From Terriglobales bacterium (lineage in GTDB: Bacteria > Acidobacteriota > Terriglobia > Terriglobales > Acidobacteriaceae): a stretch of 64,000 bases of DNA. This document shows, one piece after another, positions 1-64,000 of the stretch. A program made the translations under genes and the position numbers. Positions within the stretch are counted from its first letter, which is position 1; the number at the start of each line of letters is the position of its first letter. The stretch covers positions 62,001 through 126,000 of the forward strand of contig DASRFG010000023.1 in assembly GCA_035651655.1 (NCBI GenBank). Reading direction: 5' to 3'. A model generated the notes under the pieces. The model saw only the letters and a list, made by a program, of their open reading frames with translations. It made no database searches and had not been told where the DNA came from.

Positions 1-2
1 AC

Positions 3-50
3 GTGGTCGGGTTGAAGCTGAAACCCGAGATCGTTCACCTGCAGGTTTGA
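3..50 (+). CDS. 3' end of an unidentified gene entering from the left edge
   Basis: The frame beginning at base 3 reads 15 codons, ending in KPEIVHLQV, and then a TGA at 48-50. The next gene lies on the other strand and converges on this point, so a plus-strand gene ending here fits the layout. Nothing in 15 residues identifies the product. It could be chance: another plus-strand frame is also open in this stretch. Confidence 0.3.
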   Translation: MVGLKLKPEIVHLQV

Positions 51-113
51 ACCTAGCCGGGCAGGATGCCGGTGCTGCAAGGAATCTCTCTTTGTTCGCG
101 ACGGCCAGGGAGA

Positions 114-1331
114 TTATTCGGGCGATTTGCGCCAGGATTGCCCACCATCGTCCGTCATCCATCTCTGATTGACGGACGTGGTGATGGCACCGTGACGGCT
201 GTCTGAGAACTGCAGCCGGGTTATATCGTCTTTCAGTTCTATTCCGTCAACACTTGGCCAAATGCGCTGCCAGCGCCGCCCTGAATCGGGAGAGTGGAAC
301 AGGGTACCCGCCGAGCCGCCCGCCCATATATCTGAGCCTATGACAGACAAAACCCGGAACGAGGCCGGTTCCCCGACTGCAATGGGAATCCAACTTATTC
401 CGTCAGCAGAACGCAGCAGGCCGCCGCTAGGTGAAAGCGACCAGCGCAGCGGTGGAACTTGTTTTTTAGTCTTGGCGTCAGCAAGCACTCCGGGAGCAGC
501 CGACTGTGACACTACCCTGCGAGCCGACGTGGTGGGGTAGGCGTACTGAGATGGTGAAGCGTCCGCTCGGGAACTGATTTCTTCCTGTGCGGTGGGCGCG
601 GTGGCCGGTAACTTCCCCACGGCTCCAGCAGGAGCGGTCTCGGCAGCTACGTTGACCTCGCTCGTCTCTGAAGCACGCCCCGCGGCTGACTCGGCACGAG
701 CAAGCAGGTCGGCAGAAGGAGTCGCGACAGCAGCGCTCTTCAGCCCCTGTAGCCGGACGGCATCCTTCTTGGCTAACGTGTTTGCAGCGGACCTTCGTGC
801 CGGTCGGCTTTCCTTCAAGGCCGCGAACGCAGACGGCTTAGACTCATTGGAGGCACGTGTTTCATTAGCCATTGGCGGTTGTGCCGCCGAGACCACTTCG
901 CGGGCAGGATTCGGCAATTGCGGAGCCGCCATCTTTGTTGCCGAAGATCTCGCCGGTAGGGTCTGCTGCGGCCGCTGAACCATTACAGCCACTGCGAGGA
1001 CTGCCACCGCAGAGGCCACAGCGGCCCAACGAAATATTGGCGGCCGTAAGAAGTGGAAGCGCGCCGCGGACGTGGACGGGATTCGAATTTCCTCCCCCTC
1101 GGGGAGGGAGAGCGCGAGGAGCTCGCGACAGTCGGAACATCCCGCCAAGTGGTGCAGCACTCGCATCTGCTCCGGGTTGGTCAACGATCTTTCCTGGAAT
1201 GCGGTGAGCAGATCGGCATCCGGATGGCCGGCATCCCCATGATGTAGCGTATCCCGATGAGCTGTCGAGTTCCGCAGCCGCTCAATTACGAATTTTGGTA
1301 GTTCTGGCAATTCCTTTTCACTCCGGTGCAT
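114..1331 (-). CDS. Membrane-anchored zinc-finger anti-sigma factor with C-terminal YCF48/BNR-like repeats
   Basis: A 405-residue protein. The N-terminus has an HC2-type zinc-finger signature (HHLAGCSDC near residues 60-68) as in anti-sigma factors that hold an ECF-like sigma. A single hydrophobic segment near residues 100-117 should anchor it in the inner membrane. A long Ala/Ser/Pro-rich spacer follows. The last ~110 residues contain repeats of the photosystem II assembly (YCF48)/BNR type, with SADGISW, HSPDSGRRW and TDDGGQSW. Its start overlaps the stop of the upstream sigma gene by 14 bp, so the two are co-translated. By analogy with the family, the cytoplasmic finger would bind the sigma and the periplasmic beta-propeller-like part would sense an envelope signal. 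The sensor role is inferred. Confidence 0.8.
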   Translation of the reverse strand: MHRSEKELPELPKFVIERLRNSTAHRDTLHHGDAGHPDADLLTAFQERSLTNPEQMRVLHHLAGCSDCRELLALSLPEGEEIRIPSTSAARFHFLRPPIFRWAAVASAVAVLAVAVMVQRPQQTLPARSSATKMAAPQLPNPAREVVSAAQPPMANETRASNESKPSAFAALKESRPARRSAANTLAKKDAVRLQGLKSAAVATPSADLLARAESAAGRASETSEVNVAAETAPAGAVGKLPATAPTAQEEISSRADASPSQYAYPTTSARRVVSQSAAPGVLADAKTKKQVPPLRWSLSPSGGLLRSADGISWIPIAVGEPASFRVLSVIGSDIWAGGSAGTLFHSPDSGRRWQRIWPSVDGIELKDDITRLQFSDSRHGAITTSVNQRWMTDDGGQSWRKSPE

Positions 1332-2265
1332 TGCTGGTCTGAGTACGGGCCCGCCCTTCTTTAGAGAACGGGGGCACCCGCGATTTTTGCGTCAAATGTT
1401 GCCGGACATTTACCTCCAGATCGCGGACATCCACATCCAGCAACTCCTCGGCTCGGCGACGATCCAGCCCGAGCCGCACCAGATTCGCCACGATCCGCTT
1501 GCGCAGCATGCCAGCCAGCTTGTCGAGACGCCGGCTGATGCTGGAGGCGTGCACACCCAACATCTGCGCGATCTCCACTAACCTGCGCTGGTCGAGATAG
1601 TAAGCCGAGAGCATAAAGCTCTCGTCGGCAGCGAGCGATGCCAACGACGCATCCACCGCCGCCTTCAAACGGCTGTCTACCACGCCAGCGGCGTGGTTGA
1701 GTGGATCGGCTCCGTTCTTGCCTGTGGGGACCGGCACATCCTCGACTTGCTCGTCAAGGCTCACCAACCGTCTTTGGGTGCGGTAACGATCGATGTACTG
1801 CTGGGCAAGAACTGTACGCAGCCAACCTTCCAGCGATCCTCGTCCGGTGTACGAGGATAGCTTCGAAAGGCGGCAGCCGTCACGGGTCCGCAAGCCAAAC
1901 AGGTCCGCGTAAACAGACTCTGCCAAATCGTGCGCCGCTGAATCCTCCTTGGCTATGTGCAGGGCCATCGAGTAAAGTTTGGCGCGGTACAGCAGCATAA
2001 ATTTCTGCCACGCAGAATCGTTGCCATCCGCGCATGCCTGGGCCAGGGCCAATTCTGGAAGGTGCAGGCCCTCAAAAAAGCAGCGTGCATCTTTGGCCGA
2101 CGCGCTCGCCGACAGACACTTCGAAGCAACCCGTTGCAGCAGATTGCGGAATTCGCTTTCGCTGACGCCAAATTCCTGCGCGCCGCTTTTGCGGAACAAG
2201 TCTGAACTGATTGCCTGCAAGACCGCTACGAACGGCGGTTCGCCCGGATTGGAATTTCTGCCCAC
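1318..2265 (-). CDS. RNA polymerase sigma factor, ECF-like sigma-70 family
   Basis: A 315-residue protein, longer than typical ECF sigmas (~190). The middle has region 2-like sequence (SSYTGRGSLEGWLRTVLAQQYIDRYR, near residues 137-162, given here only as a position marker for the promoter-melting region). A region 4 helix-turn-helix follows (LVEIAQMLGVHASSISRRLDKL). The ~90 residues before region 2 and the ~50 after region 4 are extra and unrecognised. It is followed directly by its putative anti-sigma (14 bp overlap), the usual arrangement for stress-responsive sigma factors. Upstream in-frame starts cannot be fully excluded. Confidence 0.8.
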   Translation of the reverse strand: MGRNSNPGEPPFVAVLQAISSDLFRKSGAQEFGVSESEFRNLLQRVASKCLSASASAKDARCFFEGLHLPELALAQACADGNDSAWQKFMLLYRAKLYSMALHIAKEDSAAHDLAESVYADLFGLRTRDGCRLSKLSSYTGRGSLEGWLRTVLAQQYIDRYRTQRRLVSLDEQVEDVPVPTGKNGADPLNHAAGVVDSRLKAAVDASLASLAADESFMLSAYYLDQRRLVEIAQMLGVHASSISRRLDKLAGMLRKRIVANLVRLGLDRRRAEELLDVDVRDLEVNVRQHLTQKSRVPPFSKEGRARTQTSNAPE

Positions 2266-2402
2266 TTCAGAACTGAATGGTACCAGTTTTTTGATGCAAA
2301 TAATCCAGAGTTCATCGTTCTTTCTCCAGAAGAGAAAACCGAGAGACGAACGCCGTGCTTAGCGGCGAAGGGAGAGGTCTCTTTGGTCAGGGAAGGCGAT
2401 TT

Positions 2403-3500
2403 ATGAAGCGGTCAAAGTGCTATGGTGCGGCGATTGTAGTGTCAGCAGCGGCGTTGTTGCTATTCTGGAACAGTCCACAAGTAAAAGCAGGAAAGCTGGA
2501 GAGTACATCCGATTACCGGGTGCTTGCGCCAATTCGCAAGGGCAATCTCAGCATTTTCCCAGTGGTCACATCCGCTTCGCACGACACCAAAGAATTCCTT
2601 ACGCTGGATGAGGGCCTGCGTTCGGGCGAAGTGGTGGTCACGGAGCTCGGCAATATAGCACTGGTGCGGCCGCGCAGCGGTCATCCAGTCCCCGACGGTC
2701 AGGCCAGCCGGGCCGAAGTCAATCGTCTGGTTCTGGTAAACAATTCGGACCGACCTTTGATTCTGCTGGCCGGCGAAATCGTCACTGGAGGCAAGCAGGA
2801 CCGTGTGATCGGCAAGGACCGCATTGTGTCTCCGAAGAGCGACCCCATTGACCTGAGCGTATTTTGCGTTGAGCCGAGGCGCTGGACTGAAAAAACAGCT
2901 CACTTCAAACCCTTGGCAACGCAGATGGCACAACCAGCAGTGCGAGCACGCGCGATGGCCGACAAGGACCAAGGCAAAGTATGGTCGGAGGTGGGCAATT
3001 CAGCCAGGGAGATGGTCGCGATCATTCCGATGCCGCAAGCGGTTGAGGTGGAAAAGACTTCTTCGTATGCCACGGTCATGAGCAACCAGGAAGTGCAAAA
3101 GAAAATTGATGCGGTGGCCGCTCCGATGGAACACGATTACCAAAGCGTCATCCGGGAGTTGCGTAACCACAACGCGGTCGGAGTGGTGGTGGCAGTGAAC
3201 GGGCAAATCATCTGGGCGGACATATTTGCCAGCGCTAACCTGCTGGAAAAATATTGGCCCAAGCTTGTGCGCTCCTACTCGGCCGAGGCGGTGACGACGC
3301 GCGGCTCTCACGGCGAAGCTACTCTCAAGGAAGCTCAAGCTTTTGTGGACCACACGGATGGCAGCCGTGAAGTGGCAGAAAGCGAACCCGGGTTATACCG
3401 GCATGCGGAGGTCAGCGGAGATGGGTTCAAGGTGTTCGAATTGACTTCCCTGCTGCCCAAGACAGGATTTTCGGTGCATCTGGCGAAGATGGTGGTCTGA
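2403..3500 (+). CDS. Secreted ARPP-1 domain protein
   Basis: The start at 2403 (365 residues) is preferred over an in-frame ATG at 2355. It begins a clean signal peptide (MKRSKCYGAAIVVSAAALLL), and a purine-rich GGGAAGG lies a few bases upstream. The body resembles the ARPP-1 family (ARG and rhodanese-phosphatase-superfamily-associated domain), with FLTLDEGLRSGEVVVTE and LILLAGEIVTGGKQDR as recognisable blocks near residues 65-145. The biochemical function of the family is not established. It is transcribed divergently from the sigma/anti-sigma pair, about 140 bp away, so a link to that regulon is possible but unproven. Confidence 0.65.
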   Translation: MKRSKCYGAAIVVSAAALLLFWNSPQVKAGKLESTSDYRVLAPIRKGNLSIFPVVTSASHDTKEFLTLDEGLRSGEVVVTELGNIALVRPRSGHPVPDGQASRAEVNRLVLVNNSDRPLILLAGEIVTGGKQDRVIGKDRIVSPKSDPIDLSVFCVEPRRWTEKTAHFKPLATQMAQPAVRARAMADKDQGKVWSEVGNSAREMVAIIPMPQAVEVEKTSSYATVMSNQEVQKKIDAVAAPMEHDYQSVIRELRNHNAVGVVVAVNGQIIWADIFASANLLEKYWPKLVRSYSAEAVTTRGSHGEATLKEAQAFVDHTDGSREVAESEPGLYRHAEVSGDGFKVFELTSLLPKTGFSVHLAKMVV

Positions 3501-3505
3501 TTCGC

Positions 3506-5749
3506 TTACGCGGTGAATGCCGAGGCTGCCAGTTCCGGCTCGCTCACCAGCCTGAGTGTGATCCAGCCTTCCAATGGCAAAGCGTCTATGGGAAGGCGGT
3601 CCCGCCAAAGACTGAATCGCAGCCGCAACCTCCTCGACGGATCGGCCGCAGAATGCTGGGAACCTATTTCCGAATGCAACCAGCGCAGCGGCAGCCTAAA
3701 TTCAAAATTCTTCGCAAGAACCAGTTTGGCGTCCTGGGCATTTCTTTCGGAGCTGGCCATGGGAGCATGCCCATTTTCTGGCCGCAGCTGCCAGGAACGA
3801 ATCGCCCCATTTTCTGCAGAAACTTCCAGACGCAGAGTCTCTGCCGTCGGCCCAGAAGACTCGCTCTCAATGTTCACTACAATTTCAAATGTTTCCTGGA
3901 TGGGAGTTTCCGCGAAGTCCAATCTGCCATAAAGATTAATTTCGTCAATGCCCGCAAAGACAGAATCCAGGAAAAACTGCTTGCCATGCATAGCGCCAGC
4001 ACGACGAGCCGCGGTGTACATGGCCGCTCCCAGCCATGCAAAATAGCGCACCATATCCCCTTCGATCTTGGGGTGGATGTATGCGGTCTGCGGGACGAAG
4101 GTAGGGCGCGCAACTCCACTGTAAATCGGATGCGCGAGGTACGCTGGCGGGGGCGCGCCCAGCGCATGATAAACATTGGTCAGGTGCTGGCGATAAAGCT
4201 CATCGAATTCACGATCGTTGGCGGAGTGGTGTTCAGGCCCGTACCACCAATTCCAATCGCTGCCCTCGGCAATTAAGAGCTCTTCCATCGCAAGTTTGCG
4301 CTGTTCGGGGTCGGCGATGGGCGCAGCCTGGTCGTAAAATTTACGAGCGTCGGAAAGGTAATCCCAGGAGCGATTGTCTTCCGGTGCGCCAATCCAGACA
4401 TTAAAGTTGGAATTGATCCATGAACCCGGAACCAGTGACTTAAGATTGCCGAACTCCTGGTGGCGGGCAATCGTTTCAGTCGCTGTAAGCGCCTCGATCT
4501 GGGGATCGGCGGCGAGGGCAGAATAGAACCGGCGGAGAAATTCCCGTCCCGACTGCGGATAGTATTCCCAGGCGTTTTCACCATCCAGGACAATTGACAC
4601 CACAGCATCGCGGCCCTTTTCGATCACAGGCTTGGCTGATTGCTTAATGCTGGCGATTAGGTGGGCCACGGCATCTTGCGCGGGCATACCGGAATACACA
4701 AAGCCGATCAGGTCAGAAAGGGTGTGATCGCGGAAGAACAAATTCATCTTCGCCTGATCTTTTTCATAGCGGTAAATGGTGTAAAGCTTTTCGGGCGCAT
4801 CCTTGGGAAGGCGGCCGGATGTATCACGCGAGAAATTTAGCCCCAGGGTGCGTCCGAGCACGCCTTCGTCAGTTGCCATCCACTGCACGCCCAAGCTGGA
4901 GGCGATAGAGAGTACTTCCTCGGAGACGCTGCCCTCCGATGGCCAGACACCTTGTGGACGCACACCAAAAATGCGCTGGTGCAAATCGAGGCCCCGCTGC
5001 AGTTGGTCGCGGGCATCTTCGGGATGACGGAAGGAGTTTTGCGGAAGGGGCAGGCCGGGACTGGAAACCGCGGCGGCATTGGTGTCGCATAACAACGGGA
5101 GAATAGGGTGGTAGAACGGAGAGGTCGAGATTTCGACCACGCCGCTGCGCGCTGCAGCAGCATACTCAGGCAGCACACGGGCCAACAAGATTTTCTGCTG
5201 TGCCATTACAAACTTCTGATCGTCTGATGAAAAGCCCCGTGCTTTGCGCACCAAGGCGGCGATTTCCGGCTCTTCCAGGAAGAATTCGTCAAACCACGCC
5301 AACTGAGAAAGCACTTGCAGATCGGTATAGTCCTGAGTTTGAAAAAAACGCACCGCACGGGCTGGATCCTCGCCCGCCCCGTGGTAGCGCTCCCAAAGCT
5401 CGCGGTAGCGGGGATAGCGCCCAATCAGGTGTACGGGATTAGCTTGAAACAGGTACAGCAATGCCTCTCGACGTGCCTCCGGCGAAAGCTCGTCGGCGGG
5501 GGTGGCAGCCAGCTCAAAGAACGGGTCGCGCGCCACTCCGCCAACATAGTCTTCAATTTGCGTGATCAGGGACGGTACCAGGTTAAATGTCTGGTGGACT
5601 TGCGGGATCTCCTGCGCCAGGCGGACCATGCCGTAGTAGTCCTTTAACGCATGCAAACGGACCCAGGGCAGGCGGTATTCACCTTTGATCAGGTCCTTAT
5701 AAAAGGGCTGATGCATGTGCCACAGGATGACTACACGAATCACGGGCAT
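3506..5749 (-). CDS. Glycoside hydrolase family 57 protein
   Basis: A 747-residue protein of the GH57 family (retaining alpha-glucan amylases, branching enzymes and 4-alpha-glucanotransferases). Visible motifs are the N-terminal HMHQP (residues 11-15), STSPFYHPILPLL near 208-220, GVWPSEGSVSEE with E272 as the likely nucleophile, and LDGENAWEYY with D389 as the likely acid/base. The last ~150 residues form an additional beta-rich region. No signal peptide is seen, so it probably acts in the cytoplasm on glycogen or a related alpha-glucan. It converges tail-to-tail with the ARPP-1 gene, 5 bp apart. Exact specificity cannot be read from sequence alone. Confidence 0.8.
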   Translation of the reverse strand: MPVIRVVILWHMHQPFYKDLIKGEYRLPWVRLHALKDYYGMVRLAQEIPQVHQTFNLVPSLITQIEDYVGGVARDPFFELAATPADELSPEARREALLYLFQANPVHLIGRYPRYRELWERYHGAGEDPARAVRFFQTQDYTDLQVLSQLAWFDEFFLEEPEIAALVRKARGFSSDDQKFVMAQQKILLARVLPEYAAAARSGVVEISTSPFYHPILPLLCDTNAAAVSSPGLPLPQNSFRHPEDARDQLQRGLDLHQRIFGVRPQGVWPSEGSVSEEVLSIASSLGVQWMATDEGVLGRTLGLNFSRDTSGRLPKDAPEKLYTIYRYEKDQAKMNLFFRDHTLSDLIGFVYSGMPAQDAVAHLIASIKQSAKPVIEKGRDAVVSIVLDGENAWEYYPQSGREFLRRFYSALAADPQIEALTATETIARHQEFGNLKSLVPGSWINSNFNVWIGAPEDNRSWDYLSDARKFYDQAAPIADPEQRKLAMEELLIAEGSDWNWWYGPEHHSANDREFDELYRQHLTNVYHALGAPPPAYLAHPIYSGVARPTFVPQTAYIHPKIEGDMVRYFAWLGAAMYTAARRAGAMHGKQFFLDSVFAGIDEINLYGRLDFAETPIQETFEIVVNIESESSGPTAETLRLEVSAENGAIRSWQLRPENGHAPMASSERNAQDAKLVLAKNFEFRLPLRWLHSEIGSQHSAADPSRRLRLRFSLWRDRLPIDALPLEGWITLRLVSEPELAASAFTA

Positions 5750-5933
5750 GAAATTGGATCACCCACAAAATCAGAGCAGACAAAAAAAGTCTAGCATGCG
5801 CAACTTGGTAAAAAGCTCGCGCTGGGCTCAGCATTGAAGGCACGAAGGTACGGTTATTGTGCGTGCTAGACTCGGCTAGGCGGTTTCGAAAATGGCCGCT
5901 TATAAGTAGCGCTGAAGCTGGCCGGATTTTTAG

Positions 5934-8258
5934 ATGAGGATATTTACCCGCTACATTCTTGCCGAAGTGCTGTCACATGCCGCGATCGGCGCGGCGGTGT
6001 TTACCTTCGTCATTTTTCTGCGGGACCTGGAACGTATTCTCGAATTGGTGGTGCGCGCCAGCGCCCCTTTGCCCAGCGTCGCCGAGTTGTTCTTCTTCAC
6101 CATTCCCACCGCGTTAACACTAACTATCCCAATGGGAGTCTTGGTTGGCATTCTGATTGGATTGAGCCGGCTTGCGGCGGACAGCGAAATCACCGCCATG
6201 CGGGCCAGCGGAATTGGCGCTTCGACATTCCTACGTATCACTTCAATCTTTGTTGTAGCAGCCTGGGGATTGGCGATGATCAATAACATTTACTGGGCGC
6301 CGGCCTCAGCCGCGGCACTCGATCGTCTTCAGGACAGGTTGAAGAGCTCGCAAGTGTCATTCGAAGTGCAGCCGCGGGTGTTCTACGAGGGGTTCAGAAA
6401 TATCGTTCTGTATATTGGGGACGTCATCCCTACCTCCCGCTCGGCGGTGTGGAAGAACGTATTCATGGCGGATGTGAGCAATCCCTCCGCTCCGAAGATC
6501 ATCATCGCTCAAGAGGGAATGGCGGTCAGCGACAGCCCTCAAACCGTGCACTTGCACTTGAAGAATGGTTCGCAACATGAAGTCGTTCCGCGCCACCCGG
6601 AACAGTATTCGATCACCAGTTTCGCGCAGACTGATATACCGATTCCGTTGCCCGCGCCGGAAAATCAGGGCCAGCTTCCGGTAGCAGAACTGGGAATGCG
6701 GGCATTGCTGCGAGATGCCGCTAAGGCCAAAGATCCCAATCAGTCGCGCCTCGACATGATTGAATTTCAGCGCAGGTTTGCGCTGCCCACGGCGTGCCTT
6801 GTGCTCGGATTGGTGGGAATCCCCCTGGGGCTTTCCTCGAAAAAGGGCGGTAAGTCCACCGGTGTAGTTCTCACTATCGTGCTGGTGTTTGCTTATTACT
6901 TCATTTCCCTGTTCGGAGTGTCGCTTGCGAGGCAGGGCAAGTTGTCTCCCGTCATAGGCGTATGGCTTGCGAATGCGCTCTTCTTTGCCGGAGGTTTGTT
7001 CCTGTTCTGGCGCGTGGACCGGATGCCCATGGAAATCGGTTCCGTGCGGAATCTCTGGTTGGATTTGCAGCAGCGGCTTGCCATGAAAAGGCAGGCCATG
7101 ACCCGCGCCAGACAACGCAGCACGTTTGAGCGCGTCTACAGGCGTCGGCGTTTTTTCAGCATGGATTTTCCGCTGATTATTGACGACTACATACTGCGTG
7201 AGTTCGTCACCTACCTGGCCATGATCGTCAGCACGTTTCTGATCCTGGTGCTGGTTTTTACATTTTTTGAACTGTTGACCGACATTGTTCGCAATCACAT
7301 CCCATTTGCGATTGTGGGCGAGTATTTGTTGACGGTGGCGCCTTATCTGATCTACAACACCACGCCCATCAGCATGCTGCTTGCAGTGCTGGTGACCTTG
7401 GGCCTGATGGAAAAGTCCAGCGAAATCACGGCGATGAAGGCCAGCGGCATCAGCATTTACCGTATCATTGCACCGCTACTGCTGATTGGGGCAGTGCTGG
7501 CAGGCGGCCTGTTTTTCTTTGATCAGTTCTATTTGCCGCGCGTGAACCGGAGGCAGGACGCATTACGCAACCTGATCAAGGGCAAGCCGCCGCAAACATA
7601 TTTGCGTCCGGACCACCGCTGGATTGTGGGGCAAAACTCCACTATTTATTACTACGAGTTTTTTGACCCAGAATTCAATCACTTTGCCAAGATCCAGGCG
7701 TTCCAATTCAATCCCATCAACTTTCAGATTGCCAAGCGAGTTTATGCCGACCGGGCGCACTGGGAAGAAAGCTTACCCAATTGGGTGTTCGAACGCGGAT
7801 GGTCGCGCACGTTCTACGGGTCAGCTATCAGGGATTACAACAAGTTTGATGTCTCAACGTTCGCGCAGCTAGATGAGCCCCCCAATTATTTCAAGAAGGA
7901 AGTGAAGCAATCCTCTGAAATGAACACCGAACAGCTGCGGCGTTACATTGACGACCTGGAGCAAGCCGGCTTCGATGTAGTGCGACTGAAAGTGCAGCTG
8001 CAGGAAAAGTTTTCTTTCCCGCTGGTAACAGTGGTCATGGCTTTGTTAGCAATTCCTTTTGCGCTCTCGGCAGGACGCCGGGGCGCACTAACAGGAGTGA
8101 GTATTGCCCTGGGCATCGCCGCTACGTACATGGTTGTGACTCGGCTTTTTGAGGCAATGGGAAATTTTAGCCAGCTGCCTCCGACGATGGCGGCGTGGTC
8201 CCCTGATCTGATTTTCGCACTAGTGGGAGGCTATCTGGTATTGAAGGTCCCGACGTAG
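5934..8258 (+). CDS. lptFG: LptF-LptG fusion, permease of the lipopolysaccharide export ABC transporter
   Basis: 774 residues, twice the length of a single LptF or LptG. The first half (about 1-385) is an LptF-type permease: N-terminal TM helices, the EITAMRASGIG coupling-helix region, a periplasmic beta-jellyroll segment, then three TM helices. After a basic linker (about 380-409), residue 410 starts a second full copy, LptG-like, with EITAMKASGIS and the same helix-jellyroll-helix order. Normally the two are separate proteins that form a heterodimer with the LptB ATPase. Here both permeases are on one chain. No lptB is present in the window. The MsbA-like exporter follows after 52 bp, consistent with a lipid/LPS export cluster. 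Confidence 0.9.
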   Translation: MRIFTRYILAEVLSHAAIGAAVFTFVIFLRDLERILELVVRASAPLPSVAELFFFTIPTALTLTIPMGVLVGILIGLSRLAADSEITAMRASGIGASTFLRITSIFVVAAWGLAMINNIYWAPASAAALDRLQDRLKSSQVSFEVQPRVFYEGFRNIVLYIGDVIPTSRSAVWKNVFMADVSNPSAPKIIIAQEGMAVSDSPQTVHLHLKNGSQHEVVPRHPEQYSITSFAQTDIPIPLPAPENQGQLPVAELGMRALLRDAAKAKDPNQSRLDMIEFQRRFALPTACLVLGLVGIPLGLSSKKGGKSTGVVLTIVLVFAYYFISLFGVSLARQGKLSPVIGVWLANALFFAGGLFLFWRVDRMPMEIGSVRNLWLDLQQRLAMKRQAMTRARQRSTFERVYRRRRFFSMDFPLIIDDYILREFVTYLAMIVSTFLILVLVFTFFELLTDIVRNHIPFAIVGEYLLTVAPYLIYNTTPISMLLAVLVTLGLMEKSSEITAMKASGISIYRIIAPLLLIGAVLAGGLFFFDQFYLPRVNRRQDALRNLIKGKPPQTYLRPDHRWIVGQNSTIYYYEFFDPEFNHFAKIQAFQFNPINFQIAKRVYADRAHWEESLPNWVFERGWSRTFYGSAIRDYNKFDVSTFAQLDEPPNYFKKEVKQSSEMNTEQLRRYIDDLEQAGFDVVRLKVQLQEKFSFPLVTVVMALLAIPFALSAGRRGALTGVSIALGIAATYMVVTRLFEAMGNFSQLPPTMAAWSPDLIFALVGGYLVLKVPT

Positions 8259-8310
8259 TTCCGCATTATTCCTGTAGCCGGCGCTGCTAGAATCTCATCT
8301 ATAAACGCAC

Positions 8311-10047
8311 ATGCTGAATCACCTACGCCCCCTGTTTCCCTACATGAAGAAGTACAAGTGGGGATTCGTGTGGGGTACGCTCTCCGTCTTTCTGCACAAT
8401 GGTATCTGGGTCATCTTCCCGCTGATTCTTGGCAGCGCCATAGACGACTTGAAGAAAGGCGTCACGCAACACAAATTGCTGGTTTACGCGCTGTTGCTGA
8501 TCGGGGTAGCGGCTACCAAGGGTATCTTCCAGTTCCTGACGCGCTGGATCGTGATTGGCATCTCGCGCGACATTGAATTCGACCTCCGCAATGATTTATT
8601 CCGGCACCTGGAGGGACTCTCGTATTCGTATTATCAGCGGACCCGGACCGGCGACATTATGGCCCGCGCGACCAACGATCTGAACGCGGTGCGCATGCTG
8701 CTGGGGCCGGCGATCATGTACTCGGCCAATACAATCGTGTTCACAGTGGCGGCGCTGGCATTCATGTTGCGGATCAGCCCCCGACTGACTTTGTTTGCCT
8801 TCTTGCCACTGCCGGTGGTGAGCGTTGTGGTGCAGTATTTTGGACGCCGGATCCATGAGCGCTTCGAACGTATCCAGGCAATGTTCTCCGATATATCCGC
8901 GCGCGCTCAGGAGAACTTTTCGGGCGCGAGGGTGATACGCGCTTACGTCCAAGAGCAGGCCGAAATCAATTCTTTCGAGAAGGCGAATCAGGAGTACATC
9001 AAGCGCAGCTTGAAATTGGTTCGGCTGATGGGCATGCTTTGGCCTACGTTGGAGACGCTGTTGGGTCTGGCGGTGGTGCTGGTGTTGTGGCTGGGTGGAC
9101 GCGAAGTCATTCAAGGCCGCATGACTGTGGGCAATTTTGTTTCATTCAACACCTACATGGTGCAGCTGACATGGCCGGTAATCGCGTTGGGTTGGGTGAT
9201 CAATATTTTTCAACGCGGCACCGCGTCCATGGGGCGCATCAATGAGATCCTGATGGAACGGCCCGAAGTCCGCAGCGTTGCAATGTCCAGTCCTGGGCCC
9301 ATTCGAGGCGAGATTGAGTTCCGCAATTTGGACTTTAGCTACAACGGAACCTCGGTGTTGAAGAACGTCAGCCTGCGAGTTCCCGCGGGCACCAGCCTGG
9401 CCATCGTTGGACCTACCGGCTCAGGAAAATCCACGCTGGTGAGCCTGATTCCCCGCATCTACGACGCGCCGCAGGGAAGCGTGCTGCTCGACGGAAGGCC
9501 AATCACTGACTATCCACTTGACCAGCTGCGGCACAGCATCGGCTTTGTTCCGCAAGAGACGTTCCTTTTCAGCGACTCAGTTTGCGGCAATATTGCGCTG
9601 GGAGCAGACCACGTTAACGAGGATCAAGTGCGCTCAGCCGCTGAGGCTGCCAGTATCGCTGGGGACATCGAAAGCTTTCCGGAACAATATGCGACCCTCG
9701 TGGGCGAGCGCGGCCTTACCCTTTCCGGCGGACAGAAACAGCGGACCGCCATTGCGCGAGCACTGATTCGTGATCCCCGTATCCTCATTCTGGACGATGC
9801 CCTTTCGAGTGTGGACACCCACACCGAGGACAAAATCCTGAACCACTTGCGCGAAATCATGGGCGGCCGGAGCACGATCTTCATTTCCCATCGGGTGTCC
9901 ACGGTCCGCAATGCGGACCAGATTGCCGTTTTGCACGGCGGTCGAATCGTGGAGCTCGGCGCGCATGATGAATTGATCGCACGAAACGGTTATTACACAG
10001 ACCTCTACAACAAGCAGTTGCTCGAAGAAGAACTGGCCGAGGTTTAA
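8311..10047 (+). CDS. MsbA-like ABC exporter (fused permease and ATPase)
   Basis: A 578-residue type IV ABC half-transporter. There are six predicted TM helices in the first ~310 residues, then a nucleotide-binding domain with Walker A GPTGSGKST, Q-loop FVPQETFLF, signature LSGGQKQR, Walker B ILILDDALSS and switch ISHRVSTV. It should work as a homodimer or with another half-transporter. It lies 52 bp after lptFG and probably shares its transcript, which suggests lipid A or lipid export, though multidrug export is an alternative. All catalytic motifs are intact. Confidence 0.85.
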   Translation: MLNHLRPLFPYMKKYKWGFVWGTLSVFLHNGIWVIFPLILGSAIDDLKKGVTQHKLLVYALLLIGVAATKGIFQFLTRWIVIGISRDIEFDLRNDLFRHLEGLSYSYYQRTRTGDIMARATNDLNAVRMLLGPAIMYSANTIVFTVAALAFMLRISPRLTLFAFLPLPVVSVVVQYFGRRIHERFERIQAMFSDISARAQENFSGARVIRAYVQEQAEINSFEKANQEYIKRSLKLVRLMGMLWPTLETLLGLAVVLVLWLGGREVIQGRMTVGNFVSFNTYMVQLTWPVIALGWVINIFQRGTASMGRINEILMERPEVRSVAMSSPGPIRGEIEFRNLDFSYNGTSVLKNVSLRVPAGTSLAIVGPTGSGKSTLVSLIPRIYDAPQGSVLLDGRPITDYPLDQLRHSIGFVPQETFLFSDSVCGNIALGADHVNEDQVRSAAEAASIAGDIESFPEQYATLVGERGLTLSGGQKQRTAIARALIRDPRILILDDALSSVDTHTEDKILNHLREIMGGRSTIFISHRVSTVRNADQIAVLHGGRIVELGAHDELIARNGYYTDLYNKQLLEEELAEV

Positions 10048-10088
10048 TAACATCTCCACCTTGCTTCCATTTGCATGAGAACGGCGGC

Positions 10089-10763
10089 ATGAAGCGCGTC
10101 GTCATCCCCGAACTGCTCGACAGCGACGCGGGGACACCCTCTGAAATTCAAAAATCCCTGGCCGACCTGCGCGGCTTCAACCGCTGGTTTGGGGGGATTG
10201 GCTCAACCTGCCAGTTGCTGGCGCGAGTGGCGAGGAAGTCAAGTTTATCCAGCCTTTCGCTGCTGGAAGTAGCATCGGGAGCAGGTTACGTGCCTAAGGT
10301 GGTCGCCGAGCGCTTGCGACAGCAAGGCCTAACGCTGCAATTTACCTTGCTAGATCGTTCCCTTGCCCATCTCAGAAACTGTCCAGCTCCGGGTAGGGAA
10401 CGAGTGGTCGGCGACGCGCGCGCTCTTCCCTTCCGCGATCAAAGCTTTGATGTTGCCGGTTGTGGGCTGTTTGCGCATCATCTGGAGCCGGATGAGATCG
10501 TGCAGTTTGTGAATGAGGGACTGCGGGTGGCGAGGAGAGCTGTGGTCATCAACGACCTGGTGCGGCATCCGTTGCATGCGGCGGCGGTATACGCTGGTGT
10601 TCCCTTCTATCGCAGCCGGCTAACCCGGCATGATGCGCCCGCGTCCGTTCGCCGCGCTTACACCGAGAAAGAAATTCTGGACATATTGGCAGGTACGCGA
10701 GCTCGTCAAGTAGAGCTCTCGCGCCACTACTTCTTCCGCATGGGAATCATTGCCTGGAAATAA
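10089..10763 (+). CDS. Class I SAM-dependent methyltransferase
   Basis: A 224-residue protein from the ATG at 10089; an in-frame ATG at 10071 would add six residues. The SAM-binding glycine motif is LLEVASGAGYVP. The acidic residue after strand 2 (LLDRS) and motif DQSFDVAGCGLFAHHL follow in the order expected of UbiE-like methyltransferases. It starts 41 bp after the ABC exporter and is followed by a geranylgeranyl-reductase-family flavoprotein. This methyltransferase plus flavoprotein pair is often seen beside type III polyketide synthases in soil bacteria, but no such synthase is present here. The substrate is unknown. Confidence 0.75.
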   Translation: MKRVVIPELLDSDAGTPSEIQKSLADLRGFNRWFGGIGSTCQLLARVARKSSLSSLSLLEVASGAGYVPKVVAERLRQQGLTLQFTLLDRSLAHLRNCPAPGRERVVGDARALPFRDQSFDVAGCGLFAHHLEPDEIVQFVNEGLRVARRAVVINDLVRHPLHAAAVYAGVPFYRSRLTRHDAPASVRRAYTEKEILDILAGTRARQVELSRHYFFRMGIIAWK

Positions 10764-10821
10764 ATGAGGGCACGTGACCAAACGGCGTCCATCTAATAGG
10801 CGTCAGTAAGATCGTCCGAAC

Positions 10822-11952
10822 ATGGCAAACATCGTATACGACCTCATTGTAATTGGAGGAGGACCCGCGGGATCGGCAGCAGCGATCACTGCCGCCGCAC
10901 ATGGCGCAACGGTCCTGATGCTGGAGAAAGGGCGGTTTCCTCGGCACAAGGTTTGCGGTGAGTTTATTTCTGCTGAGTCTCTGAGACTCTTGAATTCGTT
11001 GCTAGGAAATGGGTCTTTGCTCGCTCGCGCCGTCCCCATCGCAAGTGCAAAGCTTTTTATTGACAATCACGTTATACACACTCCTGTTCACCCTTTTGCG
11101 GTGAGCGTTTCGCGCTTTGATTTGGATGCAGCACTTTGGGACGCAGCCGTACACGCCGGGATTGACGCGCGATCCCAAACCACGGTGCGTGGAATTCACG
11201 GCAGCGGCCCTTTTAGGGTGGAAACTCCAGATGCTGAATTTCAGGGCCGCAGCGTAATAGACGCGTCGGGCAGATGGTCTAACCTGAGCGGTCGCGGTCG
11301 AGCACTCGGGAACGCGAACGGAGCCGCGGACAAATGGATCGGCTTGAAAGCCCACTTCTTCGAATGCAAGCCAGCGACTTCCGTAGATTTGTACTTTTTT
11401 GAAGGTGGCTATTGTGGCGTGCAGCCGGCCAGCCTGGCCGGAGGGAACAGCCAATTAATTAACGTGTGCGCAATGGTGAGAAAGAACATGGGCAGCACGC
11501 TGGATGCGGTGTTCGCACAAGATCCTGAACTGCATGCACGCAGTCGCAGTTGGGAACCAGCAACGGCATTGGTCACCACCTTTCCATTGCACTTTCGCGG
11601 CCCGAAAGCACTTCGCGAAAATATCCTGTTGGCCGGCGATGCTGCCGGATTCATTGATCCTTTTGTGGGTGACGGAATCGCGATTGCCCTGCGGAGTGGA
11701 AGAATGGCAGCTCGAGCACTCGCCCCATTCTGGCGGGGCGACACTTCTCTTACCATCGCGGCGCGAGCGTACGAGGAAGCCTACCAGCAAGAACTTTCGC
11801 CCTTATTTCGCAATTCCTCACGATTGCGGCGGCTGCTGAACCTCCCCTCGGTAGTGCGATTTCCGTTGCTCAAGCTGGCGAGCCGCGCCAGAGTCGGCAA
11901 ATTATTGGTTCGCAGCACGCGTGGAACGATCGAACAAGAGCCAGCCGGATAG
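10822..11952 (+). CDS. FAD-dependent oxidoreductase, geranylgeranyl reductase family
   Basis: 376 residues. The N-terminal Rossmann dinucleotide motif is VIGGGPAGSAAA, followed by LEKGRFPRHKVCGEFIS, the PxxKxCGE-type motif of the geranylgeranyl reductase/halogenase-like flavoproteins. The second FAD motif is LLAGDAAGFIDPFVGDGIAIAL. Members reduce isoprenoid double bonds or hydroxylate/oxidise polyketide products. The likely partner is the methyltransferase 58 bp upstream, in the same direction. Substrate is not determinable from sequence. Confidence 0.8.
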   Translation: MANIVYDLIVIGGGPAGSAAAITAAAHGATVLMLEKGRFPRHKVCGEFISAESLRLLNSLLGNGSLLARAVPIASAKLFIDNHVIHTPVHPFAVSVSRFDLDAALWDAAVHAGIDARSQTTVRGIHGSGPFRVETPDAEFQGRSVIDASGRWSNLSGRGRALGNANGAADKWIGLKAHFFECKPATSVDLYFFEGGYCGVQPASLAGGNSQLINVCAMVRKNMGSTLDAVFAQDPELHARSRSWEPATALVTTFPLHFRGPKALRENILLAGDAAGFIDPFVGDGIAIALRSGRMAARALAPFWRGDTSLTIAARAYEEAYQQELSPLFRNSSRLRRLLNLPSVVRFPLLKLASRARVGKLLVRSTRGTIEQEPAG

Positions 11953-11963
11953 TAAAGAAAGAA

Positions 11964-12701
11964 TTATCGGGTTACGAGAACTTCGCGAACATTATCGCGG
12001 GCAAGAAAGAACTTAATGGCGGAAAAATCGCGGAACAGGTTCTCAATATGTCGGTTATTGAAAACTCGTTGCAACCGATAAGCTGGCACCCGGTCTTCGG
12101 CGCCGCGGCTGTAGCCGCCATTGCCCACTTCGGAGAGAAGCGTCGGGGCTGAGACGGTCAACGGCTGCACTTCCAATGTGTCCTTGCCGCCAATGTGATA
12201 ACGATAAAACGGCGCATCCGGGCCGGCATCCTTGGTGTGAAAGAAGGCCAGAACCAGACCGCCAGGCCGCAGCATGGACCACAAGCGGCCCACCACCGGT
12301 TTCACCAGAGACTCCTCCATGAAATCTGCCATGTCCCAAGCCAGCACAGCGTCGAAAGACTGCGAGGCGTAAGCGAGGTTCTCGGCCAGGAATCGCTTTT
12401 CGTCGAGAATTTTGTTGTCGTCCTTGTCCCGGTGCACAAGCGTGGGATCACGGGAGGCGAGCAGCACGTCTTCGCTGTAAATTTTGTGGCCCAGTTCGGT
12501 AAGGTAGCGGATGTTGGACGCTGAGGTAGGTCCAACGTCGAGCACGCAAAGGGTATCGTGTCCATCGAGGGCGCGAGTAAACTCGCCCAAGCCGCTGGAG
12601 CGACGGATGGACCGGGGATGGGAAGTCAGGCCATCGCTATGGCCGGGAGCTCGCGAGGATCCGCGGAAGAGCTTCATGAAACCCTGAGTTACAGAACCCA
12701 T
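11964..12701 (-). CDS. Putative SAM-dependent methyltransferase
   Basis: 245 residues with a class I methyltransferase-like core. CVLDVGPTSASNIRYL occupies the SAM-motif position, FDAVLAWDMADFM fits motif IV, and LRPGGLVLAFFH is the typical post-motif block. The classic GxGxG is replaced by GPTSAS, so the cofactor loop is divergent. The N-terminal ~35 residues are basic and probably disordered. It converges with the flavoprotein gene, 11 bp apart, and lies downstream of bactofilin in the same direction (71 bp gap). Function beyond the fold is unknown. Confidence 0.6.
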   Translation of the reverse strand: MGSVTQGFMKLFRGSSRAPGHSDGLTSHPRSIRRSSGLGEFTRALDGHDTLCVLDVGPTSASNIRYLTELGHKIYSEDVLLASRDPTLVHRDKDDNKILDEKRFLAENLAYASQSFDAVLAWDMADFMEESLVKPVVGRLWSMLRPGGLVLAFFHTKDAGPDAPFYRYHIGGKDTLEVQPLTVSAPTLLSEVGNGGYSRGAEDRVPAYRLQRVFNNRHIENLFRDFSAIKFFLARDNVREVLVTR

Positions 12702-12772
12702 TTCGACTCGTTGCTCAAGTTTTTACCAGAGTGAATTGCGTTAGTTCAACCCGATCCCGCGCTTGAGGAGTA

Positions 12773-13354
12773 TCAGGGCTTTTTTTGCTCCATACCAGAT
12801 AGCGGAGCAATCGAAGTGGGTCGCGCCGCAACTGCAGGCGAAGTGGAGCTTGCGGCAGCAACCGCCGTGGTTTCGTGCTTGGCTTCAGTCTTCCCCATTA
12901 GAGGCGGCGCAGCAACTTCTTTTACAAGGTCCACCGCTCCTTTGAAAAATGCCCCATCTTCAATCGCAATGCGCTGCGTAGAAATGTTGCCGACAAGAAC
13001 TGCGGACTTCCGTAGATCCACGCGGTCGGTGCCCTCGACATTGCCGTCAACTTTTCCGTGAATGACCACACCACGCGCCTGTACCCGGGCGCGGATTTGG
13101 CCATTTGGCCCAATGGTAAGAGTGTGTCCCTTTAACTGAACGCTTCCTTCCACCTGGCCGTCAATGTAGAGGTCTTCACTGCCGGAGACCTCACCTTTGA
13201 TCACGACCGACTTGCCTATCCTGGCCACATCGCTTGCGAGAGTGTCAAAGGCAGAAGATTGCGTTCCTGGCCTTCTGCCGACCTCGTGGCTCGCATTACC
13301 GAATGGCTGTTGGGACATCCCGGTGGGCTCTCCTTCGTCTTTTTTCTTCCACAT
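12773..13354 (-). CDS. Bactofilin family cytoskeletal protein
   Basis: The start is placed at 13354 (193 residues, MWKKKDEGE) because GAGGAG lies 9 bases upstream; the frame stays open for 40 more codons. The central ~100 residues are a right-handed beta-helix of bactofilin type, with repeated short hydrophobic turns (IDGQVEGSVQLKGHTLTIG, VIHGKVDGNVEG). It carries disordered tails on both sides, as usual for the family. Bactofilins self-polymerise without nucleotide and scaffold cell-shape or envelope enzymes. No M23 peptidase partner is adjacent. Confidence 0.85.
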   Translation of the reverse strand: MWKKKDEGEPTGMSQQPFGNASHEVGRRPGTQSSAFDTLASDVARIGKSVVIKGEVSGSEDLYIDGQVEGSVQLKGHTLTIGPNGQIRARVQARGVVIHGKVDGNVEGTDRVDLRKSAVLVGNISTQRIAIEDGAFFKGAVDLVKEVAAPPLMGKTEAKHETTAVAAASSTSPAVAARPTSIAPLSGMEQKKP

Positions 13355-13642
13355 AGTCCCGTGCTCCTCGCAAACCATGAGTTCGCAGCCGCCCGTCAGT
13401 GGCCGCAATTTGCTTCGGTGTGGCTGGACGAGGAACTCTGCTTGGTGCTTGGATTTTAACCCATCATCCCTCAAATTGCCCCGGTAGATTTGCCAGGTGC
13501 CCCGCCTGACACCAAACCGGACGCCAGCGCGAGAACGTCGGGATGCTCATTTGGAGGTGGAGCGTAGATTCCGCCAGCAATCCGGCCTTACGCTACTAGT
13601 CCCAAGGCCGCGGGGGCCTGGGGGCCCCGGGTGATATCAATT

Positions 13643-13658
13643 TGGCATCTACCTTGCT
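13643..13658 (+). promoter_or_regulatory. Candidate sigma-54 (-24/-12) promoter
   Basis: TGGCAT, five bases, TTGCT. This matches the RpoN consensus TGGCAC-N5-TTGCW except for one position, with the invariant GG (13644-13645) and GC (13656-13657) exactly 12 bases apart. Transcription would start near 13669. It points toward an orphan terminator 160 bases downstream. One such match can occur by chance in 64 kb. Confidence 0.4.
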
Positions 13659-13668
13659 AGAAGAACAG

Positions 13669-13848
13669 CGTCGACCCGGTCGGAAGGGTCGCGCTAACCG
13701 GGTGAGATCGAAAAAAACCAGGGGAACAACGATTTCTCTCGCGCGTGGCTCGTATCTTCAATGGGACTGCCTATTTCGAGCGGGTCGACATGGCTTTAAA
13801 CCACCTAATCCTCCCTCGGGACCGGCGGCAACGCTGGTCCTTCTTTTT
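13669..13848 (+). ncRNA. Candidate small RNA, about 180 nt
   Basis: Bounded by the sigma-54-like promoter and an intrinsic terminator that serves no visible protein gene. No known RNA family is recognised. A GTG-initiated frame at 13745 runs through the terminator into 13942 and looks unlike a protein, so an untranslated RNA is the better reading. Both boundaries are inferred. Confidence 0.3.
13819..13848 (+). terminator. Intrinsic terminator without an obvious upstream gene
   Basis: An 8-bp stem (13819-13826 with 13833-13840, one G-T pair), a 6-base loop GGCAAC, then TTCTTTTT. It sits on the plus strand, while the nearest upstream gene (bactofilin) is on the minus strand, so it must end a transcript starting in the intergenic region. 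Confidence 0.65.
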
Positions 13849-13938
13849 AAGGCCTGAAAGGGGGCCGGGGAAGGGAGAAGCAACAGCTTTGGTATTTAGT
13901 GACTCTAATTGGGTAAACTGCTCTACACAGGGTTCCAA

Positions 13939-14865
13939 ATGAGACCCAAGACAATCTCTCGGTGGTTGGTGGCCATGGGGATGTTTTTCAGCTTGGCACC
14001 CCCCGTTTTGCTCAAGGCCCAAACCACTACGTCCGGCCAATGCTGCCAGCCGGCTCCCCCAGCCATTAATGCGAATGAACTGGTTCGCCGCGCGGTGGCT
14101 AATGAAGTAAAGGCCAACACCGATGGTGTATCCATGATGTTTCGTGTCCGCAGGCAGACCGCCAAAGCCACGCAGACCCGCGAATATGTCGAGACCCGCG
14201 AGGGGACAGCGGGCATGCTGGTTGCGGTAGATGACAAGCCACTGAATGCCCAGCAGCATCAGCAGGAAATGGCGCGGCTGGAGAACATTGTCAACAATCC
14301 CTCCGAAATCCGTAAAAAGCAGAAACAGCAGAAGGAAGATTCCGAACGCGTGCTGCAGATGGTGAAAACTCTGCCCGATGCATTCCGCTATGAGTACGTG
14401 GGCATTGAGCACTCCAAAGATGGGGACGAACTGGTGCGACTGAAGTTCTGGCCGAACCCGGCATTCGAGCCGCCCTCCCGTGAGCAGGAAGTGTTCACCG
14501 GGATGAATGGCTTTCTGCTGATTGATACAAAACGGCAGCGCATTGCCCGGATTGACGGCACCCTCTTCAAAGACGTGAATTTCGGCTGGGGCATTCTGGG
14601 TCACCTCAACCAGGGTGGCCGATTCGTGGTAGTGCAAGGACCTGCTGCGGAGGGGTACTGGACCACCACTCACATGCAACTGAATTTTACGGGTAAGGCC
14701 CTGCTGTTTAAATCCATACGCATTCAAGAAGTGGAAGACTCAGCGGGATTCCGCCGTGTGCCCAACAACCTGACGTTCGCGCAAGGGATTGACCTGCTGA
14801 AGAAAGAAGATGGCGTACTGGCGGAGAACCAGAGCGCCGCCACCTCTGACAGCGCTCGCCACTAA
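13939..14865 (+). CDS. Secreted protein of unknown function
   Basis: 308 residues from the ATG at 13939; ten more codons are open upstream. An N-terminal signal peptide (TISRWLVAMGMFFSLAPPVL) is followed by CCQPAPP and a mostly alpha/beta body with a Lys/Gln-rich helical stretch near residues 115-130. I do not recognise the family; similar secreted proteins of ~300 residues are common in Acidobacteriota. Its stop overlaps the stop of the convergent menC-like gene. Export and the reading frame are clear, but no catalytic motif can be seen. Confidence 0.7.
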   Translation: MRPKTISRWLVAMGMFFSLAPPVLLKAQTTTSGQCCQPAPPAINANELVRRAVANEVKANTDGVSMMFRVRRQTAKATQTREYVETREGTAGMLVAVDDKPLNAQQHQQEMARLENIVNNPSEIRKKQKQQKEDSERVLQMVKTLPDAFRYEYVGIEHSKDGDELVRLKFWPNPAFEPPSREQEVFTGMNGFLLIDTKRQRIARIDGTLFKDVNFGWGILGHLNQGGRFVVVQGPAAEGYWTTTHMQLNFTGKALLFKSIRIQEVEDSAGFRRVPNNLTFAQGIDLLKKEDGVLAENQSAATSDSARH

Positions 14866-15992
14866 GACGCTATCGAAGCGCTCTCGCCGCGTATCGTTTC
14901 CTTCCGGACCGTAAGCCGTTCGATAAGATCCTCGCGCACCCGGTATCCGGTTCCTGGCTGGTCAGAAATGGCGATCGTACCGTTGGGCGCGACCTCGACT
15001 GCGGGCTCGACGATGTCCTCTTTCCAATAACGCTTGGAAGAGGAAACGTCGCCCGGCAGCTTAAAGTTCTTCAAGCTTGAGAGCGCAATATTGTGGACGC
15101 GCCCCACGCCCGATTCCAACATGCCGCCGCACCAATTTGCAATCCCGTGCCCCTCGGAAACATTGTGCACCTGGATGGCCTCGCTGAAGCCCCCCACCCG
15201 GCCCACCTTGATATTGATGATCCCGCAGGAATGCAGTTCCGCCGCAGCGTCGGCATCGCGCGCGTTGCGTATGGACTCGTCCAAGCAGATCGTGGACTTG
15301 AGCTGCTTCTGCAGCTTGGCATGAAAATAGAGATCGTCGTTCCACAAGGGCTGTTCAATCATGAGCAACTTGAAGCGGTCGAATTTCTTGAGGTGCTCAA
15401 CGTCGTTCATGGTGTAGGCGGAATTTGCATCGCAGCTCAAAAGAATCTCGGGCCAGCGTTGGCGGATACGCTCCAGCACATTCACATCCCAACCGGGTTT
15501 CACTTTCACCTTGATGCGCTGGTACCCGGCCGCTAGTTCAGTTTCGATTTTCTCAAGTAACTGCTCGACATTGTCCTGAATTCCGATAGAGACGCCGCAT
15601 GCGATCTGCTGTCGTGTGCCGCCAAGCAGCTTCCACAGCGGCTGCTTTTTTTCACGTGCTTCCACATCCCAAAGCGCGTTCTCCACTGCCGCTTTGGCCA
15701 TGCGGTGTTCGCGCACACGCGCAAAAAAGGGCACGCATTCGCGTCCGGCCGTAAAGGCCCGACCCATAATTGCCGGGGCGAGATAATTCGTGATGACCGA
15801 CCATGCGGTTTCAACCGTCTCCTCGCTGTAAAACGGGTCCTCCCCGGCGACACATTCAGCCCATCCATCCAAGCCTTGGCAATGGACGGTTACCAGCATG
15901 ACGCGGCGGTTATAAGTCCGCCCAAAGCTGGTCTCAAAAAAATGGACCAGCGGCATATGAATTTCGCGAAGGGTCACAGCTTCAATTTTCAT
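14862..15992 (-). CDS. menC: o-Succinylbenzoate synthase / N-succinylamino acid racemase (enolase superfamily)
   Basis: 376 residues of the MenC/NSAR branch of the enolase superfamily. Catalytic features are visible: the KxK lysines in IKVKVKPGW, metal ligands in SCDANSAY (D), MIEQPL (E) and CLDESI (D), and the second catalytic lysine in IINIKVGRVGG. MenC dehydrates SHCHC to o-succinylbenzoate in menaquinone synthesis. Many relatives racemise N-succinylamino acids, and some do both. Its start overlaps the stop of a GNAT acyltransferase by 11 bp. That pairing is known from N-succinylamino acid racemase operons, so the racemase role is at least as likely. No other men genes are in the window. 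Confidence 0.85.
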   Translation of the reverse strand: MKIEAVTLREIHMPLVHFFETSFGRTYNRRVMLVTVHCQGLDGWAECVAGEDPFYSEETVETAWSVITNYLAPAIMGRAFTAGRECVPFFARVREHRMAKAAVENALWDVEAREKKQPLWKLLGGTRQQIACGVSIGIQDNVEQLLEKIETELAAGYQRIKVKVKPGWDVNVLERIRQRWPEILLSCDANSAYTMNDVEHLKKFDRFKLLMIEQPLWNDDLYFHAKLQKQLKSTICLDESIRNARDADAAAELHSCGIINIKVGRVGGFSEAIQVHNVSEGHGIANWCGGMLESGVGRVHNIALSSLKNFKLPGDVSSSKRYWKEDIVEPAVEVAPNGTIAISDQPGTGYRVREDLIERLTVRKETIRGESASIAS

Positions 15993-16818
15993 TTGTGTAG
16001 TTCGCCTTGGAAGCGTACGACCAATCCTCGTCCCAACGTCCCAGCAGGAATGTGCCGTTCCCTACGGCATCGCGATCATACCCAAGGACCGCCAAGCCAT
16101 CGGCAAATGCTTGCAGGAATTGCTCGCGGTTACGGCCCTGCACATCGGCAGCTTTGGCGCGGTCGTGATCCGCGGCTTTCCAGTCGTAGATCTTGGCGGG
16201 GACGGAAATCTTGATTTGCGTCTGGGCAACGGGACGTTTTCCGGTAGTCAACAATGATTCAACCCTTCGCGATCTGAGCCACCACTCGGCTACAAGACGA
16301 TCGGTGGGCAAAAAACCCTGCAGAGGCGAAGAGGTGATTCCGTACTGATTGATGTTATATCGGCGTGCAATTGCTCCCAGCTTCTCCAGGTTCAGATAGG
16401 CATTCTTGATTTCCAGAGGATCGAAGGTCCATTCGATAAGCTCGATACCGCGACTGAGCGCTTCCTCACGCTGAAACAGTTTCATCCGCCTGCCCAGTCC
16501 ACGATTGCGGTAGGCCTCCTTAACGGCCAGCATATGGGAATGAAGATAAGCATGACCGGTGCGCACGCCGGGAACGGAGAGCGCAAATCCAACTAGATTC
16601 TTCCCTTCAAACGCACCGATGGCCTGGCCTCCAACTTTTGCAGCTACCACGAAAAGGCGCAGTGGCACCAGTTCTGCATCGGTGAAGTTCCAGACTTCGC
16701 GTTGCAGCTCGATGCAGGCGCGAAACTCATCTAATCCACGGCAGTTACGGACTTCAACGACTTCGTGCGTTTTGGGCGCGTTCTTCTGCGGATTGGCTTT
16801 CACCGGGGCGGCTGTCAT
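15982..16818 (-). CDS. GNAT-family N-acyltransferase paired with the menC-like enzyme
   Basis: The start at 16818 (278 residues) is chosen because its ATG overlaps the mazG stop as ATGA; an in-frame start at 16926 lies inside mazG. It resembles the predicted GNAT proteins of COG3375, with the acetyl-CoA pyrophosphate loop EAYRNRGLGRRMK and the block IEWTFDPLEIKNAYLNLEKLG. Relatives encoded with N-succinylamino acid racemase transfer succinyl from succinyl-CoA to D-amino acids. The gene is sandwiched between mazG and menC with overlaps on both sides, so all three are translationally coupled. Acyl donor and substrate are inferred from context only. Confidence 0.75.
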   Translation of the reverse strand: MTAAPVKANPQKNAPKTHEVVEVRNCRGLDEFRACIELQREVWNFTDAELVPLRLFVVAAKVGGQAIGAFEGKNLVGFALSVPGVRTGHAYLHSHMLAVKEAYRNRGLGRRMKLFQREEALSRGIELIEWTFDPLEIKNAYLNLEKLGAIARRYNINQYGITSSPLQGFLPTDRLVAEWWLRSRRVESLLTTGKRPVAQTQIKISVPAKIYDWKAADHDRAKAADVQGRNREQFLQAFADGLAVLGYDRDAVGNGTFLLGRWDEDWSYASKANYTNEN

Positions 16819-17717
16819 CGCGTCACGCTTTCCTGCTGTTTGGCTTGTTGCCATAAGGATTCGAGCTCGTCGAGAGAGGCTTGTTGTGGTTCGCGACCTC
16901 TTGCCCGTAATTGCTCTTCCATCCATTGAAAACGGCGCTTGAATTTCCGATTGGTCTTCTTCAATGCCGACTCGGGATCGAGCGACAAATAGCGCGCAAT
17001 GTTGACCAGCACGAAGAAAAGGTCCCCAACTTCTTCCTCGACTTTGGCAAGCAGTTCATCAGGGATTTTTTGACCCGTGGCGCCAGCAATGCCGCGGTCG
17101 TGCGGCTTGGGCGCAACTGGCAAGCGGCTGAGCTGTTGCCGAAGCTCGTCGGTTTCCTCATTCAGTTTCTCAAATAAGCCTTCCATGTTCGGCCAGTCGA
17201 AGCCGACGTGCGCGGCCCTCGAACTGAGTTTATAAGCCTCTAGAAGTGCGGGGATTCCAGATGAGACGCCGGCGAGCACCGATTGCGGTGAAGAGTTGTC
17301 ATGCGCTGATTTGCCTCCGCCAGCGGCGAGGCGCTTCTTCTTCTCCTCGGCTTTCAGGGCCTCCCAGTTACGTAATACGTCTGAGGATGTCTCTGCCTTC
17401 ACATCTCCGAAGACGTGCGGATGACGATGTACGAGCTTCATTGAGAGACGGTCCAGCACATCATCGATGGAGAAGCTTCCCTGCTCTTTCGCCATCTCCG
17501 CATAAAATAAAACCTGCAGCAGAAGATCACCCAGCTCACCCGTGAGCTCCTGCCAATCGCGGTTGTCTATGGCCTCGAGAACCTCGTAGGTTTCTTCCAA
17601 GGTAAAAGGCTTAATGGAGTCGAAGGTCTGCTCGCGGTCCCATGGACATCCGCCAGGGGCGCGCAATCGCGCCATGATGGCCACTGCCCGCTCAAACCTT
17701 TCGCCGGTGGAGGACAT
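16815..17717 (-). CDS. mazG: Nucleoside triphosphate pyrophosphohydrolase MazG
   Basis: 300 residues with the MazG double-domain architecture. LRAPGGCPWDREQTFDSIKPFTLEETYEVLEAI opens the first domain (residues 18-50), with the metal-binding EExxE...ELGD pattern (ELTGELGDLLLQVLF). A second copy of the helical domain follows (EETDELRQQL...EEEVGDLFFVLVNI, residues ~185-245). It hydrolyses house-cleaning NTPs to NMP and pyrophosphate. It is the first gene of the mazG-GNAT-menC operon and is transcribed divergently from glpD, 167 bp away. Confidence 0.95.
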   Translation of the reverse strand: MSSTGERFERAVAIMARLRAPGGCPWDREQTFDSIKPFTLEETYEVLEAIDNRDWQELTGELGDLLLQVLFYAEMAKEQGSFSIDDVLDRLSMKLVHRHPHVFGDVKAETSSDVLRNWEALKAEEKKKRLAAGGGKSAHDNSSPQSVLAGVSSGIPALLEAYKLSSRAAHVGFDWPNMEGLFEKLNEETDELRQQLSRLPVAPKPHDRGIAGATGQKIPDELLAKVEEEVGDLFFVLVNIARYLSLDPESALKKTNRKFKRRFQWMEEQLRARGREPQQASLDELESLWQQAKQQESVTR

Positions 17718-17884
17718 TGCAAACTACTGTAAATGAGCGGGAGCCTTATTGTCAGTGGTCAGTTATCCTTTGCCGGTGCGCGGTCAGTACTCAGTTGTCG
17801 CCTGAGCGAAGCTATCACCCAGCGTAACTTCCCGAACCGAGTGATACGTGCGACATTAAGCCATACTGCCGCGCCGCATCTAAA

Positions 17885-19540
17885 ATGGTCGAGGTGGATA
17901 CGGCAATACCAATCCGGCCCAGCCTAGACGGACGACATTTCGACATTGTCGTAATCGGAGGCGGGATCAATGGCGTGGCGATTGCGCGGGAGTGTGCGCG
18001 TGCAGGACGCTCCACGCTGCTGGTCGAGCGGCATGATTTCGCGGCCGGCACCACCAGCCGTTCCACCCGGATCATCCACGGTGGGCTGCGGTACCTGGAA
18101 CACGGTGAAATCGGATTAGTACGCGAATCTTTGCGGGAGCGCCAGCAACTTCTGCGTGAGCGACCTTACCTGGTTCGGCCCATTGAGTTCCTGCTGGCCC
18201 TTGGACCTGATGCGCGCCGGAGCGCACTCGAGATCCGTTTTGGGCTGTGGCTCTACAAGCGCTTTGCAGGCCGGACCGGATTGCATCGCAATGGCAACTC
18301 TGCCGCGGAACTGGAGCGAGTGCTGGATCGCGGCAGCCGCTGGAGTGTTTTCAGCTACGAAGATGCGCAATGTGAGTTTCCGGAGAGGCTGGTTGCGGAG
18401 TGGCTTTTCGATGCGACCGAAGCCGGAGCTGCAGCACGCAGCCACACCGAGGTCCTCGAACTGGAAGTTCGCGATGGTTGTGTGCGATCGGTGCTGCTAA
18501 AAGACACTCCAAGCGGTACGGAAGTTCGGGTAATCGCGGATTGGGTCATCAATGCGACCGGCCCTTGGGCAGACCGCTTCTGCGAGATGGCGGGAGTGCG
18601 TGCTCCCCGGATGATTGGGGGCGTGCGCGGATCGCACATTGTTTTGCCCAAGCCGGCTGAGATACCGGCGGCGGCGGTTTACACCGAAGCGGTAGATGGC
18701 CGGCCGATATTTCTGGTTCCCTGGAACGGTCAACTGCTGGTAGGAACAACCGAGGTAGCACAATCCGAAGATCCCGGTATCGCCCAGCCGACTGCGGACG
18801 AGATTGCTTATTTACTGGATTCTGTACGTATTAAGTTTCCCAATGCGGATTTCAGATTTGACCAGATTCGGTACTCCTACGCGGGAGTTCGTCCTCTGCC
18901 TTATGCGCCGGCGGAAAGTCCGTCGGCGGTGACCCGGCGTCACCTGCTACACGATCATCTGGAGGACGGGGCGGCACGCTTGATCTCGGTGATTGGGGGG
19001 AAGCTGACCACCGCTGCCAGCCTGGCCCGGCAATGTGCGCGCAAAGTCGGAATCAGCGCAGCGGAACCCAGAGGGGTATCGGTGAGGTCCGCGGCTGTTG
19101 ATTTGGAAGCGCTGTTGGGTAATTGGGCCGCGCAAGTGGCCGCGGAATACGGCATTCCAGCAAATACGGCACGGGCAATGGCGGGGTGGTATGGACCGAG
19201 AGCGGAGTCTGTTGCTCGGATCGCGAAGGCAGATGAGGCGCTGCGCAAGCCACTGTGTCCCCACACAGAGCACATTGCGGCTGAGGGGGTAAGCGCATTT
19301 CAGAATGAGTACGCTGTAACATTAGCGGATGTCCTGCTTCGACGCGTGCCGGTGGGGCTGGGTGGCTGCTGGTCAGAGGATTGCAGCACGGCGGCGGCGC
19401 TAGCGATTGGAAAAGCGATGGGCTGGGCTGAGGCGCAGATTGCCTCTGAACTGGAGAATGCAATCGCAGAGCGGGAGGCTTTTCTGCGTAAGCCAGAAAA
19501 GTCCGGAATGCCCGCCGAATTTAATCTGCAATCGAAATAA
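17885..19540 (+). CDS. glpD: FAD-dependent glycerol-3-phosphate dehydrogenase
   Basis: 551 residues. The N-terminal FAD motif is DIVVIGGGINGVAIARE, followed by the GlpD hallmark blocks TTSRSTRIIHGGLRYLE, VINATGPWADRF and RGSHIVLPK. The C-terminal GlpA/GlpD domain (~400-530) is present. The enzyme oxidises sn-glycerol-3-phosphate to dihydroxyacetone phosphate and passes electrons to quinone at the membrane. A glycerophosphodiester phosphodiesterase is encoded convergently just downstream, which could supply the substrate. Length and motifs are normal. Confidence 0.93.
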   Translation: MVEVDTAIPIRPSLDGRHFDIVVIGGGINGVAIARECARAGRSTLLVERHDFAAGTTSRSTRIIHGGLRYLEHGEIGLVRESLRERQQLLRERPYLVRPIEFLLALGPDARRSALEIRFGLWLYKRFAGRTGLHRNGNSAAELERVLDRGSRWSVFSYEDAQCEFPERLVAEWLFDATEAGAAARSHTEVLELEVRDGCVRSVLLKDTPSGTEVRVIADWVINATGPWADRFCEMAGVRAPRMIGGVRGSHIVLPKPAEIPAAAVYTEAVDGRPIFLVPWNGQLLVGTTEVAQSEDPGIAQPTADEIAYLLDSVRIKFPNADFRFDQIRYSYAGVRPLPYAPAESPSAVTRRHLLHDHLEDGAARLISVIGGKLTTAASLARQCARKVGISAAEPRGVSVRSAAVDLEALLGNWAAQVAAEYGIPANTARAMAGWYGPRAESVARIAKADEALRKPLCPHTEHIAAEGVSAFQNEYAVTLADVLLRRVPVGLGGCWSEDCSTAAALAIGKAMGWAEAQIASELENAIAEREAFLRKPEKSGMPAEFNLQSK

Positions 19541-19574
19541 TTTTGCTGCGTGAACTGTCCTGGCTCATCCGTTT

Positions 19575-20282
19575 TCATCCCAAGGTGCGCGCCAAAAGTA
19601 TGGGATCGTCCGAGATCACACCATCTACTCCCAATTCCGCGGCGCGGTGCATCACTCGTTCCGAGTTTACGGTCCAGGTGAAAACCTGCTTTCCCGCCGC
19701 GTGCAATTCCTGGATCAGCTTCTGCGTGAGCAGCTTGTGATGAGGTATCACGAATTGGACGGGCAACTCGGCCCAGTGAGCCAACTGACGCTTGCTGTCA
19801 CAGATCAATCCCAATGGAACGTCTGTGGCGCGCCGGTGCAAGGCTTTGACTATTTGAGGATGAAACGATGAGACTACGTACCCGCGGTGGGGCGGGTGGG
19901 CCTGCAACAGCGCGATGACGTTCTTTTCCAGGTCGGGGACTTTTAATTCAAGGTTGAGAAAGGCACGGTCGGCATAGTGCGCCAGCACGTCCTGAAGGCG
20001 GGCAAGCAGCACCGCCTGCTGGGCCAGGGTCAACGCAACGCTGGCGGGTTTACCAGAGGAGAGTTTTCGGAGGCGGGCCTTGACCAGGGCTTCATAAGAC
20101 CGGCGTGACACAGTTAAACCGTGCAACCTGGAGTCATGGCAGACGACGGCTTCCCCATCTTTGGTGCGCCGAAGGTCGAACTCAAAGCCGTCACAACCGG
20201 CGTTGAGCGCAAGCTGAAACGCTGCCAGTGAGTTTTCTGGAACACTGTGGACGCGGGCGCCGCGGTGGCCGAGCAGCAGCAC
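19575..20282 (-). CDS. Glycerophosphodiester phosphodiesterase
   Basis: 235 residues of the GDPD TIM-barrel family. GHRGARVHSVPENSLAAF carries the HRG and PEN motifs with the catalytic histidine, FEFDLRRTKDGEAVVCHD gives the metal ligands and the second histidine, and EWK-like metal position is LNLELKVP. It hydrolyses glycerophosphodiesters to glycerol-3-phosphate plus an alcohol. No signal peptide is seen, so it is probably cytoplasmic (UgpQ-like). It faces glpD tail-to-tail, 34 bp apart, forming a glycerol-3-phosphate salvage pair. Confidence 0.9.
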   Translation of the reverse strand: MLLLGHRGARVHSVPENSLAAFQLALNAGCDGFEFDLRRTKDGEAVVCHDSRLHGLTVSRRSYEALVKARLRKLSSGKPASVALTLAQQAVLLARLQDVLAHYADRAFLNLELKVPDLEKNVIALLQAHPPHRGYVVSSFHPQIVKALHRRATDVPLGLICDSKRQLAHWAELPVQFVIPHHKLLTQKLIQELHAAGKQVFTWTVNSERVMHRAAELGVDGVISDDPILLARTLG

Positions 20283-20283
20283 G

Positions 20284-20592
20284 CTAGTCGAGATCGAAAT
20301 CGCGGATGGGTTTGCCAGTGTCGGGCGTTTCTTTGGCCCGCTTCATGGCTTCCTGGAACTTCTTTTCCAGCAAGTCAGCAGCGTGTTTTTGGGCCTCGAC
20401 TGATTGCCGAAAAACCGACTCGCGCCTGCTGTCCTGTTCTTTCATGGCGCGCGCGGCTTCTTCCATGTCGTTAAAAGTCTTGGGCCGTACCGGAGCGACA
20501 TGGGAAATTATGCCCTGCGTGGCCGGATCAATTTTGAGAACCGCGCTGCAACATGGGCAGGTGACTTCGAAAGCTGGAGCGCCCTTGGGCAT
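20284..20592 (-). CDS. Small zinc-binding-like protein of unknown function
   Basis: 102 residues. The N-terminus has a CPCC knuckle (VTCPCCSAVLKIDPATQG) typical of a short zinc ribbon, but only one Cys pair is present, so metal binding would need a dimer. The rest is a charged amphipathic helix (residues ~40-95). It lies between bshC and the phosphodiesterase in the same direction; its stop nearly touches the start of the latter. It looks conserved-hypothetical, and no function is assigned. Confidence 0.65.
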   Translation of the reverse strand: MPKGAPAFEVTCPCCSAVLKIDPATQGIISHVAPVRPKTFNDMEEAARAMKEQDSRRESVFRQSVEAQKHAADLLEKKFQEAMKRAKETPDTGKPIRDFDLD

Positions 20593-20624
20593 AGGCTGAT
20601 GATACCGCAGATCAGAAGAAGAAG

Positions 20625-22286
20625 TTACAGGTAGATGATCTGGTGATCGGGACAGGCAGCGCCGGTCGCCTGATACAGGCGCTCAAGCAGCTCCAGACCA
20701 TGACGGCCGAGAAAAGAAACACCTCCGATCTCTCGTTCTTGCAATTCCTTGCGCGGATAAAGCGAATTGCTAAGCTGGAGTGCGTGGCGGGCCAGGATCT
20801 CTTTTCTACGTAACTCCGCGCGAGCGGCGCGGGCACGCAACTGCTCGAGCTGGTAATTCATCTTTGAGGCGGCACGCTGAGCCGCATCGACCAGTGTGGG
20901 ATCGAGTTTCCTCAGCGCTTCTCGAATCGTGTTGACCGAACGCTCCAGCGTTTTCTCGGCGGAATCGAATGCGGCCTGCAATTCCGGCGGCAACACTCGC
21001 GTAGCCAGCAGTTGCTGTACCTCTTCCAAGCCATGCAATAGGTCTCTTAACCCCACCCGATAGCGCTCCATCAATTCTCGGGGCTTGGGCTCAACCAGAG
21101 TAGCGCTGAAGCGCGGCAGAACCGGCGTGATCCGTTGCAAGAGCTTCTCGTAAACCACCGCTGCCTGGGCAAAATAGGCAATCTCCGCCGGCCCCGCGAC
21201 ATAGGCCAGCGTGGGCAACAGGAAGTCCTGGACCACGGGCCGCAGCAGGACGTTGGCGCTGAAATCCTGCGGGCGCTCGGCGATGCGCTTCAGCAGTTCG
21301 GCCGACGAAATTTTCTCCTGCCCAACGCGGAAGCCATTGCCATTTGCCCCGCTGGTAACGCCGCCACCCCGGTGAATGACGACACGCGCCCCATTACGAA
21401 CCGTAAACAATAGCGTGGACAGGGGCGTGACCTTCACCTGTTCGTGATACCCAGCCTTGGTCAGCTCCTGCCCGCGGCGGAGCAGCGCGTCATCCAGGGC
21501 AACGGCGTGTTCGGCGGCGGCACTATAGATGGGTCGCGCAAGCGTGTGAAGTTCTGGATCAGCGGCATCCAGCATGATCACGCCCCAGCGGCTCAGCAGG
21601 TTGGTGAACAGCCGGGCGAAGGCGTCGCCCAAGGTGACTCCGGGGCGATATGCCTGGCGCAAAATCTCAGTGATCTCAGACTCACCCAGAACTTCGGCAG
21701 CTTGCGCAACCAGCTCACGAATGTCGGAGGCTAAGGGGATCTTATTGAGAGGAGCGTCCAGCACATCATGGGATGACGTTTTCAGACTGTGCAGTGTTCC
21801 TTCCGGGCCGAGCAGGTCGGTGTGATTGACCTCCGCCAGGTCATGGTCCTCGGTGGCGAGCCAGAAGATGGGCACGCAGTCCACGCCTGAGGCTGTCGCC
21901 TCGGCAGACATTCGAACCGCGGAAAGCGCCTTGAATATTGCGAACAGCGGCCCTCCAAAAAGCCCTACCTGCTGCCCGGTAACCACACAAGCCGCGCCCT
22001 TACGAAACCGCGCCAGGTTTGTTTTGGTTTCAGGGCCGGCACCCCAGCTTTGATTTTGTCGCTCGAGGATGACTGCGACGCGCTGCCGCCGTGCGTCGTC
22101 ATAGCCTATTTGGCCGGCTTCGTTCTCCGCCCATTGCTTGAGATCAGGAACTCGCGCATAAAACTGCTGTACACGCGGATGGTTATATAGAAAATCTGAG
22201 AACAAGCGGGTGCTGTGCGGAATCTGTGTGAATGGCAGACACTCCGAGCCCACTAGCACCCCTCCTGACCTCGAGATTGCATGCAC
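20625..22286 (-). CDS. bshC: Bacillithiol synthase BshC (cysteine-adding enzyme)
   Basis: 553 residues, normal for BshC. Diagnostic blocks are CVVTGQQVGLFGGPLFAIFK (near residues 98-117), FWLATEDHDLAEVNH (near 140-154) and a C-terminal coiled coil (about 400-500). BshC adds cysteine to glucosaminyl-malate in the last step of bacillithiol synthesis. The bshA and bshB genes are not in this window. It implies a bacillithiol-based thiol redox system, known in Acidobacteriota as well as Firmicutes and Bacteroidota. Confidence 0.92.
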   Translation of the reverse strand: MHAISRSGGVLVGSECLPFTQIPHSTRLFSDFLYNHPRVQQFYARVPDLKQWAENEAGQIGYDDARRQRVAVILERQNQSWGAGPETKTNLARFRKGAACVVTGQQVGLFGGPLFAIFKALSAVRMSAEATASGVDCVPIFWLATEDHDLAEVNHTDLLGPEGTLHSLKTSSHDVLDAPLNKIPLASDIRELVAQAAEVLGESEITEILRQAYRPGVTLGDAFARLFTNLLSRWGVIMLDAADPELHTLARPIYSAAAEHAVALDDALLRRGQELTKAGYHEQVKVTPLSTLLFTVRNGARVVIHRGGGVTSGANGNGFRVGQEKISSAELLKRIAERPQDFSANVLLRPVVQDFLLPTLAYVAGPAEIAYFAQAAVVYEKLLQRITPVLPRFSATLVEPKPRELMERYRVGLRDLLHGLEEVQQLLATRVLPPELQAAFDSAEKTLERSVNTIREALRKLDPTLVDAAQRAASKMNYQLEQLRARAARAELRRKEILARHALQLSNSLYPRKELQEREIGGVSFLGRHGLELLERLYQATGAACPDHQIIYL

Positions 22287-22612
22287 CCCATGATCATGGT
22301 CAGCAGCGTCATTTATTAGACGACCATTGTACGGCCCAGGCTAAATCAGATGTCATAATCGCCTCCGGGATGCAATCGTTGGTGGGAGCTCGGCCCTGAA
22401 GCGGCACAGAAAGGCCGTTCGGACATTCCCGGCCTCCCGCCTGATAGCTGAGGACCAGTCCCGGCTGCATTTGACCAGCACCGTCGCGGAATACAAGGTT
22501 TTCCGCGCTTACGGCGATCATCGGGTGTTCGCGATTGGCAACCCGACCTGTTGTTCTATGTTCTCAAATAGGAGACCTGACTCCTACTGCGTCCCTGTAA
22601 TCTAGATGCCTC
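22287..22612. other. Intergenic region upstream of the formate dehydrogenase operon
   Basis: 326 bases between divergent bshC and fdnG. A 70-codon minus-strand frame (22309-22521) has no recognisable features and is not called. A short perfect inverted repeat, TAGGAG/CTCCTA (22569-22574 and 22581-22586, 6-base loop), lies about 27 bases before the fdnG start and could be an operator or 5'-leader hairpin. No clear molybdenum-cofactor riboswitch was recognised. Confidence 0.4.
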
Positions 22613-25600
22613 ATGATCAAAGGATTGCTTAACCGCTGGCCGCTGATACAACAGATCAAGACTGGTGGCGATGGAACCGGTCCCGAGGCCTGGACCGAAC
22701 ACACTCACAAGCTCCGCCCTAAAACCCAAGGCGCGGAGGTGACTCGCTCGATTTGTCCTTACTGCGCGGTGGGTTGTGGGCAGCTGATTTTTCACAAAAA
22801 CGGCAAGATGATCTCGATCGAGGGCGATCCTGAGTCTCCGGTTTCTCGGGGCCATCTTTGTCCCAAGGGTGCGGACACCTTCGAGCTGCACACTCATCCC
22901 GCGCGGCTCAAGAAAGTTCGTTATCGCCGCCCATATTCCACTCAGTGGGAGGATCTCGACCTTGAAACCGCAATGGACATGGTTGCCGACCGCCTCTGGG
23001 AAAGCCGTGAGCGCACCTTTGTTGAGCGACAGGACGGCCAAGTAGTCGCGCACACCAAAGCTATTGCGCATCTTGGCGGAGCCACGCTGGACATCGAGGA
23101 AAATTACTTAATCAAGAAGCTCTTCACCGGCGGCTTGGGCATGGTGTGCCTCAGCAACCAGGCCCGAATATGACATAGCTCCACCGTGCCCGGTCTGGGC
23201 ACCTCCTTCGGACGTGGGGGCGCGACCACCGCGCAACAAGACCTCATCAACGCTGACGCGATCCTCATTATGGGATCGTCGATGGCAGAGAACCATCCGG
23301 TGGGCTTCCAGTGGGTGACGGCTGCTCGCGAACGCGGCGCCAAAATCATTCACGTTGATCCGCGGTTTAACCGCACTTCGGCAATGTCCGACATTTGGGT
23401 GCCGCTGCGCGCCGGGACCGACATTCTTTTCCTCGGCGGTCTGATTCACTACGCTCTCGAACACGGAAAGGAGTTTCGCGAATACCTGGTGCACTACACC
23501 AATGCACCCATGATCCTCCGCGAGGACTTTCGCGACACCGAAGACCTGGGCGGAGTTTTCTCCGGCTGGAATGCCCAGGAGCGGAAGTACAGCCCCGAGA
23601 CCTGGCTTTACGAAGGCGCGCCGCGCAAAGATACCGCCAGCGAGCACCCGGGCCACGCTGAGGCCGGCGGCGGACATGGCAAGGATCGTGGCGGCGAAGC
23701 GGGAGAACTCAGGGACTACCACACCGATCCCACGTTGCAGCATCCCCGCTGTGTTTACCAGGTGCTGAAAAAACATTTTTCTCGCTACACGCCGGAGATG
23801 ATCGAGCAGCACTGCGGCATTCCCAAAGACGTATTCCTGAAAACCGCAGAGACCTTCACTTCAGCCTCTGGGCCGGACAGGACAGCGGCAATCTGCTACG
23901 CGGTTGGTTGGACCCAGCATTCCAAGGGAGTGCAGATTATCCGAGCTGCTTCGGTCCTACAGCTTGTGTTGGGCAACATAGGTCGGCCGGGCGGGGGCAT
24001 CCTCGCATTGCGCGGTCACGCCTCGATACAAGGCTCCACTGACATTCCGACTCTGTACGACATTCTGCCCGGCTATCTCCCCATGCCATTCTTCGAGGCA
24101 GACTCCCACGACTTCAAGCAATACTTGAAGAAGCACAGCTCTAAGACCGGGCTCTGGGCCAATTTCGACAAATACTTCATAAGCTTGCTCAAAGCCTGGT
24201 ACGGCGACGCAGCCACCGAAAAAAACAACTGGGGCTTTGATTGGATGCCCCGCGTTACCGGCGACCACTCTCACTTCGGATACTGGCTCGACATGGCTGA
24301 TGGCAAATTGGAAGGCCTGTTCGTCATGGGCCAAAACCCAGCCGTGGGCGCGCCCAATAGTCGCCTGGAGCGCAAGGCGATGGCCAAGCTGAAGTGGCTG
24401 GTGGTGCTCGACATGGTGGAGACCGAGACCGCGTCATTCTGGAGCGACTCGCCCGAGGTAGAACGCGGCGAACTCGATCCCGAGAAAATCGGTACAGAAG
24501 TCTTCCTCTTCCCCGCTGCCGGGCAAGGCGAAAAAGATGGCACCTTCACCAACACTCAGCGCATGTTGCAGTGGCACAACAAAGCAGTCGATCCCCCCGG
24601 CGACGCCCGCAGCGACACCTGGTTTATGTACCATCTGGGCCGCCGCATAAAAGAGAAGGCTCGCAAGGATCCCCATCCGCGCAACGCTGGCTTGAACGCG
24701 CTCACCTGGGACTATCCCACTCACGGCGCGGACGCCGAACCAGATGTTGAAGCAATACTTCAAGAGATTAATGGCTGGACGGTTGCTGATCACAGGCTGC
24801 TGGAGAATTTCAAATCGCTAAAGAATGATGGTTCGACCGCCTGTGGCTGCTGGATTTACTCCGGTGTCTTCCCTAATCCCGCGGAAAACAAGGCCAACAA
24901 GCGCAAGCCCAAAGGACTGCTGGGGCACGGCTGGGGCTTCGCCTGGCCCGGTGATGTCCGCATTCTTTATAACCGCGCCTCGGCACGCCCCGACGGCAAG
25001 CCATGGAGCGAGCGCAAGAAGCTAATCTGGTGGGACGAAGAAAAGAAAAAATGGACGGGTAGCGACACGCCAGACTTCGATCTGGAAAAGCCTCCGGGTT
25101 ACAAGGGTGACCTGAAAAAGAAAACCGGTACTGAGGCTCTGGCTGGCGACAAGCCTTTCATCCTGCATCCAGATGGCACGGGTTGGATTTACGTAAGCAG
25201 CGGATTGAAAGATGGTCCACTTCCCACCCACTACGAGCCGCTTGAGTCTCCAGTGCGCAATGCCCTGTATCCCAAGCAGCAAACTGATCCGGCAGTGGAC
25301 AAGAAAGAACGCACCGATAATCCATACGCCTTCTCGCCGGGAGACGAGCGCTTTCCTTATGTTCTGACTACCTATCGACTCACCGAGCATCACACTGCCG
25401 GGGGTATGACGAGAACTCTATCGCATTTATGCGAGTTGCAGCCCGAGCTGTTTACGGAAGTCTCGCCAGAGCTGGCGGCAGAAGTCCAATTAGAACACGG
25501 AGGCTGGGCGACGATTACTACTCCGCGCGCCATTGTGCAGGCTCGCGTACTGGTCACTACACGCATGCGGCCGCTGTGGGTCGACGGACGCACCGTGCAC

Positions 25601-25801
25601 CAGGTTGGGCTGCCGTATCATTGGGGCTACAAGGGTCGGGTGAAGGGCGATATTGTGAACGACTTGATTGCAATCTCTGAAGAACCCAACGTGCGCATCA
25701 TGGAAAGTAAAGCGCTGGTGTGCAATATTGCTCCCGGCCGGCGCGCATCCGGTCCGGCCGCACTCGAACAACTGAAAGAACATCTGGCGAAACCCGCATG
25801 A
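22613..25801 (+). CDS. fdnG: Selenocysteine-containing formate dehydrogenase, catalytic subunit
   Basis: A single gene of 1062 residues with an in-frame TGA at 23171-23173 that encodes selenocysteine 187. The context SNQARI-Sec-H matches the active site of FdnG/FdoG-type enzymes. Reading as a plain stop would split it into fragments of 186 and about 872 residues. The N-terminal [4Fe-4S] site is C48-x2-C51-x3-C55-x27-C83, followed by the conserved lysine in LCPKG. The Mo/W-bisMGD-binding domains follow, and the C-terminal molybdopterin-guanine-dinucleotide domain starts near residue 900. A SECIS-like hairpin lies right after the TGA. No twin-arginine signal is visible at the N-terminus, unlike E. 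coli FdnG. It is the first gene of a three-gene operon; its stop overlaps fdnH as ATGA. Confidence 0.93.
23171..23202 (+). promoter_or_regulatory. Selenocysteine codon and bacterial SECIS hairpin in fdnG
   Basis: TGA (23171-23173), then 18 bases, then the apical loop GGTCT (23192-23196) closed by GTGCCC (23186-23191) and GGGCAC (23197-23202), a perfect 6-bp stem. As I recall it, the E. coli fdhF element has the same GGUCU loop the same distance from its UGA. SelB would bind this loop to direct Sec insertion. selA, selB and selC are not in the window. Confidence 0.9.
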
Positions 25802-26613
25802 GCATAACTGCGTTTCTCACCGATTCCACGTTGTGCATCGGCTGCAAAGCCTGCGAGGTCGCGTGCAAAGAGTGGAACGGCGTGGGCGAGGACGGCCTGA
25901 ACTGGAGCGGATTTTCCTATGACAATACCGGCGCGGTCGGCGCTTCCACCTGGCGGCATGTGAAATTTGTAGAAAACGAGCCGCAGCCTGGATTCGGCGG
26001 CAACGCCGCGGACTTAAACTCCTGGACGTTTTCTTCCGACGTGTGCAAGCACTGCGAGCAGGCTGGTTGCTTAGAAGCGTGCCCAACCGGCTCGATTGTG
26101 CGCACTGAATTCGGCGGTGTTTACGTTCAACCCGACGTGTGCAACGGCTGCTCGTACTGTGTGGTCTCTTGTCCCTTCGGCGTTATTCAGAAAAACGAGA
26201 AAGATGGACGTGCGTTCAAGTGCACCTTCTGCTATGACCGGCAAAAAGTCGGCCTCACGCCGGCGTGCGCCAAGGCGTGCCCGACTGAATCCATCAAGTT
26301 CGGCGAAATCAACGAATTACGCTTGGCTGCTCAAGGACGAGTTGAAGAGTTGCGCAGCCGCGGCATGGACGACGCTCGAATCTACGATCCGCAAGACACC
26401 AGCGTAGAAGGCATTCACGCATTCTTCATCATGCGTGGCGATCCCCGGACGTACAACCTGCCGCCGAAACCAGAGATACCCACTATCTATGCTCGCGACG
26501 GCTGGCGCGCCTCGGCCATTGGCTCAGCAATGCTGGTAGGCGGCGCACTCCTGGCATTTCTGGCGTCGCCCAAAGATAAGGGCTTCCGCAAGCGGAGAAG
26601 ATTGCTGCGATGA
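25798..26613 (+). CDS. fdnH: Formate dehydrogenase iron-sulfur subunit
   Basis: 271 residues from the ATG at 25798, which overlaps the fdnG stop (ATGA); upstream in-frame codons belong to fdnG. Four [4Fe-4S] ferredoxin-type motifs are visible: CIGCKACEVACKEW, CKHCEQAGCLEACP, CNGCSYCVVSCPFG and CTFCYDR...CAKACPT. A single hydrophobic helix near the C-terminus (SAIGSAMLVGGALLAFLAS) anchors it, as in FdnH. It relays electrons from the Sec/Mo site to the membrane subunit. The next gene again overlaps as ATGA, so the three subunits are translationally coupled. Confidence 0.93.
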   Translation: MSITAFLTDSTLCIGCKACEVACKEWNGVGEDGLNWSGFSYDNTGAVGASTWRHVKFVENEPQPGFGGNAADLNSWTFSSDVCKHCEQAGCLEACPTGSIVRTEFGGVYVQPDVCNGCSYCVVSCPFGVIQKNEKDGRAFKCTFCYDRQKVGLTPACAKACPTESIKFGEINELRLAAQGRVEELRSRGMDDARIYDPQDTSVEGIHAFFIMRGDPRTYNLPPKPEIPTIYARDGWRASAIGSAMLVGGALLAFLASPKDKGFRKRRRLLR

Positions 26614-27686
26614 GCACCGATCCCCTGCCCGAGCGCAAGCCTCCTCGCACACCTGACGCAAGCAGCGAAGCTCGCCTGCTGGAAATTCGCCGCGAAGCAG
26701 AGACCAGGGGCCGCGTAGAAGCGCCTGGTGTTCGCCTTCCCGGAGCTCCCTTCCCCAAGGCCTCGCCCGAAACCGGCTACTACGGCATTCCTATGCTGAA
26801 GCAGCCGCAGTGGAAGTGGGAGGTTCCTCTTTACTTTTTCGTCGGCGGCGCTGCGGGGTCGGCAGCGGTGATCGGCGCCGTCGCCAACTGGGTGGCGCGT
26901 GATCGCGAACTCACGCGACACGCACGCCTGATCGCAGCGGGCGGCGGCATGTTGTCCACCGGCTTGCTGATCGCGGACCTGGGCCGGCCGGAACGATTCC
27001 TCAACATGCTCAGGGTGTTCAAAAAGCAAAGTCCCATGTCGGTCGGCGCCTGGGTACTGGCGGCATTCAGCACTTTCTCAGGCGCAACCGCGTTTGCAGA
27101 ATTGCTGGGCGAGAAATTCGACTTCACGCCCGTCAGGGTGCTGGCCAATGTTTCGGAGACATTCTCCGCCGCCCTCGGTCTTCCCTTCCACAACTACACC
27201 GGCGTGTTGATCGGCGCGACCGCAATTCCAGTCTGGAATCAGAACATCAGCACGCTGCCAATACACTTTGGAATGTCCGGATTGAACTCCGCCGTCTCGA
27301 TCCTGGAGCTGCTGGGCCATCGCAACGCAGCGCTCAACGCGCTCGGAATCGGAGCGGCCGCGTTTGAAACTTGGGAGGGCTTCCACATTGAGCGACGGGG
27401 CGATCCCGTACTTCGGCCTTTGAAGCGGGGTACAAGCGGATGGATTACCCGTGTGGGCGGCGTGCTTTCCGGACCCGCGCCGCTGGCATTGCGGATTGTG
27501 GCCGCACTTAGTGGCTCACGCCAGATGCGCCGCACGGCGGCCTGGTCGAGTATTGCGGGATCGCTGCTGACTCGTTATGGATGGATGCAAGCCGGCCATG
27601 CCTCCGCGAAAAACTGGCGATTGCCGCTCGAAATCGAAGAACGCTCAGAAAAAATATCAACGATTCAGTCGTCCCCACGGGACTAG
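26610..27686 (+). CDS. nrfD: NrfD/PsrC-family membrane subunit of formate dehydrogenase
   Basis: 358 residues. A soluble N-terminal ~65 residues precede about eight hydrophobic segments. LYFFVGGAAGSAAVIG starts helix 1, and LLIADLGRPERFLNML is the NrfD-type quinone-site block. This subunit replaces the diheme cytochrome b (FdnI/FdoI) of the E. coli enzymes; NrfD proteins carry no heme and exchange electrons with quinone. It closes the operon, and a convergent mobA-ABC gene begins 60 bp later. Family assignment is firm; the direction of electron flow is inferred. Confidence 0.85.
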   Translation: MSTDPLPERKPPRTPDASSEARLLEIRREAETRGRVEAPGVRLPGAPFPKASPETGYYGIPMLKQPQWKWEVPLYFFVGGAAGSAAVIGAVANWVARDRELTRHARLIAAGGGMLSTGLLIADLGRPERFLNMLRVFKKQSPMSVGAWVLAAFSTFSGATAFAELLGEKFDFTPVRVLANVSETFSAALGLPFHNYTGVLIGATAIPVWNQNISTLPIHFGMSGLNSAVSILELLGHRNAALNALGIGAAAFETWEGFHIERRGDPVLRPLKRGTSGWITRVGGVLSGPAPLALRIVAALSGSRQMRRTAAWSSIAGSLLTRYGWMQAGHASAKNWRLPLEIEERSEKISTIQSSPRD

Positions 27687-27746
27687 AGTTCTCGACTCGC
27701 TCCCCAGCGCTGAAGACAGGCGTAGCTCGCCCGGGCGGCCGACGAC

Positions 27747-29258
27747 CTAACGAGCTTCAGCCTGCGAGCATCCCTCCGGAGGTTCAGCTCGCACCTCAGC
27801 CGGTCCGCCGTCCAGATGCAATTCATCCAAGGTGAGGAACTGGCGCACGATGGGTTCATCGGACTGCTGCATATCTTTCACGGTGCCGAAAAATAACACT
27901 CTTGCCTCGTGCAGAAATACCACTCGGTCGGCCAGTTTTTTGGCAAGGCGCATGTCATGGGTGACCACGACGCTGGTCAGCTTCAACTGGTATTTGAGCT
28001 TCTGAATCAAGTCTCCCAAGAGCTGGGCCATCAGTGGATCTACCATGGTAGTGGGCTCGTCGTAGAGCACGCATTCTGGTTCTGCCGCGAGTGCGCGGGC
28101 GATGGCCACCGAGCGCTTCATGCCAGTAGAAAGATCGGACGGCAACAAGTCGCGCATCGGCTTTACCCCGACCATTTCGAGCAAACCATCCACGATTTGG
28201 TAGATCTGCTCTTCGCTCAGGTCGCCACGTTCCCGCAGGGGGAATGCCACATTCTCGCCGACGGTCAGTGAATCGAAGAGCGCTCCGTTCTGGAAAACCA
28301 TGGTGACTTTCTTCCGGATGCGTTGCAGTTCCGGCTCGGCGTAGTCGGTGATGTCTTCATAAGCGACGATTACGCGGCCAGAGTCAGGTTTGAGAAATCC
28401 CATGATGTGATGCAGCGACACCGATTTGCCCACACCGCTGCGTCCCAAGATGCAGACTGTTTCTCCAGGCAAAACTTCGAAGCTGACATCATCCAGAACG
28501 CAATTGCTGCCGAACGATTTAGATACGCTTTTGAATTCGATGTAAGGTTTGCGAGGTGCTTCGCCGCCCGAACTCTGCGGCGCAGATTCGGTCGAAGGTG
28601 AGGTTTCCGGCGGCTCGACAATACTGCTCTGGGAGTTGGATTCCACAGGTGGTTTGAGTCCTCCTAGACGCCCTCGCGCGGCCTCTAAATCGGCAGGCGT
28701 ATTCAGATTGTCGAACATTGAGGGCGAAAAGCCCAAGCCCTGAATTTCGGTATCCTCGACAATCCGTATGGGTGCCTGGGTGAACAATGAGTCAATCTTG
28801 TTTTTGCCTTGTGCAAGAGCATTCTCGGCCAAAGCCCGAAAATCCCGCCGATATACTGCGCACAGCGGTTGCAACCCACCTCCGCCACGTGGAACAGTCA
28901 CCATGCTGCCGGTGAGTCGCGCCTGGCCAATCAACCACGCCAGAAACTCCGCCTTCAGAAATGGCAAATCCACGGCAAGCACCAGGCTCAGCTCGCGATC
29001 GGTCCGGCCGAGAGCAGCATGGATTCCGCCCAGCGGCCCATGCTCCGGATATAGATCTTCAATCACTGGCCCAAACCCTGAAAACTTTTCCCTGCTGCCG
29101 ACGATGCGCACGTCGTCGCTGAGTTTGCTGCCCAGCTCGAGCATCCTGGTCAACAGGGGCCGCCGGTCGAACTCTAGAAGCGCCTTGTCGCCACCCATAC
29201 GGGAACTCTTCCCTCCCGCGAGGACGAAGACTGAGAGATCTGTATTCCTGGAATCCAC
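27747..29258 (-). CDS. mobA: Fusion of molybdenum cofactor guanylyltransferase (MobA) and MlaF-like ABC ATPase
   Basis: 503 residues, one uninterrupted frame, with a GTG start at 29258. Residues 1-198 are MobA: VLAGGKSSRMGGDKALL is the GTP-binding loop, LAVDLPF carries the metal-binding aspartate, and FDNLNTPADL is the closing motif. Residues 201-238 are a Ser/Pro/Glu-rich linker. Residues 239-480 are an ABC ATPase: Walker A GRSGVGKS (272-279), Q-loop VFQNGALFDSLTVGENVAF, signature LSTGM (376-380), Walker B CVLYDE (396-401) and switch H434. The GALFDSLTVGENVAFPL and LSTGMKRS blocks are of MlaF/Mkl type (lipid transport with MlaE and MCE proteins). No mlaE or mlaD lies beside it. MobA makes the bis-MGD cofactor required by the convergent formate dehydrogenase. 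All catalytic motifs of both halves look intact. Confidence 0.9.
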   Translation of the reverse strand: MDSRNTDLSVFVLAGGKSSRMGGDKALLEFDRRPLLTRMLELGSKLSDDVRIVGSREKFSGFGPVIEDLYPEHGPLGGIHAALGRTDRELSLVLAVDLPFLKAEFLAWLIGQARLTGSMVTVPRGGGGLQPLCAVYRRDFRALAENALAQGKNKIDSLFTQAPIRIVEDTEIQGLGFSPSMFDNLNTPADLEAARGRLGGLKPPVESNSQSSIVEPPETSPSTESAPQSSGGEAPRKPYIEFKSVSKSFGSNCVLDDVSFEVLPGETVCILGRSGVGKSVSLHHIMGFLKPDSGRVIVAYEDITDYAEPELQRIRKKVTMVFQNGALFDSLTVGENVAFPLRERGDLSEEQIYQIVDGLLEMVGVKPMRDLLPSDLSTGMKRSVAIARALAAEPECVLYDEPTTMVDPLMAQLLGDLIQKLKYQLKLTSVVVTHDMRLAKKLADRVVFLHEARVLFFGTVKDMQQSDEPIVRQFLTLDELHLDGGPAEVRAEPPEGCSQAEAR

Positions 29259-29463
29259 AACGCCATCATAGCCCGTTCAGACGCAGTTCCGAGCCTATTC
29301 CAGGACGAGAGGAATCGAAATACAGCTGCCCAGCGACCTGTGTACGTGCGCAACGTCAATATGGGTAAGTAACTGAACTACAGGTATTTAATTTATTGCT
29401 GGAGTACCAGCTATTCTGCATCTAAACTGGATCAGAGCCCCGAAATATTCAGAGGAGTAATTT

Positions 29464-30516
29464 ATGAAGGCGAAGACATCGCTCTATATACACGCAGTTG
29501 TGTTGCTGACCATTCTTGGGCTGGCGGTGGGCTGCTCGCGCACCCCCAATGACGCGCAACTAGCCGGCAACGTGCAGGCCAAGATCTCGGCTGATCCTGG
29601 CGTTCAGAGCCGCCAAATCACAGTTCAATCCAATAACGGCATAGTGACCCTCTCCGGCTATACCAATACTGATGCAGAGCGCGCAACGGCTGCGGCTGAT
29701 GCGGCCCAGGTGAGCGGCGTTAAAACCGTAGTGAACAATTTGCAGGTGCAGACTTCGGCTCAGGCCGAGGCACCCGCCGAGCAGGCGCCGGCTGAGGAAC
29801 AAGCAGCACCGGCCCCGGCTCCGAGGCGGCAAGCTCGGCGGCCTACCCACCGTAGCGCCCCACCGTCGTCCAGCAACAATTTAGCTGCCTCGAACCATTC
29901 AACGCCTGTGAACTCGGCGGCAACACCGGCTGAAGCCCCGCCTCCCCCGCCTCCACCTCCGAAGCCAGTGGTGATTCCGGCAGGCACCAGTATCGCGGTG
30001 CGACTGATCGACACCATTGATTCGGAGAAGAGCCAGAGCGGTCAGACTTTCCGCGCTACGCTGAATTCGCCTTTGTCGGATGAATCCGGCAATGTCGTAA
30101 TCCCAGCCGGCTACGAGGTAACCGGAATTCTGGATGATGTGAAGAGCGCCGGGCGATTCGCCGGCAAATCGGACATTGTCATGGAGCTTAGCCAACTCTC
30201 GGTGAATGGCAAGACCTACAACCTGAAGACCAACCAATATTCCCGAGCTGGTAGTTCCCGGGGCAAGGCCACGGCCACGAAGGTGGGGGCCGGCGCTGGC
30301 CTGGGCGCACTCATCGGCGCTCTGGCAGGAGGTGGCAAGGGTGCTGCTATCGGCGCCGCTGTAGGCGCAGGCGCGGGGACCGGAGTTTCGGCGGCGACTA
30401 AGGGCCAGCAGATCGTACTACCCTCTGAGACCGTGCTGAACTTCCAACTGCAGAACCCGCTTTCCGTCTATGCCACGTCGCAAGGTCCGAACGGCAATAG
30501 GCAGCAGGTGCAATAA
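29464..30516 (+). CDS. BON-domain lipoprotein with proline linker and glycine-zipper region
   Basis: 350 residues, preceded by GAGGAG six bases from the ATG. A lipobox (LAVGC, Cys 24) marks it as a lipoprotein. Residues ~30-95 form a BON domain ([19 protein letters not shown]...VVNNLQV), a phospholipid-binding fold of envelope proteins such as OsmY and DolP. A long Ala/Pro/Glu linker ends in nine prolines. The C-terminal part has a beta-rich domain ([17 protein letters not shown]) followed by a glycine zipper ([20 protein letters not shown]). It probably anchors to the outer membrane and stabilises the envelope. A strong terminator follows. Confidence 0.8.
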
Positions 30517-30541
30517 CTTCTCCAGCCAGCTTGCATGAAGG

Positions 30542-30567
30542 GACCCAGGCTTGTCCTGGGTCTTTTT
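30542..30567 (+). terminator. Intrinsic terminator after the BON lipoprotein gene
   Basis: Perfect 8-bp stem GACCCAGG (30542-30549) with CCTGGGTC (30555-30562), 5-base loop, then five T. It lies 26 bases after the stop codon and isolates the gene from the kinase downstream. Confidence 0.9.
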
Positions 30568-30715
30568 ATTGGAACGCGGAGAATTGGGCTCTGTAGTTGA
30601 AAGCCAAGTTGTTCTTTCCAGAACGCATCTGTTACCAAAGTCCTCTAGCTAGCGGCTAGCGGCTCCTCTAACATTCTGTGCGTGCTTCCCCCGCCGTTTA
30701 GCTGTTAGTAAACCA

Positions 30716-32770
30716 ATGGCCTCACTTCTAGCCAGGCTTCCGACGATTCTGGTCTTATGCGTGTTGCTTGGCATATTTCTCTCACTGCGACGGCATGCCA
30801 AATCAGGCAGCGTGCGACTTTGGACTATTTCGTGGAGCCTGATCCTGCTCCACTTTATCGCTCAGGTATTCGAGTTTTACCCGGGCTGGCGCGGGCAGGT
30901 GTTCAATGCGCTCGACCTGGTTGGCTTGGAGCTCTCCGGCACTGTACTGATCGCTTCAACCACCAAAGTACTGGTGGAGAGCCGCCGCTGGCGACAAATT
31001 TTCTTCGCCGTGGTGGGCTTGCCGATCTGTATTCATGCCTGCCTGTACGCGCCTTCCATTGAGGTGCGCTGGATACAAATCCTCTGCTTCGCCCTGATCT
31101 TCTTCGGTGGGCCGTTGGTGTTTGCGTTTTCTCACTGGCCAATTGCAGGCTGGAAGTGGAGCTTAGTTGCGTTCTGTTACGCAATTGGCATGTGGGCAAT
31201 CTACGGTGCTTTCCGCCATCTATACGACAACAGCGACACCGCGATTCTGGCAATCGTCTTCTGGCTACCCGCGATCGGCTTTTACCGTCTGTATCGGCGT
31301 TCGTCGCCGGGGGTTGTGAGCACAATGGTAGGGTTCATCACCTGGGGAGCTGTGTTTCCCCTGGGTGCGCTCACCGACTACCTGTTGCCTAAAGTAGCCA
31401 TCAATCCTGAAATGTGGAATGTGCCCAAGTTTTTCGTGGCATTTGGAATGATCCTGACGCTGCTGGAGGACAAGTCGCTCTCCCTTGAGGAGGTGAATCA
31501 GCGCGAGCACGAAGCAAACCAGCAAGTGCAGAACCTTGCCCAGATCACGTCGCGACTGTTGATGGGTGCCGATCCCGGGCAGATGTGCCAGGAAAGCGCC
31601 GAGGTTATCACCCGTTACGGCAACTTTCGACGGGTCGCGATCATGTTGGCGGACGATGACGGACATTTGCATGTGGCAGGGTACGGAGGACTATTACCAA
31701 AGCACGGACATGAACTAGAGCAGAAGGCCCCGAATTGGACCACCATTGAGACCGCCGAACTGGTGGGAGCGGGACGGCCGATCGGCGCAAATTCTTTCCA
31801 CCTTACCTATGAGCAAGTGGCAAAGTACGGACCGGTGGGAGGAGGTCACGACTACGCACCCAATCCTTATTGGAAGACCGGAGATAAGGTGTTCGTACCG
31901 CTGCGCTCGCCTTCCGGAAGATATGTGGGCTCGATTTTTCTAGATGATCCCCGTGATGTGTCGCGAGTGACGGCTGAGGAATTGTCGAAAATTGAATTGC
32001 TCGCGGCTGATCTGGCAGTCTCACTTGAGAACAAGACGTTGCAGCGGCAGCTGGTCCGGTCGGAAAAATTGGCAGCCATCGGAAAGCTGGTCTCGGGTGT
32101 GGCTCACGAACTGAACAATCCCTTGACCTCAATCTCGGGATTCGCGGAACTTTTGCTGGACGAGGCATCGCTGCATAAGGATGCCCGCTCCAAAATCGAG
32201 AAGATCAGCCGCGAAAGCCGCCGCATGCAGCGCATCATTGATAACTTACTTCGCTTCGCGCGCCGGAAAACGGTAGAGTACGCACCGATTGATCTCGAAC
32301 TTCTGCTGAGAGACGCGGTGGGCCTGTACGAGTACCGGCTGCGCAGCCAGAACATCAACCTGCAAATTAAGGTTGATCCCACGTTGCCGAAAGTGGTGGG
32401 AGACGAAGACCAAATGAAGCAGGTGTTCGTGAACCTGCTGAGCAATGCGGTAGATGCGCTTGCCGGGTGTGATGCACAACGCATCACCGTAGAGATGTTT
32501 CCACGGAGCGAAAAGGTCGTCGTTCGTTTTGCGGATAGCGGGGCTGGCTTCTCCGACCCGAACCGTGCTTTCGATCCTTTTTACACGACGAAGCCTGTCG
32601 GCAAAGGCAGCGGTCTGGGACTGAGCATCTGTTATGGCCTGATAAAAGAGCACGGTGGCGAAATTTCTGTTCAAAACCTTCAGCCCACCGGGGCCGCGAT
32701 CACCATCGAACTTCCCAGGACACAAAAGCGTCCCCTTACGGCAGCTGCTGCAGTAGGATCCTCAACTTAA
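30716..32770 (+). CDS. Membrane sensor histidine kinase with GAF domain
   Basis: 684 residues. Seven or eight hydrophobic segments fill the first ~250 residues. A coiled linker follows and then a GAF-type domain (~285-445). The HisKA dimerisation helix carries the phosphorylated His464 in GVAHELNNPLTSISGF. The ATPase domain has the N box NLLSNAVDAL, G1 DSGAGF, F box FDPFYTTK and G2 GSGLGLSI. The NNPL form of the H box places it near NtrB/PrsK-type kinases. PrsK-like kinases often partner sigma-54 activators, but no response regulator is encoded next to it. The signal is unknown. Confidence 0.88.
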   Translation: MASLLARLPTILVLCVLLGIFLSLRRHAKSGSVRLWTISWSLILLHFIAQVFEFYPGWRGQVFNALDLVGLELSGTVLIASTTKVLVESRRWRQIFFAVVGLPICIHACLYAPSIEVRWIQILCFALIFFGGPLVFAFSHWPIAGWKWSLVAFCYAIGMWAIYGAFRHLYDNSDTAILAIVFWLPAIGFYRLYRRSSPGVVSTMVGFITWGAVFPLGALTDYLLPKVAINPEMWNVPKFFVAFGMILTLLEDKSLSLEEVNQREHEANQQVQNLAQITSRLLMGADPGQMCQESAEVITRYGNFRRVAIMLADDDGHLHVAGYGGLLPKHGHELEQKAPNWTTIETAELVGAGRPIGANSFHLTYEQVAKYGPVGGGHDYAPNPYWKTGDKVFVPLRSPSGRYVGSIFLDDPRDVSRVTAEELSKIELLAADLAVSLENKTLQRQLVRSEKLAAIGKLVSGVAHELNNPLTSISGFAELLLDEASLHKDARSKIEKISRESRRMQRIIDNLLRFARRKTVEYAPIDLELLLRDAVGLYEYRLRSQNINLQIKVDPTLPKVVGDEDQMKQVFVNLLSNAVDALAGCDAQRITVEMFPRSEKVVVRFADSGAGFSDPNRAFDPFYTTKPVGKGSGLGLSICYGLIKEHGGEISVQNLQPTGAAITIELPRTQKRPLTAAAAVGSST

Positions 32771-32820
32771 ATAAGTCTGGTCCTCGGGCTCCGTTTTCGG
32801 GATGCTACGATGTCCGCCGT

Positions 32821-33309
32821 ATGCCGAAGGGATCCTTGCAGAAGATCACTGCCCTGCTTCACACCCGCAATGACGCGGTGCGCATCGGCCGCGCTTTGGA
32901 TTCACTTCGCCCGTGTGATGAGGTGCTGGTCATTGACCACGGGTCGCGCGACCGAACGGTGGAGTTAGCACGCCAGCATGGCGCGAAAGTAGAGCAGGCC
33001 GTTTCCTCTCCGACAGCTGATAGCTATGCAGCCATGGCGCAGCATGACTGGATTTTTTGTTTGTTGCCGTCGGAAGCGCTGCTTGAGGGTCTGGAAGCCG
33101 CGTTGCTTGAGTGGAAGCAGTGCAGGCACAAGCCGTCTGAACGATTTTCCGTCGCCTTACAAGAAGAAACGAGGGAAGGGTGGCATTCTCTCCCCGCGAC
33201 CACTCGACTGGTAAATCGCAAACATGTGAAATGGTCGGGAAATCTGCCCGCGGACGATCCCGGCGCGCAAGCTCTGGACGGCATGCTGCAGCGGTTCACA
33301 AACCCCTAG
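32821..33309 (+). CDS. Short glycosyltransferase family 2-like protein, probably lacking catalytic motif
   Basis: 162 residues resembling the N-terminal half of WaaE/KdtX-type GT2 enzymes. ITALLHTRNDAVRIGRALDSL and EVLVIDHGSRDRTVELARQHGAKV are the nucleotide-sugar-binding start of the fold. In active relatives the next strand ends in a metal-binding DxDE motif (typically W-[IV]-L-x-[LI]-DADE). Here that position reads DWIFCLLPSEAL, so both aspartates are missing. It is also about 90 residues shorter than usual. It may be a non-catalytic relic or a binding protein. It lies 50 bp after the kinase gene. Confidence 0.6.
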   Translation: MPKGSLQKITALLHTRNDAVRIGRALDSLRPCDEVLVIDHGSRDRTVELARQHGAKVEQAVSSPTADSYAAMAQHDWIFCLLPSEALLEGLEAALLEWKQCRHKPSERFSVALQEETREGWHSLPATTRLVNRKHVKWSGNLPADDPGAQALDGMLQRFTNP

Positions 33310-33440
33310 CCGGGATTCGTCCCTGAAAACCAGTCATCCGACACCTTCCGATGCTCCCGGAATGTCCAGCCGATAGGATTCTCGTCTAAGGAACGTTTGT
33401 ACTGTCTGTGTTTCGTCTGAAACGCTAAAGGGAGGCAACT

Positions 33441-34529
33441 ATGATGATGAAGAGGATTCTGCCACTCGTGTTGATGGTCGAGGCTCTGCTTTTGACTGCG
33501 CCAAGTTCCCAGGCTCAATTTCAGAATGGCGGCCAGTCGTCACTGTTAAAAGTCCCGCTCATCAGCCAACGTGCTGTGGTAACGCAGCGAATTGGGATCA
33601 CGGACGTCACCGTCACTTACCATCGTCCGCTGGTGAACAATCGCCAGTTGTGGGGCAAAGTCGTGCCCTACGGGAAAGTCTGGCGGGCGGGGGCCAACGA
33701 GAACACCACCATTGAGTTCACCGATCCGGTAAGCATTGAGGGGCAATCGCTCCCCAAAGGCATTTACGGTCTGCACATGATTCCCGGCGAAAACGAGTGG
33801 ACGGTCATCTTTTCAAAGACCGCCACCGCGTGGGGCAGTTTCAGTTACAACGAAGCGGAAGACGCGCTGCGAGTAAAAGTGAAGTCCCAACCCAGTGATT
33901 TCCATGAAGCCCTCACCTATGACTTCGACGAAGTAAAACCCGAATCTGCACTAGTCACGTTACGCTGGGAAAAGGTGGCGGTACCCTTCAAGGTCGGCGT
34001 GAATGTGAACGAGATCACTAGCAAGAGTTTGCCCGCTCAACTGCGAGGCTGGCCCGGCTACACCTGGGATGCATGGGACGATGCTGCAACTTACCTGCTT
34101 GAGAACAAGGGCGACCTCCAGGAGGCGCTGAAATATGAGGACAAGTCACTGCAAATTGAAGAGCGTTACGACAATCTGCTGACCAAATCTCGGATCGAGG
34201 ATGCGCTCGGCCAAAAAGACGCGGCCACTGTAAGCCGAAACAAAGCAATCGCCATGGCCAATGCCCAGCAGCTCCATGCCTACGGGCGCCAGCTCCAGAC
34301 CCAGGGCCAGCAAGCGCAGGCATTCGAGGTTTTCAGGATGAACGTCAAGAAAAACCCTAACCACTGGTTGGTGCACTCCGAAATAGCTCGCATGCATACC
34401 GCCAAAGGCGACTTTGACAATGCGGTGAAGGAAATGAAGCTTTCGGCAGCGGCAGCACCGGAGGGTGCCAAGCCCTTCATGGAGCGTCTGGTGGAGCGAC
34501 TCCAGGCCAAGGAAGACATTAACAAATAG
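33441..34529 (+). CDS. Secreted DUF2911 protein with C-terminal TPR-like region
   Basis: 362 residues. The start is one of tandem ATG codons at 33441/33444 with GGGAGG seven bases upstream. A signal peptide (LPLVLMVEALLLTAPSSQAQ) precedes a DUF2911 domain (~40-180), with RQLWGKVVPYGKVWRAGANENTTIEF as the recognisable block (residues ~69-94). The last ~150 residues are helical repeats (AIAMANAQQLHAYGRQL, FEVFRMNVKKNPNHWLVH) of TPR type. The function of DUF2911 is unknown, and the protein is presumably periplasmic. A strong terminator follows. Confidence 0.8.
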   Translation: MMMKRILPLVLMVEALLLTAPSSQAQFQNGGQSSLLKVPLISQRAVVTQRIGITDVTVTYHRPLVNNRQLWGKVVPYGKVWRAGANENTTIEFTDPVSIEGQSLPKGIYGLHMIPGENEWTVIFSKTATAWGSFSYNEAEDALRVKVKSQPSDFHEALTYDFDEVKPESALVTLRWEKVAVPFKVGVNVNEITSKSLPAQLRGWPGYTWDAWDDAATYLLENKGDLQEALKYEDKSLQIEERYDNLLTKSRIEDALGQKDAATVSRNKAIAMANAQQLHAYGRQLQTQGQQAQAFEVFRMNVKKNPNHWLVHSEIARMHTAKGDFDNAVKEMKLSAAAAPEGAKPFMERLVERLQAKEDINK

Positions 34530-34551
34530 CCGCGTGCCTCCTTTGGAGTTG

Positions 34552-34588
34552 CCGGTCGCCGCTGGATTCACGTGGCGACCGGTTTTTT
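34552..34588 (+). terminator. Intrinsic terminator after the DUF2911 gene
   Basis: 9-bp stem CCGGTCGCC (34552-34560) with GGCGACCGG (34574-34582), 13-base loop, then six T (34583-34588). It lies 23 bases after the stop codon. Confidence 0.9.
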
Positions 34589-34703
34589 ACTGCCCCTTTA
34601 CGTGCCCGCCCGTACAAGTGCCTTTAGTCACCTTCAGAAGGGCCCGTGCGGGGCCGTATAATTGACAGCAAACCCTGAGGAAAGAAGGCGTTAGCACAGA
34701 CTC

Positions 34704-35630
34704 GTGGATCCGCTCGTAGCCATCACGATTTTCGTCTTCGGGCTGCTCTTTGGCAGCTTTCTAAACGTGTGCATTCACCGTCTGCCTCGGCATTTGTCGG
34801 TGGTGCACCCGGGCTCCGCCTGCCCGAAGTGCAACACCCCGATTCGGTTTTATGACAACGTCCCAGTCCTGAGTTGGCTGGTGCTGCGTGGACGCTGCCG
34901 CCATTGCAAAGCGGCGATCTCCGGGCGCTACATCGCGGTGGAAGTCTTGACTGCATCTCTGTTCGTGGCTTGCTATGCGCGTTTCGGATTAACCGTGGCC
35001 ACGGTGAAGTACTGTGTCTTCGGCTTCCTGCTACTTGGCCTTATTTTCACCGACGCTGAAACCAAGCTTCTACCCGACAGGATGACATTGCCGGGGCTGG
35101 TACTGGGACTGGTTTTCAGCTTGTTTGTTCCAATCAACGACCTGGCTGCCCGGGTGATTCCGGGCCTGATATCGATGCCCGTCAGCTCGGATATTTCAGC
35201 GCACTTGCTGTCTTTCGCGGATGCGTTGCTGGGCGCCATTGTTGGGGCTTCCTTCATTTACGGCGCCGGCAAAATTTATTTGGGCCTGCGTGGCGCTGAG
35301 GGAATGGGATTTGGGGATGTGAAGCTCATGGCCATGGTCGGCGCATTTCTCGGGCTGAAGCTTACGGTGTTCACCCTCTTCGCGGCCTCAATTGTAGGTG
35401 CTTGCTTCGGGGTGGGAACCATGCTCGCGGTCTGGATCAAGCGTACTCGCCGCCGCATGCTCCGCAATCATGAGGATGCCGCCTCGGCGAGGAAGCGGGC
35501 CTGGCAGTCCGCCAAGATCGTTTATCGTCGTTACGAAATGCCTTTTGGAGTATTTCTGGGAAGCGTGGCAATTCTTGCTTTCTTCTTCGGGAACTCCATT
35601 CTGCGCTGGTATTGGGAAAGTTTTTTATAA
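34704..35630 (+). CDS. pilD: Type IV prepilin peptidase / N-methyltransferase
   Basis: 308 residues from a GTG start at 34704. The N-terminal cytoplasmic methyltransferase domain carries the two Cys pairs (CPKC...CRHC, residues 38-67). The two aspartates of the A24 peptidase are visible in FTDAETKLLPD and in the GxGD motif GFGDVKLMA. About eight TM helices are predicted. It removes leader peptides from type IV pilins or type II secretion pseudopilins and methylates the new N-terminus. No pilin genes are nearby. A TATAAT box at 34657-34662 may belong to its promoter. Confidence 0.9.
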   Translation: MDPLVAITIFVFGLLFGSFLNVCIHRLPRHLSVVHPGSACPKCNTPIRFYDNVPVLSWLVLRGRCRHCKAAISGRYIAVEVLTASLFVACYARFGLTVATVKYCVFGFLLLGLIFTDAETKLLPDRMTLPGLVLGLVFSLFVPINDLAARVIPGLISMPVSSDISAHLLSFADALLGAIVGASFIYGAGKIYLGLRGAEGMGFGDVKLMAMVGAFLGLKLTVFTLFAASIVGACFGVGTMLAVWIKRTRRRMLRNHEDAASARKRAWQSAKIVYRRYEMPFGVFLGSVAILAFFFGNSILRWYWESFL

Positions 35631-35761
35631 GTAGCTCTCCCGCCGTTCCTGGTTGTTACGGCGTTGCAACTTATGTAGAACACGCGCCAGCACTCCCCCT
35701 GCTGGCCTAAAACACAGTACGCTGGGTGGCGCCCGCAGGTGCTGCCGAAAAAGGGGATTCT

Positions 35762-36400
35762 ATGAAATCAACATGCAATCGGATGTCCGGGAGAATGGCG
35801 TGCTGTCTCTTACTGGGAGCCGCAATGCTGGTCGGCATTTCGGCCACCTTTGCGGGCGCGCAATCCGTCGCTGAGGCTGCGCGGGAAACCCGAAAGGAAA
35901 AGAAGGCCCACGCCAAGGTCGTAACCAATGACACTCTGCCTCCGCAGGAGACCATTTCTGTGGTAGGTCAACCGGCGCCCGAGAGCGACCGTGCAGAGTC
36001 AGCCTCTGATAACAGCGGGAGCGATCAGGCTGCTAATAACGACCAGAACAAAGACGCGAAGGCCGCGGACAAGAAAACCGATGAGGACAAAAGCGACGCC
36101 ACCAAGTTTCAGGATGAGATGGACGGCTGGAAAAAGCGGCTCGCCGCCCAGAAAGATTCTATTTCGTTGCTGGAGCGTGAGCTAGACGTTATCCAACGCG
36201 AGTACCGGCTGCGCGCAGCGGCCTTCTACGCCGACGCCGGCAACCGGCTGCGCAGTCAGGCTGACTGGGACAAGATGGACAGTGACTACAAGGATAAGAT
36301 TGAGAGCAAGCAAAAGCAGGTGGACGACGCCAAGCAAAAGCTTTCTGATCTGAAGGACGAAGCCCGCAAGGCTGGAATGCCCAACTCGGTTTCTGAGTAG
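35762..36400 (+). CDS. Secreted coiled-coil protein of unknown function
   Basis: 212 residues from the ATG at 35762; twelve upstream codons are open but the signal peptide starts here (MACCLLLGAAMLVGISATFA). After cleavage there is a disordered, charged region rich in Asp/Lys/Asn (~50-105), then a long alpha-helical coiled coil (~110-200) with QKQVDDAKQKLSDLKDEARK. Proteins of this layout are common in Acidobacteriota but uncharacterised. It is presumably periplasmic. A hairpin (35686-35692 with 35700-35706) lies upstream and may end the pilD transcript. Confidence 0.7.
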   Translation: MKSTCNRMSGRMACCLLLGAAMLVGISATFAGAQSVAEAARETRKEKKAHAKVVTNDTLPPQETISVVGQPAPESDRAESASDNSGSDQAANNDQNKDAKAADKKTDEDKSDATKFQDEMDGWKKRLAAQKDSISLLERELDVIQREYRLRAAAFYADAGNRLRSQADWDKMDSDYKDKIESKQKQVDDAKQKLSDLKDEARKAGMPNSVSE

Positions 36401-36409
36401 GACCCCGAC

Positions 36410-36943
36410 CTATTTAAGTAGATGTGTGTGCAGGAGTGCAGATCGCATTCTGGCGATCTGCCTCAAGTGGTGCCGGGTATGCACCCAATGGAACTTCCGC
36501 CACTCGGGGAGGGTAAGCGGCCCCAACACGGGGTGGTCGGCGATCTTGACGCGCTTTCCAAAGCGCGCTTCGCACCGACCAATGATTTCTTCCATCTTGC
36601 TTAGATTTTCTTGAATGACCCTAACCACATCTTCGGCGGAAAGTCCTTTTGGACGGGTGAACGAAGGCGCTTGTCGTCCTTCCGGCATGTGGCCGCAGAC
36701 GACCACCAAGGCAATGGCGGCGCGTTGGTACAAGGTGGGCTTGGTAGCCAAGGGTTTGTCCGCAGCCAAGCACCGTCCCAATCCTTTTACCGTACTGCTG
36801 TAGGTCAGGGACAAGTGCTCCAGGATTTGAGCCGGACTCCACTTTCCTTCGGCGTGCGCCGTTAGCTCCGCAAGGCTCAAGCCGTCGACGGCTTGGTCAA
36901 TTGCTCGCCGCGTTTTGTCAAGACAGGAATCCACTTGCCACAT
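36410..36943 (-). CDS. DinB-superfamily protein (DUF1569)
   Basis: 177 residues forming a four-helix DinB-like bundle. The metal-binding histidines typical of the superfamily are visible in AQILEHLSLTYSS and in the C-terminal FHWVHTRHHLRQI. DinB-like proteins bind a divalent metal, and some are thiol S-transferases that use bacillithiol or mycothiol. A bacillithiol gene (bshC) is present elsewhere in the window, so a thiol-transferase role is possible but unproven. It converges with the coiled-coil protein, 9 bp apart. Confidence 0.7.
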   Translation of the reverse strand: MWQVDSCLDKTRRAIDQAVDGLSLAELTAHAEGKWSPAQILEHLSLTYSSTVKGLGRCLAADKPLATKPTLYQRAAIALVVVCGHMPEGRQAPSFTRPKGLSAEDVVRVIQENLSKMEEIIGRCEARFGKRVKIADHPVLGPLTLPEWRKFHWVHTRHHLRQIARMRSALLHTHLLK

Positions 36944-37046
36944 AGCTGAGCCAATCCGACCGTTCAGAAATCCGTAGTCAATTTACTACGTTCGTTTAGA
37001 ATGAGGTTTCTCCTGGCGACTTACAATTTTAGCGAGGACGACTACT

Positions 37047-37673
37047 ATGACGAAGCTTTTCGTGTACCTGTTGGTGCTGGGGACATTGGTAGGCTGCTCG
37101 TCACAACCCAAGCAGCCAGCAGAGCAGCAAAAAAAGCCGGCGGAAGCGCCCAAGCAGGAGCAAATAACTGGTCGCACCGCCTTTCAGAAGCTTTACATCT
37201 CTGCGCGCGGCTGGGCGTCGGATGCCAGGCCTTACCAATTACAGTCCCTGGTCACCAAAGAATCTACGGGTAAAGACGGCAAGTCCGGCGTTTGGCGCGG
37301 GTCCTTCGCGTCCGCTTCACGTGGGGCGGTGAAGTCATTCGTCTGGTCGGGACTGCGAGCCGAGGACGCTCCTTCGCCCGGCGTCACTCCGGGCACAGAA
37401 GATACTTACAACCCGAACAATACCAGTACCCAAGTTTTCGACATGGCATTTCTGAAGGTGGACTCTGATAAAGCATATGAGGTCGCGCAGAAGCATGGCG
37501 GCGAGAAGTTGACCAAGGCAAACCCCGACCAACCGGTGTTCTATATGCTTAATTGGAGGGCCAGTGCCAACGAACTGGTCTGGCACGTGATCTATGGAGA
37601 CAATTTCGATAATGCCAAGCTGAAGGTGGCAGTGGACGCCACCAGTAGCGAGTTTATGCGCGTAGAAAAATAG
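37047..37673 (+). CDS. Lipoprotein of unknown function
   Basis: 208 residues. A signal peptide with lipobox (LGTLVGCSSQ, Cys 17) is followed by a Pro/Lys/Gln-rich spacer and a compact domain (~45-205) that I do not recognise. The preceding 100 bp probably hold a promoter shared with the divergent DinB-like gene. No Asp follows the lipid-modified Cys, so outer-membrane sorting is likely if a Lol system is present. Confidence 0.7.
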   Translation: MTKLFVYLLVLGTLVGCSSQPKQPAEQQKKPAEAPKQEQITGRTAFQKLYISARGWASDARPYQLQSLVTKESTGKDGKSGVWRGSFASASRGAVKSFVWSGLRAEDAPSPGVTPGTEDTYNPNNTSTQVFDMAFLKVDSDKAYEVAQKHGGEKLTKANPDQPVFYMLNWRASANELVWHVIYGDNFDNAKLKVAVDATSSEFMRVEK

Positions 37674-37679
37674 ACATCG

Positions 37680-38369
37680 CTACTTCTTCACAGCCGCCGT
37701 ATCTTTCGGGTCGATGCGCTGCAATGCCGCCCGCGCCTCCTCGGAGGAAGGGCCGTGAGGAAGGATCTTCAAGTAAGCCGCGTAGTTCGCGCGTGCTTCA
37801 TCCAACGCATTTACTTTCTCTAGGGCCAGCGCTAAGTCGTAGGTAGCGATAGCATCGTTGGGCTTGTACTCAAGCGCCTCACGATAGCGGCCGATGGCGG
37901 CACGATAATTCTTCCGCTTGAAATAGAAGTCGCCCACCTCAATGTCCTTCATGGCGCGATGGGGATCAAAGGGGCGGAATTCCTGCACGTCGCCGGTGTC
38001 GGTGTCCTCGGTTCCGCTGTTGGGGTGGTTCTTGGCGTCGTCCGAGGGAGGGCTCAGGTCAATGAGGGTGTCCCGACTGGAGCTTTCATCATTGCTGCGC
38101 TCCGACCCTGCGGAGCGGGGTAGTGGTTGGTTGGCCCCGGGCGCATTGGCGTCGCGATTGGTGGGAGCTTGGTCCTCAGCACTCTGGGCGGGGGAATCTG
38201 CTTGTGGGGAGTCCTGTTCGGCGGGTTGGCCGGTTGATTTATCGGACGGGTCGGTTGACTGAGTTGGCCTCGATTGATCGGGGGCCTGCTGGTGATCGTT
38301 ATTTTGCGCAATCGCCGGAAAACCAAGACCCAACACCAGGAACACAAAGAGAAACAACCGGGGCACCAT
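37680..38369 (-). CDS. Secreted TPR-repeat protein
   Basis: 229 residues. A signal peptide (LFLFVFLVLGLGFPAIAQ) is followed by a ~90-residue low-complexity stretch rich in Ser/Asp/Gln/Pro. Two or three TPR repeats fill the C-terminus (EVGDFYFKRKNYRAAIGRYREAL, IATYDLALALEKVNALDEA), resembling the outer-membrane assembly or peptidoglycan-associated TPR proteins. It converges with the lipoprotein gene, 6 bp apart. It lies downstream of the OmpA-like gene but is separated from it by that gene's terminator. Confidence 0.75.
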   Translation of the reverse strand: MVPRLFLFVFLVLGLGFPAIAQNNDHQQAPDQSRPTQSTDPSDKSTGQPAEQDSPQADSPAQSAEDQAPTNRDANAPGANQPLPRSAGSERSNDESSSRDTLIDLSPPSDDAKNHPNSGTEDTDTGDVQEFRPFDPHRAMKDIEVGDFYFKRKNYRAAIGRYREALEYKPNDAIATYDLALALEKVNALDEARANYAAYLKILPHGPSSEEARAALQRIDPKDTAAVKK

Positions 38370-38438
38370 GGGAATATTTTAGTCCGGAAACCCAAATGAA
38401 ACCACAGAAGGGATGGGGGTGAGTGTTTCGCTTGCATG

Positions 38439-38470
38439 AAAAAAACAGGCCACCCATTACGGATGGCCTG
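38439..38470 (-). terminator. Intrinsic terminator after the OmpA-like gene
   Basis: Read on the minus strand: CAGGCCATCC (38470-38461), loop GTAAT, GGGTGGCCTG (38455-38446), then a run of T (complement of 38445-38439). The stem has 10 pairs including one G-T. It lies about 35 bases after the stop codon. Confidence 0.88.
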
Positions 38471-38504
38471 GTTGGCGAAGTCCTCCGGGGAGGAGGGAAG
38501 CTTA

Positions 38505-39236
38505 TTACCGCAGCGAGGCGCTCGGGCTCGGCGAGCTGGAGCTTGCGGGCGTCTTGCCTTCGGCGGTGTTGGTCATCAGCCGGATATCAACCCGGCGATT
38601 CTTGGCTCGTCCCGAGGCGTCGCTGTTGGACGCTACCGGCTTGTCCTTGCCCAAGCCAATCAAGTAAATCTTGTGGGCTGGCACGCTGTGCTTGACCGCG
38701 AGGTACTGGATAACAGCATCGGCCCGGCGCTGGCTCAGGTCGTAGTTGTAATCCTTGCTACCGACGGAGTCCGCGCCGCCTTCAACCGTGATGATGTAGC
38801 CCTTGGTATTGGGGATCTCAACCGCGAGCTCATCCAAAGCCTTCTTGGCCTTGCTGGTCAAGTTGTCTTTGTTGAAGCCGAAGTGGACCGAGGTATCCAC
38901 AACCACGCGGTAATTATCCAGATTGGCGACCGTGTTGGTGAGGCTGGTCACGCGATTGGTTGCCTGGTCAGCCAGCTGTTGCGCCTGCTGTGCCTGCGAG
39001 GCGGCGGCCTGAGTCTTGGTCTCGACCTCGGCGGTCTTCGACTGGACCTGCTGGATGCCCTGCTGGGTCCTGGTGTCCACATCCTTAATGTCGTGGGTGT
39101 TCTTGGCCGTCAGGTCGTCGAGCTCATTTACCTTATTAACGATGGGTGTAACTTCATTGCGAGTGTATTTCTTGGTGGCACAGCCTGCGCTAAACAGCAG
39201 GCTGGAGGCCAAAAATCCGAGGAAAATCCGATTCAT
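38505..39236 (-). CDS. OmpA-family (Pal-like) peptidoglycan-binding lipoprotein
   Basis: 243 residues from the ATG at 39236, chosen because GAAGGAG lies 8 bases upstream and a lipobox signal peptide (SSLLFSAGC, Cys 19) starts there; 38 more codons are open upstream. A coiled-coil segment (~30-110, TKTQAAASQAQQAQQLADQA) precedes the C-terminal OmpA domain (~120-235). That domain contains the peptidoglycan-binding pattern GADSVGSKDYNYDLSQRRA and GKDKPVASNSDASGRAKNRR. It tethers outer membrane to peptidoglycan. The coiled coil suggests trimerisation, in the manner of Lpp-like spacers. It is transcribed divergently from uvrC. Confidence 0.88.
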   Translation of the reverse strand: MNRIFLGFLASSLLFSAGCATKKYTRNEVTPIVNKVNELDDLTAKNTHDIKDVDTRTQQGIQQVQSKTAEVETKTQAAASQAQQAQQLADQATNRVTSLTNTVANLDNYRVVVDTSVHFGFNKDNLTSKAKKALDELAVEIPNTKGYIITVEGGADSVGSKDYNYDLSQRRADAVIQYLAVKHSVPAHKIYLIGLGKDKPVASNSDASGRAKNRRVDIRLMTNTAEGKTPASSSSPSPSASLR

Positions 39237-39491
39237 GAGGAGGGCTCCTTCTATGCGCGGTGCACGATGGCCCGCAGCAGCCTTACCATTTGAGCACGTG
39301 CCCTGCCAATCCAGCAACTCGCAACCATCATCTAATAACAAGAACCTCAATCACTTACAGCATGTGAAAGAACCTGCACCAGGCCGGAACTTCGTTCTGG
39401 TGAGCAAAGCCAGCACAGGGCGTAAAATTTTTACAGAGCCCAGCGTCTGGTAGATTGAAGCCCGCCTGACGCGGCTTAGACCCTGAGCAAC

Positions 39492-41378
39492 ATGGATCTG
39501 CAAGCCAAAATCCGTACCCTTCCCACCAGCCCAGGGGTGTATCTCTACAAGAACGCCGAAGGGGAGGTCATTTACGTAGGCAAGGCCAAAAACCTGCGCT
39601 CACGGGTGCGCTCCTATTTTTTCGAAAGCCGGCCCGAGGACGCCAAAACCGGCTCCCTGGTCCGAGAGGCCACCGACGTTGACTACATCATCGTTGACAA
39701 CAATAAAGAGGCTCTTGCGCTTGAGAACAACCTTATCAAGCAGAAAAAGCCGCGCTTCAACATCCTGCTGCGCGATGACAAGACCTATCCCTATATCAAG
39801 CTGACCCTGGGCGAGCGCTACCCTAGGGTCTATGTCACGCGGCGCTTGCGCAAAGACGGCAGCGCCTATTACGGGCCCTACTTCCCTGCCAATTTGGCGT
39901 ACCGCATTGTGGACCTGATCCACCGTCACTTCCTGGTTCCCTCCTGCAATGTGGATTTGAACCGTTACCATCCGCGGGCGTGCCTGCAGTTTTACATTCA
40001 CCGCTGTCTGGGGCCCTGTGTCCAGGGCCTGGCCGCTCCTGAGGCCTACCTTGAAGCCGTTCAGGATGTGAAGACGTTTCTGGAAGGACGGCCCACTGAT
40101 CTTGTCCGCTCTCTCCGCGCGCGGATGGACACGGCGGCTGCCGAGGAGCGCTACGAGCAGGCTGCAAAGTATCGTGACCTGGTGTCTACGGTGCAGCAAC
40201 TCCAGGAGAAGCAGCGCATTGCATCGGTCGAAGGCGATGACGCTGACGTTTTTGGATACCACTATGAGAACGAAATGCTGGCCATCAACCTCTTCCACAT
40301 GCGCGGGGGACGCGTGCTCGATCGCCGCGAATTCTTCTGGGACCAGGTGGCGCCAGCGCCTGTAGCTGGAGAAGCGGAAAACGGCAACGTCCCAACGCAC
40401 GAGGCATTCAACCCAGGTGAATTCTTCTCCGCCCTGTTGAAGCAGCTTTACATTGACGCGCAATATGTGCCGCGAACCATCTTCGTGCCGGTTGATTTCG
40501 AAGATCACTCCACCCTGGAGGACCTGCTCAGCGAGAAGGTGACGGCGCAAGGCAGTCGCGCGCGTGTCCAGATTGTGGTTCCGCAGCGGGGCGAGAAACG
40601 GTCGCTCATTGATCTGGCCGGCAACAATGCCAAACAGTCCTTTGATCAGCGGTTCCGGGTAATGAAGCCGGCCGCACGCGCCATTCAGGATGCGCTCCAG
40701 GAAGCCCTTGGCCTGCCCGAGCGCCCGCGGAGGGTAGAGTGCTTCGACATTTCGCACATTCAGGGAGCGGAAACAGTTGCTTCAATGGTGGTCTGGGAAG
40801 AAGGGAAAATGAAGAAGTCGGACTACCGCAAATTTATTATTCGCTCCGTCGAAGGCGTGGATGACTTTGCCTCGATGCGGGAGGTGGTGACCCGCCGCTA
40901 CCAGCGCATGCAATCCGAAAAGAAAAAAATGCCGGATCTGGTGCTGATTGATGGCGGCCTGGGCCAGCTGCACGCCGCCGCCGAAGCGCTGGAGTCGTTG
41001 CAGATCATCAACCAGCCGCTGGCCGCGATTGCCAAGCGGGAAGAGATCATCTACGTGTTCGGACAGGAGAGCGAGCCCGTGATCCTCGACCGGCACTCCC
41101 CCGTGCTGCACCTGATCCAGCAGATCCGTGACGAGGCGCACCGCTTTGCCGTTACTTTTCATCGCAAGCGCCGCCAGATGCGCGACCGCTCGACCGAACT
41201 GCGAGAGATCCCCGGCGTTGGCGAGAGCACCACGCGGCGGCTGCTGCAGCACTTCGGGAGCTTGCAAGCAGTAAGAGAAGCCGACGCGGCTGCGTTGTCG
41301 GCCGTGGTGACACGCAGTCAGGCGGAAGCAATATTGGAACATTTCAGAGAAAAGTCGGGGACGGCACAGAGCGGCTGA
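39492..41378 (+). CDS. uvrC: Excinuclease ABC subunit C
   Basis: 628 residues, normal length. The N-terminal GIY-YIG nuclease carries SPGVYLYKNAEGEVIYVGKA (residues 13-32). A UVR motif (EERYEQAAKYRDL, near 216) binds UvrB. The C-terminal RNase H-like nuclease starts at RRVECFDISHIQG, and a helix-hairpin-helix pair (EIPGVGESTTRRLLQHFGS) closes the protein. It makes both incisions in nucleotide excision repair. rph follows in the same direction. Confidence 0.97.
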   Translation: MDLQAKIRTLPTSPGVYLYKNAEGEVIYVGKAKNLRSRVRSYFFESRPEDAKTGSLVREATDVDYIIVDNNKEALALENNLIKQKKPRFNILLRDDKTYPYIKLTLGERYPRVYVTRRLRKDGSAYYGPYFPANLAYRIVDLIHRHFLVPSCNVDLNRYHPRACLQFYIHRCLGPCVQGLAAPEAYLEAVQDVKTFLEGRPTDLVRSLRARMDTAAAEERYEQAAKYRDLVSTVQQLQEKQRIASVEGDDADVFGYHYENEMLAINLFHMRGGRVLDRREFFWDQVAPAPVAGEAENGNVPTHEAFNPGEFFSALLKQLYIDAQYVPRTIFVPVDFEDHSTLEDLLSEKVTAQGSRARVQIVVPQRGEKRSLIDLAGNNAKQSFDQRFRVMKPAARAIQDALQEALGLPERPRRVECFDISHIQGAETVASMVVWEEGKMKKSDYRKFIIRSVEGVDDFASMREVVTRRYQRMQSEKKKMPDLVLIDGGLGQLHAAAEALESLQIINQPLAAIAKREEIIYVFGQESEPVILDRHSPVLHLIQQIRDEAHRFAVTFHRKRRQMRDRSTELREIPGVGESTTRRLLQHFGSLQAVREADAAALSAVVTRSQAEAILEHFREKSGTAQSG

Positions 41379-41453
41379 AAGCAACGCCATCGGTTGTCAC
41401 TGAAAGACAGGCCTATTCGCTCGCGCCTCAACTTCTACCGTAGAATCAGCGAC

Positions 41454-42191
41454 ATGTTCTATCGCAGCGACAATCGCGCCCCCGATCAGATGCGTCCGGT
41501 AAGCATCGTGCCCGACTTCATTCCCACTGCCGAAGGGTCGGCGTTGATTGAGGTGGGCAACACGCGGGTGATCTGCACCGCGTCCGTAGAAGAAGGAGTA
41601 CCCACGTTTCTGCGTAACAGCGGCAAGGGTTGGATCACCAGCGAATACGGGATGCTCCCGCGTTCGACACTCACTCGCACTCCGCGAGAAGCTGCTCGTG
41701 GGCGCCAGAGTGGGCGATCGCAGGAGATTCAGCGCCTGATCGGGCGCTCCCTGCGTGCGGTCAGCGACCTCGCACGCCTGGGTGAGCGCACCATCTTCAT
41801 TGATTGTGACGTGATTCAGGCGGACGGAGGCACGCGAACCGCCTCCATTACCGGAGCATTTGTGGCTATGGGCTTAGCACTGGAGAAGCTAATCGAAGCC
41901 GGCACCCTCACTTCGGCGCCCATCCGCGACTTTGTCGCCGCCACCAGCGTAGGCATCGTGGATGGAGTGGCGCTGCTCGACCTGAACTATGAAGAAGATT
42001 CACGCGCCGAGGTGGACATGAACCTGGTCCTCACCGGTGCCAAGAGAATTGTGGAAATTCAGGGCACCGCCGAGCAGCACCCTTTTGATGAGACGCAACT
42101 CCGGCAAATGATGGACCTCGCCCGCCGGGGCGTCGAATTGCTAGTCGCAAAGCAACAGGCGGTGCTGAGCAAACTTCTGTTGCGCCAATAG
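41454..42191 (+). CDS. rph: Ribonuclease PH
   Basis: 245 residues from the ATG at 41454; an upstream in-frame TTG at 41394 would add 20 residues that do not resemble the family. The N-terminal [11 protein letters not shown] matches the usual start of RNase PH. Phosphate- and RNA-binding residues appear in [20 protein letters not shown], and the catalytic aspartates in [18 protein letters not shown]. It trims tRNA 3' ends by phosphorolysis. It lies 75 bp after uvrC. Confidence 0.96.
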
Positions 42192-42292
42192 GGGCGCGAG
42201 TTATGCGGCGGCTGGGATCTTCCCCCGTACTCGGCCATGACAAGCCCAACCGGCCCGAAATTATAAGCAGGAATTTATGGCTGAATCACCCC

Positions 42293-42505
42293 TTAGACAG
42301 GTGGCGAATCAAAGAGGACGCCCTTCGAGATTTTCGTCGGTCGCACCGTAGGCTGGACCAACTGCGGTCTTGCGACCTCCAGCCTGGGGAGTTCGCCTGC
42401 TCCGTGACAGGCTTTGCAAAGATGTCCGTTACCGTCTGTGCGTCTTCCATGACAACGAGGGCAGGGCTTGGTAGTGGTTCCAGCAATCATCAATATCACC
42501 TGCAT
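42293..42505 (-). CDS. Small protein with two DnaJ-type CxxCxG zinc motifs
   Basis: 70 residues. The N-terminal third contains CPRCHG and CKACHGAGE, 10 residues apart, the same pattern as half a DnaJ zinc-finger module, enough to bind one zinc ion. The rest is basic and without motifs. It lies between rph (opposite strand) and the beta-helix gene. The paired motif is unlikely to arise by chance, but no ribosome-binding site is obvious and the protein is short. Confidence 0.5.
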   Translation of the reverse strand: MQVILMIAGTTTKPCPRCHGRRTDGNGHLCKACHGAGELPRLEVARPQLVQPTVRPTKISKGVLFDSPPV

Positions 42506-42555
42506 CCATCATACTATCGAATCACACGTCGCGCTTGCGGACCAGGCAGGAGCCC

Positions 42556-44076
42556 CTACGGTGTGCCGACGGGAGTCGTGCCATCGGGCGTCACATTGCC
42601 GGAATATGAGGACGAACTCAAGCCACTGGTGACATAAATATCGTGCCCGAGAGGGTTCCCACTGAAACGATTGTTGTGCACTGTAACTCCAGATGCTGCC
42701 ACTGTTAGCCCATTCCGCGAAAGGTGCAAGTCGTCGCTGATGGTAGCGCCGCTGAGAGTTGTGTAATTAGAAAAAATACCAACCACTCGTGAATGGATTG
42801 CCCGGGCACAGCAGAAGGTTCCACCGATGATCTTGTTGTAGTAGTCGGTGTACGTCCCGTTCCAAGCTGCCATCTGGCCAATTTGGGCCTGAGTGTTGTA
42901 CTTTGCGATGCAGTTATTAAATGTGTTGTGAGAATTTCGGTCGCCAAAAGTAAGGATTCCGTTACCCGTGTTGTTTAGCGCCACACAGTTATTAAACGTG
43001 TTGTAGGTGGAGTAATCGGTAACGCTGATGCCATTATGCCCTCCCCCGCCATTTTTCGCCGTGACGTCGGACAGGGTGTTGTGGCTGGAGCGCTGCAATT
43101 TGAACGGTCTGCCGTCAGATCCCCCGGCGTCTACCACGACGTTACTCACCGTGCTGAAATGGGTTTCGTGCAAAGCAAATCCGAAAACCGACTGAGTCGC
43201 GGTATTGGTGATGGTGAGGTTCTGCACGGCTGCCTTGCTCTGTCGTCGAATCATCACGGATTGGGTACCCACACCTCCATCTCCGCATCTCACACAGCTT
43301 ACGTCGTGAAGATGGTTGTTGTAGCCCCAGTCCAAAATGATTCCCCCTCCCAGGATGTTCTTTACCGTGACATTTTGGATCACCGATGCCGCGGCAAGAG
43401 CAAGATTGATGCCTAAAGTCGCGGCTCCCGTGTTGGCAGTCGCATCGAAGACCAGATTCGAAATGAGGGCGCCTACTACAGGACTCCCAATCTTCTGGAT
43501 GTAGCTTTTCGCGGCCACCGTGTAGGGAGTTGAGAAGCCATTCTCAATGGTTGCGGTGTCGCCGTTAATGCTGATTACCTTTACCATTTGCTGATTAGCA
43601 ATCAAGGGCGAGCCAGGACCGTGGCTGTGGGTGGCAGCATCGGAGACCAGAACATAACTACCGGTATGAATCCCAAGCTTCGCCAGCCCGCCGCCGGCGA
43701 CCGTGAAGGTATTTGCGGTGGTATTGCTGGTTAGGAGCTGGGACTCGTTTAGTCCTGCTCCCTCCAACTCCAGCATCGTCAGGCTCGCTGTTCCCGTGGC
43801 CTTCAGGGTCACACAGTTTGTGGTCGGCCCGATCACACTGACGCCGCTAATCCTGATAGGAGAGAGGCTTGAGGTGATGCGGTAAGTGCCACAGGGAAAA
43901 TAGAGGGTGGCGCCGCTTGCCGGGATGGCAGCTATCGCGCGCTTGATGGCCACCGTATCGTCGGCCACACCATTGCCAAGTGCGCCATAATTGCGGACAT
44001 TCACGGTGGGCACAGTTGCGGTTGCAAGCGAAACGGCAAGGCATAAAAATCCCAAAGCACCAGGGGATTTCATCAT
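42556..44076 (-). CDS. Secreted parallel beta-helix protein (pectate lyase-like superfamily)
   Basis: 506 residues from an ATG-ATG start. A signal peptide (ALGFLCLAVSLATATV) precedes the block VNVRNYGALGNGVADDTVAI, the N-terminal hallmark of the Pectate_lyase_3/GH28-like beta-helix proteins. Asn-rich rungs such as SHNTFNNCIAKYNTQAQ repeat through residues ~210-450. Catalytic residues cannot be assigned. Relatives act on pectins, alginate or bacterial exopolysaccharide, or serve as surface spikes. It lies just outside the tRNA-Asn island and may or may not belong to it. Confidence 0.75.
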   Translation of the reverse strand: MMKSPGALGFLCLAVSLATATVPTVNVRNYGALGNGVADDTVAIKRAIAAIPASGATLYFPCGTYRITSSLSPIRISGVSVIGPTTNCVTLKATGTASLTMLELEGAGLNESQLLTSNTTANTFTVAGGGLAKLGIHTGSYVLVSDAATHSHGPGSPLIANQQMVKVISINGDTATIENGFSTPYTVAAKSYIQKIGSPVVGALISNLVFDATANTGAATLGINLALAAASVIQNVTVKNILGGGIILDWGYNNHLHDVSCVRCGDGGVGTQSVMIRRQSKAAVQNLTITNTATQSVFGFALHETHFSTVSNVVVDAGGSDGRPFKLQRSSHNTLSDVTAKNGGGGHNGISVTDYSTYNTFNNCVALNNTGNGILTFGDRNSHNTFNNCIAKYNTQAQIGQMAAWNGTYTDYYNKIIGGTFCCARAIHSRVVGIFSNYTTLSGATISDDLHLSRNGLTVAASGVTVHNNRFSGNPLGHDIYVTSGLSSSSYSGNVTPDGTTPVGTP

Positions 44077-44246
44077 CTAGGGGATACCTCGTCAGCTGGG
44101 GGTTTACCGGATAATAACAGACGAGAGCTGATTTGTACCTTTTTTATAAACTTTTTTATCTGCCATGATCCGTGAAGACAGGCTCAGGAGGCGGGTTTCA
44201 ATGTTGCACCAGAAGAAGTGCGGCTCATGGGTTCCCTGAAAAAAAT

Positions 44247-44273
44247 TTGGCTCCTCAGGTCGGACTCGAACCT
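44247..44273 (-). repeat. Short partial copy of tRNA-Asn 3' end (outer)
   Basis: 27 bases identical to the inner copy at 44355-44381 and differing from the intact tRNA by one base. They cover the CCA end, acceptor strand and most of the T arm. The match stops in the T stem. It lies 77 bases outside the inner copy, as if left by an older insertion at the same tRNA. Confidence 0.75.
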
Positions 44274-44350
44274 GCGGTCAAACCTGAAATCAACAAGATG
44301 CTGGAGGACGGATGGCTTGCAGAGCGAGAGATTGAACTAAGTCTAGAGAA

Positions 44351-44399
44351 GAATTGGCTCCTCAGGTCGGACTCGAACCTACAACCCTCCGGTTAACAG
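44351..44399 (-). repeat. Partial tRNA-Asn copy, candidate attachment site (distal end of island)
   Basis: 49 bases matching 47539-47587 with one mismatch (C for A in the T stem). The match runs from the anticodon loop to CCA and a few bases beyond. Tyrosine recombinases use exactly this part of tRNA genes as attachment core. After integration the full tRNA is restored on one side and a 3' fragment is left on the other; this copy is in the right orientation to be that fragment. Confidence 0.8.
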
Positions 44400-44811
44400 G
44401 GGGAAATCCAACCACATACCATGCAACCCAGGCCTATCAAGCACGACAAAAAGCTTGGAATCGGTACTTTCTTTTTGGCTTACTTTGGTGGGTTTAGGCT
44501 GCAGTTGACGGACAGTAACAATTTGTATTCGCCACGATTTCTCTCTTCAGGCGGGTTGTGCTTAGGACGCCGCGGTGGACTCGCTTCCCAAGGGCTTGAA
44601 CCATCGCAGGAACTTCATCGCTACTCCAGAGATGGAAGACATTATGGCGATAGAAATCGCGCAGCACGTCATCGGGGATGCTCTAAATGAAGTTTGCAAT
44701 CCAGCCAACATCGGGGGCCTGGCTGACGGCAGCAGCGGTCAGAGAGATAGAGGTACCGTTAGAAACTGCCATGGGAATTGTGGAAAACTTAACTATTACC
44801 CGCAGAGTACT

Positions 44812-44895
44812 TCACTTCCGCCTCAAGATGAACATAGCTAGGACAATTGAGGAGCCAATCCAGCCCACTAAAGCTCCATAGAAGTCATTGCGCAC
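44812..44895 (-). CDS. Possible 27-residue membrane peptide within the island
   Basis: A GTG-initiated frame just after the stop of the frameshifted membrane gene encodes a peptide ending GWIGSSIVLAMFILRRK. It has one clear hydrophobic helix and a basic C-terminus. It could be a genuine micropeptide or another broken piece of the neighbouring relic. Weak call. Confidence 0.25.
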   Translation of the reverse strand: MRNDFYGALVGWIGSSIVLAMFILRRK

Positions 44896-44899
44896 GTAC

Positions 44900-45514
44900 T
44901 CACCCCGGAGAATCAACAATCTTCAAGTTGGGAAAGTTCTCCTGCTCACGAAGCTTACGTCGTATTCGTACGGTGAAGAACAGAGCCGTGACTATCCCAA
45001 GGAAAAGGCCCAAAGCAAAATATCGGCTGGAATGTGTGCGGACCTCATCGCGCCACCTCAAGTACGGTGTCTAAAAGGCACGGACTAAGCGCCAATATGA
45101 GCCCCGCTACTAACAAGCCGACGTACGAAGAATAAACAGCATACAGCGGCCACGTCCGCCACGAGTGCACGCGAGCGAGCCGCCCATACTGTGCGTAGGT
45201 GGCGAACCATCCCCACGGACCAAAATACTCTACAGGTATTCCTTCCTGTCAAGGCGAATCAAAACCCAGAAATGCAGAACCGTACCCACTAGGACCGCAA
45301 GTAAGGGCGATGAGAAAAACTATCGCAGTTGCCGTAAATTCGCTCCTAGTTCTCCTTCCCGAATACCGCTATACAGAGGGCCATTGGCTAGTCTCGCGAT
45401 CTCCGCACGGCTGGCTCTTGGGACTTTGGGTCCCGGGCGAGAACAATCCTCCAAGCGGGGAGTAGGCTGCGTGGAGAACTGGAACGCTGCCGACGCGGTG
45501 ATCAGGCCATACAT
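44900..45514 (-). pseudogene. Frameshifted multi-pass membrane protein relic
   Basis: Reading the minus strand, membrane-protein-like sequence continues through three frames. A segment ending VLHFWVLIRLDRKEYL runs into a stop near 45236. The next frame picks up at VEYFGPWGWFATYAQYGRLA and continues to GLILALSPCLLDT. A further shift near 45070 gives YLRWRDEVRTHSSRYFALG, a TM helix, and a basic tail ending IVDSPG at 44902. The segments join smoothly if two single-base changes are corrected, so this is probably one decayed gene. The family is not recognised. Confidence 0.6.
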
Positions 45515-45543
45515 CTTCGAAAATTAACCCTACTGCCCACAGC

Positions 45544-45579
45544 GTGGGTACTACCTAGCAGGTACCCACCCTAGGTAGT
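45544..45579. repeat. Two interleaved perfect inverted repeats (pseudoknot-like)
   Basis: Arms GTGGGTAC (45544-45551) and GTACCCAC (45562-45569) form one 8-bp palindrome. Arms ACTACCTAG (45550-45558) and CTAGGTAGT (45571-45579) form a second, 9-bp one, whose left arm lies inside the loop of the first. As RNA this is the topology of an H-type pseudoknot; as DNA it could be two alternative cruciforms or a double operator. It lies about 90 bp beyond the stop of the membrane gene at 45671. Confidence 0.6.
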
Positions 45580-45670
45580 AATTATTCATGTGAAGCACGC
45601 GCATCGGCGTCTCTGCGAATTGACTTCCCGTTGTTGCGGCTATGAAAGGGTCGTGACGAATCGGTTGAAA

Positions 45671-46300
45671 TCACCTGAGAGCGACCCCACCTATGAAAGT
45701 AGCCACAAACAGGACAACATTCGCAAAACTTGGTCTTCTTGCTCTCGCCACAGCGAACAACACGCATAGTGCAACGGCGAGAGTGACGGCACCAATCCGC
45801 AAGGCAGATGTTTGAAGTCTGAAATCGTGAACACTGGCTGTGATGGCTCGCGCTGCAACAAAGCCGGAAATGGCAACAACAAGCGACTCAAGCATCCCAA
45901 GAGCAAAAGAGTAGCGTGAAGACTTGCTGTCGGTACCGTCTGTTTCACTCCCTGGGCTTGCGACTCCCAATTTCGACCAATCGGTAACAAAGTATACCCG
46001 GCCCCAGGGAGGCACGAATCGGCGAAGCCGTAGCACGCCAATTCCCTCTACGAAAGACTGAGAAATGGCTGCGACGTCTTCCTTGGCTAGATCGATTGAG
46101 TGCCACAGTCTTTTGACCTGTATGCGATGACCCTGATCCTGGACTTCTGCAAGCGTACACATGAAAACTGGGATCAACAACAGTGGCAAGCCTATCAGCC
46201 AGTGTTCAGGGGGCATGCCGTGGAAGAACAAGTAGACCCCAAGAATGAACATTATTGGCATCCACACTTGCACAACGAATGGTGATGCAGACAACCTCAT
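45671..46300 (-). CDS. Membrane protein following the Rhs cassette, candidate immunity protein
   Basis: 209 residues from the ATG at 46300; upstream in-frame codons run into the Rhs gene. Hydrophobic segments lie at the N-terminus (VQVWMPIMFILGVYLFF, then WLIGLPLLLIPVFM) and at the C-terminus (LRIGAVTLAVALCVLFAVA, then NVVLFVATFIGGVAL), with a ~90-residue soluble domain between. No family is recognised. It starts 19 bp after the Rhs stop, the place where immunity genes normally sit in Rhs-CT cassettes. The role is inferred from position only. Confidence 0.6.
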   Translation of the reverse strand: MRLSASPFVVQVWMPIMFILGVYLFFHGMPPEHWLIGLPLLLIPVFMCTLAEVQDQGHRIQVKRLWHSIDLAKEDVAAISQSFVEGIGVLRLRRFVPPWGRVYFVTDWSKLGVASPGSETDGTDSKSSRYSFALGMLESLVVAISGFVAARAITASVHDFRLQTSALRIGAVTLAVALCVLFAVARARRPSFANVVLFVATFIGGVALR

Positions 46301-46319
46301 AGATTCCCTCACGGTACCG

Positions 46320-47534
46320 TCAATTGTGACAAATTGGCAGGACGACTGTGTTGGTTTTGGCTCCTGCCGACCCGTGACCTCCGGCACCAAAACCAAGCGT
46401 GACGTTGAACGTAGACGGAAAGTTGCCCCCTAGTGAAACGGAAAGGTCGGCGCCGATTCCCAAACCTGCGGCAAGACTACCGGAAGCATCTATTCCTGGC
46501 CCTTTCAATTGTGAGGGATCGGTTGCATTCGAGAAACCGAACTGCGCCCCTCCTACGATTCCGCCACCTTTGGTTGATGGCGTGAGCCACATGTAGGTCC
46601 CGGCACCAGTGACACTCGCTGGGGCAGCAAATGTAATTACGTAGGCCGCATTCCCATTTGGGCTGACAGCTATCTGTACGGACACGCTTCCGTACATTCC
46701 AAACCCCTTGCCGAACCCAGCCCCACCGGATCCTCCAAGGCCCCACAAGACAGTTTTCTTCCAAAACTTAGCGGCCGTCGCCGCGACTGGGATCACAGCA
46801 CTTTGAACTTTGGATGGCATCATACAGTTGTTTGCGGCCTCCTTTGAACCATGCCCACCTCCCGTCCCACCCGGATCACCACCCCGATCGGGCCGGTCCG
46901 AGGTCACTGGTGGGTCTGGTTCCCACACTTCAACACACTGTGTTCCTCCGTCACCCACGTCCCGACAAACTAAGTTCCATCTGAGCCCGAGCGGATCCAC
47001 CAATGCTAAAGGATCATTCATAACATAGGAGTATCGCTTCCAGCTCTGCGGATTGGTCGCGTCCACCGCGGCCATTCCCGCCGGATCGGGTGTGAGCCAA
47101 CGCCCCTGGTTATAGTTCTGCTCGCGGAAGAGGAAATCGTAAAGTGGCGTGTGAGTGCTCACAACTGCGCCGGTAAACTCTCCTGGCGCGCTGCTGGTGT
47201 TTGCGTAAATCTCCCCGAAGCGAGCATAGGCGGTGTCGAAAGACATGCCTCGTGCCGGCGTAGACACAAATCGGATGCTTCCCAGCCAATCCGGGTGACG
47301 CCATCCCGTAATGCCAGTGGCCGAGTACCCAATCTCGGTGCCTCCGGGGAGGGGGACGTAGCTCTTGGAGAGCGTCTGGTGGAATTCGTGAAGCAGCAGG
47401 CCGAGGCGCAGCTCGATCCGGAAGAGGCTGCCCGTCGCGAAGAGGCTTGGAAACACACCCCCGCAACCCGTCAGTAAACTTTCTTGAACCTTATTTGACC
47501 CGAGCTCTTTTTGCGGATTTGCGGCAAGCCGCAC
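46320..47534 (-). CDS. Orphan Rhs core fragment with variable C-terminal domain
   Basis: 404 residues. Residues ~57-184 are the end of an Rhs/YD-repeat shell with the RHS-associated core (FLFREQNYNQGRWLTPDPAG and YSYVMNDPLALVDPLGL). The first ~55 residues do not look like Rhs and mark the truncation point, 9 bp from the tRNA. Residues 185-404 are the variable C-terminal domain: a disordered Asp/Gly/Pro linker, a helix (VIPVAATAAKFWKKTVLWGL) and a long Gly/Ser/Ala-rich beta region that I do not recognise. Full-length Rhs proteins exceed 1000 residues, so this is an N-terminally truncated, orphan module. Confidence 0.75.
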   Translation of the reverse strand: MRLAANPQKELGSNKVQESLLTGCGGVFPSLFATGSLFRIELRLGLLLHEFHQTLSKSYVPLPGGTEIGYSATGITGWRHPDWLGSIRFVSTPARGMSFDTAYARFGEIYANTSSAPGEFTGAVVSTHTPLYDFLFREQNYNQGRWLTPDPAGMAAVDATNPQSWKRYSYVMNDPLALVDPLGLRWNLVCRDVGDGGTQCVEVWEPDPPVTSDRPDRGGDPGGTGGGHGSKEAANNCMMPSKVQSAVIPVAATAAKFWKKTVLWGLGGSGGAGFGKGFGMYGSVSVQIAVSPNGNAAYVITFAAPASVTGAGTYMWLTPSTKGGGIVGGAQFGFSNATDPSQLKGPGIDASGSLAAGLGIGADLSVSLGGNFPSTFNVTLGFGAGGHGSAGAKTNTVVLPICHN

Positions 47535-47541
47535 AAAAGAA

Positions 47542-47617
<76 letters not shown>

Positions 47618-47961
47618 GTGTGGTGATGCGCGCTTGCAAAAATATCATAACAGTGCCCCGCGGCCAGTGACCAGTGGACAGTTCTCGGCGCCACGAATTG
47701 ACCCCCTTCTTTCCAGCGTGTTATAAAAGGGTGCTTTACTGCCTGTTCTGGGCTGCGGACAAGAACTTCCTTCATGTGCGCAACCGGCAACAGCTGCTCC
47801 GACGCGGCCAAGCTCAATCCTGTCTGGAAGTGGAAGCGTGTTCGGATTCCGGCGGGCCCTCCCCCAGCGCCGCATGTAGTTGTCTGGGGCAAGCTCGTGC
47901 TGGAAGGAAGTGCCTAAACACGTGGTTATCCCTGATAAGCGTTCGTGAGTGGAGGATTTCT
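47618..47961. other. Intergenic region between tRNA-Asn and the pyrophosphatase
   Basis: 344 bases. It should contain the promoters of both divergent genes, but no strong -35/-10 pair was picked out. The pyrophosphatase frame stays open upstream to 47674, but the translated extension does not look like protein and the best ribosome-binding site is at 47951. Confidence 0.4.
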
Positions 47962-50439
47962 ATGCCCGCATGGCTTGGATGTATAGCGTCCGAGGTGCGC
48001 CGTTTCGCGATAACTTCCATAGCAGTGTTCGGCCTGGTGGCTCTCAGTGCTGCAGGCTGCATGGCCCAACCTGAGGCGGGTGGCGAGGCCAACCTAAGGT
48101 TGCCCGACCTGTCGCAGGTTTCCTTCCTGGGAATGAATGGGCACAATCTGCTGCTGATCGGGATTGGGTTCTGCGTCTTGGGTCTACTCTTTGGACTGGC
48201 GATGTACGTGAATCTGAAGAACCTGCCCGTCCATCGCGCGATGCGCGAGATTTCAGAACTGATCTACGAGACCTGCAAAACCTACCTGATTACGCAAGGC
48301 AAGTTCATCCTCATCCTGGAAACATTCATCGCGGTCATCATCGTCCTTTATTTTGGAGTTTTGTTGAAGTACGAGGCAGTGCGCGTCGCCATCATTCTGG
48401 CGTTCAGCCTGGTGGGAATCGCCGGCAGCTATGGGGTGGCCTGGTTTGGCATCCGGGTGAACACTTTCGCCAACTCGCGCACCGCATTTGCGGGACTGGC
48501 GGGTAAGCCGTGGCCGATTTCGCAGATACCGCTGCGGGCGGGCATGAGCATCGGCATGATGCTCGTCAGCGTGGAGCTGCTGATCATGCTCTTCATTTTG
48601 CTGTTTGTTCCGGGTGATTACGCGGGACCGTGCTTTATTGGATTTGCTATTGGCGAGTCGCTGGGCGCGGCGGCGCTGAGAATTGCCGGCGGCATCTTCA
48701 CCAAGATTGCGGATATTGGCTCTGACCTGATGAAAATTGTGTTTCGTATCAAGGAGGACGACGCGCGGAATCCCGGCGTGATTGCTGACTGCACCGGCGA
48801 CAACGCCGGCGATTCAGTCGGCCCGAGCGCAGATGGTTTTGAGACTTACGGCGTCACCGGTGTAGCTCTAATTACTTTTATTCTCCTGGGGGTGAAGGAG
48901 CCGGCGATCCAGGTGCAACTTTTGGTGTGGCTATTCGTGATGCGCATTATGATGCTCGTCTCCAGCGCGGGCGCATATTTCATCAACGGCGCGGTCGCGA
49001 AGGCGCGATACGGCAATGTTGATGAGATGAATTTTGAGGCGCCGCTCACCTCTCTGGTATGGCTCACTTCCCTGCTTTCGATTGCACTGACGTATTTGAT
49101 TTCCTACTTGATCATTCCCAACCTGGGTGGTGATCCGACGCTGTGGTGGAAGCTGTCGTCAATCATTTCGTGCGGCACGCTGGCGGGTGCGGTCATCCCG
49201 GAACTGGTTAAGGTGTTCACTTCGACGGAATCCAGACACGTCAGAGAAGTCGTTACGTCGGCGAGGGAGGGCGGCGCGTCGCTGGGTATCCTCTCTGGTT
49301 TTGTCGCAGGTAACTTTTCAGCGTACTGGTTGGGATTGACCATGGTGGCCCTGATGGGGGTTTCGTACATTATCTCTTTACACGGACTGGCCGCGATCAT
49401 GCTGGCTGCGCCGGTGTTTGCCTTCGGACTGGTGGCGTTCGGATTTCTGGGCATGGGTCCGGTCACCATCGCGGTGGATTCCTATGGACCGGTTACGGAC
49501 AATGCACAGTCCGTTTTCGAGTTGTCGCTGATCGAACAGATTCCGGGTGTGGCGCAGGAAATCCGCAGAGACTTCAACATGCCGGTGAACTTTGAGCGTG
49601 CCAAGCACCTGTTGGAGGCGAACGACGGGGCCGGAAATACTTTTAAGGCGACTGCCAAGCCGGTGCTGATTGGCACCGCAGTGGTGGGCGCAACGACCAT
49701 GATTTTTTCCATTATCATGGCACTTACGCAGGGCCTTACCAACAATGTAGGCATGCTGTCGCTGCTGCACGCGCCGTTTGTGCTGGGCCTGATTACCGGT
49801 GGCGCAATGATCTACTGGTTTACCGGGGCGTCTACCCAAGCCGTAACCACGGGCGCGTATCGGGCGGTGGAGTTTATCAAGGCCAACATCAAATTGGAAG
49901 GCGTGGAGAAGGCTTCGGTCGCGGACAGCAAGAAGGTGGTGCAAATCTGTACCCAGTATGCGCAAAAGGGGATGTTCATTATCTTCCTGGCAGTATTCTT
50001 CGGCACCTTGGCATTCGCGTTTGTTGAGCCCTTCTACTTCATCGGGTATCTGATCTCGATTGCGATCTTTGGTCTTTATCAGGCAATCTTCATGGCCAAC
50101 GCCGGCGGAGCATGGGACAACGCCAAAAAGATCGTAGAAGTGGAGCTGCAGCAGAAGGGCACGGAATTGCACGCCGCGACCGTAATTGGCGATACCGTGG
50201 GCGACCCATTTAAAGATACTTCATCGGTGGCGATGAATCCGGTGATTAAGTTCACCACGCTGTTTGGTTTGCTGGCGGTGGAACTCGCAGTGAAGCTCAC
50301 GCTTGATGCCGGCCCGGGACTCAGCCGGTTACTGGCGGCGTGCTTCTTCGCTATCTCAGTATTCTTTGTTCATCGATCCTTTTACGGGATGAGGATCCAG
50401 TCGTCTGCAAGGGTTGAAGAGCGAGTAGCAGCAGACTGA
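47962..50439 (+). CDS. hppA: Membrane-bound proton-translocating pyrophosphatase, divergent type
   Basis: 825 residues from the ATG at 47962, preceded by GGAGG eight bases upstream. About 16 TM helices. The substrate-site motifs are recognisable but altered. GGIFTKIADIGSDLMKIVF replaces the usual GADLVGKVE, and GDNAGDSVGPSADGFETYG replaces GDNVGDxAGMxxDLF. GNTFKA has Lys where K+-dependent enzymes have Ala, which points to K+-independence. GDTVGDPFKDT near the C-terminus is canonical. The N-terminus has a lipobox-like LSAAGC before the first helix. It couples pyrophosphate hydrolysis to ion pumping. It probably belongs to a divergent subfamily, possibly the Na+-regulated H+ pumps. Confidence 0.88.
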   Translation: MPAWLGCIASEVRRFAITSIAVFGLVALSAAGCMAQPEAGGEANLRLPDLSQVSFLGMNGHNLLLIGIGFCVLGLLFGLAMYVNLKNLPVHRAMREISELIYETCKTYLITQGKFILILETFIAVIIVLYFGVLLKYEAVRVAIILAFSLVGIAGSYGVAWFGIRVNTFANSRTAFAGLAGKPWPISQIPLRAGMSIGMMLVSVELLIMLFILLFVPGDYAGPCFIGFAIGESLGAAALRIAGGIFTKIADIGSDLMKIVFRIKEDDARNPGVIADCTGDNAGDSVGPSADGFETYGVTGVALITFILLGVKEPAIQVQLLVWLFVMRIMMLVSSAGAYFINGAVAKARYGNVDEMNFEAPLTSLVWLTSLLSIALTYLISYLIIPNLGGDPTLWWKLSSIISCGTLAGAVIPELVKVFTSTESRHVREVVTSAREGGASLGILSGFVAGNFSAYWLGLTMVALMGVSYIISLHGLAAIMLAAPVFAFGLVAFGFLGMGPVTIAVDSYGPVTDNAQSVFELSLIEQIPGVAQEIRRDFNMPVNFERAKHLLEANDGAGNTFKATAKPVLIGTAVVGATTMIFSIIMALTQGLTNNVGMLSLLHAPFVLGLITGGAMIYWFTGASTQAVTTGAYRAVEFIKANIKLEGVEKASVADSKKVVQICTQYAQKGMFIIFLAVFFGTLAFAFVEPFYFIGYLISIAIFGLYQAIFMANAGGAWDNAKKIVEVELQQKGTELHAATVIGDTVGDPFKDTSSVAMNPVIKFTTLFGLLAVELAVKLTLDAGPGLSRLLAACFFAISVFFVHRSFYGMRIQSSARVEERVAAD

Positions 50440-50650
50440 AGGAAAACTAAGCTACGTCCACCGGTAGATACTGAAGGGCCGCAATCTGCTCCAGCACTCT
50501 TCGGACCACCCGATCACAACGCGGCACCATAAAAGGAAAAGCATGAGCACGGTTCTCTCCTGCCTGGGAGAAGTGTTCGCGCCGCAGTAAAGAGCGTAGT
50601 TTCGCCTGCGAGGATGCCGGCGACGACTTCTTCCTTTTACGCTCGCAGAA

Positions 50651-51130
50651 TCATTTTTTGGGATCGTTCTTTTGCGATTCGGGCTTTCGCGATTCGGGCT
50701 GCTCGGAGTTGGTGCTGTCCGAACCAGCCTTTAAAGTCCGGAGATAGGAGACGATCTGCCAGCGGGATGCTTCCGGCGTGCGGCTGAAAGCGGGCATCCC
50801 ACGCTTCACGTTGCCGTTGGAGATTTTCCAGAACAGCGCCCCGTCACTCTGCTTCTGTACCGCCGGCAAATGGAGATCGGGAGCTTCAGTGTCCTCCGTA
50901 CCGTGGGCATCCTGGCCGTGGCAATTTGCGCAATCCCGCAGAAAAAGCTTGCGACCGCCAGCGGCGGCTTCGGTCTTGTCAGGGAGAGGGTTGGTTTTGG
51001 CTGCTTCCTCGGCCGGAGCCTGCCAAGTAGGATCAGGTTGGTGTTGGCTCTCCTGAGCGGAGATCAGTAGGGGCAGGGCGAGAATTAAGAATAAATTTAC
51101 TGCCATAATGCGAGCTGTCTTAAAGTTCAT
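50651..51130 (-). CDS. Periplasmic c-type cytochrome
   Basis: 159 residues. A signal peptide (LFLILALPLLISAQ) precedes a class I cytochrome c domain (~55-138). CANCHGQ is the heme-binding CxxCH, and the methionine in RGMPAF is the likely sixth ligand. A Lys/Glu/Ser-rich tail follows. The gene overlaps the preceding outer-membrane protein gene as ATGA, so the two are translationally coupled. The redox partner is unknown. The following 200 bp to hppA contain no supported gene. Confidence 0.88.
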   Translation of the reverse strand: MNFKTARIMAVNLFLILALPLLISAQESQHQPDPTWQAPAEEAAKTNPLPDKTEAAAGGRKLFLRDCANCHGQDAHGTEDTEAPDLHLPAVQKQSDGALFWKISNGNVKRGMPAFSRTPEASRWQIVSYLRTLKAGSDSTNSEQPESRKPESQKNDPKK

Positions 51131-51996
51131 GGTTTTTTCCGAAACAGGGATTTCACTTTATTGCCAAAACCGCGAATCTCGTAAGTGTAGCCGAAGCGCA
51201 GCAGCAGTGGATTGCTGTCTCCAGTGAACCCGATGCCAGGAGATAAACGTAGCCAGGAATTATCGCTGAGCTGCCAGGATATGCCCGGCGCAAAATAATG
51301 CGCCGTCTGGTGCAAACCAAACCCCTTACTGCTTCCCAGCCCACCGTAGAGTTCGACTCCTGCGGCAAAGTTTTCACGGCATAAGCGGCAGGGCTTACCT
51401 GAGACCATGGTGGCTAGCGGACGGGACACACCCAACGAATAGCCGAACTCAAAGGGCTCATTGCCAGAGAGATTTTTCTCGACGATAAAGTTCTCCGACA
51501 CATTCCAGTCGCGAATATTACTGGAGAGAATCAGCTTGGCCTCCACTTCATGGGCGTGCTCCTGCTGCAGCTCGGAATTGGGCACCCCCACCGGTGGTGC
51601 GTTGCCCACGATCTCTTTCTGGATTCGGGTGGCCTCGTTAACGTTTTCATACTCCACATAAAGCACCGGATTTATTGGATGCTCTCTGGCCAGAGGGCGA
51701 AAGCGGTTTTCCCACCGCCATCCGGTGAAAATCGTGCTGTCGCCGCGTGTGGATTGGCCTTCCAGATAGAACTCCGTGGTCCACCACCCCTTAGCGCCAT
51801 ATTCCAACTCCAAATAAGGCGCGAAAAAGGCCCGCTCTCCTGTGCGCGGCACACCAGTTGTGCTGGAAATCCCAATTTCGAGGTTGCCAGCCTCTTCGAG
51901 ATGATGGTCGTATGTCACAAAATAGGGACTTTCCTGAGCGGCGGCAGTTGCGACCAGGAGGATACAAATCGCCAGCAGATAAAGAGTAATTCGCAT
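51127..51996 (-). CDS. Outer-membrane beta-barrel-like protein coupled to the cytochrome c
   Basis: 289 residues. A signal peptide (LLAICILLVATAAAQ) is followed by alternating amphipathic beta strands throughout (YLELEYGAKGWWTTEFYLEG, PVLYVEYENVN, LLRFGYTYEIRGFG), typical of a small barrel. A CRLC pair (near residue 208) could form a disulfide or bind metal. Its stop overlaps the cytochrome start, suggesting the two work together, perhaps in electron transfer or cofactor handling at the outer membrane. No named family is recognised. Confidence 0.65.
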   Translation of the reverse strand: MRITLYLLAICILLVATAAAQESPYFVTYDHHLEEAGNLEIGISSTTGVPRTGERAFFAPYLELEYGAKGWWTTEFYLEGQSTRGDSTIFTGWRWENRFRPLAREHPINPVLYVEYENVNEATRIQKEIVGNAPPVGVPNSELQQEHAHEVEAKLILSSNIRDWNVSENFIVEKNLSGNEPFEFGYSLGVSRPLATMVSGKPCRLCRENFAAGVELYGGLGSSKGFGLHQTAHYFAPGISWQLSDNSWLRLSPGIGFTGDSNPLLLRFGYTYEIRGFGNKVKSLFRKKP

Positions 51997-52017
51997 GAGC
52001 AGATCAGGTCGTCGTGA

Positions 52018-52392
52018 CTACGAGCCTTTCATTTTGTTTCGTACATTCTTGGCCAGCTTTTCAATCTCGGCGGCCTTGTTGACTACGTCCACCGAGAGGG
52101 TGTGCTCGTTGGACTTGTCCACGGCCTGCTTGAGTTCGGTGGCCAGTTGCAAAAGGCGATCGGTGTCGCGCTTCAACGATTCGTGACGTTGAGCATTAAA
52201 CTTCTTTTGGCGTTCTCTTTCTTGTTGCTGCTGGTTTTGGTCCAGATCAGGAGCTTCCTCGCCCGGAACGCGGGTGCGCTGCTGCTCAGGCGGCACCGGC
52301 TGGTGCTCCGGCAGAGCTATCTGCGCTGCACCATAATGAATACCGATGACAAGAAATAATACGACGACTCGACAACAAACTTTGGCGAACAC
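52018..52392 (-). CDS. Small secreted helical protein of unknown function
   Basis: 124 residues. A signal peptide (VVVLFLVIGIHYGAAQ) precedes a Pro/Gln/Glu-rich segment and a long charged helix (~60-115, RDTDRLLQLATELKQAVDKS) likely to form a coiled coil. It ends with a basic tail. It lies 22 bp before the barrel/cytochrome pair in the same direction and may be part of that operon. Similar short proteins recur in Acidobacteriota; no function is known. Confidence 0.65.
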   Translation of the reverse strand: MFAKVCCRVVVLFLVIGIHYGAAQIALPEHQPVPPEQQRTRVPGEEAPDLDQNQQQQERERQKKFNAQRHESLKRDTDRLLQLATELKQAVDKSNEHTLSVDVVNKAAEIEKLAKNVRNKMKGS

Positions 52393-52495
52393 AACATCAC
52401 CTCACTGGAAATAAATCTACCATGCTGCAAGACGCGTCACCTCGGATGAGCATCTCGCCTAGTTGTTATAATCCGGCCCGGACACTTTAGATCCA

Positions 52496-53395
52496 ATGCT
52501 GCCAGCAACCCACGAGCTGACCACGCTGCGAGATGTGCTCCGCGATTGGCGCGGGGATGCGCTGCAGTTCTTGCGCGTTGACGTTCCGAAAATCGTAGTG
52601 GTCGTGGTGGTGGCCGGGACATTGATTCGGCTGCTCAGGCTGGTCACCCGCAGGCTAGTGCAATTCAGCCAGAAGCACGATCTCTCAGGGGCGGTGCGGG
52701 CCGAACAATTGCGTACTGCGGCTGGAGTGATCAATAGCGTTGGCACATTCGTCATCAGTTTCCTGGCGCTGATGCAAATTCTGCCAGTGCTGGGCATCAA
52801 CATGGGCCCCCTATTGGCGAGCGCCGGCATTGCTGGTCTGGCTCTCGGATTCGGCGCCCAAACCCTGGTAAAAGACGTCATCAACGGATTCTTTATTGTC
52901 TTAGAGAACCAGTACAGCGTAGGCGACGTGGTGCGAATCGCCGGAGTGCATGGCAAGGTGGAAGAGATGACCATGCGGCGCACCAATCTCCGCGATGACG
53001 ATGGCACGCTCCACGTGGTCCCCAATAGCGAGATCCACATTGTTTCTAACCTGACGCGGGATTGGGCGCAGGTCGCCCTGCACATCTCTGTGGCTTATAC
53101 CGAAAATAGCGAGCGGGTGCTCAAATTGCTACAAGAGGTGGGGGAAGAGTTGCGAAATGACCCCAACTTCCGGGATGACATTGTTGCCCAACCGGAAGTC
53201 CCGGGTATAGAGCGCGTTTCCAACGGCGAAGTTGACTACCTGATGCTGGTGAGAACCCGCCCCGGCCGACAATACGCGGTGAGCCGAGAGCTGCGGAGAC
53301 GAATCAAAGCGTCGTTCGAGAAGAACGGCGTCCAAGCGGGAAATCCTGCCCGCGTCTATGTTATGGATCGCCTGCCGGAAGCATCGAACCAGTAG
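52496..53395 (+). CDS. mscS: Small-conductance mechanosensitive channel (MscS family)
   Basis: 299 residues. Three TM helices: the third, pore-lining one is Gly/Ala-rich (LLASAGIAGLALGFGAQTL), followed by the MscS block VKDVINGFFIVLENQYSVGD. The beta domain (GVHGKVEEMTMRRTNLRDDDG) and the C-terminal alpha/beta cage complete the fold. It forms a heptamer that opens under membrane tension during osmotic downshock. It is transcribed divergently from the secreted helical protein. Confidence 0.92.
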   Translation: MLPATHELTTLRDVLRDWRGDALQFLRVDVPKIVVVVVVAGTLIRLLRLVTRRLVQFSQKHDLSGAVRAEQLRTAAGVINSVGTFVISFLALMQILPVLGINMGPLLASAGIAGLALGFGAQTLVKDVINGFFIVLENQYSVGDVVRIAGVHGKVEEMTMRRTNLRDDDGTLHVVPNSEIHIVSNLTRDWAQVALHISVAYTENSERVLKLLQEVGEELRNDPNFRDDIVAQPEVPGIERVSNGEVDYLMLVRTRPGRQYAVSRELRRRIKASFEKNGVQAGNPARVYVMDRLPEASNQ

Positions 53396-53410
53396 CCAAT
53401 TCCGAGAAAT

Positions 53411-54667
53411 CTAGAGCGAGCTCATATTCGCCAGGAACTCGCCGTTCGAGCGAGTCTTGCTGAGCTTATCAATCAGCAGTTCCATGGCTTCGACGGGTGA
53501 TAGCGGGTTCAGCACCTTGCGCAGTACCCAGATGCGCGCCAGGTCTTCCTTAGGAATGAGCAGCTCTTCTTTTCGCGTGCCCGAGCGCTGGATATCGATG
53601 GCCGGGAACACGCGCTTATCTACCAGCTTGCGCTCCAGAATGATTTCGCAGTTGCCGGTGCCTTTGAATTCTTCAAAGATCACGTCATCCATGCGTGAAC
53701 CGGTGTCCACGAGCGCCGTGGCGATGATGGTCAGCGAGCCGCCTTCCTCAATGTTGCGGGCTGCGCCGAAAAAGCGCTTTGGACGTTGCAGCGCGTTCGA
53801 ATCCACGCCGCCCGAGAGCACTTTGCCCGAGGGCGGCACGATGGTGTTGTAGGCGCGCGCCAGACGGGTAATGGAATCCAGCAAGATAACCACGTCGCGC
53901 TTGTGCTCCACCAGGCGCTTGGCCTTTTCGATCACCATCTCGGCTACCTGAACGTGCCGCGCAGCGGGCTCATCGAAAGTCGAAGAGATGACCTCGCCCT
54001 TCACCGAACGCTGCATGTCGGTGACTTCTTCCGGCCGCTCATCGATCAGCAGCACGATCAGCACGACCTCGGGGTGATTGGTGGTAATGGAGTTGGCGAC
54101 ATTCTGCAACAGCATGGTCTTGCCGGTACGCGGCGGCGAAACGATCAGTCCGCGCTGGCCCTTGCCGAGAGGCGTGAGCAGGTCCATGACCCGCGCGCTG
54201 ATGTTCTCTCGAACAGTTTCGAGTTTGAGGCGCTCCTGTGGATACAGCGGCGTCAGGTTGTCAAACAGGATCTTGTTGCGCGCCTCTTCCGGGGACTCGA
54301 AGTTAACCGCTTCAATCTTCACCAGGGCGAAGTACTTTTCGCCCTCATGCGGAGGACGTACCTGGCCGCTGATGGTGTCTCCAGTTTTGAGGTCGAATTT
54401 ACGAATCTGCGAAGGCGAGACGTAAATATCGTCGGGACCGGGCAGGTAGTTGTAGTCCGGCGATCTCAGAAAGCCGTAGCCGTCAGGCAGAATTTCCAGT
54501 ACGCCTTCGGCAAAAATGTGCCCTTCCTTTTCGCTTTGGGCCTGCAGGATCTTGAATATCAGGTCCTGCTTGCGCAGACCGCTTGCGCCAGGCAAATCGA
54601 GCGTGCGGGCGATGCGGGTAAGTTCAGTTATGTTTTTCTCTTTTAATTCAGCTATGGTCATGGTCAC
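53411..54667 (-). CDS. rho: Transcription termination factor Rho
   Basis: 418 residues. The start could also be the second ATG at 54661. The order is the N-terminal Rho_N helix bundle ([18 protein letters not shown]), the cold-shock-like RNA-binding domain ([21 protein letters not shown]) and the RecA-like ATPase. The ATPase has P-loop PPRTGKTML, Walker [17 protein letters not shown] and the Q-loop/R-loop region up to [21 protein letters not shown]. It has no long insertion, unlike some Actinobacteria. Normal length and complete. Confidence 0.97.
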
Positions 54668-54739
54668 CTACAGGAGATTTTTCAAAGGAGGGTATGGAGG
54701 AGACGGTGGGCCGCTCGAGAAGCGAGCAGCGGGACTAGG

Positions 54740-54952
54740 TTAGGCAGCCCGCCGCTGCGCCTCGGCAGCTTCCGGCTCGGTCAGCACAGCTTCCCGCTCC
54801 GAGCTTGCGATCCGGTTAAGGACCTCATTCATTGTTTCTTGGATTCGGGTATTTGGCTTGTGAAAACGCCGGGTCGTCTTGGATGCAAGCTGGCAGAGCA
54901 TATACCGATTTCTAAGTGTATGTAAAGCTTCAAAAACCAAGTCTGAGCGCAT
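54740..54952 (-). CDS. Small protein resembling RNA polymerase omega subunit
   Basis: 70 residues from the ATG at 54952; sixteen more codons are open upstream without a better start. NRYMLCQLASKTTRRFHKP followed by NTRIQETMNEVLNRIA is reminiscent of RpoZ (R-[FY]-x-L-x-x-x-A-x-[KR]-[AT]-R-x-[IL]), a helical subunit that assists RNA polymerase assembly. The match is partial: the usual omega N-terminus is missing. It lies just upstream of rho in the same direction, fitting a transcription-related role. Alternatively it is an unrelated small conserved protein. Confidence 0.45.
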   Translation of the reverse strand: MRSDLVFEALHTLRNRYMLCQLASKTTRRFHKPNTRIQETMNEVLNRIASSEREAVLTEPEAAEAQRRAA

Positions 54953-55319
54953 CGTCCGTTCCCTTATCTTTAGAAATTTTTTATTAGTACAGCCCTTCAC
55001 CGCTTTTGACAGACCCCGGGCAATGCAGTCGCCACCCTACTCAAGTGTCCTTAAGTCTATGTACAGGCTGGGGTTATTGGAGAAGCGAATTCGACTCTTA
55101 TATAGATGCAGGAGCGTGACGCCGCGTTGCTTCATTCTTATAGTCCCGGTCCCGGACTATTGACGGCGAAGGTTCCTGCGGTAAGCGTCACCCTTCCCTA
55201 TACAGGGGCACTCGGAGATGGTCAAGAGCAATTTTCCTGACAGCAGTGGAAAGTTGGGAAGGGCTGCCGCCCTGGCTGCAGTCCCATTAAGGGTAGAGAT
55301 AGCCGGGCGGGAGAGGAGT
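54953..55319. other. Intergenic region between yifB and the omega-like gene
   Basis: 367 bases with no supported gene. It should hold the promoter for the omega-like gene. A 7-bp inverted repeat, ATAGTCC/GGACTAT (55140-55146 and 55154-55160), is present without a T run, so it is not a standard terminator. Confidence 0.4.
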
Positions 55320-56867
55320 TTAAGCCCAGAAAGTTCGATCCAGGGTGCGGTATTGGATGGCTTCGGCAATGTGCTTGGGTTGAATAGGGCTACCGCTTTC
55401 AAGGTCGGAAACGGTGCGCGCCACCTTTAAGATGCGATCGTGGGCGCGGGCAGTCAGTCCCTGCTGGGTCATTGCGCGTTCTAGAAGGCGCTCGCAGTCG
55501 GAAGAAAGTTCACAGTATTGCCGAATCTGCCGGGGGGCCATCTGGGCATTGCAGTAGATCCTCTCTTTGGCTCCGGCAAACCGGAGCAGCTGGATCTCCC
55601 GCGCTTTGGTGACCCGCTCGCGAATTTGAGAGGAGCCCTCGGGCGTCGCGGCCGCACGCAATTCCTTATAGTTCACAGCCGGCACATCAATATGAATATC
55701 TATGCGGTCCAAGAGCGGGCCGGAGATTTTGGACATATAGCGTTGGATGATGGGAGGCGTGCAGTGGCATTCGCGGGTGCGGTCGTTAAAGTAGCCGCAG
55801 GGACATGGATTCATGGCTGCCGCCAGCATGAACCGCGCTGGAAAAGTCAGTGACATCGATGCCCGCGCAATCGAAACCGTTCCGTCCTCTAAGGGCTGCC
55901 GCATAACTTCGAGCACATTCCTTGGGAACTCCGGCAGCTCATCTAGAAAGAGCACACCATTATGTGCGAGTGAAACTTCTCCCGGACGCGGGATGACGCC
56001 GCCGCCAATCAAACCAGCGTCAGAGATGGTGTGATGGGGAGAACGGAAAGGCCGCACTCCAACCAGCCCCGAGCGAGGATCGAGCACGCCAGCGACGCTG
56101 TGAATCTTGGTGGTTTCAAGAGCTTCTTCGAAGGTCAGCGGCGGCATGATGGTGGGAATGCGCTTGGCAAGCATGGTCTTTCCGGAGCCGGGCGGACCGA
56201 TCATCAGGATGTTGTGCCCGCCCGCAGAGGCAACCTCGAGCGCGCGCTTGGCTGTCTGCTGCCCGCGTGCATCTTTAAAGTCCACGGTGAATTGCTGGGC
56301 GGCCTGCAAGAGCGCTTCGGAGTTCACCTGAAGCGGCGCGATGCCGTTTCCGGTGTTGAGGAAGTGGACGACATCCATGAACGAGCGGACCGGATAGACG
56401 CCCACCCCCGAGACCACCGCCGCCTCCCGGGCGTTGATTTCGGGAACGATAAGACCGGGAATTTTCCGGCTGCGAGCTGCGATAGCAATAGGCAAGGCGC
56501 CGCGCACGCCGCGGATTCCACCGTCCAGGGACAGCTCACCGACGAAGACATAATCTGGAATTTCTTTGCGGGTCAAGCCGCCATAGGCGCCGAGGATGCC
56601 GAGCGCCATTGGGAGATCGAATCCCGAGCCCTCTTTTTTTATATCGGCGGGAGCAAGATTGATGATGATGTTGGTGGGCGGAATATCGTATCCGCAGTTC
56701 TTGAGCGCAGAGCGAACCCGCTCGTGACTCTCGCGCACCGCGGCATCCGGAAGACCGACGGTCACAAACTGATCTTTGAGTGTCTTAATGCCGGAAACGT
56801 CAACTTCGACCTCGACCACGCTCGCATCAATGCCATAAACCGCCGCGCTGAGGGTCTTGAAGAGCAT
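55320..56867 (-). CDS. YifB/ComM-family AAA+ ATPase (Mg-chelatase-like)
   Basis: 515 residues from the ATG at 56867. An N-terminal Lon-protease-like fold (~1-165, [20 protein letters not shown]) is followed by the AAA+ core: Walker [11 protein letters not shown], Walker [10 protein letters not shown], and the zinc-like cluster NPCPCGYF...CHCTPP. The C-terminal winged-helix region ends in TLDRTFWA. In naturally competent bacteria ComM is a helicase that extends branch migration of incoming DNA. The family is widespread even in non-competent species, so the role here is open. Confidence 0.9.
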
Positions 56868-57098
56868 GGGAATGGTCAGGAATATCAAATAAGACACAAC
56901 CAGGCAGTGACTGCGGTCACGGTGAGAATGTGAGCGAGAGCAACTGGGTCGGTCTCCGGGCAGCAGCGCTTGGGCGATTGACGCGGTTGAGCAGCGCGTT
57001 ACAGATGGTCACAGCGGGTAGAAGAGTGCCTGGGGGGTGAATTTAGATTCCTCGCGCGCTGCAGCCCGCTTGGAATGACAAGGAAGGAATGCCTAGGC

Positions 57099-58289
57099 TT
57101 AGCGCTCCACCGCCATCGCGACCGCATTTCCGCCACCCAGGCAGAGCGCGGCAATCCCTTTATGGGCATTGCGGCGGATCAGCTCATAAATTAGCGTGAC
57201 CAACACCCGCGCCCCACTTGCTCCGATAGGATGTCCCAAGGCGACAGCGCCTCCATTGACATTCACTTTGTTGGGATCGAGTTCGAGCTCGCGAAGGATG
57301 GCGACCGATTGCACTGAAAATGCTTCGTTGAGTTCGTAAAGGTCAACGTCTTCGTTCTTCCAGCCGGTCTTTTTCCAAATCTGGCGGATTGCATCCACCG
57401 GCGCCATCATCACCCATTTGGGATCAACGCCGCTCGTAGTTTGTGCGACGATGCGGACCATCGGTGCGGCGCCCAGGTCGCGCGCACGTTGAGAACTGGT
57501 GACGACCAGTGCGGCGGCGCCGTCATTCACTCCCGGCGCATTGCCGGCGGTGACCGTGCCGTCCTTTTTGAACGCAGGCTTTAAAGCGCGGAGCGCTTCG
57601 ATGGTGGTATCTTCGCGCGGCGACTCGTCCTTTTCAAAAAGCACTGGGGGCTCACCCTTTTTCTTGGAAGGAATCTCGACCGGGAAAATCTGCGATTTGA
57701 AGCGGCACTCTTTGATGGCGGCGATCGCCTTGCGATGGGAATTCAGTGCGTACTCGTCCTGCTCTTCGCGGGTCACACCGTACTTTTCGGCGACGTTCTC
57801 ACCGGTGTTGCCCATGTGATAGTTGTTGTAAACGTCCCACAAACCATCGTTGATCATGGAATCTATAATTTGAGAATTGCCGAGCCGGTATCCCTTGCGC
57901 GCCTGAGGCAGCAAGTAAGGCGCATTGGTCATGGACTCCATGCCTCCGGCAACGACGATATCGCTATTGCCGGTCTGGATGGCTTGCGCCGCCAGCGCCA
58001 CGGCTTTAAGTCCGGAACCGCAAACCTTGTTGATGGTCATGGCGCCGACAGTTGGAGGAAGTCCGCCGAATAATGCCGACTGGCGTGCGGGATTTTGTCC
58101 CAATCCGGCTGAAACGACATTTCCCATGATGCACTCAGTCACGTGTGCGGGATCAACTTTGGCACGCTTCACGGCCTCGCGAACCACCATCGCGCCCAGT
58201 TGAGTGGCAGTGAAATCGGAGAGTGAACCTTGAAATTTTCCGACCGGAGTTCGCACTCCAGAGATGATGACAGTTTCTTCAAGCGGCAT
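57099..58289 (-). CDS. Acetyl-CoA C-acetyltransferase (thiolase)
   Basis: 396 residues from the ATG at 58289, with GGAGT seven bases upstream. The thiolase active site is complete: nucleophilic Cys in [13 protein letters not shown], His in [16 protein letters not shown] and the second Cys in [23 protein letters not shown] and [10 protein letters not shown] are further family blocks. It condenses two acetyl-CoA to acetoacetyl-CoA or runs the reverse thiolysis. It is a single gene, with no beta-oxidation partners next to it, so biosynthetic (PhbA/AtoB-like) and degradative roles cannot be separated. Confidence 0.93.
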
Positions 58290-58492
58290 AAATTGACTCC
58301 TGCAATCGAACTCTCGATACATTATAAGATGCTTTGCACCCGCTTACGATGCGGGCGCGAGCAATGCTCGCAGGAAAAAAAGTATCGTGATTCCACTTTG
58401 ATTTTTGACTTCGGCACGACATTTTTTATCTTCTATTCACGTCGGTAACTTCGGTACCCTCTTCTCTCGACCAAATTGACGTGATTTTTTTC

Positions 58493-58521
58493 TTGACATC
58501 GTTTTTTATTGACTCTATACA
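58493..58521 (+). promoter_or_regulatory. Strong sigma-70-type promoter for the lysine-rich micropeptide unit
   Basis: Consensus -35 TTGACA (58493-58498), 17-base spacer, -10 TATACA (58516-58521). The spacer is AT-rich. Transcription would start near 58528, leaving a 5' leader of about 57 bases with two GTTGCAA repeats (58530-58536 and 58546-58552). This is the best housekeeping promoter match noticed in the window. Confidence 0.8.
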
Positions 58522-58584
58522 TTCAGATAGTTGCAACAATCGACCGTTGCAAATTCCATGTTGAATGGAAGGGAGAATAGATCA

Positions 58585-58626
58585 ATGGCAGCAAAGAAGA
58601 AGGCGAAAAAGAAAAAGAAGCACTAA
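58585..58626 (+). CDS. 13-residue lysine-rich micropeptide
   Basis: Encodes MAAKKKAKKKKKH: 9 of 13 residues are lysine, and net charge is about +9. It has its own consensus promoter, a ribosome-binding-like GGGAG 12 bases upstream, and a hairpin and strong terminator right after the stop, so the whole transcript (~150 nt) appears devoted to it. The sequence resembles the lysine-rich tails of histone H1-like proteins, and the peptide could bind nucleic acid or ribosomes. It could also be a leader peptide on a regulatory RNA that stalls on lysine codons, but no gene follows in the same direction. Confidence 0.6.
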   Translation: MAAKKKAKKKKKH

Positions 58627-58645
58627 GCTTCTTACGAAGCATAAA

Positions 58646-58675
58646 GGGGACGCGAAAGCGTCCCCTAAGTTTTTT
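58646..58675 (+). terminator. Intrinsic terminator of the micropeptide unit
   Basis: Perfect 8-bp stem GGGGACGC (58646-58653) with GCGTCCCC (58658-58665) around a GAAA tetraloop, then TAAG and six T. A second small hairpin, GCTTC-TTAC-GAAGC (58627-58640), sits between the stop codon and this terminator. Confidence 0.93.
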
Positions 58676-58690
58676 ATGGGCAAGAATTCT

Positions 58691-61600
58691 TTAGCTCAAG
58701 GATGCAGCGCTCACTTTACCAACCGAATACAGGCGCTCTTCAGTGGCTGGACACATCGCATAGTAGCCGCAGGAGCGGCAATGGAATCCCGGCGTGGCTT
58801 CAAAATGGCCGGCAGCGATATTGCGCGCGGCATCGAGAATCTTCTCTTTGGCAGTTCGCAGTTCACGTTCCTCACGGGTTCCGACCACTTGCTCGTTGGT
58901 CTCCAGGTTGTAGAAGATCAGGCGCTCTGGAAAAACTCTCCAGTGCTCCCGCGCGGCAATGGCATAGATGGAAAGCTGTAAGCTGGTGCGCGCATCAATC
59001 TCGTTTTTCGCTGCTCCGGTCTTGTAATCAATGATGGCGACGCGGTCGCCTTCGACGCGATCCATGCGATCGATGCGACCCCTGATTCGGACTCCCTCAA
59101 CCTCAATCTCGAAGGTTTTCTCGGTGGAAATTACCGCGGGCGGCGGCGCTTGCGCCTGGACGTCGAAAAATTGCTCCAACTGCGCTCGACCCTGGCGCAG
59201 ATAGAGCTCGCGCTGGTGTTCATCGTCGAAGGGCGTATCCGCCATGACTTGCCCGAAGATGCGCAGGAACTCTTCACGCGTTCGCGGCCGAGCAGCCAGC
59301 ATAGCGTCGAAGAAATCGCGGAGCGTCTGGTGAACGGCGGCGCCAAATTGCAGCGATGCGGCCACCTCGCCGGGAACGTTCCAATCACGCTGGATCTTGA
59401 ACTTGAGAGGGCAGAGTTGGTAAGTCTCAATCGCGGTCGCGCTCAACGATCCACCCAGAGCACGAGGGGTAGCTGGAAGGAGGAGCCAAGCCCCCAGCCC
59501 GGAAGCAGGATTCGCTTCCGCGGCGGCAGCCAACTCAATCTTGGCATCGGCCGGACGCTCGCGCCAACCGGGATGCGCGACATGGCTTTCGGTCAGCTCC
59601 CGAACGAAACCGCTGGGCTTGGGATTCTTTCCTTTCACCCGCCCGCAGATGGCCAGAGAATCACGAGCACGAGTCATTGCCACGTAGAATAGCCGGCGCT
59701 CTTCCTGCTTGTGTAGCTCGGGACCATCCCCGGGAGCAAGACATCGTGGATCACGCATCGCCTGCGGCATCTCAAAAAGCTTTTCTTTGTAGTTGGTGGG
59801 AAAGGAATTAGCATTGGCGCGGACCACGAACACGTGATCAAACTCCAGCCCTTTGGCCGCGTGGACCGTCATCAGTGAAACTGTGTCAGCAGGATCGGAA
59901 GTGATCGATTGATCGAATGCGATTGATCCGCCTGCCTGTGGGAAGTACTCCATGTACTCCAAAAATTCCTTGAGGTCGCCGGCGATGGTGATCGCTTTCT
60001 GGGCCCACTTTCTTACGAACTCCCGAAAAGCGACCACCGGGGGTGCGGCGCGATCCAACCCGAAACGTTTGATCACAATCTCGACCAGCGCGGCCATCTG
60101 CCAGTTCGCAGCCGCGGCCTCAATGCGGGCGTTCTCCACCATTTTCAATACAGCCGCAGTCGCTGGGGTTTGAGCCAGGACAGATGCAATATCTGGTTGC
60201 CGCCCAGCGGCACGCAAGTCCTCCCGAAACTCGGCGGCGTTGATTTTGAAGATGGGCAGTGCGGCTACTCGAAACAGGCTGGCATTGTCCGGTGGCGCGT
60301 GGAGGCTGCGCAGGCAGGCCAGCAGATCACGTACCTCAGCAGTCTCCAGCGCGTTCAGCCCTTCCACTCGGAAGGGAATGCCACGAGCCGCCAGCTCGCG
60401 CACGAGAGCAGTGCGGTGGTTATGCTGACGATAGAGGACTGCAATCCGCGGCGTCTGGGAGGATGCCGAACCATGTTGCCGCAATCGTCTCTCGATCTCG
60501 CTGCCGACGTCGGCAGCTTCATCTTCGCTGCCCGCAACCATTACCAACTCTACTAACTCTGGTTGTACGGGCTTGCCTTCTGCGCGCGTGCGACGATCGC
60601 GATCGGAAGTAAGCGGCTGCCGGTCAAATTGTTGCCCCGATTTTCCCAGCCGGCACACGGCAGGAGGGTTGTTTCCAATCACAGCATAAGAACAATTGAG
60701 AATGGCAGATGTAGAGCGTTGGTTACGGTCCAAAGTCACGGACTTTGTCTGCGGAAAACGTGAGGCGAATTCTTCGAACGCGGCACTTGACGCTCCCCGG
60801 AACCTGTATATCGCCTGATCGGGGTCACCCACCGCGAAAATGTTCCCCTCGTCGCCGGCAAGGGTTTGAGCCAACTCAATCTGGGCGATGTTGGAGTCCT
60901 GAAATTCGTCAATCAGGATGAAGCGGGTACCGGCGCGCTCCGCAGCCAATGCTTTCGGCTCCGCCCGCAACAGTTGCATGGCGCGCAGAAGCATGTGCCC
61001 AAAGGTGCCCAGGCCATCGCGCTCGAGCATGGTCTCCACCGTGCGAAAGGCACAGGCGATCTCGCGGCAACGTGCCAGCACTTCGACGGGGGTGAGCTTG
61101 TCTGCGTCCTTGGACCGAGTCACACGTGGCAGCGGATGCTTGCCCAGCTCCAGAGCGGCGAGGTAGCTTTCATAATCGTCGGCTGTTTTCAGCTCATCGT
61201 GGCAGTTATCGAAGAAATCCAGCAGCGAATCTAAAAACTGGGCAGGGCTGGCAGCTCGCGTGTAGTACTTCAGCTTGAGATCGGGAAGGCGTCGTCGCAG
61301 GTACACCCAAAGGTCTTGCGGCTCTATGACGCGGAACGCTTTGCCGCGACGCTGGAGGATGCCATAGCAGAAACCATGAAAAGTTGTTGCTTTCAAATCC
61401 TTGGTGCGACCCACTCCAAGCTCTTTCGTGACTCGTTGCAGGAGTTCAGCGGCCGCATTGTCGGTGTAAGTCACCGCCAGAATCTCATCAGCCCGGCAGT
61501 GGCCCTCCCGAATCAGGCGAGCAATGCGCTGGGTAAGCACCGTGGTCTTACCAGTGCCCGCACCGGCCACCACCAGCATGGGGCCGTGAACGTGCTCAAC

Positions 61601-61750
61601 CGCTTCGCGCTGCCGATCGTTCAATTCGAATGGCTTGCCTGTAGCCTTCGGAACGAGGGTAGGGGCATCACCAAAAAGATCCAGTTGCGGAGAAGAAACG
61701 GGCGATCTGCTGCGGGGCGGGACCATTGGGATCAGGAGAGCTGACAGCAT
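58691..61750 (-). CDS. UvrD/Rep-family helicase fused to RecB-like PD-(D/E)XK nuclease
   Basis: 1019 residues from the ATG at 61750; 61726 is an alternative and a TTG at 61777 is possible. The N-terminal superfamily 1A helicase has Q motif LNDRQREAVEH, Walker A AGAGTGKTTVL, and FILIDEFQDSN as motif II. SLMTVHAAKGLEFDHVFVV and YVAMTRARDSL are motifs V-VI. The C-terminal ~250 residues form a PD-(D/E)XK nuclease (GRIDRMDRVEGDRVAIIDYKTG). Its cysteines, CPLKFK upstream and CRSCGYYAMC at the end, match the four-Cys Fe-S arrangement of AddB. It likely processes DNA double-strand ends as a one-chain AddAB-like enzyme. No second subunit is adjacent. Confidence 0.88.
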   Translation of the reverse strand: MLSALLIPMVPPRSRSPVSSPQLDLFGDAPTLVPKATGKPFELNDRQREAVEHVHGPMLVVAGAGTGKTTVLTQRIARLIREGHCRADEILAVTYTDNAAAELLQRVTKELGVGRTKDLKATTFHGFCYGILQRRGKAFRVIEPQDLWVYLRRRLPDLKLKYYTRAASPAQFLDSLLDFFDNCHDELKTADDYESYLAALELGKHPLPRVTRSKDADKLTPVEVLARCREIACAFRTVETMLERDGLGTFGHMLLRAMQLLRAEPKALAAERAGTRFILIDEFQDSNIAQIELAQTLAGDEGNIFAVGDPDQAIYRFRGASSAAFEEFASRFPQTKSVTLDRNQRSTSAILNCSYAVIGNNPPAVCRLGKSGQQFDRQPLTSDRDRRTRAEGKPVQPELVELVMVAGSEDEAADVGSEIERRLRQHGSASSQTPRIAVLYRQHNHRTALVRELAARGIPFRVEGLNALETAEVRDLLACLRSLHAPPDNASLFRVAALPIFKINAAEFREDLRAAGRQPDIASVLAQTPATAAVLKMVENARIEAAAANWQMAALVEIVIKRFGLDRAAPPVVAFREFVRKWAQKAITIAGDLKEFLEYMEYFPQAGGSIAFDQSITSDPADTVSLMTVHAAKGLEFDHVFVVRANANSFPTNYKEKLFEMPQAMRDPRCLAPGDGPELHKQEERRLFYVAMTRARDSLAICGRVKGKNPKPSGFVRELTESHVAHPGWRERPADAKIELAAAAEANPASGLGAWLLLPATPRALGGSLSATAIETYQLCPLKFKIQRDWNVPGEVAASLQFGAAVHQTLRDFFDAMLAARPRTREEFLRIFGQVMADTPFDDEHQRELYLRQGRAQLEQFFDVQAQAPPPAVISTEKTFEIEVEGVRIRGRIDRMDRVEGDRVAIIDYKTGAAKNEIDARTSLQLSIYAIAAREHWRVFPERLIFYNLETNEQVVGTREERELRTAKEKILDAARNIAAGHFEATPGFHCRSCGYYAMCPATEERLYSVGKVSAASLS

Positions 61751-61821
61751 TATGTTGGAGAAGGGGAAGAGCGGCAACCCCGAAACGGAGAAAAAACACC
61801 CTTAGCGAACGCTGTGGCAGA

Positions 61822-63426
61822 TCAGCAGATCGTCGCGCGCCGCACCGGAGTTCTGCTGTCTGTCTGCTCCGGGGCGGTACTCTCTGTCAGTATCCGATAA
61901 AGCACCACCGAGCAGCCCATGAACAGCCACACCAGAGGCATCACCTCGCCATCCCCCAAGGTGTACTGGACCAAGCAGCCCAGATAAAAGGCGATAGCGC
62001 TGGCAAATATTCCCAGAGCCATTCCGTGGGCAAACCATCCCGCGTGAGTGCTGGCCAGGAGAAGGCGCCGAAGGTGACGGAAATACTCCACCATAAGCCA
62101 TAACCAGAGGCCCAGTGCCGGCAGCCCGCAATCAACAGCGAGCTCAATGTAAGTGGAATGAAAGTGTCCGGATTTCAACGGGAACACTTTGTATGCGGAA
62201 ATATTAAAGCGATTGCCTGCCAGTCGAACGCTATCCAGTCCGATTCCGAGGAACGGGTGCTGCCGGATGAGCCGGGGGCTGTTCGCCCACATCATCATCC
62301 GGTACTCCGTTCCTGGTTCCGCGCTGCTGAACCAGGAGACGTGGCGTCGGGATTGGATCCAGAATGAGCCGCCCGCGACAAGGATAATGGTGGCCATGGC
62401 CGCAATCACTCGCACCTTCCATCGCGCAGTAATCCACAGCACGGTCAGGCATCCCACGAGCACTGCAAGCAGATAGGCGCGCGTCACTGTTGCCCACAGG
62501 CTCGCAGCGAGCCCTCCAAAGACCAGCGCCAATAGCGCGCGCTTGCCCAGCTTGGCGCATCTGCTGGCCAGCAGCAGGCCCCAGCACAGGGCAACAACTT
62601 GAGTGAGCATTCCAGCATAAGGAATAGCATGGTAAAAGTGCCCCTGCGCGCGAGGTGGATAACCTACGACCACAAGTTGACCCGGCCCGCGCAGCCACTC
62701 TTCCAGAGCTGCCCGGGGAACGACCACATAAACCTGCTCGAGGCCGCCGGGAAACGGTCGCGCGACGTGCATGCGCAACACCGAATCGTGTTCAGTCAGT
62801 CGCAGCGCGCGTTGCCATAACCATATCCGCCGCACGGAGTGGCCGTTTATCTCGCGTACGATGTCACCTGCCTGCAGCCCAGCTTGCCTCGTAGGACCGG
62901 TGACAGTCAGCAACTCGGTGCCGATGCCTGCAGTAAATTGCCAGCCCGTCTCCAGAGCGCTGACAGAAGTTGCAATCAGCAGCGCCACTACGAGCCACTT
63001 CAGCTCTGCGATGCTCTTCACGTTTTCTGTGACCAGGAAACAAATAAGCGCTACGCTGTACCAGGCCATGCGGCTCCAACTCAGCAGCGGTGCATAGGAG
63101 AACACGGTCGAAATCCCAGTGGCGATAAAGAACAAAAGCAGCGGTATCGCCAGGGGTCCACGATGCACTTTGAAACCGGTCAGGGTCAGCTTAACAACCC
63201 ACAGAGCTAACGCTATGCGGAAAACAAAAAGTACCGTCGCGGTGGAGAAAGGCTCCGCAACGACTAGCACGAGCAAGGAGAGGTAAATTGCGTGTTCCAG
63301 CCAGAGAATCCAGAATTGCTTATCGTGAAGCGCCCGCGCTCCGGAAACGTGGACTGTGGCATCCGAACCCACGCTATGGAAATCAGCGGAAGGCGCGGAA
63401 GAAGACTGCGGGGCAGAAATGCTCAA
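61822..63426 (-). CDS. O-antigen ligase-like (Wzy_C) membrane protein with inserted PDZ domain
   Basis: 534 residues with about 11 TM helices. The Wzy_C core is marked by TRAYLLAVLVGCLTVLW, RQHPFLGIGLDSVRLAGN and HSTYIELAVDCGLPALGLWL, as in WaaL/O-antigen polymerase-type enzymes that transfer lipid-linked glycans. Between two TM blocks, residues ~167-240 form a PDZ-like domain (GPTRQAGLQAGDIVREINGH), not a usual part of this family. It should lie in the periplasm. The upstream gene is divergent; the helicase-nuclease lies downstream in the same direction. Substrate is unknown. Confidence 0.8.
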   Translation of the reverse strand: MSISAPQSSSAPSADFHSVGSDATVHVSGARALHDKQFWILWLEHAIYLSLLVLVVAEPFSTATVLFVFRIALALWVVKLTLTGFKVHRGPLAIPLLLFFIATGISTVFSYAPLLSWSRMAWYSVALICFLVTENVKSIAELKWLVVALLIATSVSALETGWQFTAGIGTELLTVTGPTRQAGLQAGDIVREINGHSVRRIWLWQRALRLTEHDSVLRMHVARPFPGGLEQVYVVVPRAALEEWLRGPGQLVVVGYPPRAQGHFYHAIPYAGMLTQVVALCWGLLLASRCAKLGKRALLALVFGGLAASLWATVTRAYLLAVLVGCLTVLWITARWKVRVIAAMATIILVAGGSFWIQSRRHVSWFSSAEPGTEYRMMMWANSPRLIRQHPFLGIGLDSVRLAGNRFNISAYKVFPLKSGHFHSTYIELAVDCGLPALGLWLWLMVEYFRHLRRLLLASTHAGWFAHGMALGIFASAIAFYLGCLVQYTLGDGEVMPLVWLFMGCSVVLYRILTESTAPEQTDSRTPVRRATIC

Positions 63427-63607
63427 TGGAATGTCCGGAGCGCGTGAGTTGCGAGATTATACTATGCGCTCAATTGGCCAAGGCGCCGCGTGTCCTACAG
63501 CCCACAAATCCTGCGTGGTATGCTTTCGAACTACGCATTCATAATTTCGTTTACCGTTGTTGAACAAGCACACGCCAATCCTCAATGCTCGAACCCTGGA
63601 TTCTTTT

Positions 63608-64000
63608 GTGAGTACGCCGCAGCTTCCCCACAAAATCACCAAAGACGAGACTACCCGGAAAGATTTAGTCGTTGTCGCCGTGTGGTTCGGGATGGTGACC
63701 GGATTGGTGGAGGGTCAGCTGGTCTTCCATGTTCGACACCTTCGCATTCTTGACCTCGTCTGGGTGCCAATTCCGGTGGATTTGGCGCTGGCCCTGATTG
63801 TGGCGCTACCCATTCTGGGCTTGCGCAATTTTCTTAGCGGCCGCCCTTCCCTGTTTCTGCGTACCACTTGCCTGTTTGGCTGGCTGATGTTTTTCGATTG
63901 GTTGCGGGTAATTTCTCCGGCGGCCAAAGCCCCGCTGCCCTCTGCATGGTCGGGCGCTATTGATTCCCGGCCGCTGATGGAGAGCCTCGGAGTGATGGCG
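63608..64000 (+). CDS. N-terminal part of a membrane protein, cut by the window edge
   Basis: A GTG-initiated frame of 131 codons that stays open to the last base. It shows three or four hydrophobic segments (DLVVVAVWFGMVTGLVEG, VPIPVDLALALIVALPILGL, TTCLFGWLMFFDWLRVI), with short charged loops. The layout resembles the N-terminal membrane part of some bacterial sulfatase- or phosphatase-like proteins that continue with a large periplasmic domain, but that domain is outside the window. It is divergent from the O-antigen ligase-like gene, 181 bp away. Confidence 0.6.
   Translation, partial: MSTPQLPHKITKDETTRKDLVVVAVWFGMVTGLVEGQLVFHVRHLRILDLVWVPIPVDLALALIVALPILGLRNFLSGRPSLFLRTTCLFGWLMFFDWLRVISPAAKAPLPSAWSGAIDSRPLMESLGVMA

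Follow-up and report, generated by a model that had tools for sequence, protein, structure and literature searches.

What brings a molybdenum-cofactor enzyme and the ATPase of a lipid transporter together in one protein, and what could such an ATPase drive? The question is raised by a minus-strand frame in a 64,000-nucleotide stretch of a Terriglobales genome (hereafter the window), in which a MobA guanylyltransferase is joined through a linker rich in Ser, Pro and Glu to an ATPase resembling MlaF (Table 1). The host assembly has 39 contigs, 4.07 Mb and a completeness of 99.8%. We refer to the ATPase half and its orthologues as M, and to a second MlaF-like ATPase described below as E.

Pfam placed the NTP_transf_3 domain at residues 11-154 and ABC_tran at residues 255-404 of the fused protein (E values in Table 1), which bears out the earlier note on this DNA in reading MobA and an MlaF-like ATPase in a single frame. 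LAGGxSxRMG, the MobA motif, is present as well. The MobA half is the sole MobA-like match found genome-wide, and no further match to M within the genome exceeds 38% identity. Because both halves resemble orthologues in the compared loci (33-58% identity for MobA, 58-88% for the ATPase), this is not a chance open frame.

Table 1. Positions of the fused frame, its parts and the neighbouring formate dehydrogenase genes in the window.
Feature	Position	Strand	Remarks
Fused frame	27747-29258	minus	503 codons, GTG start; complete MobA, linker and complete MlaF-like ABC ATPase
MobA half, molybdenum-cofactor guanylyltransferase	28647..29258	minus	residues 1-204; PF12804, E 4e-32
LAGGKSSRMG motif of MobA half	29193-29222	minus	
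Linker, Ser/Pro/Glu-rich	28548..28646	minus	residues 205-237; no Met
MlaF-like ABC ATPase half, M type	27801..28556	minus	residues 235-486; PF00005, E 6.5e-29
Walker A GRSGVGKS of M	28422..28445	minus	near-invariant among M proteins
Non-canonical signature LSTGM of M	28119..28133	minus	LSGGM expected
Walker B and D-loop LYDEPTTMVD of M	28038..28067	minus	includes catalytic Glu
Formate dehydrogenase alpha gene	22613-25801	plus	in-frame TGA at 23171-23173, context NQARI-U-HSS
FDH-beta-like iron-sulfur protein	25720-26613	plus	after the alpha gene
NrfD-type membrane protein	26610-27686	plus	after the alpha gene

The arrangement of the two parts among relatives indicates how the fusion arose. We surveyed 100 genomes of the class, the host's own included, using the fused protein as query, and identified M in 94. 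A separate mobA lies upstream of M in 62 of these, M is fused to mobA in two (the window and G026), and no upstream mobA was found in 30, a count that includes two genomes with less than 420 bases of upstream sequence and that a very divergent mobA would escape. Among these 30 are every genome of families f2 (14) and f4 (four); in total, mobA adjoins or is fused to M in 64 of 94. The candidate ATPase start overlaps the end of mobA by four bases in 13 of the compared loci. We also read 80 named loci, taken in order of their resemblance to the fused protein and so biased towards fusions. The titles of these nearest loci are acidobacterial (Terriglobia, Acidobacteriaceae, Candidatus Sulfotelmatobacter, Candidatus Korobacter and others). 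Six carry the fusion (L391, which is G026, and L392, L398, L401, L402 and L405), 69 have mobA and M as separate neighbours, and in five no match to mobA lies upstream, in one case because too little sequence is available. Relatives do not all encode the two parts separately, which, together with evidence of a sequence error in the linker, the earlier note would have held against the fusion. L459 was considered as a further fused locus and set aside, its MobA and ATPase not being in frame. We built a tree of 103 rows chosen by hand (35 M and 42 E among them), in which the window groups with the unfused G004 and G026 with the unfused G031; since each has an unfused relative beside it, the two fusions look independent. 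The fusion is therefore derived from a two-gene mobA-M neighbourhood, and it arose more than once in a class in which the M gene lies downstream of mobA in most genomes. The earlier note was right that the frame is real but missed this recurrent origin; its suggestion that the fusion was kept because both halves work is probably correct.

We considered whether the fused frame of the window is instead a sequencing or assembly error joining adjacent genes, a matter that bears on the fusion only and not on the proposal for M and E developed below. At the start of the linker, an out-of-frame TAG and an AGGAGG (28660-28665) are clustered with codon 205, a GTG in frame with the fusion (28644-28646, 13 nt downstream of AGGAGG), so that one indel would yield two genes, and G004, to which the window lies closest in the tree, has the two genes apart. 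The fusion in the window may thus stem from a single indel, whether genuine or introduced in sequencing. Against an artefact in general, the six other fused loci carry linkers that differ in sequence, and the linker of L405 has no internal start codon. We therefore think an error improbable. The GTG and AGGAGG are possibly the leftover start of the ATPase gene, and part of the ATPase may still be made separately from this GTG. Our literature search, which left out bioRxiv preprints and took in few subscription papers, found no MobA-ATPase fusion.

We next looked for partners in the neighbourhood. The formate dehydrogenase genes are convergent with the fused frame, and the earlier note had taken their product to be the client of the MobA half. 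None of the 50 other loci compared has a counterpart of the three open reading frames, although 12 of these loci span only 2-4 kb and are too short to show one; formate dehydrogenase was accordingly rejected as a conserved partner of the fusion. The alpha subunit itself is probably a selenoprotein, judging from its reading frame: its NCBIfam score rises from 1326 bits for the open reading frame after the TGA to 1608 bits with selenocysteine (cut-off, 1400). Rfam gave no RNA family at gathering score between 20 and 31 kb of the window, and no tRNA-Sec was found within the window. A selA gene for L-seryl-tRNA(Sec) selenium transferase lies elsewhere in the genome (L053:4551-6047, plus strand), some 3.6 kb away from the single MCE gene described below, and its presence fits the use of selenocysteine.

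Across the 51 compared loci, the commonest downstream families are riboflavin synthase (24), RibD (22) and an SRP-type GTPase (16), which are on the opposite strand in the one annotated example. No ABC permease recurs beside M in these 51 loci. In two loci (L069 and L090), M is followed by a gene that by eye resembles amino-acid permeases. In three f2 loci (L085-L087), a protein of 115-187 amino acids other than MobA is encoded upstream of M; that of L086 (8536-9099, plus strand) is acidic, and the one f2 upstream protein tested had no Pfam match. The link between MobA and M looks like operon neighbourhood, and the role of MobA in the fusion looks most simply incidental. Our results speak neither for nor against the membrane tethering of MobA that the earlier note had suggested.

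The genome nevertheless encodes both a permease and an MCE protein. A genome-wide search found one MlaE (PF02405, contig C2) and one MlaD/MCE gene (PF02470, contig C7). The earlier note had remarked on the lack of permease and MCE genes beside the frame and proposed looking for mlaE, mlaD and a second stand-alone MlaF elsewhere; the only copies of the first two are indeed on other contigs, and a second MlaF-like ATPase gene, E, directly follows MlaE on C2. What escaped the earlier reading is that this distant MlaE comes with an ATPase whose motifs are complementary to those of M. In the window genome, M has a catalytic Glu (LYDEPT) but the signature LSTGM, whereas E has an intact LSGGM but reads LLYDSPTGGLD, with Ser in place of the catalytic Glu. 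Neither subunit combines LSGGM with the Glu.

Both proteins resemble MlaF, although to different degrees. The best NCBIfam family of M is MlaF (183.9 bits, below the equivalog cut-off of 441), and its three best PDB sequence matches (7d06, 6z5u and 6xbd) are Mla complexes. E scores 146.4 bits against the same family, again below the 441-bit cut-off; MlaF is not its best family, and its best PDB sequence match is Rv1281c rather than MlaF. Modelled as single chains, M (pLDDT 90.2) and E (pLDDT 92.0) gave as top PDB folds 6xbd, 6xgy and 6xgz for M and 6xbd and 6xgz for E, the best match of both being the MlaF chain 6xbd_I. M is therefore nearest to MlaF by fold and sequence, E by fold but not by sequence. 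One segment of E exceeds its counterpart in M by about 23 residues, and the C-terminal tail of E extends a median of 1 residue beyond the QFL column.

The complementary motifs recur throughout the class. In M, the catalytic Glu and the switch His are each present in 94 of 94 proteins, and the third signature position, where the first Gly of LSGG is expected, is Thr in 91, Val in two and masked in one, that is, Thr or Val in all 93 that are readable. MlaE matches occur in 96 of the 100 genomes, and in 91 genomes we read E close to MlaE. These E proteins have LSGGM in 91 of 91, Ser (82) or Glu (9) at the Glu position, and His (89) or Gln (2; G048 and G098) at the switch position. Five further E genes all have Ser: those of G052, G019 and G071, and also those of G084 and G091, which do not adjoin MlaE. 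G095 yielded no match to MlaE and no M, and E was not found in G035, G072, G073 and G164 at an E value of 1e-55. By comparison, the canonical ATPases of a second MlaE-type system have Glu and SGG in 14 of 14. In the 86 genomes with both proteins, mean entropy across Walker A is 0.08 in M versus 0.84 in E; LSGGM and the Walker A Lys, Q-loop Gln and D-loop GLDP of E are invariant, while the last residue of the M signature varies. This is the pattern expected if one site, formed by Walker A/B of M and the signature of E, were a consensus site and the other relaxed.

Natural variation in the presence of M provides a comparison. In family f9, a search at E 1e-40 recovered M from none of 12 genomes, and E keeps Glu in nine of nine. 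The nine Glu-bearing E proteins of the class survey come from f9 (two), f4 (four) and f10 (three), and the seven genomes of the latter two families retain Glu in E despite having M. Conversely, E with Ser occurs in three genomes in which M was not found (completeness: G002, 84%; G007, 89%; G051, 70%). Outside the class, in genomes picked by hand rather than sampled at random, 25 E-type genes read beside MlaE have Glu (21), Ala (2) or Asp (2), and six of them have LSGGQ; two further E genes, of G139 and G160, have Glu and Asp, respectively, the match in G160 crossing one stop. All five outside genomes with Ala (2) or Asp (3) in E have an M-type gene, at a locus without mlaE. Fifteen M-type genes were read outside the class: all have the Glu and 13 lack SGG, the exceptions being G152 (ISGGV) and G174 (ISGGT), although E has Asp in both. 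E keeps Glu in nine of these 15 genomes. Four genomes (G382, G283, G276 and G380) were not counted as lacking M, as one match was read in each and a weaker one could be missed.

In the tree, from which four of the 15 outside M genes (G174, G266, G139 and G164) are absent, a single branch sets off M (100/98) and another E (100/100), and the two are weakly sisters (85/59). Ser in E arises within the class after f10 splits off, and Ala and Asp arise elsewhere. Given these separate places in the tree, Glu was lost at least three times, always in lineages with M. The association is suggestive of a tie between loss of Glu in E and the presence of M, the events being too few for statistical proof. 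We also compared distance matrices by mirror-tree. The M-E correlation was 0.888 (59 genomes) versus 0.668 for M-MobA, but LptB, the ABC ATPase of another system, scored alike as a control (M-LptB 0.883 versus M-E 0.879 in 44 genomes); we therefore draw nothing from this method about coevolution of M and E and do not use it in support of their pairing.

Based on these observations, we hypothesize that M and E probably pair on MlaE as an asymmetric, heterodimeric MlaF-type motor split between two genes. Judged by their motifs, the complementary defects follow the pattern seen in heterodimeric ABC motors in which one of the two sites is degenerate. M would be one protomer, and its partner E the product of the gene right after the sole MlaE permease on another contig. 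Walker A/B of M, with its Glu, would face the intact LSGGM of E to form the hydrolysing site; Walker A/B of E, with Ser, would face LSTGM of M in a degenerate site at which ATP is bound but hardly hydrolysed. The pair would drive MlaE, and presumably also the lone MCE protein, in lipid transport at the envelope, and MobA would act independently on its cofactor. That E is still used is suggested by its intact LSGGM and nucleotide-binding residues. Several findings count against the pairing. The complementary loss of Glu and signature seen in the window genome is missing from f4, f10 and nine outside genomes, where E keeps Glu in the presence of M and could still be a homodimer; it is incomplete in G152 and G174, whose M keeps SGG; and G002, G007 and G051 have E with Ser although no M was found. 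Moreover, no locus read has the M and E genes adjacent, and the best sequence match of E is Rv1281c.

Alternatively, a homodimer of M could serve MlaE or another permease, its altered signature being tolerated, with E as a regulatory or dying paralogue. M was not found beside an MlaE in the loci read, nor were the M and E genes ever seen side by side, so that position does not fix the partner of M; the closest pair seen, a single weak case, is in G031 (L071), where mobA-M and mlaE-E are about 3 kb apart. The mirror-tree does not single out E, and the two distant M proteins with SGG also fit this alternative. However, the invariant motifs of E in the 86 paired genomes are unlike those of a dying gene, E adjoins MlaE in 91 genomes, and the window genome has a single MlaE. 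We consider an M homodimer unlikely. Slightly less likely still is that E alone forms the MlaF homodimer despite its Ser, with M serving some other function linked to MobA or molybdate: such a role would fit the 64 of 94 class genomes in which mobA adjoins or is fused to M, but in the other 30, including all of f2 and f4, no mobA was found there, the best sequence and fold matches of M are MlaF chains, and passages of PMC7367683 report that E. coli MlaF E170Q fails to rescue, from which a homodimer of E with Ser should not power MlaE.

We thus favor the pairing of M with E, and lean somewhat towards its fuller form, a split, heterodimeric, one-site MCE/Mla ATPase with subunits encoded apart, in which each transporter of the fused genomes would carry a MobA domain, a stoichiometric coupling. 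Our literature search, of the scope given above, found no heterodimeric MlaF. If the proposal is correct, one-site ATP hydrolysis, known from TAP and TM287/288, also powers an MCE lipid transporter, and the orphan ATPase M of 94 of 100 class genomes gains a likely role. The genomes would then display possible steps in the origin of such a motor, from no M, to M with Glu in E, to replacement of Glu by Ser, Ala or Asp, and why degenerate ATP sites evolve would become testable on stand-alone ATPase subunits.

Degenerate sites are known from other heterodimeric ABC proteins, CFTR among them. The exporters TM287/288, TAP and MsRv1273c/72c have one active and one degenerate ATP site, which in TM287/288 has Asp in Walker B and a signature deviating from LSGGQ, according to passages of PMC5216877, PMC12038006 and PMC4242082. 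These exporters carry their own transmembrane domains, whereas M and E would be separate MlaF-type subunits on MlaE. The MlaF of MlaFEDB (E. coli, P. aeruginosa and A. baumannii) is like M by sequence and fold and like E by fold, and it shares with E the LSGGM and a gene beside MlaE. In E. coli, one MlaF gene provides both Glu and LSGGM, which here are split over two unlinked genes. E further differs from E. coli MlaF in its longer segment and in having hardly any C-terminal tail; deletion of the C-terminal extension of E. coli MlaF fails to rescue, as reported in part of PMC7367683. Mycobacterial Mce1 is described in passages of PMC9882608 as an asymmetric MCE transporter, with a heterodimeric YrbE1A/YrbE1B permease and a homodimer of MceG, an ATPase thought to be common to several MCE systems. 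In Mce1, then, the permease is a heterodimer and the ATPase a homodimer; the proposed M-E system would be the reverse.
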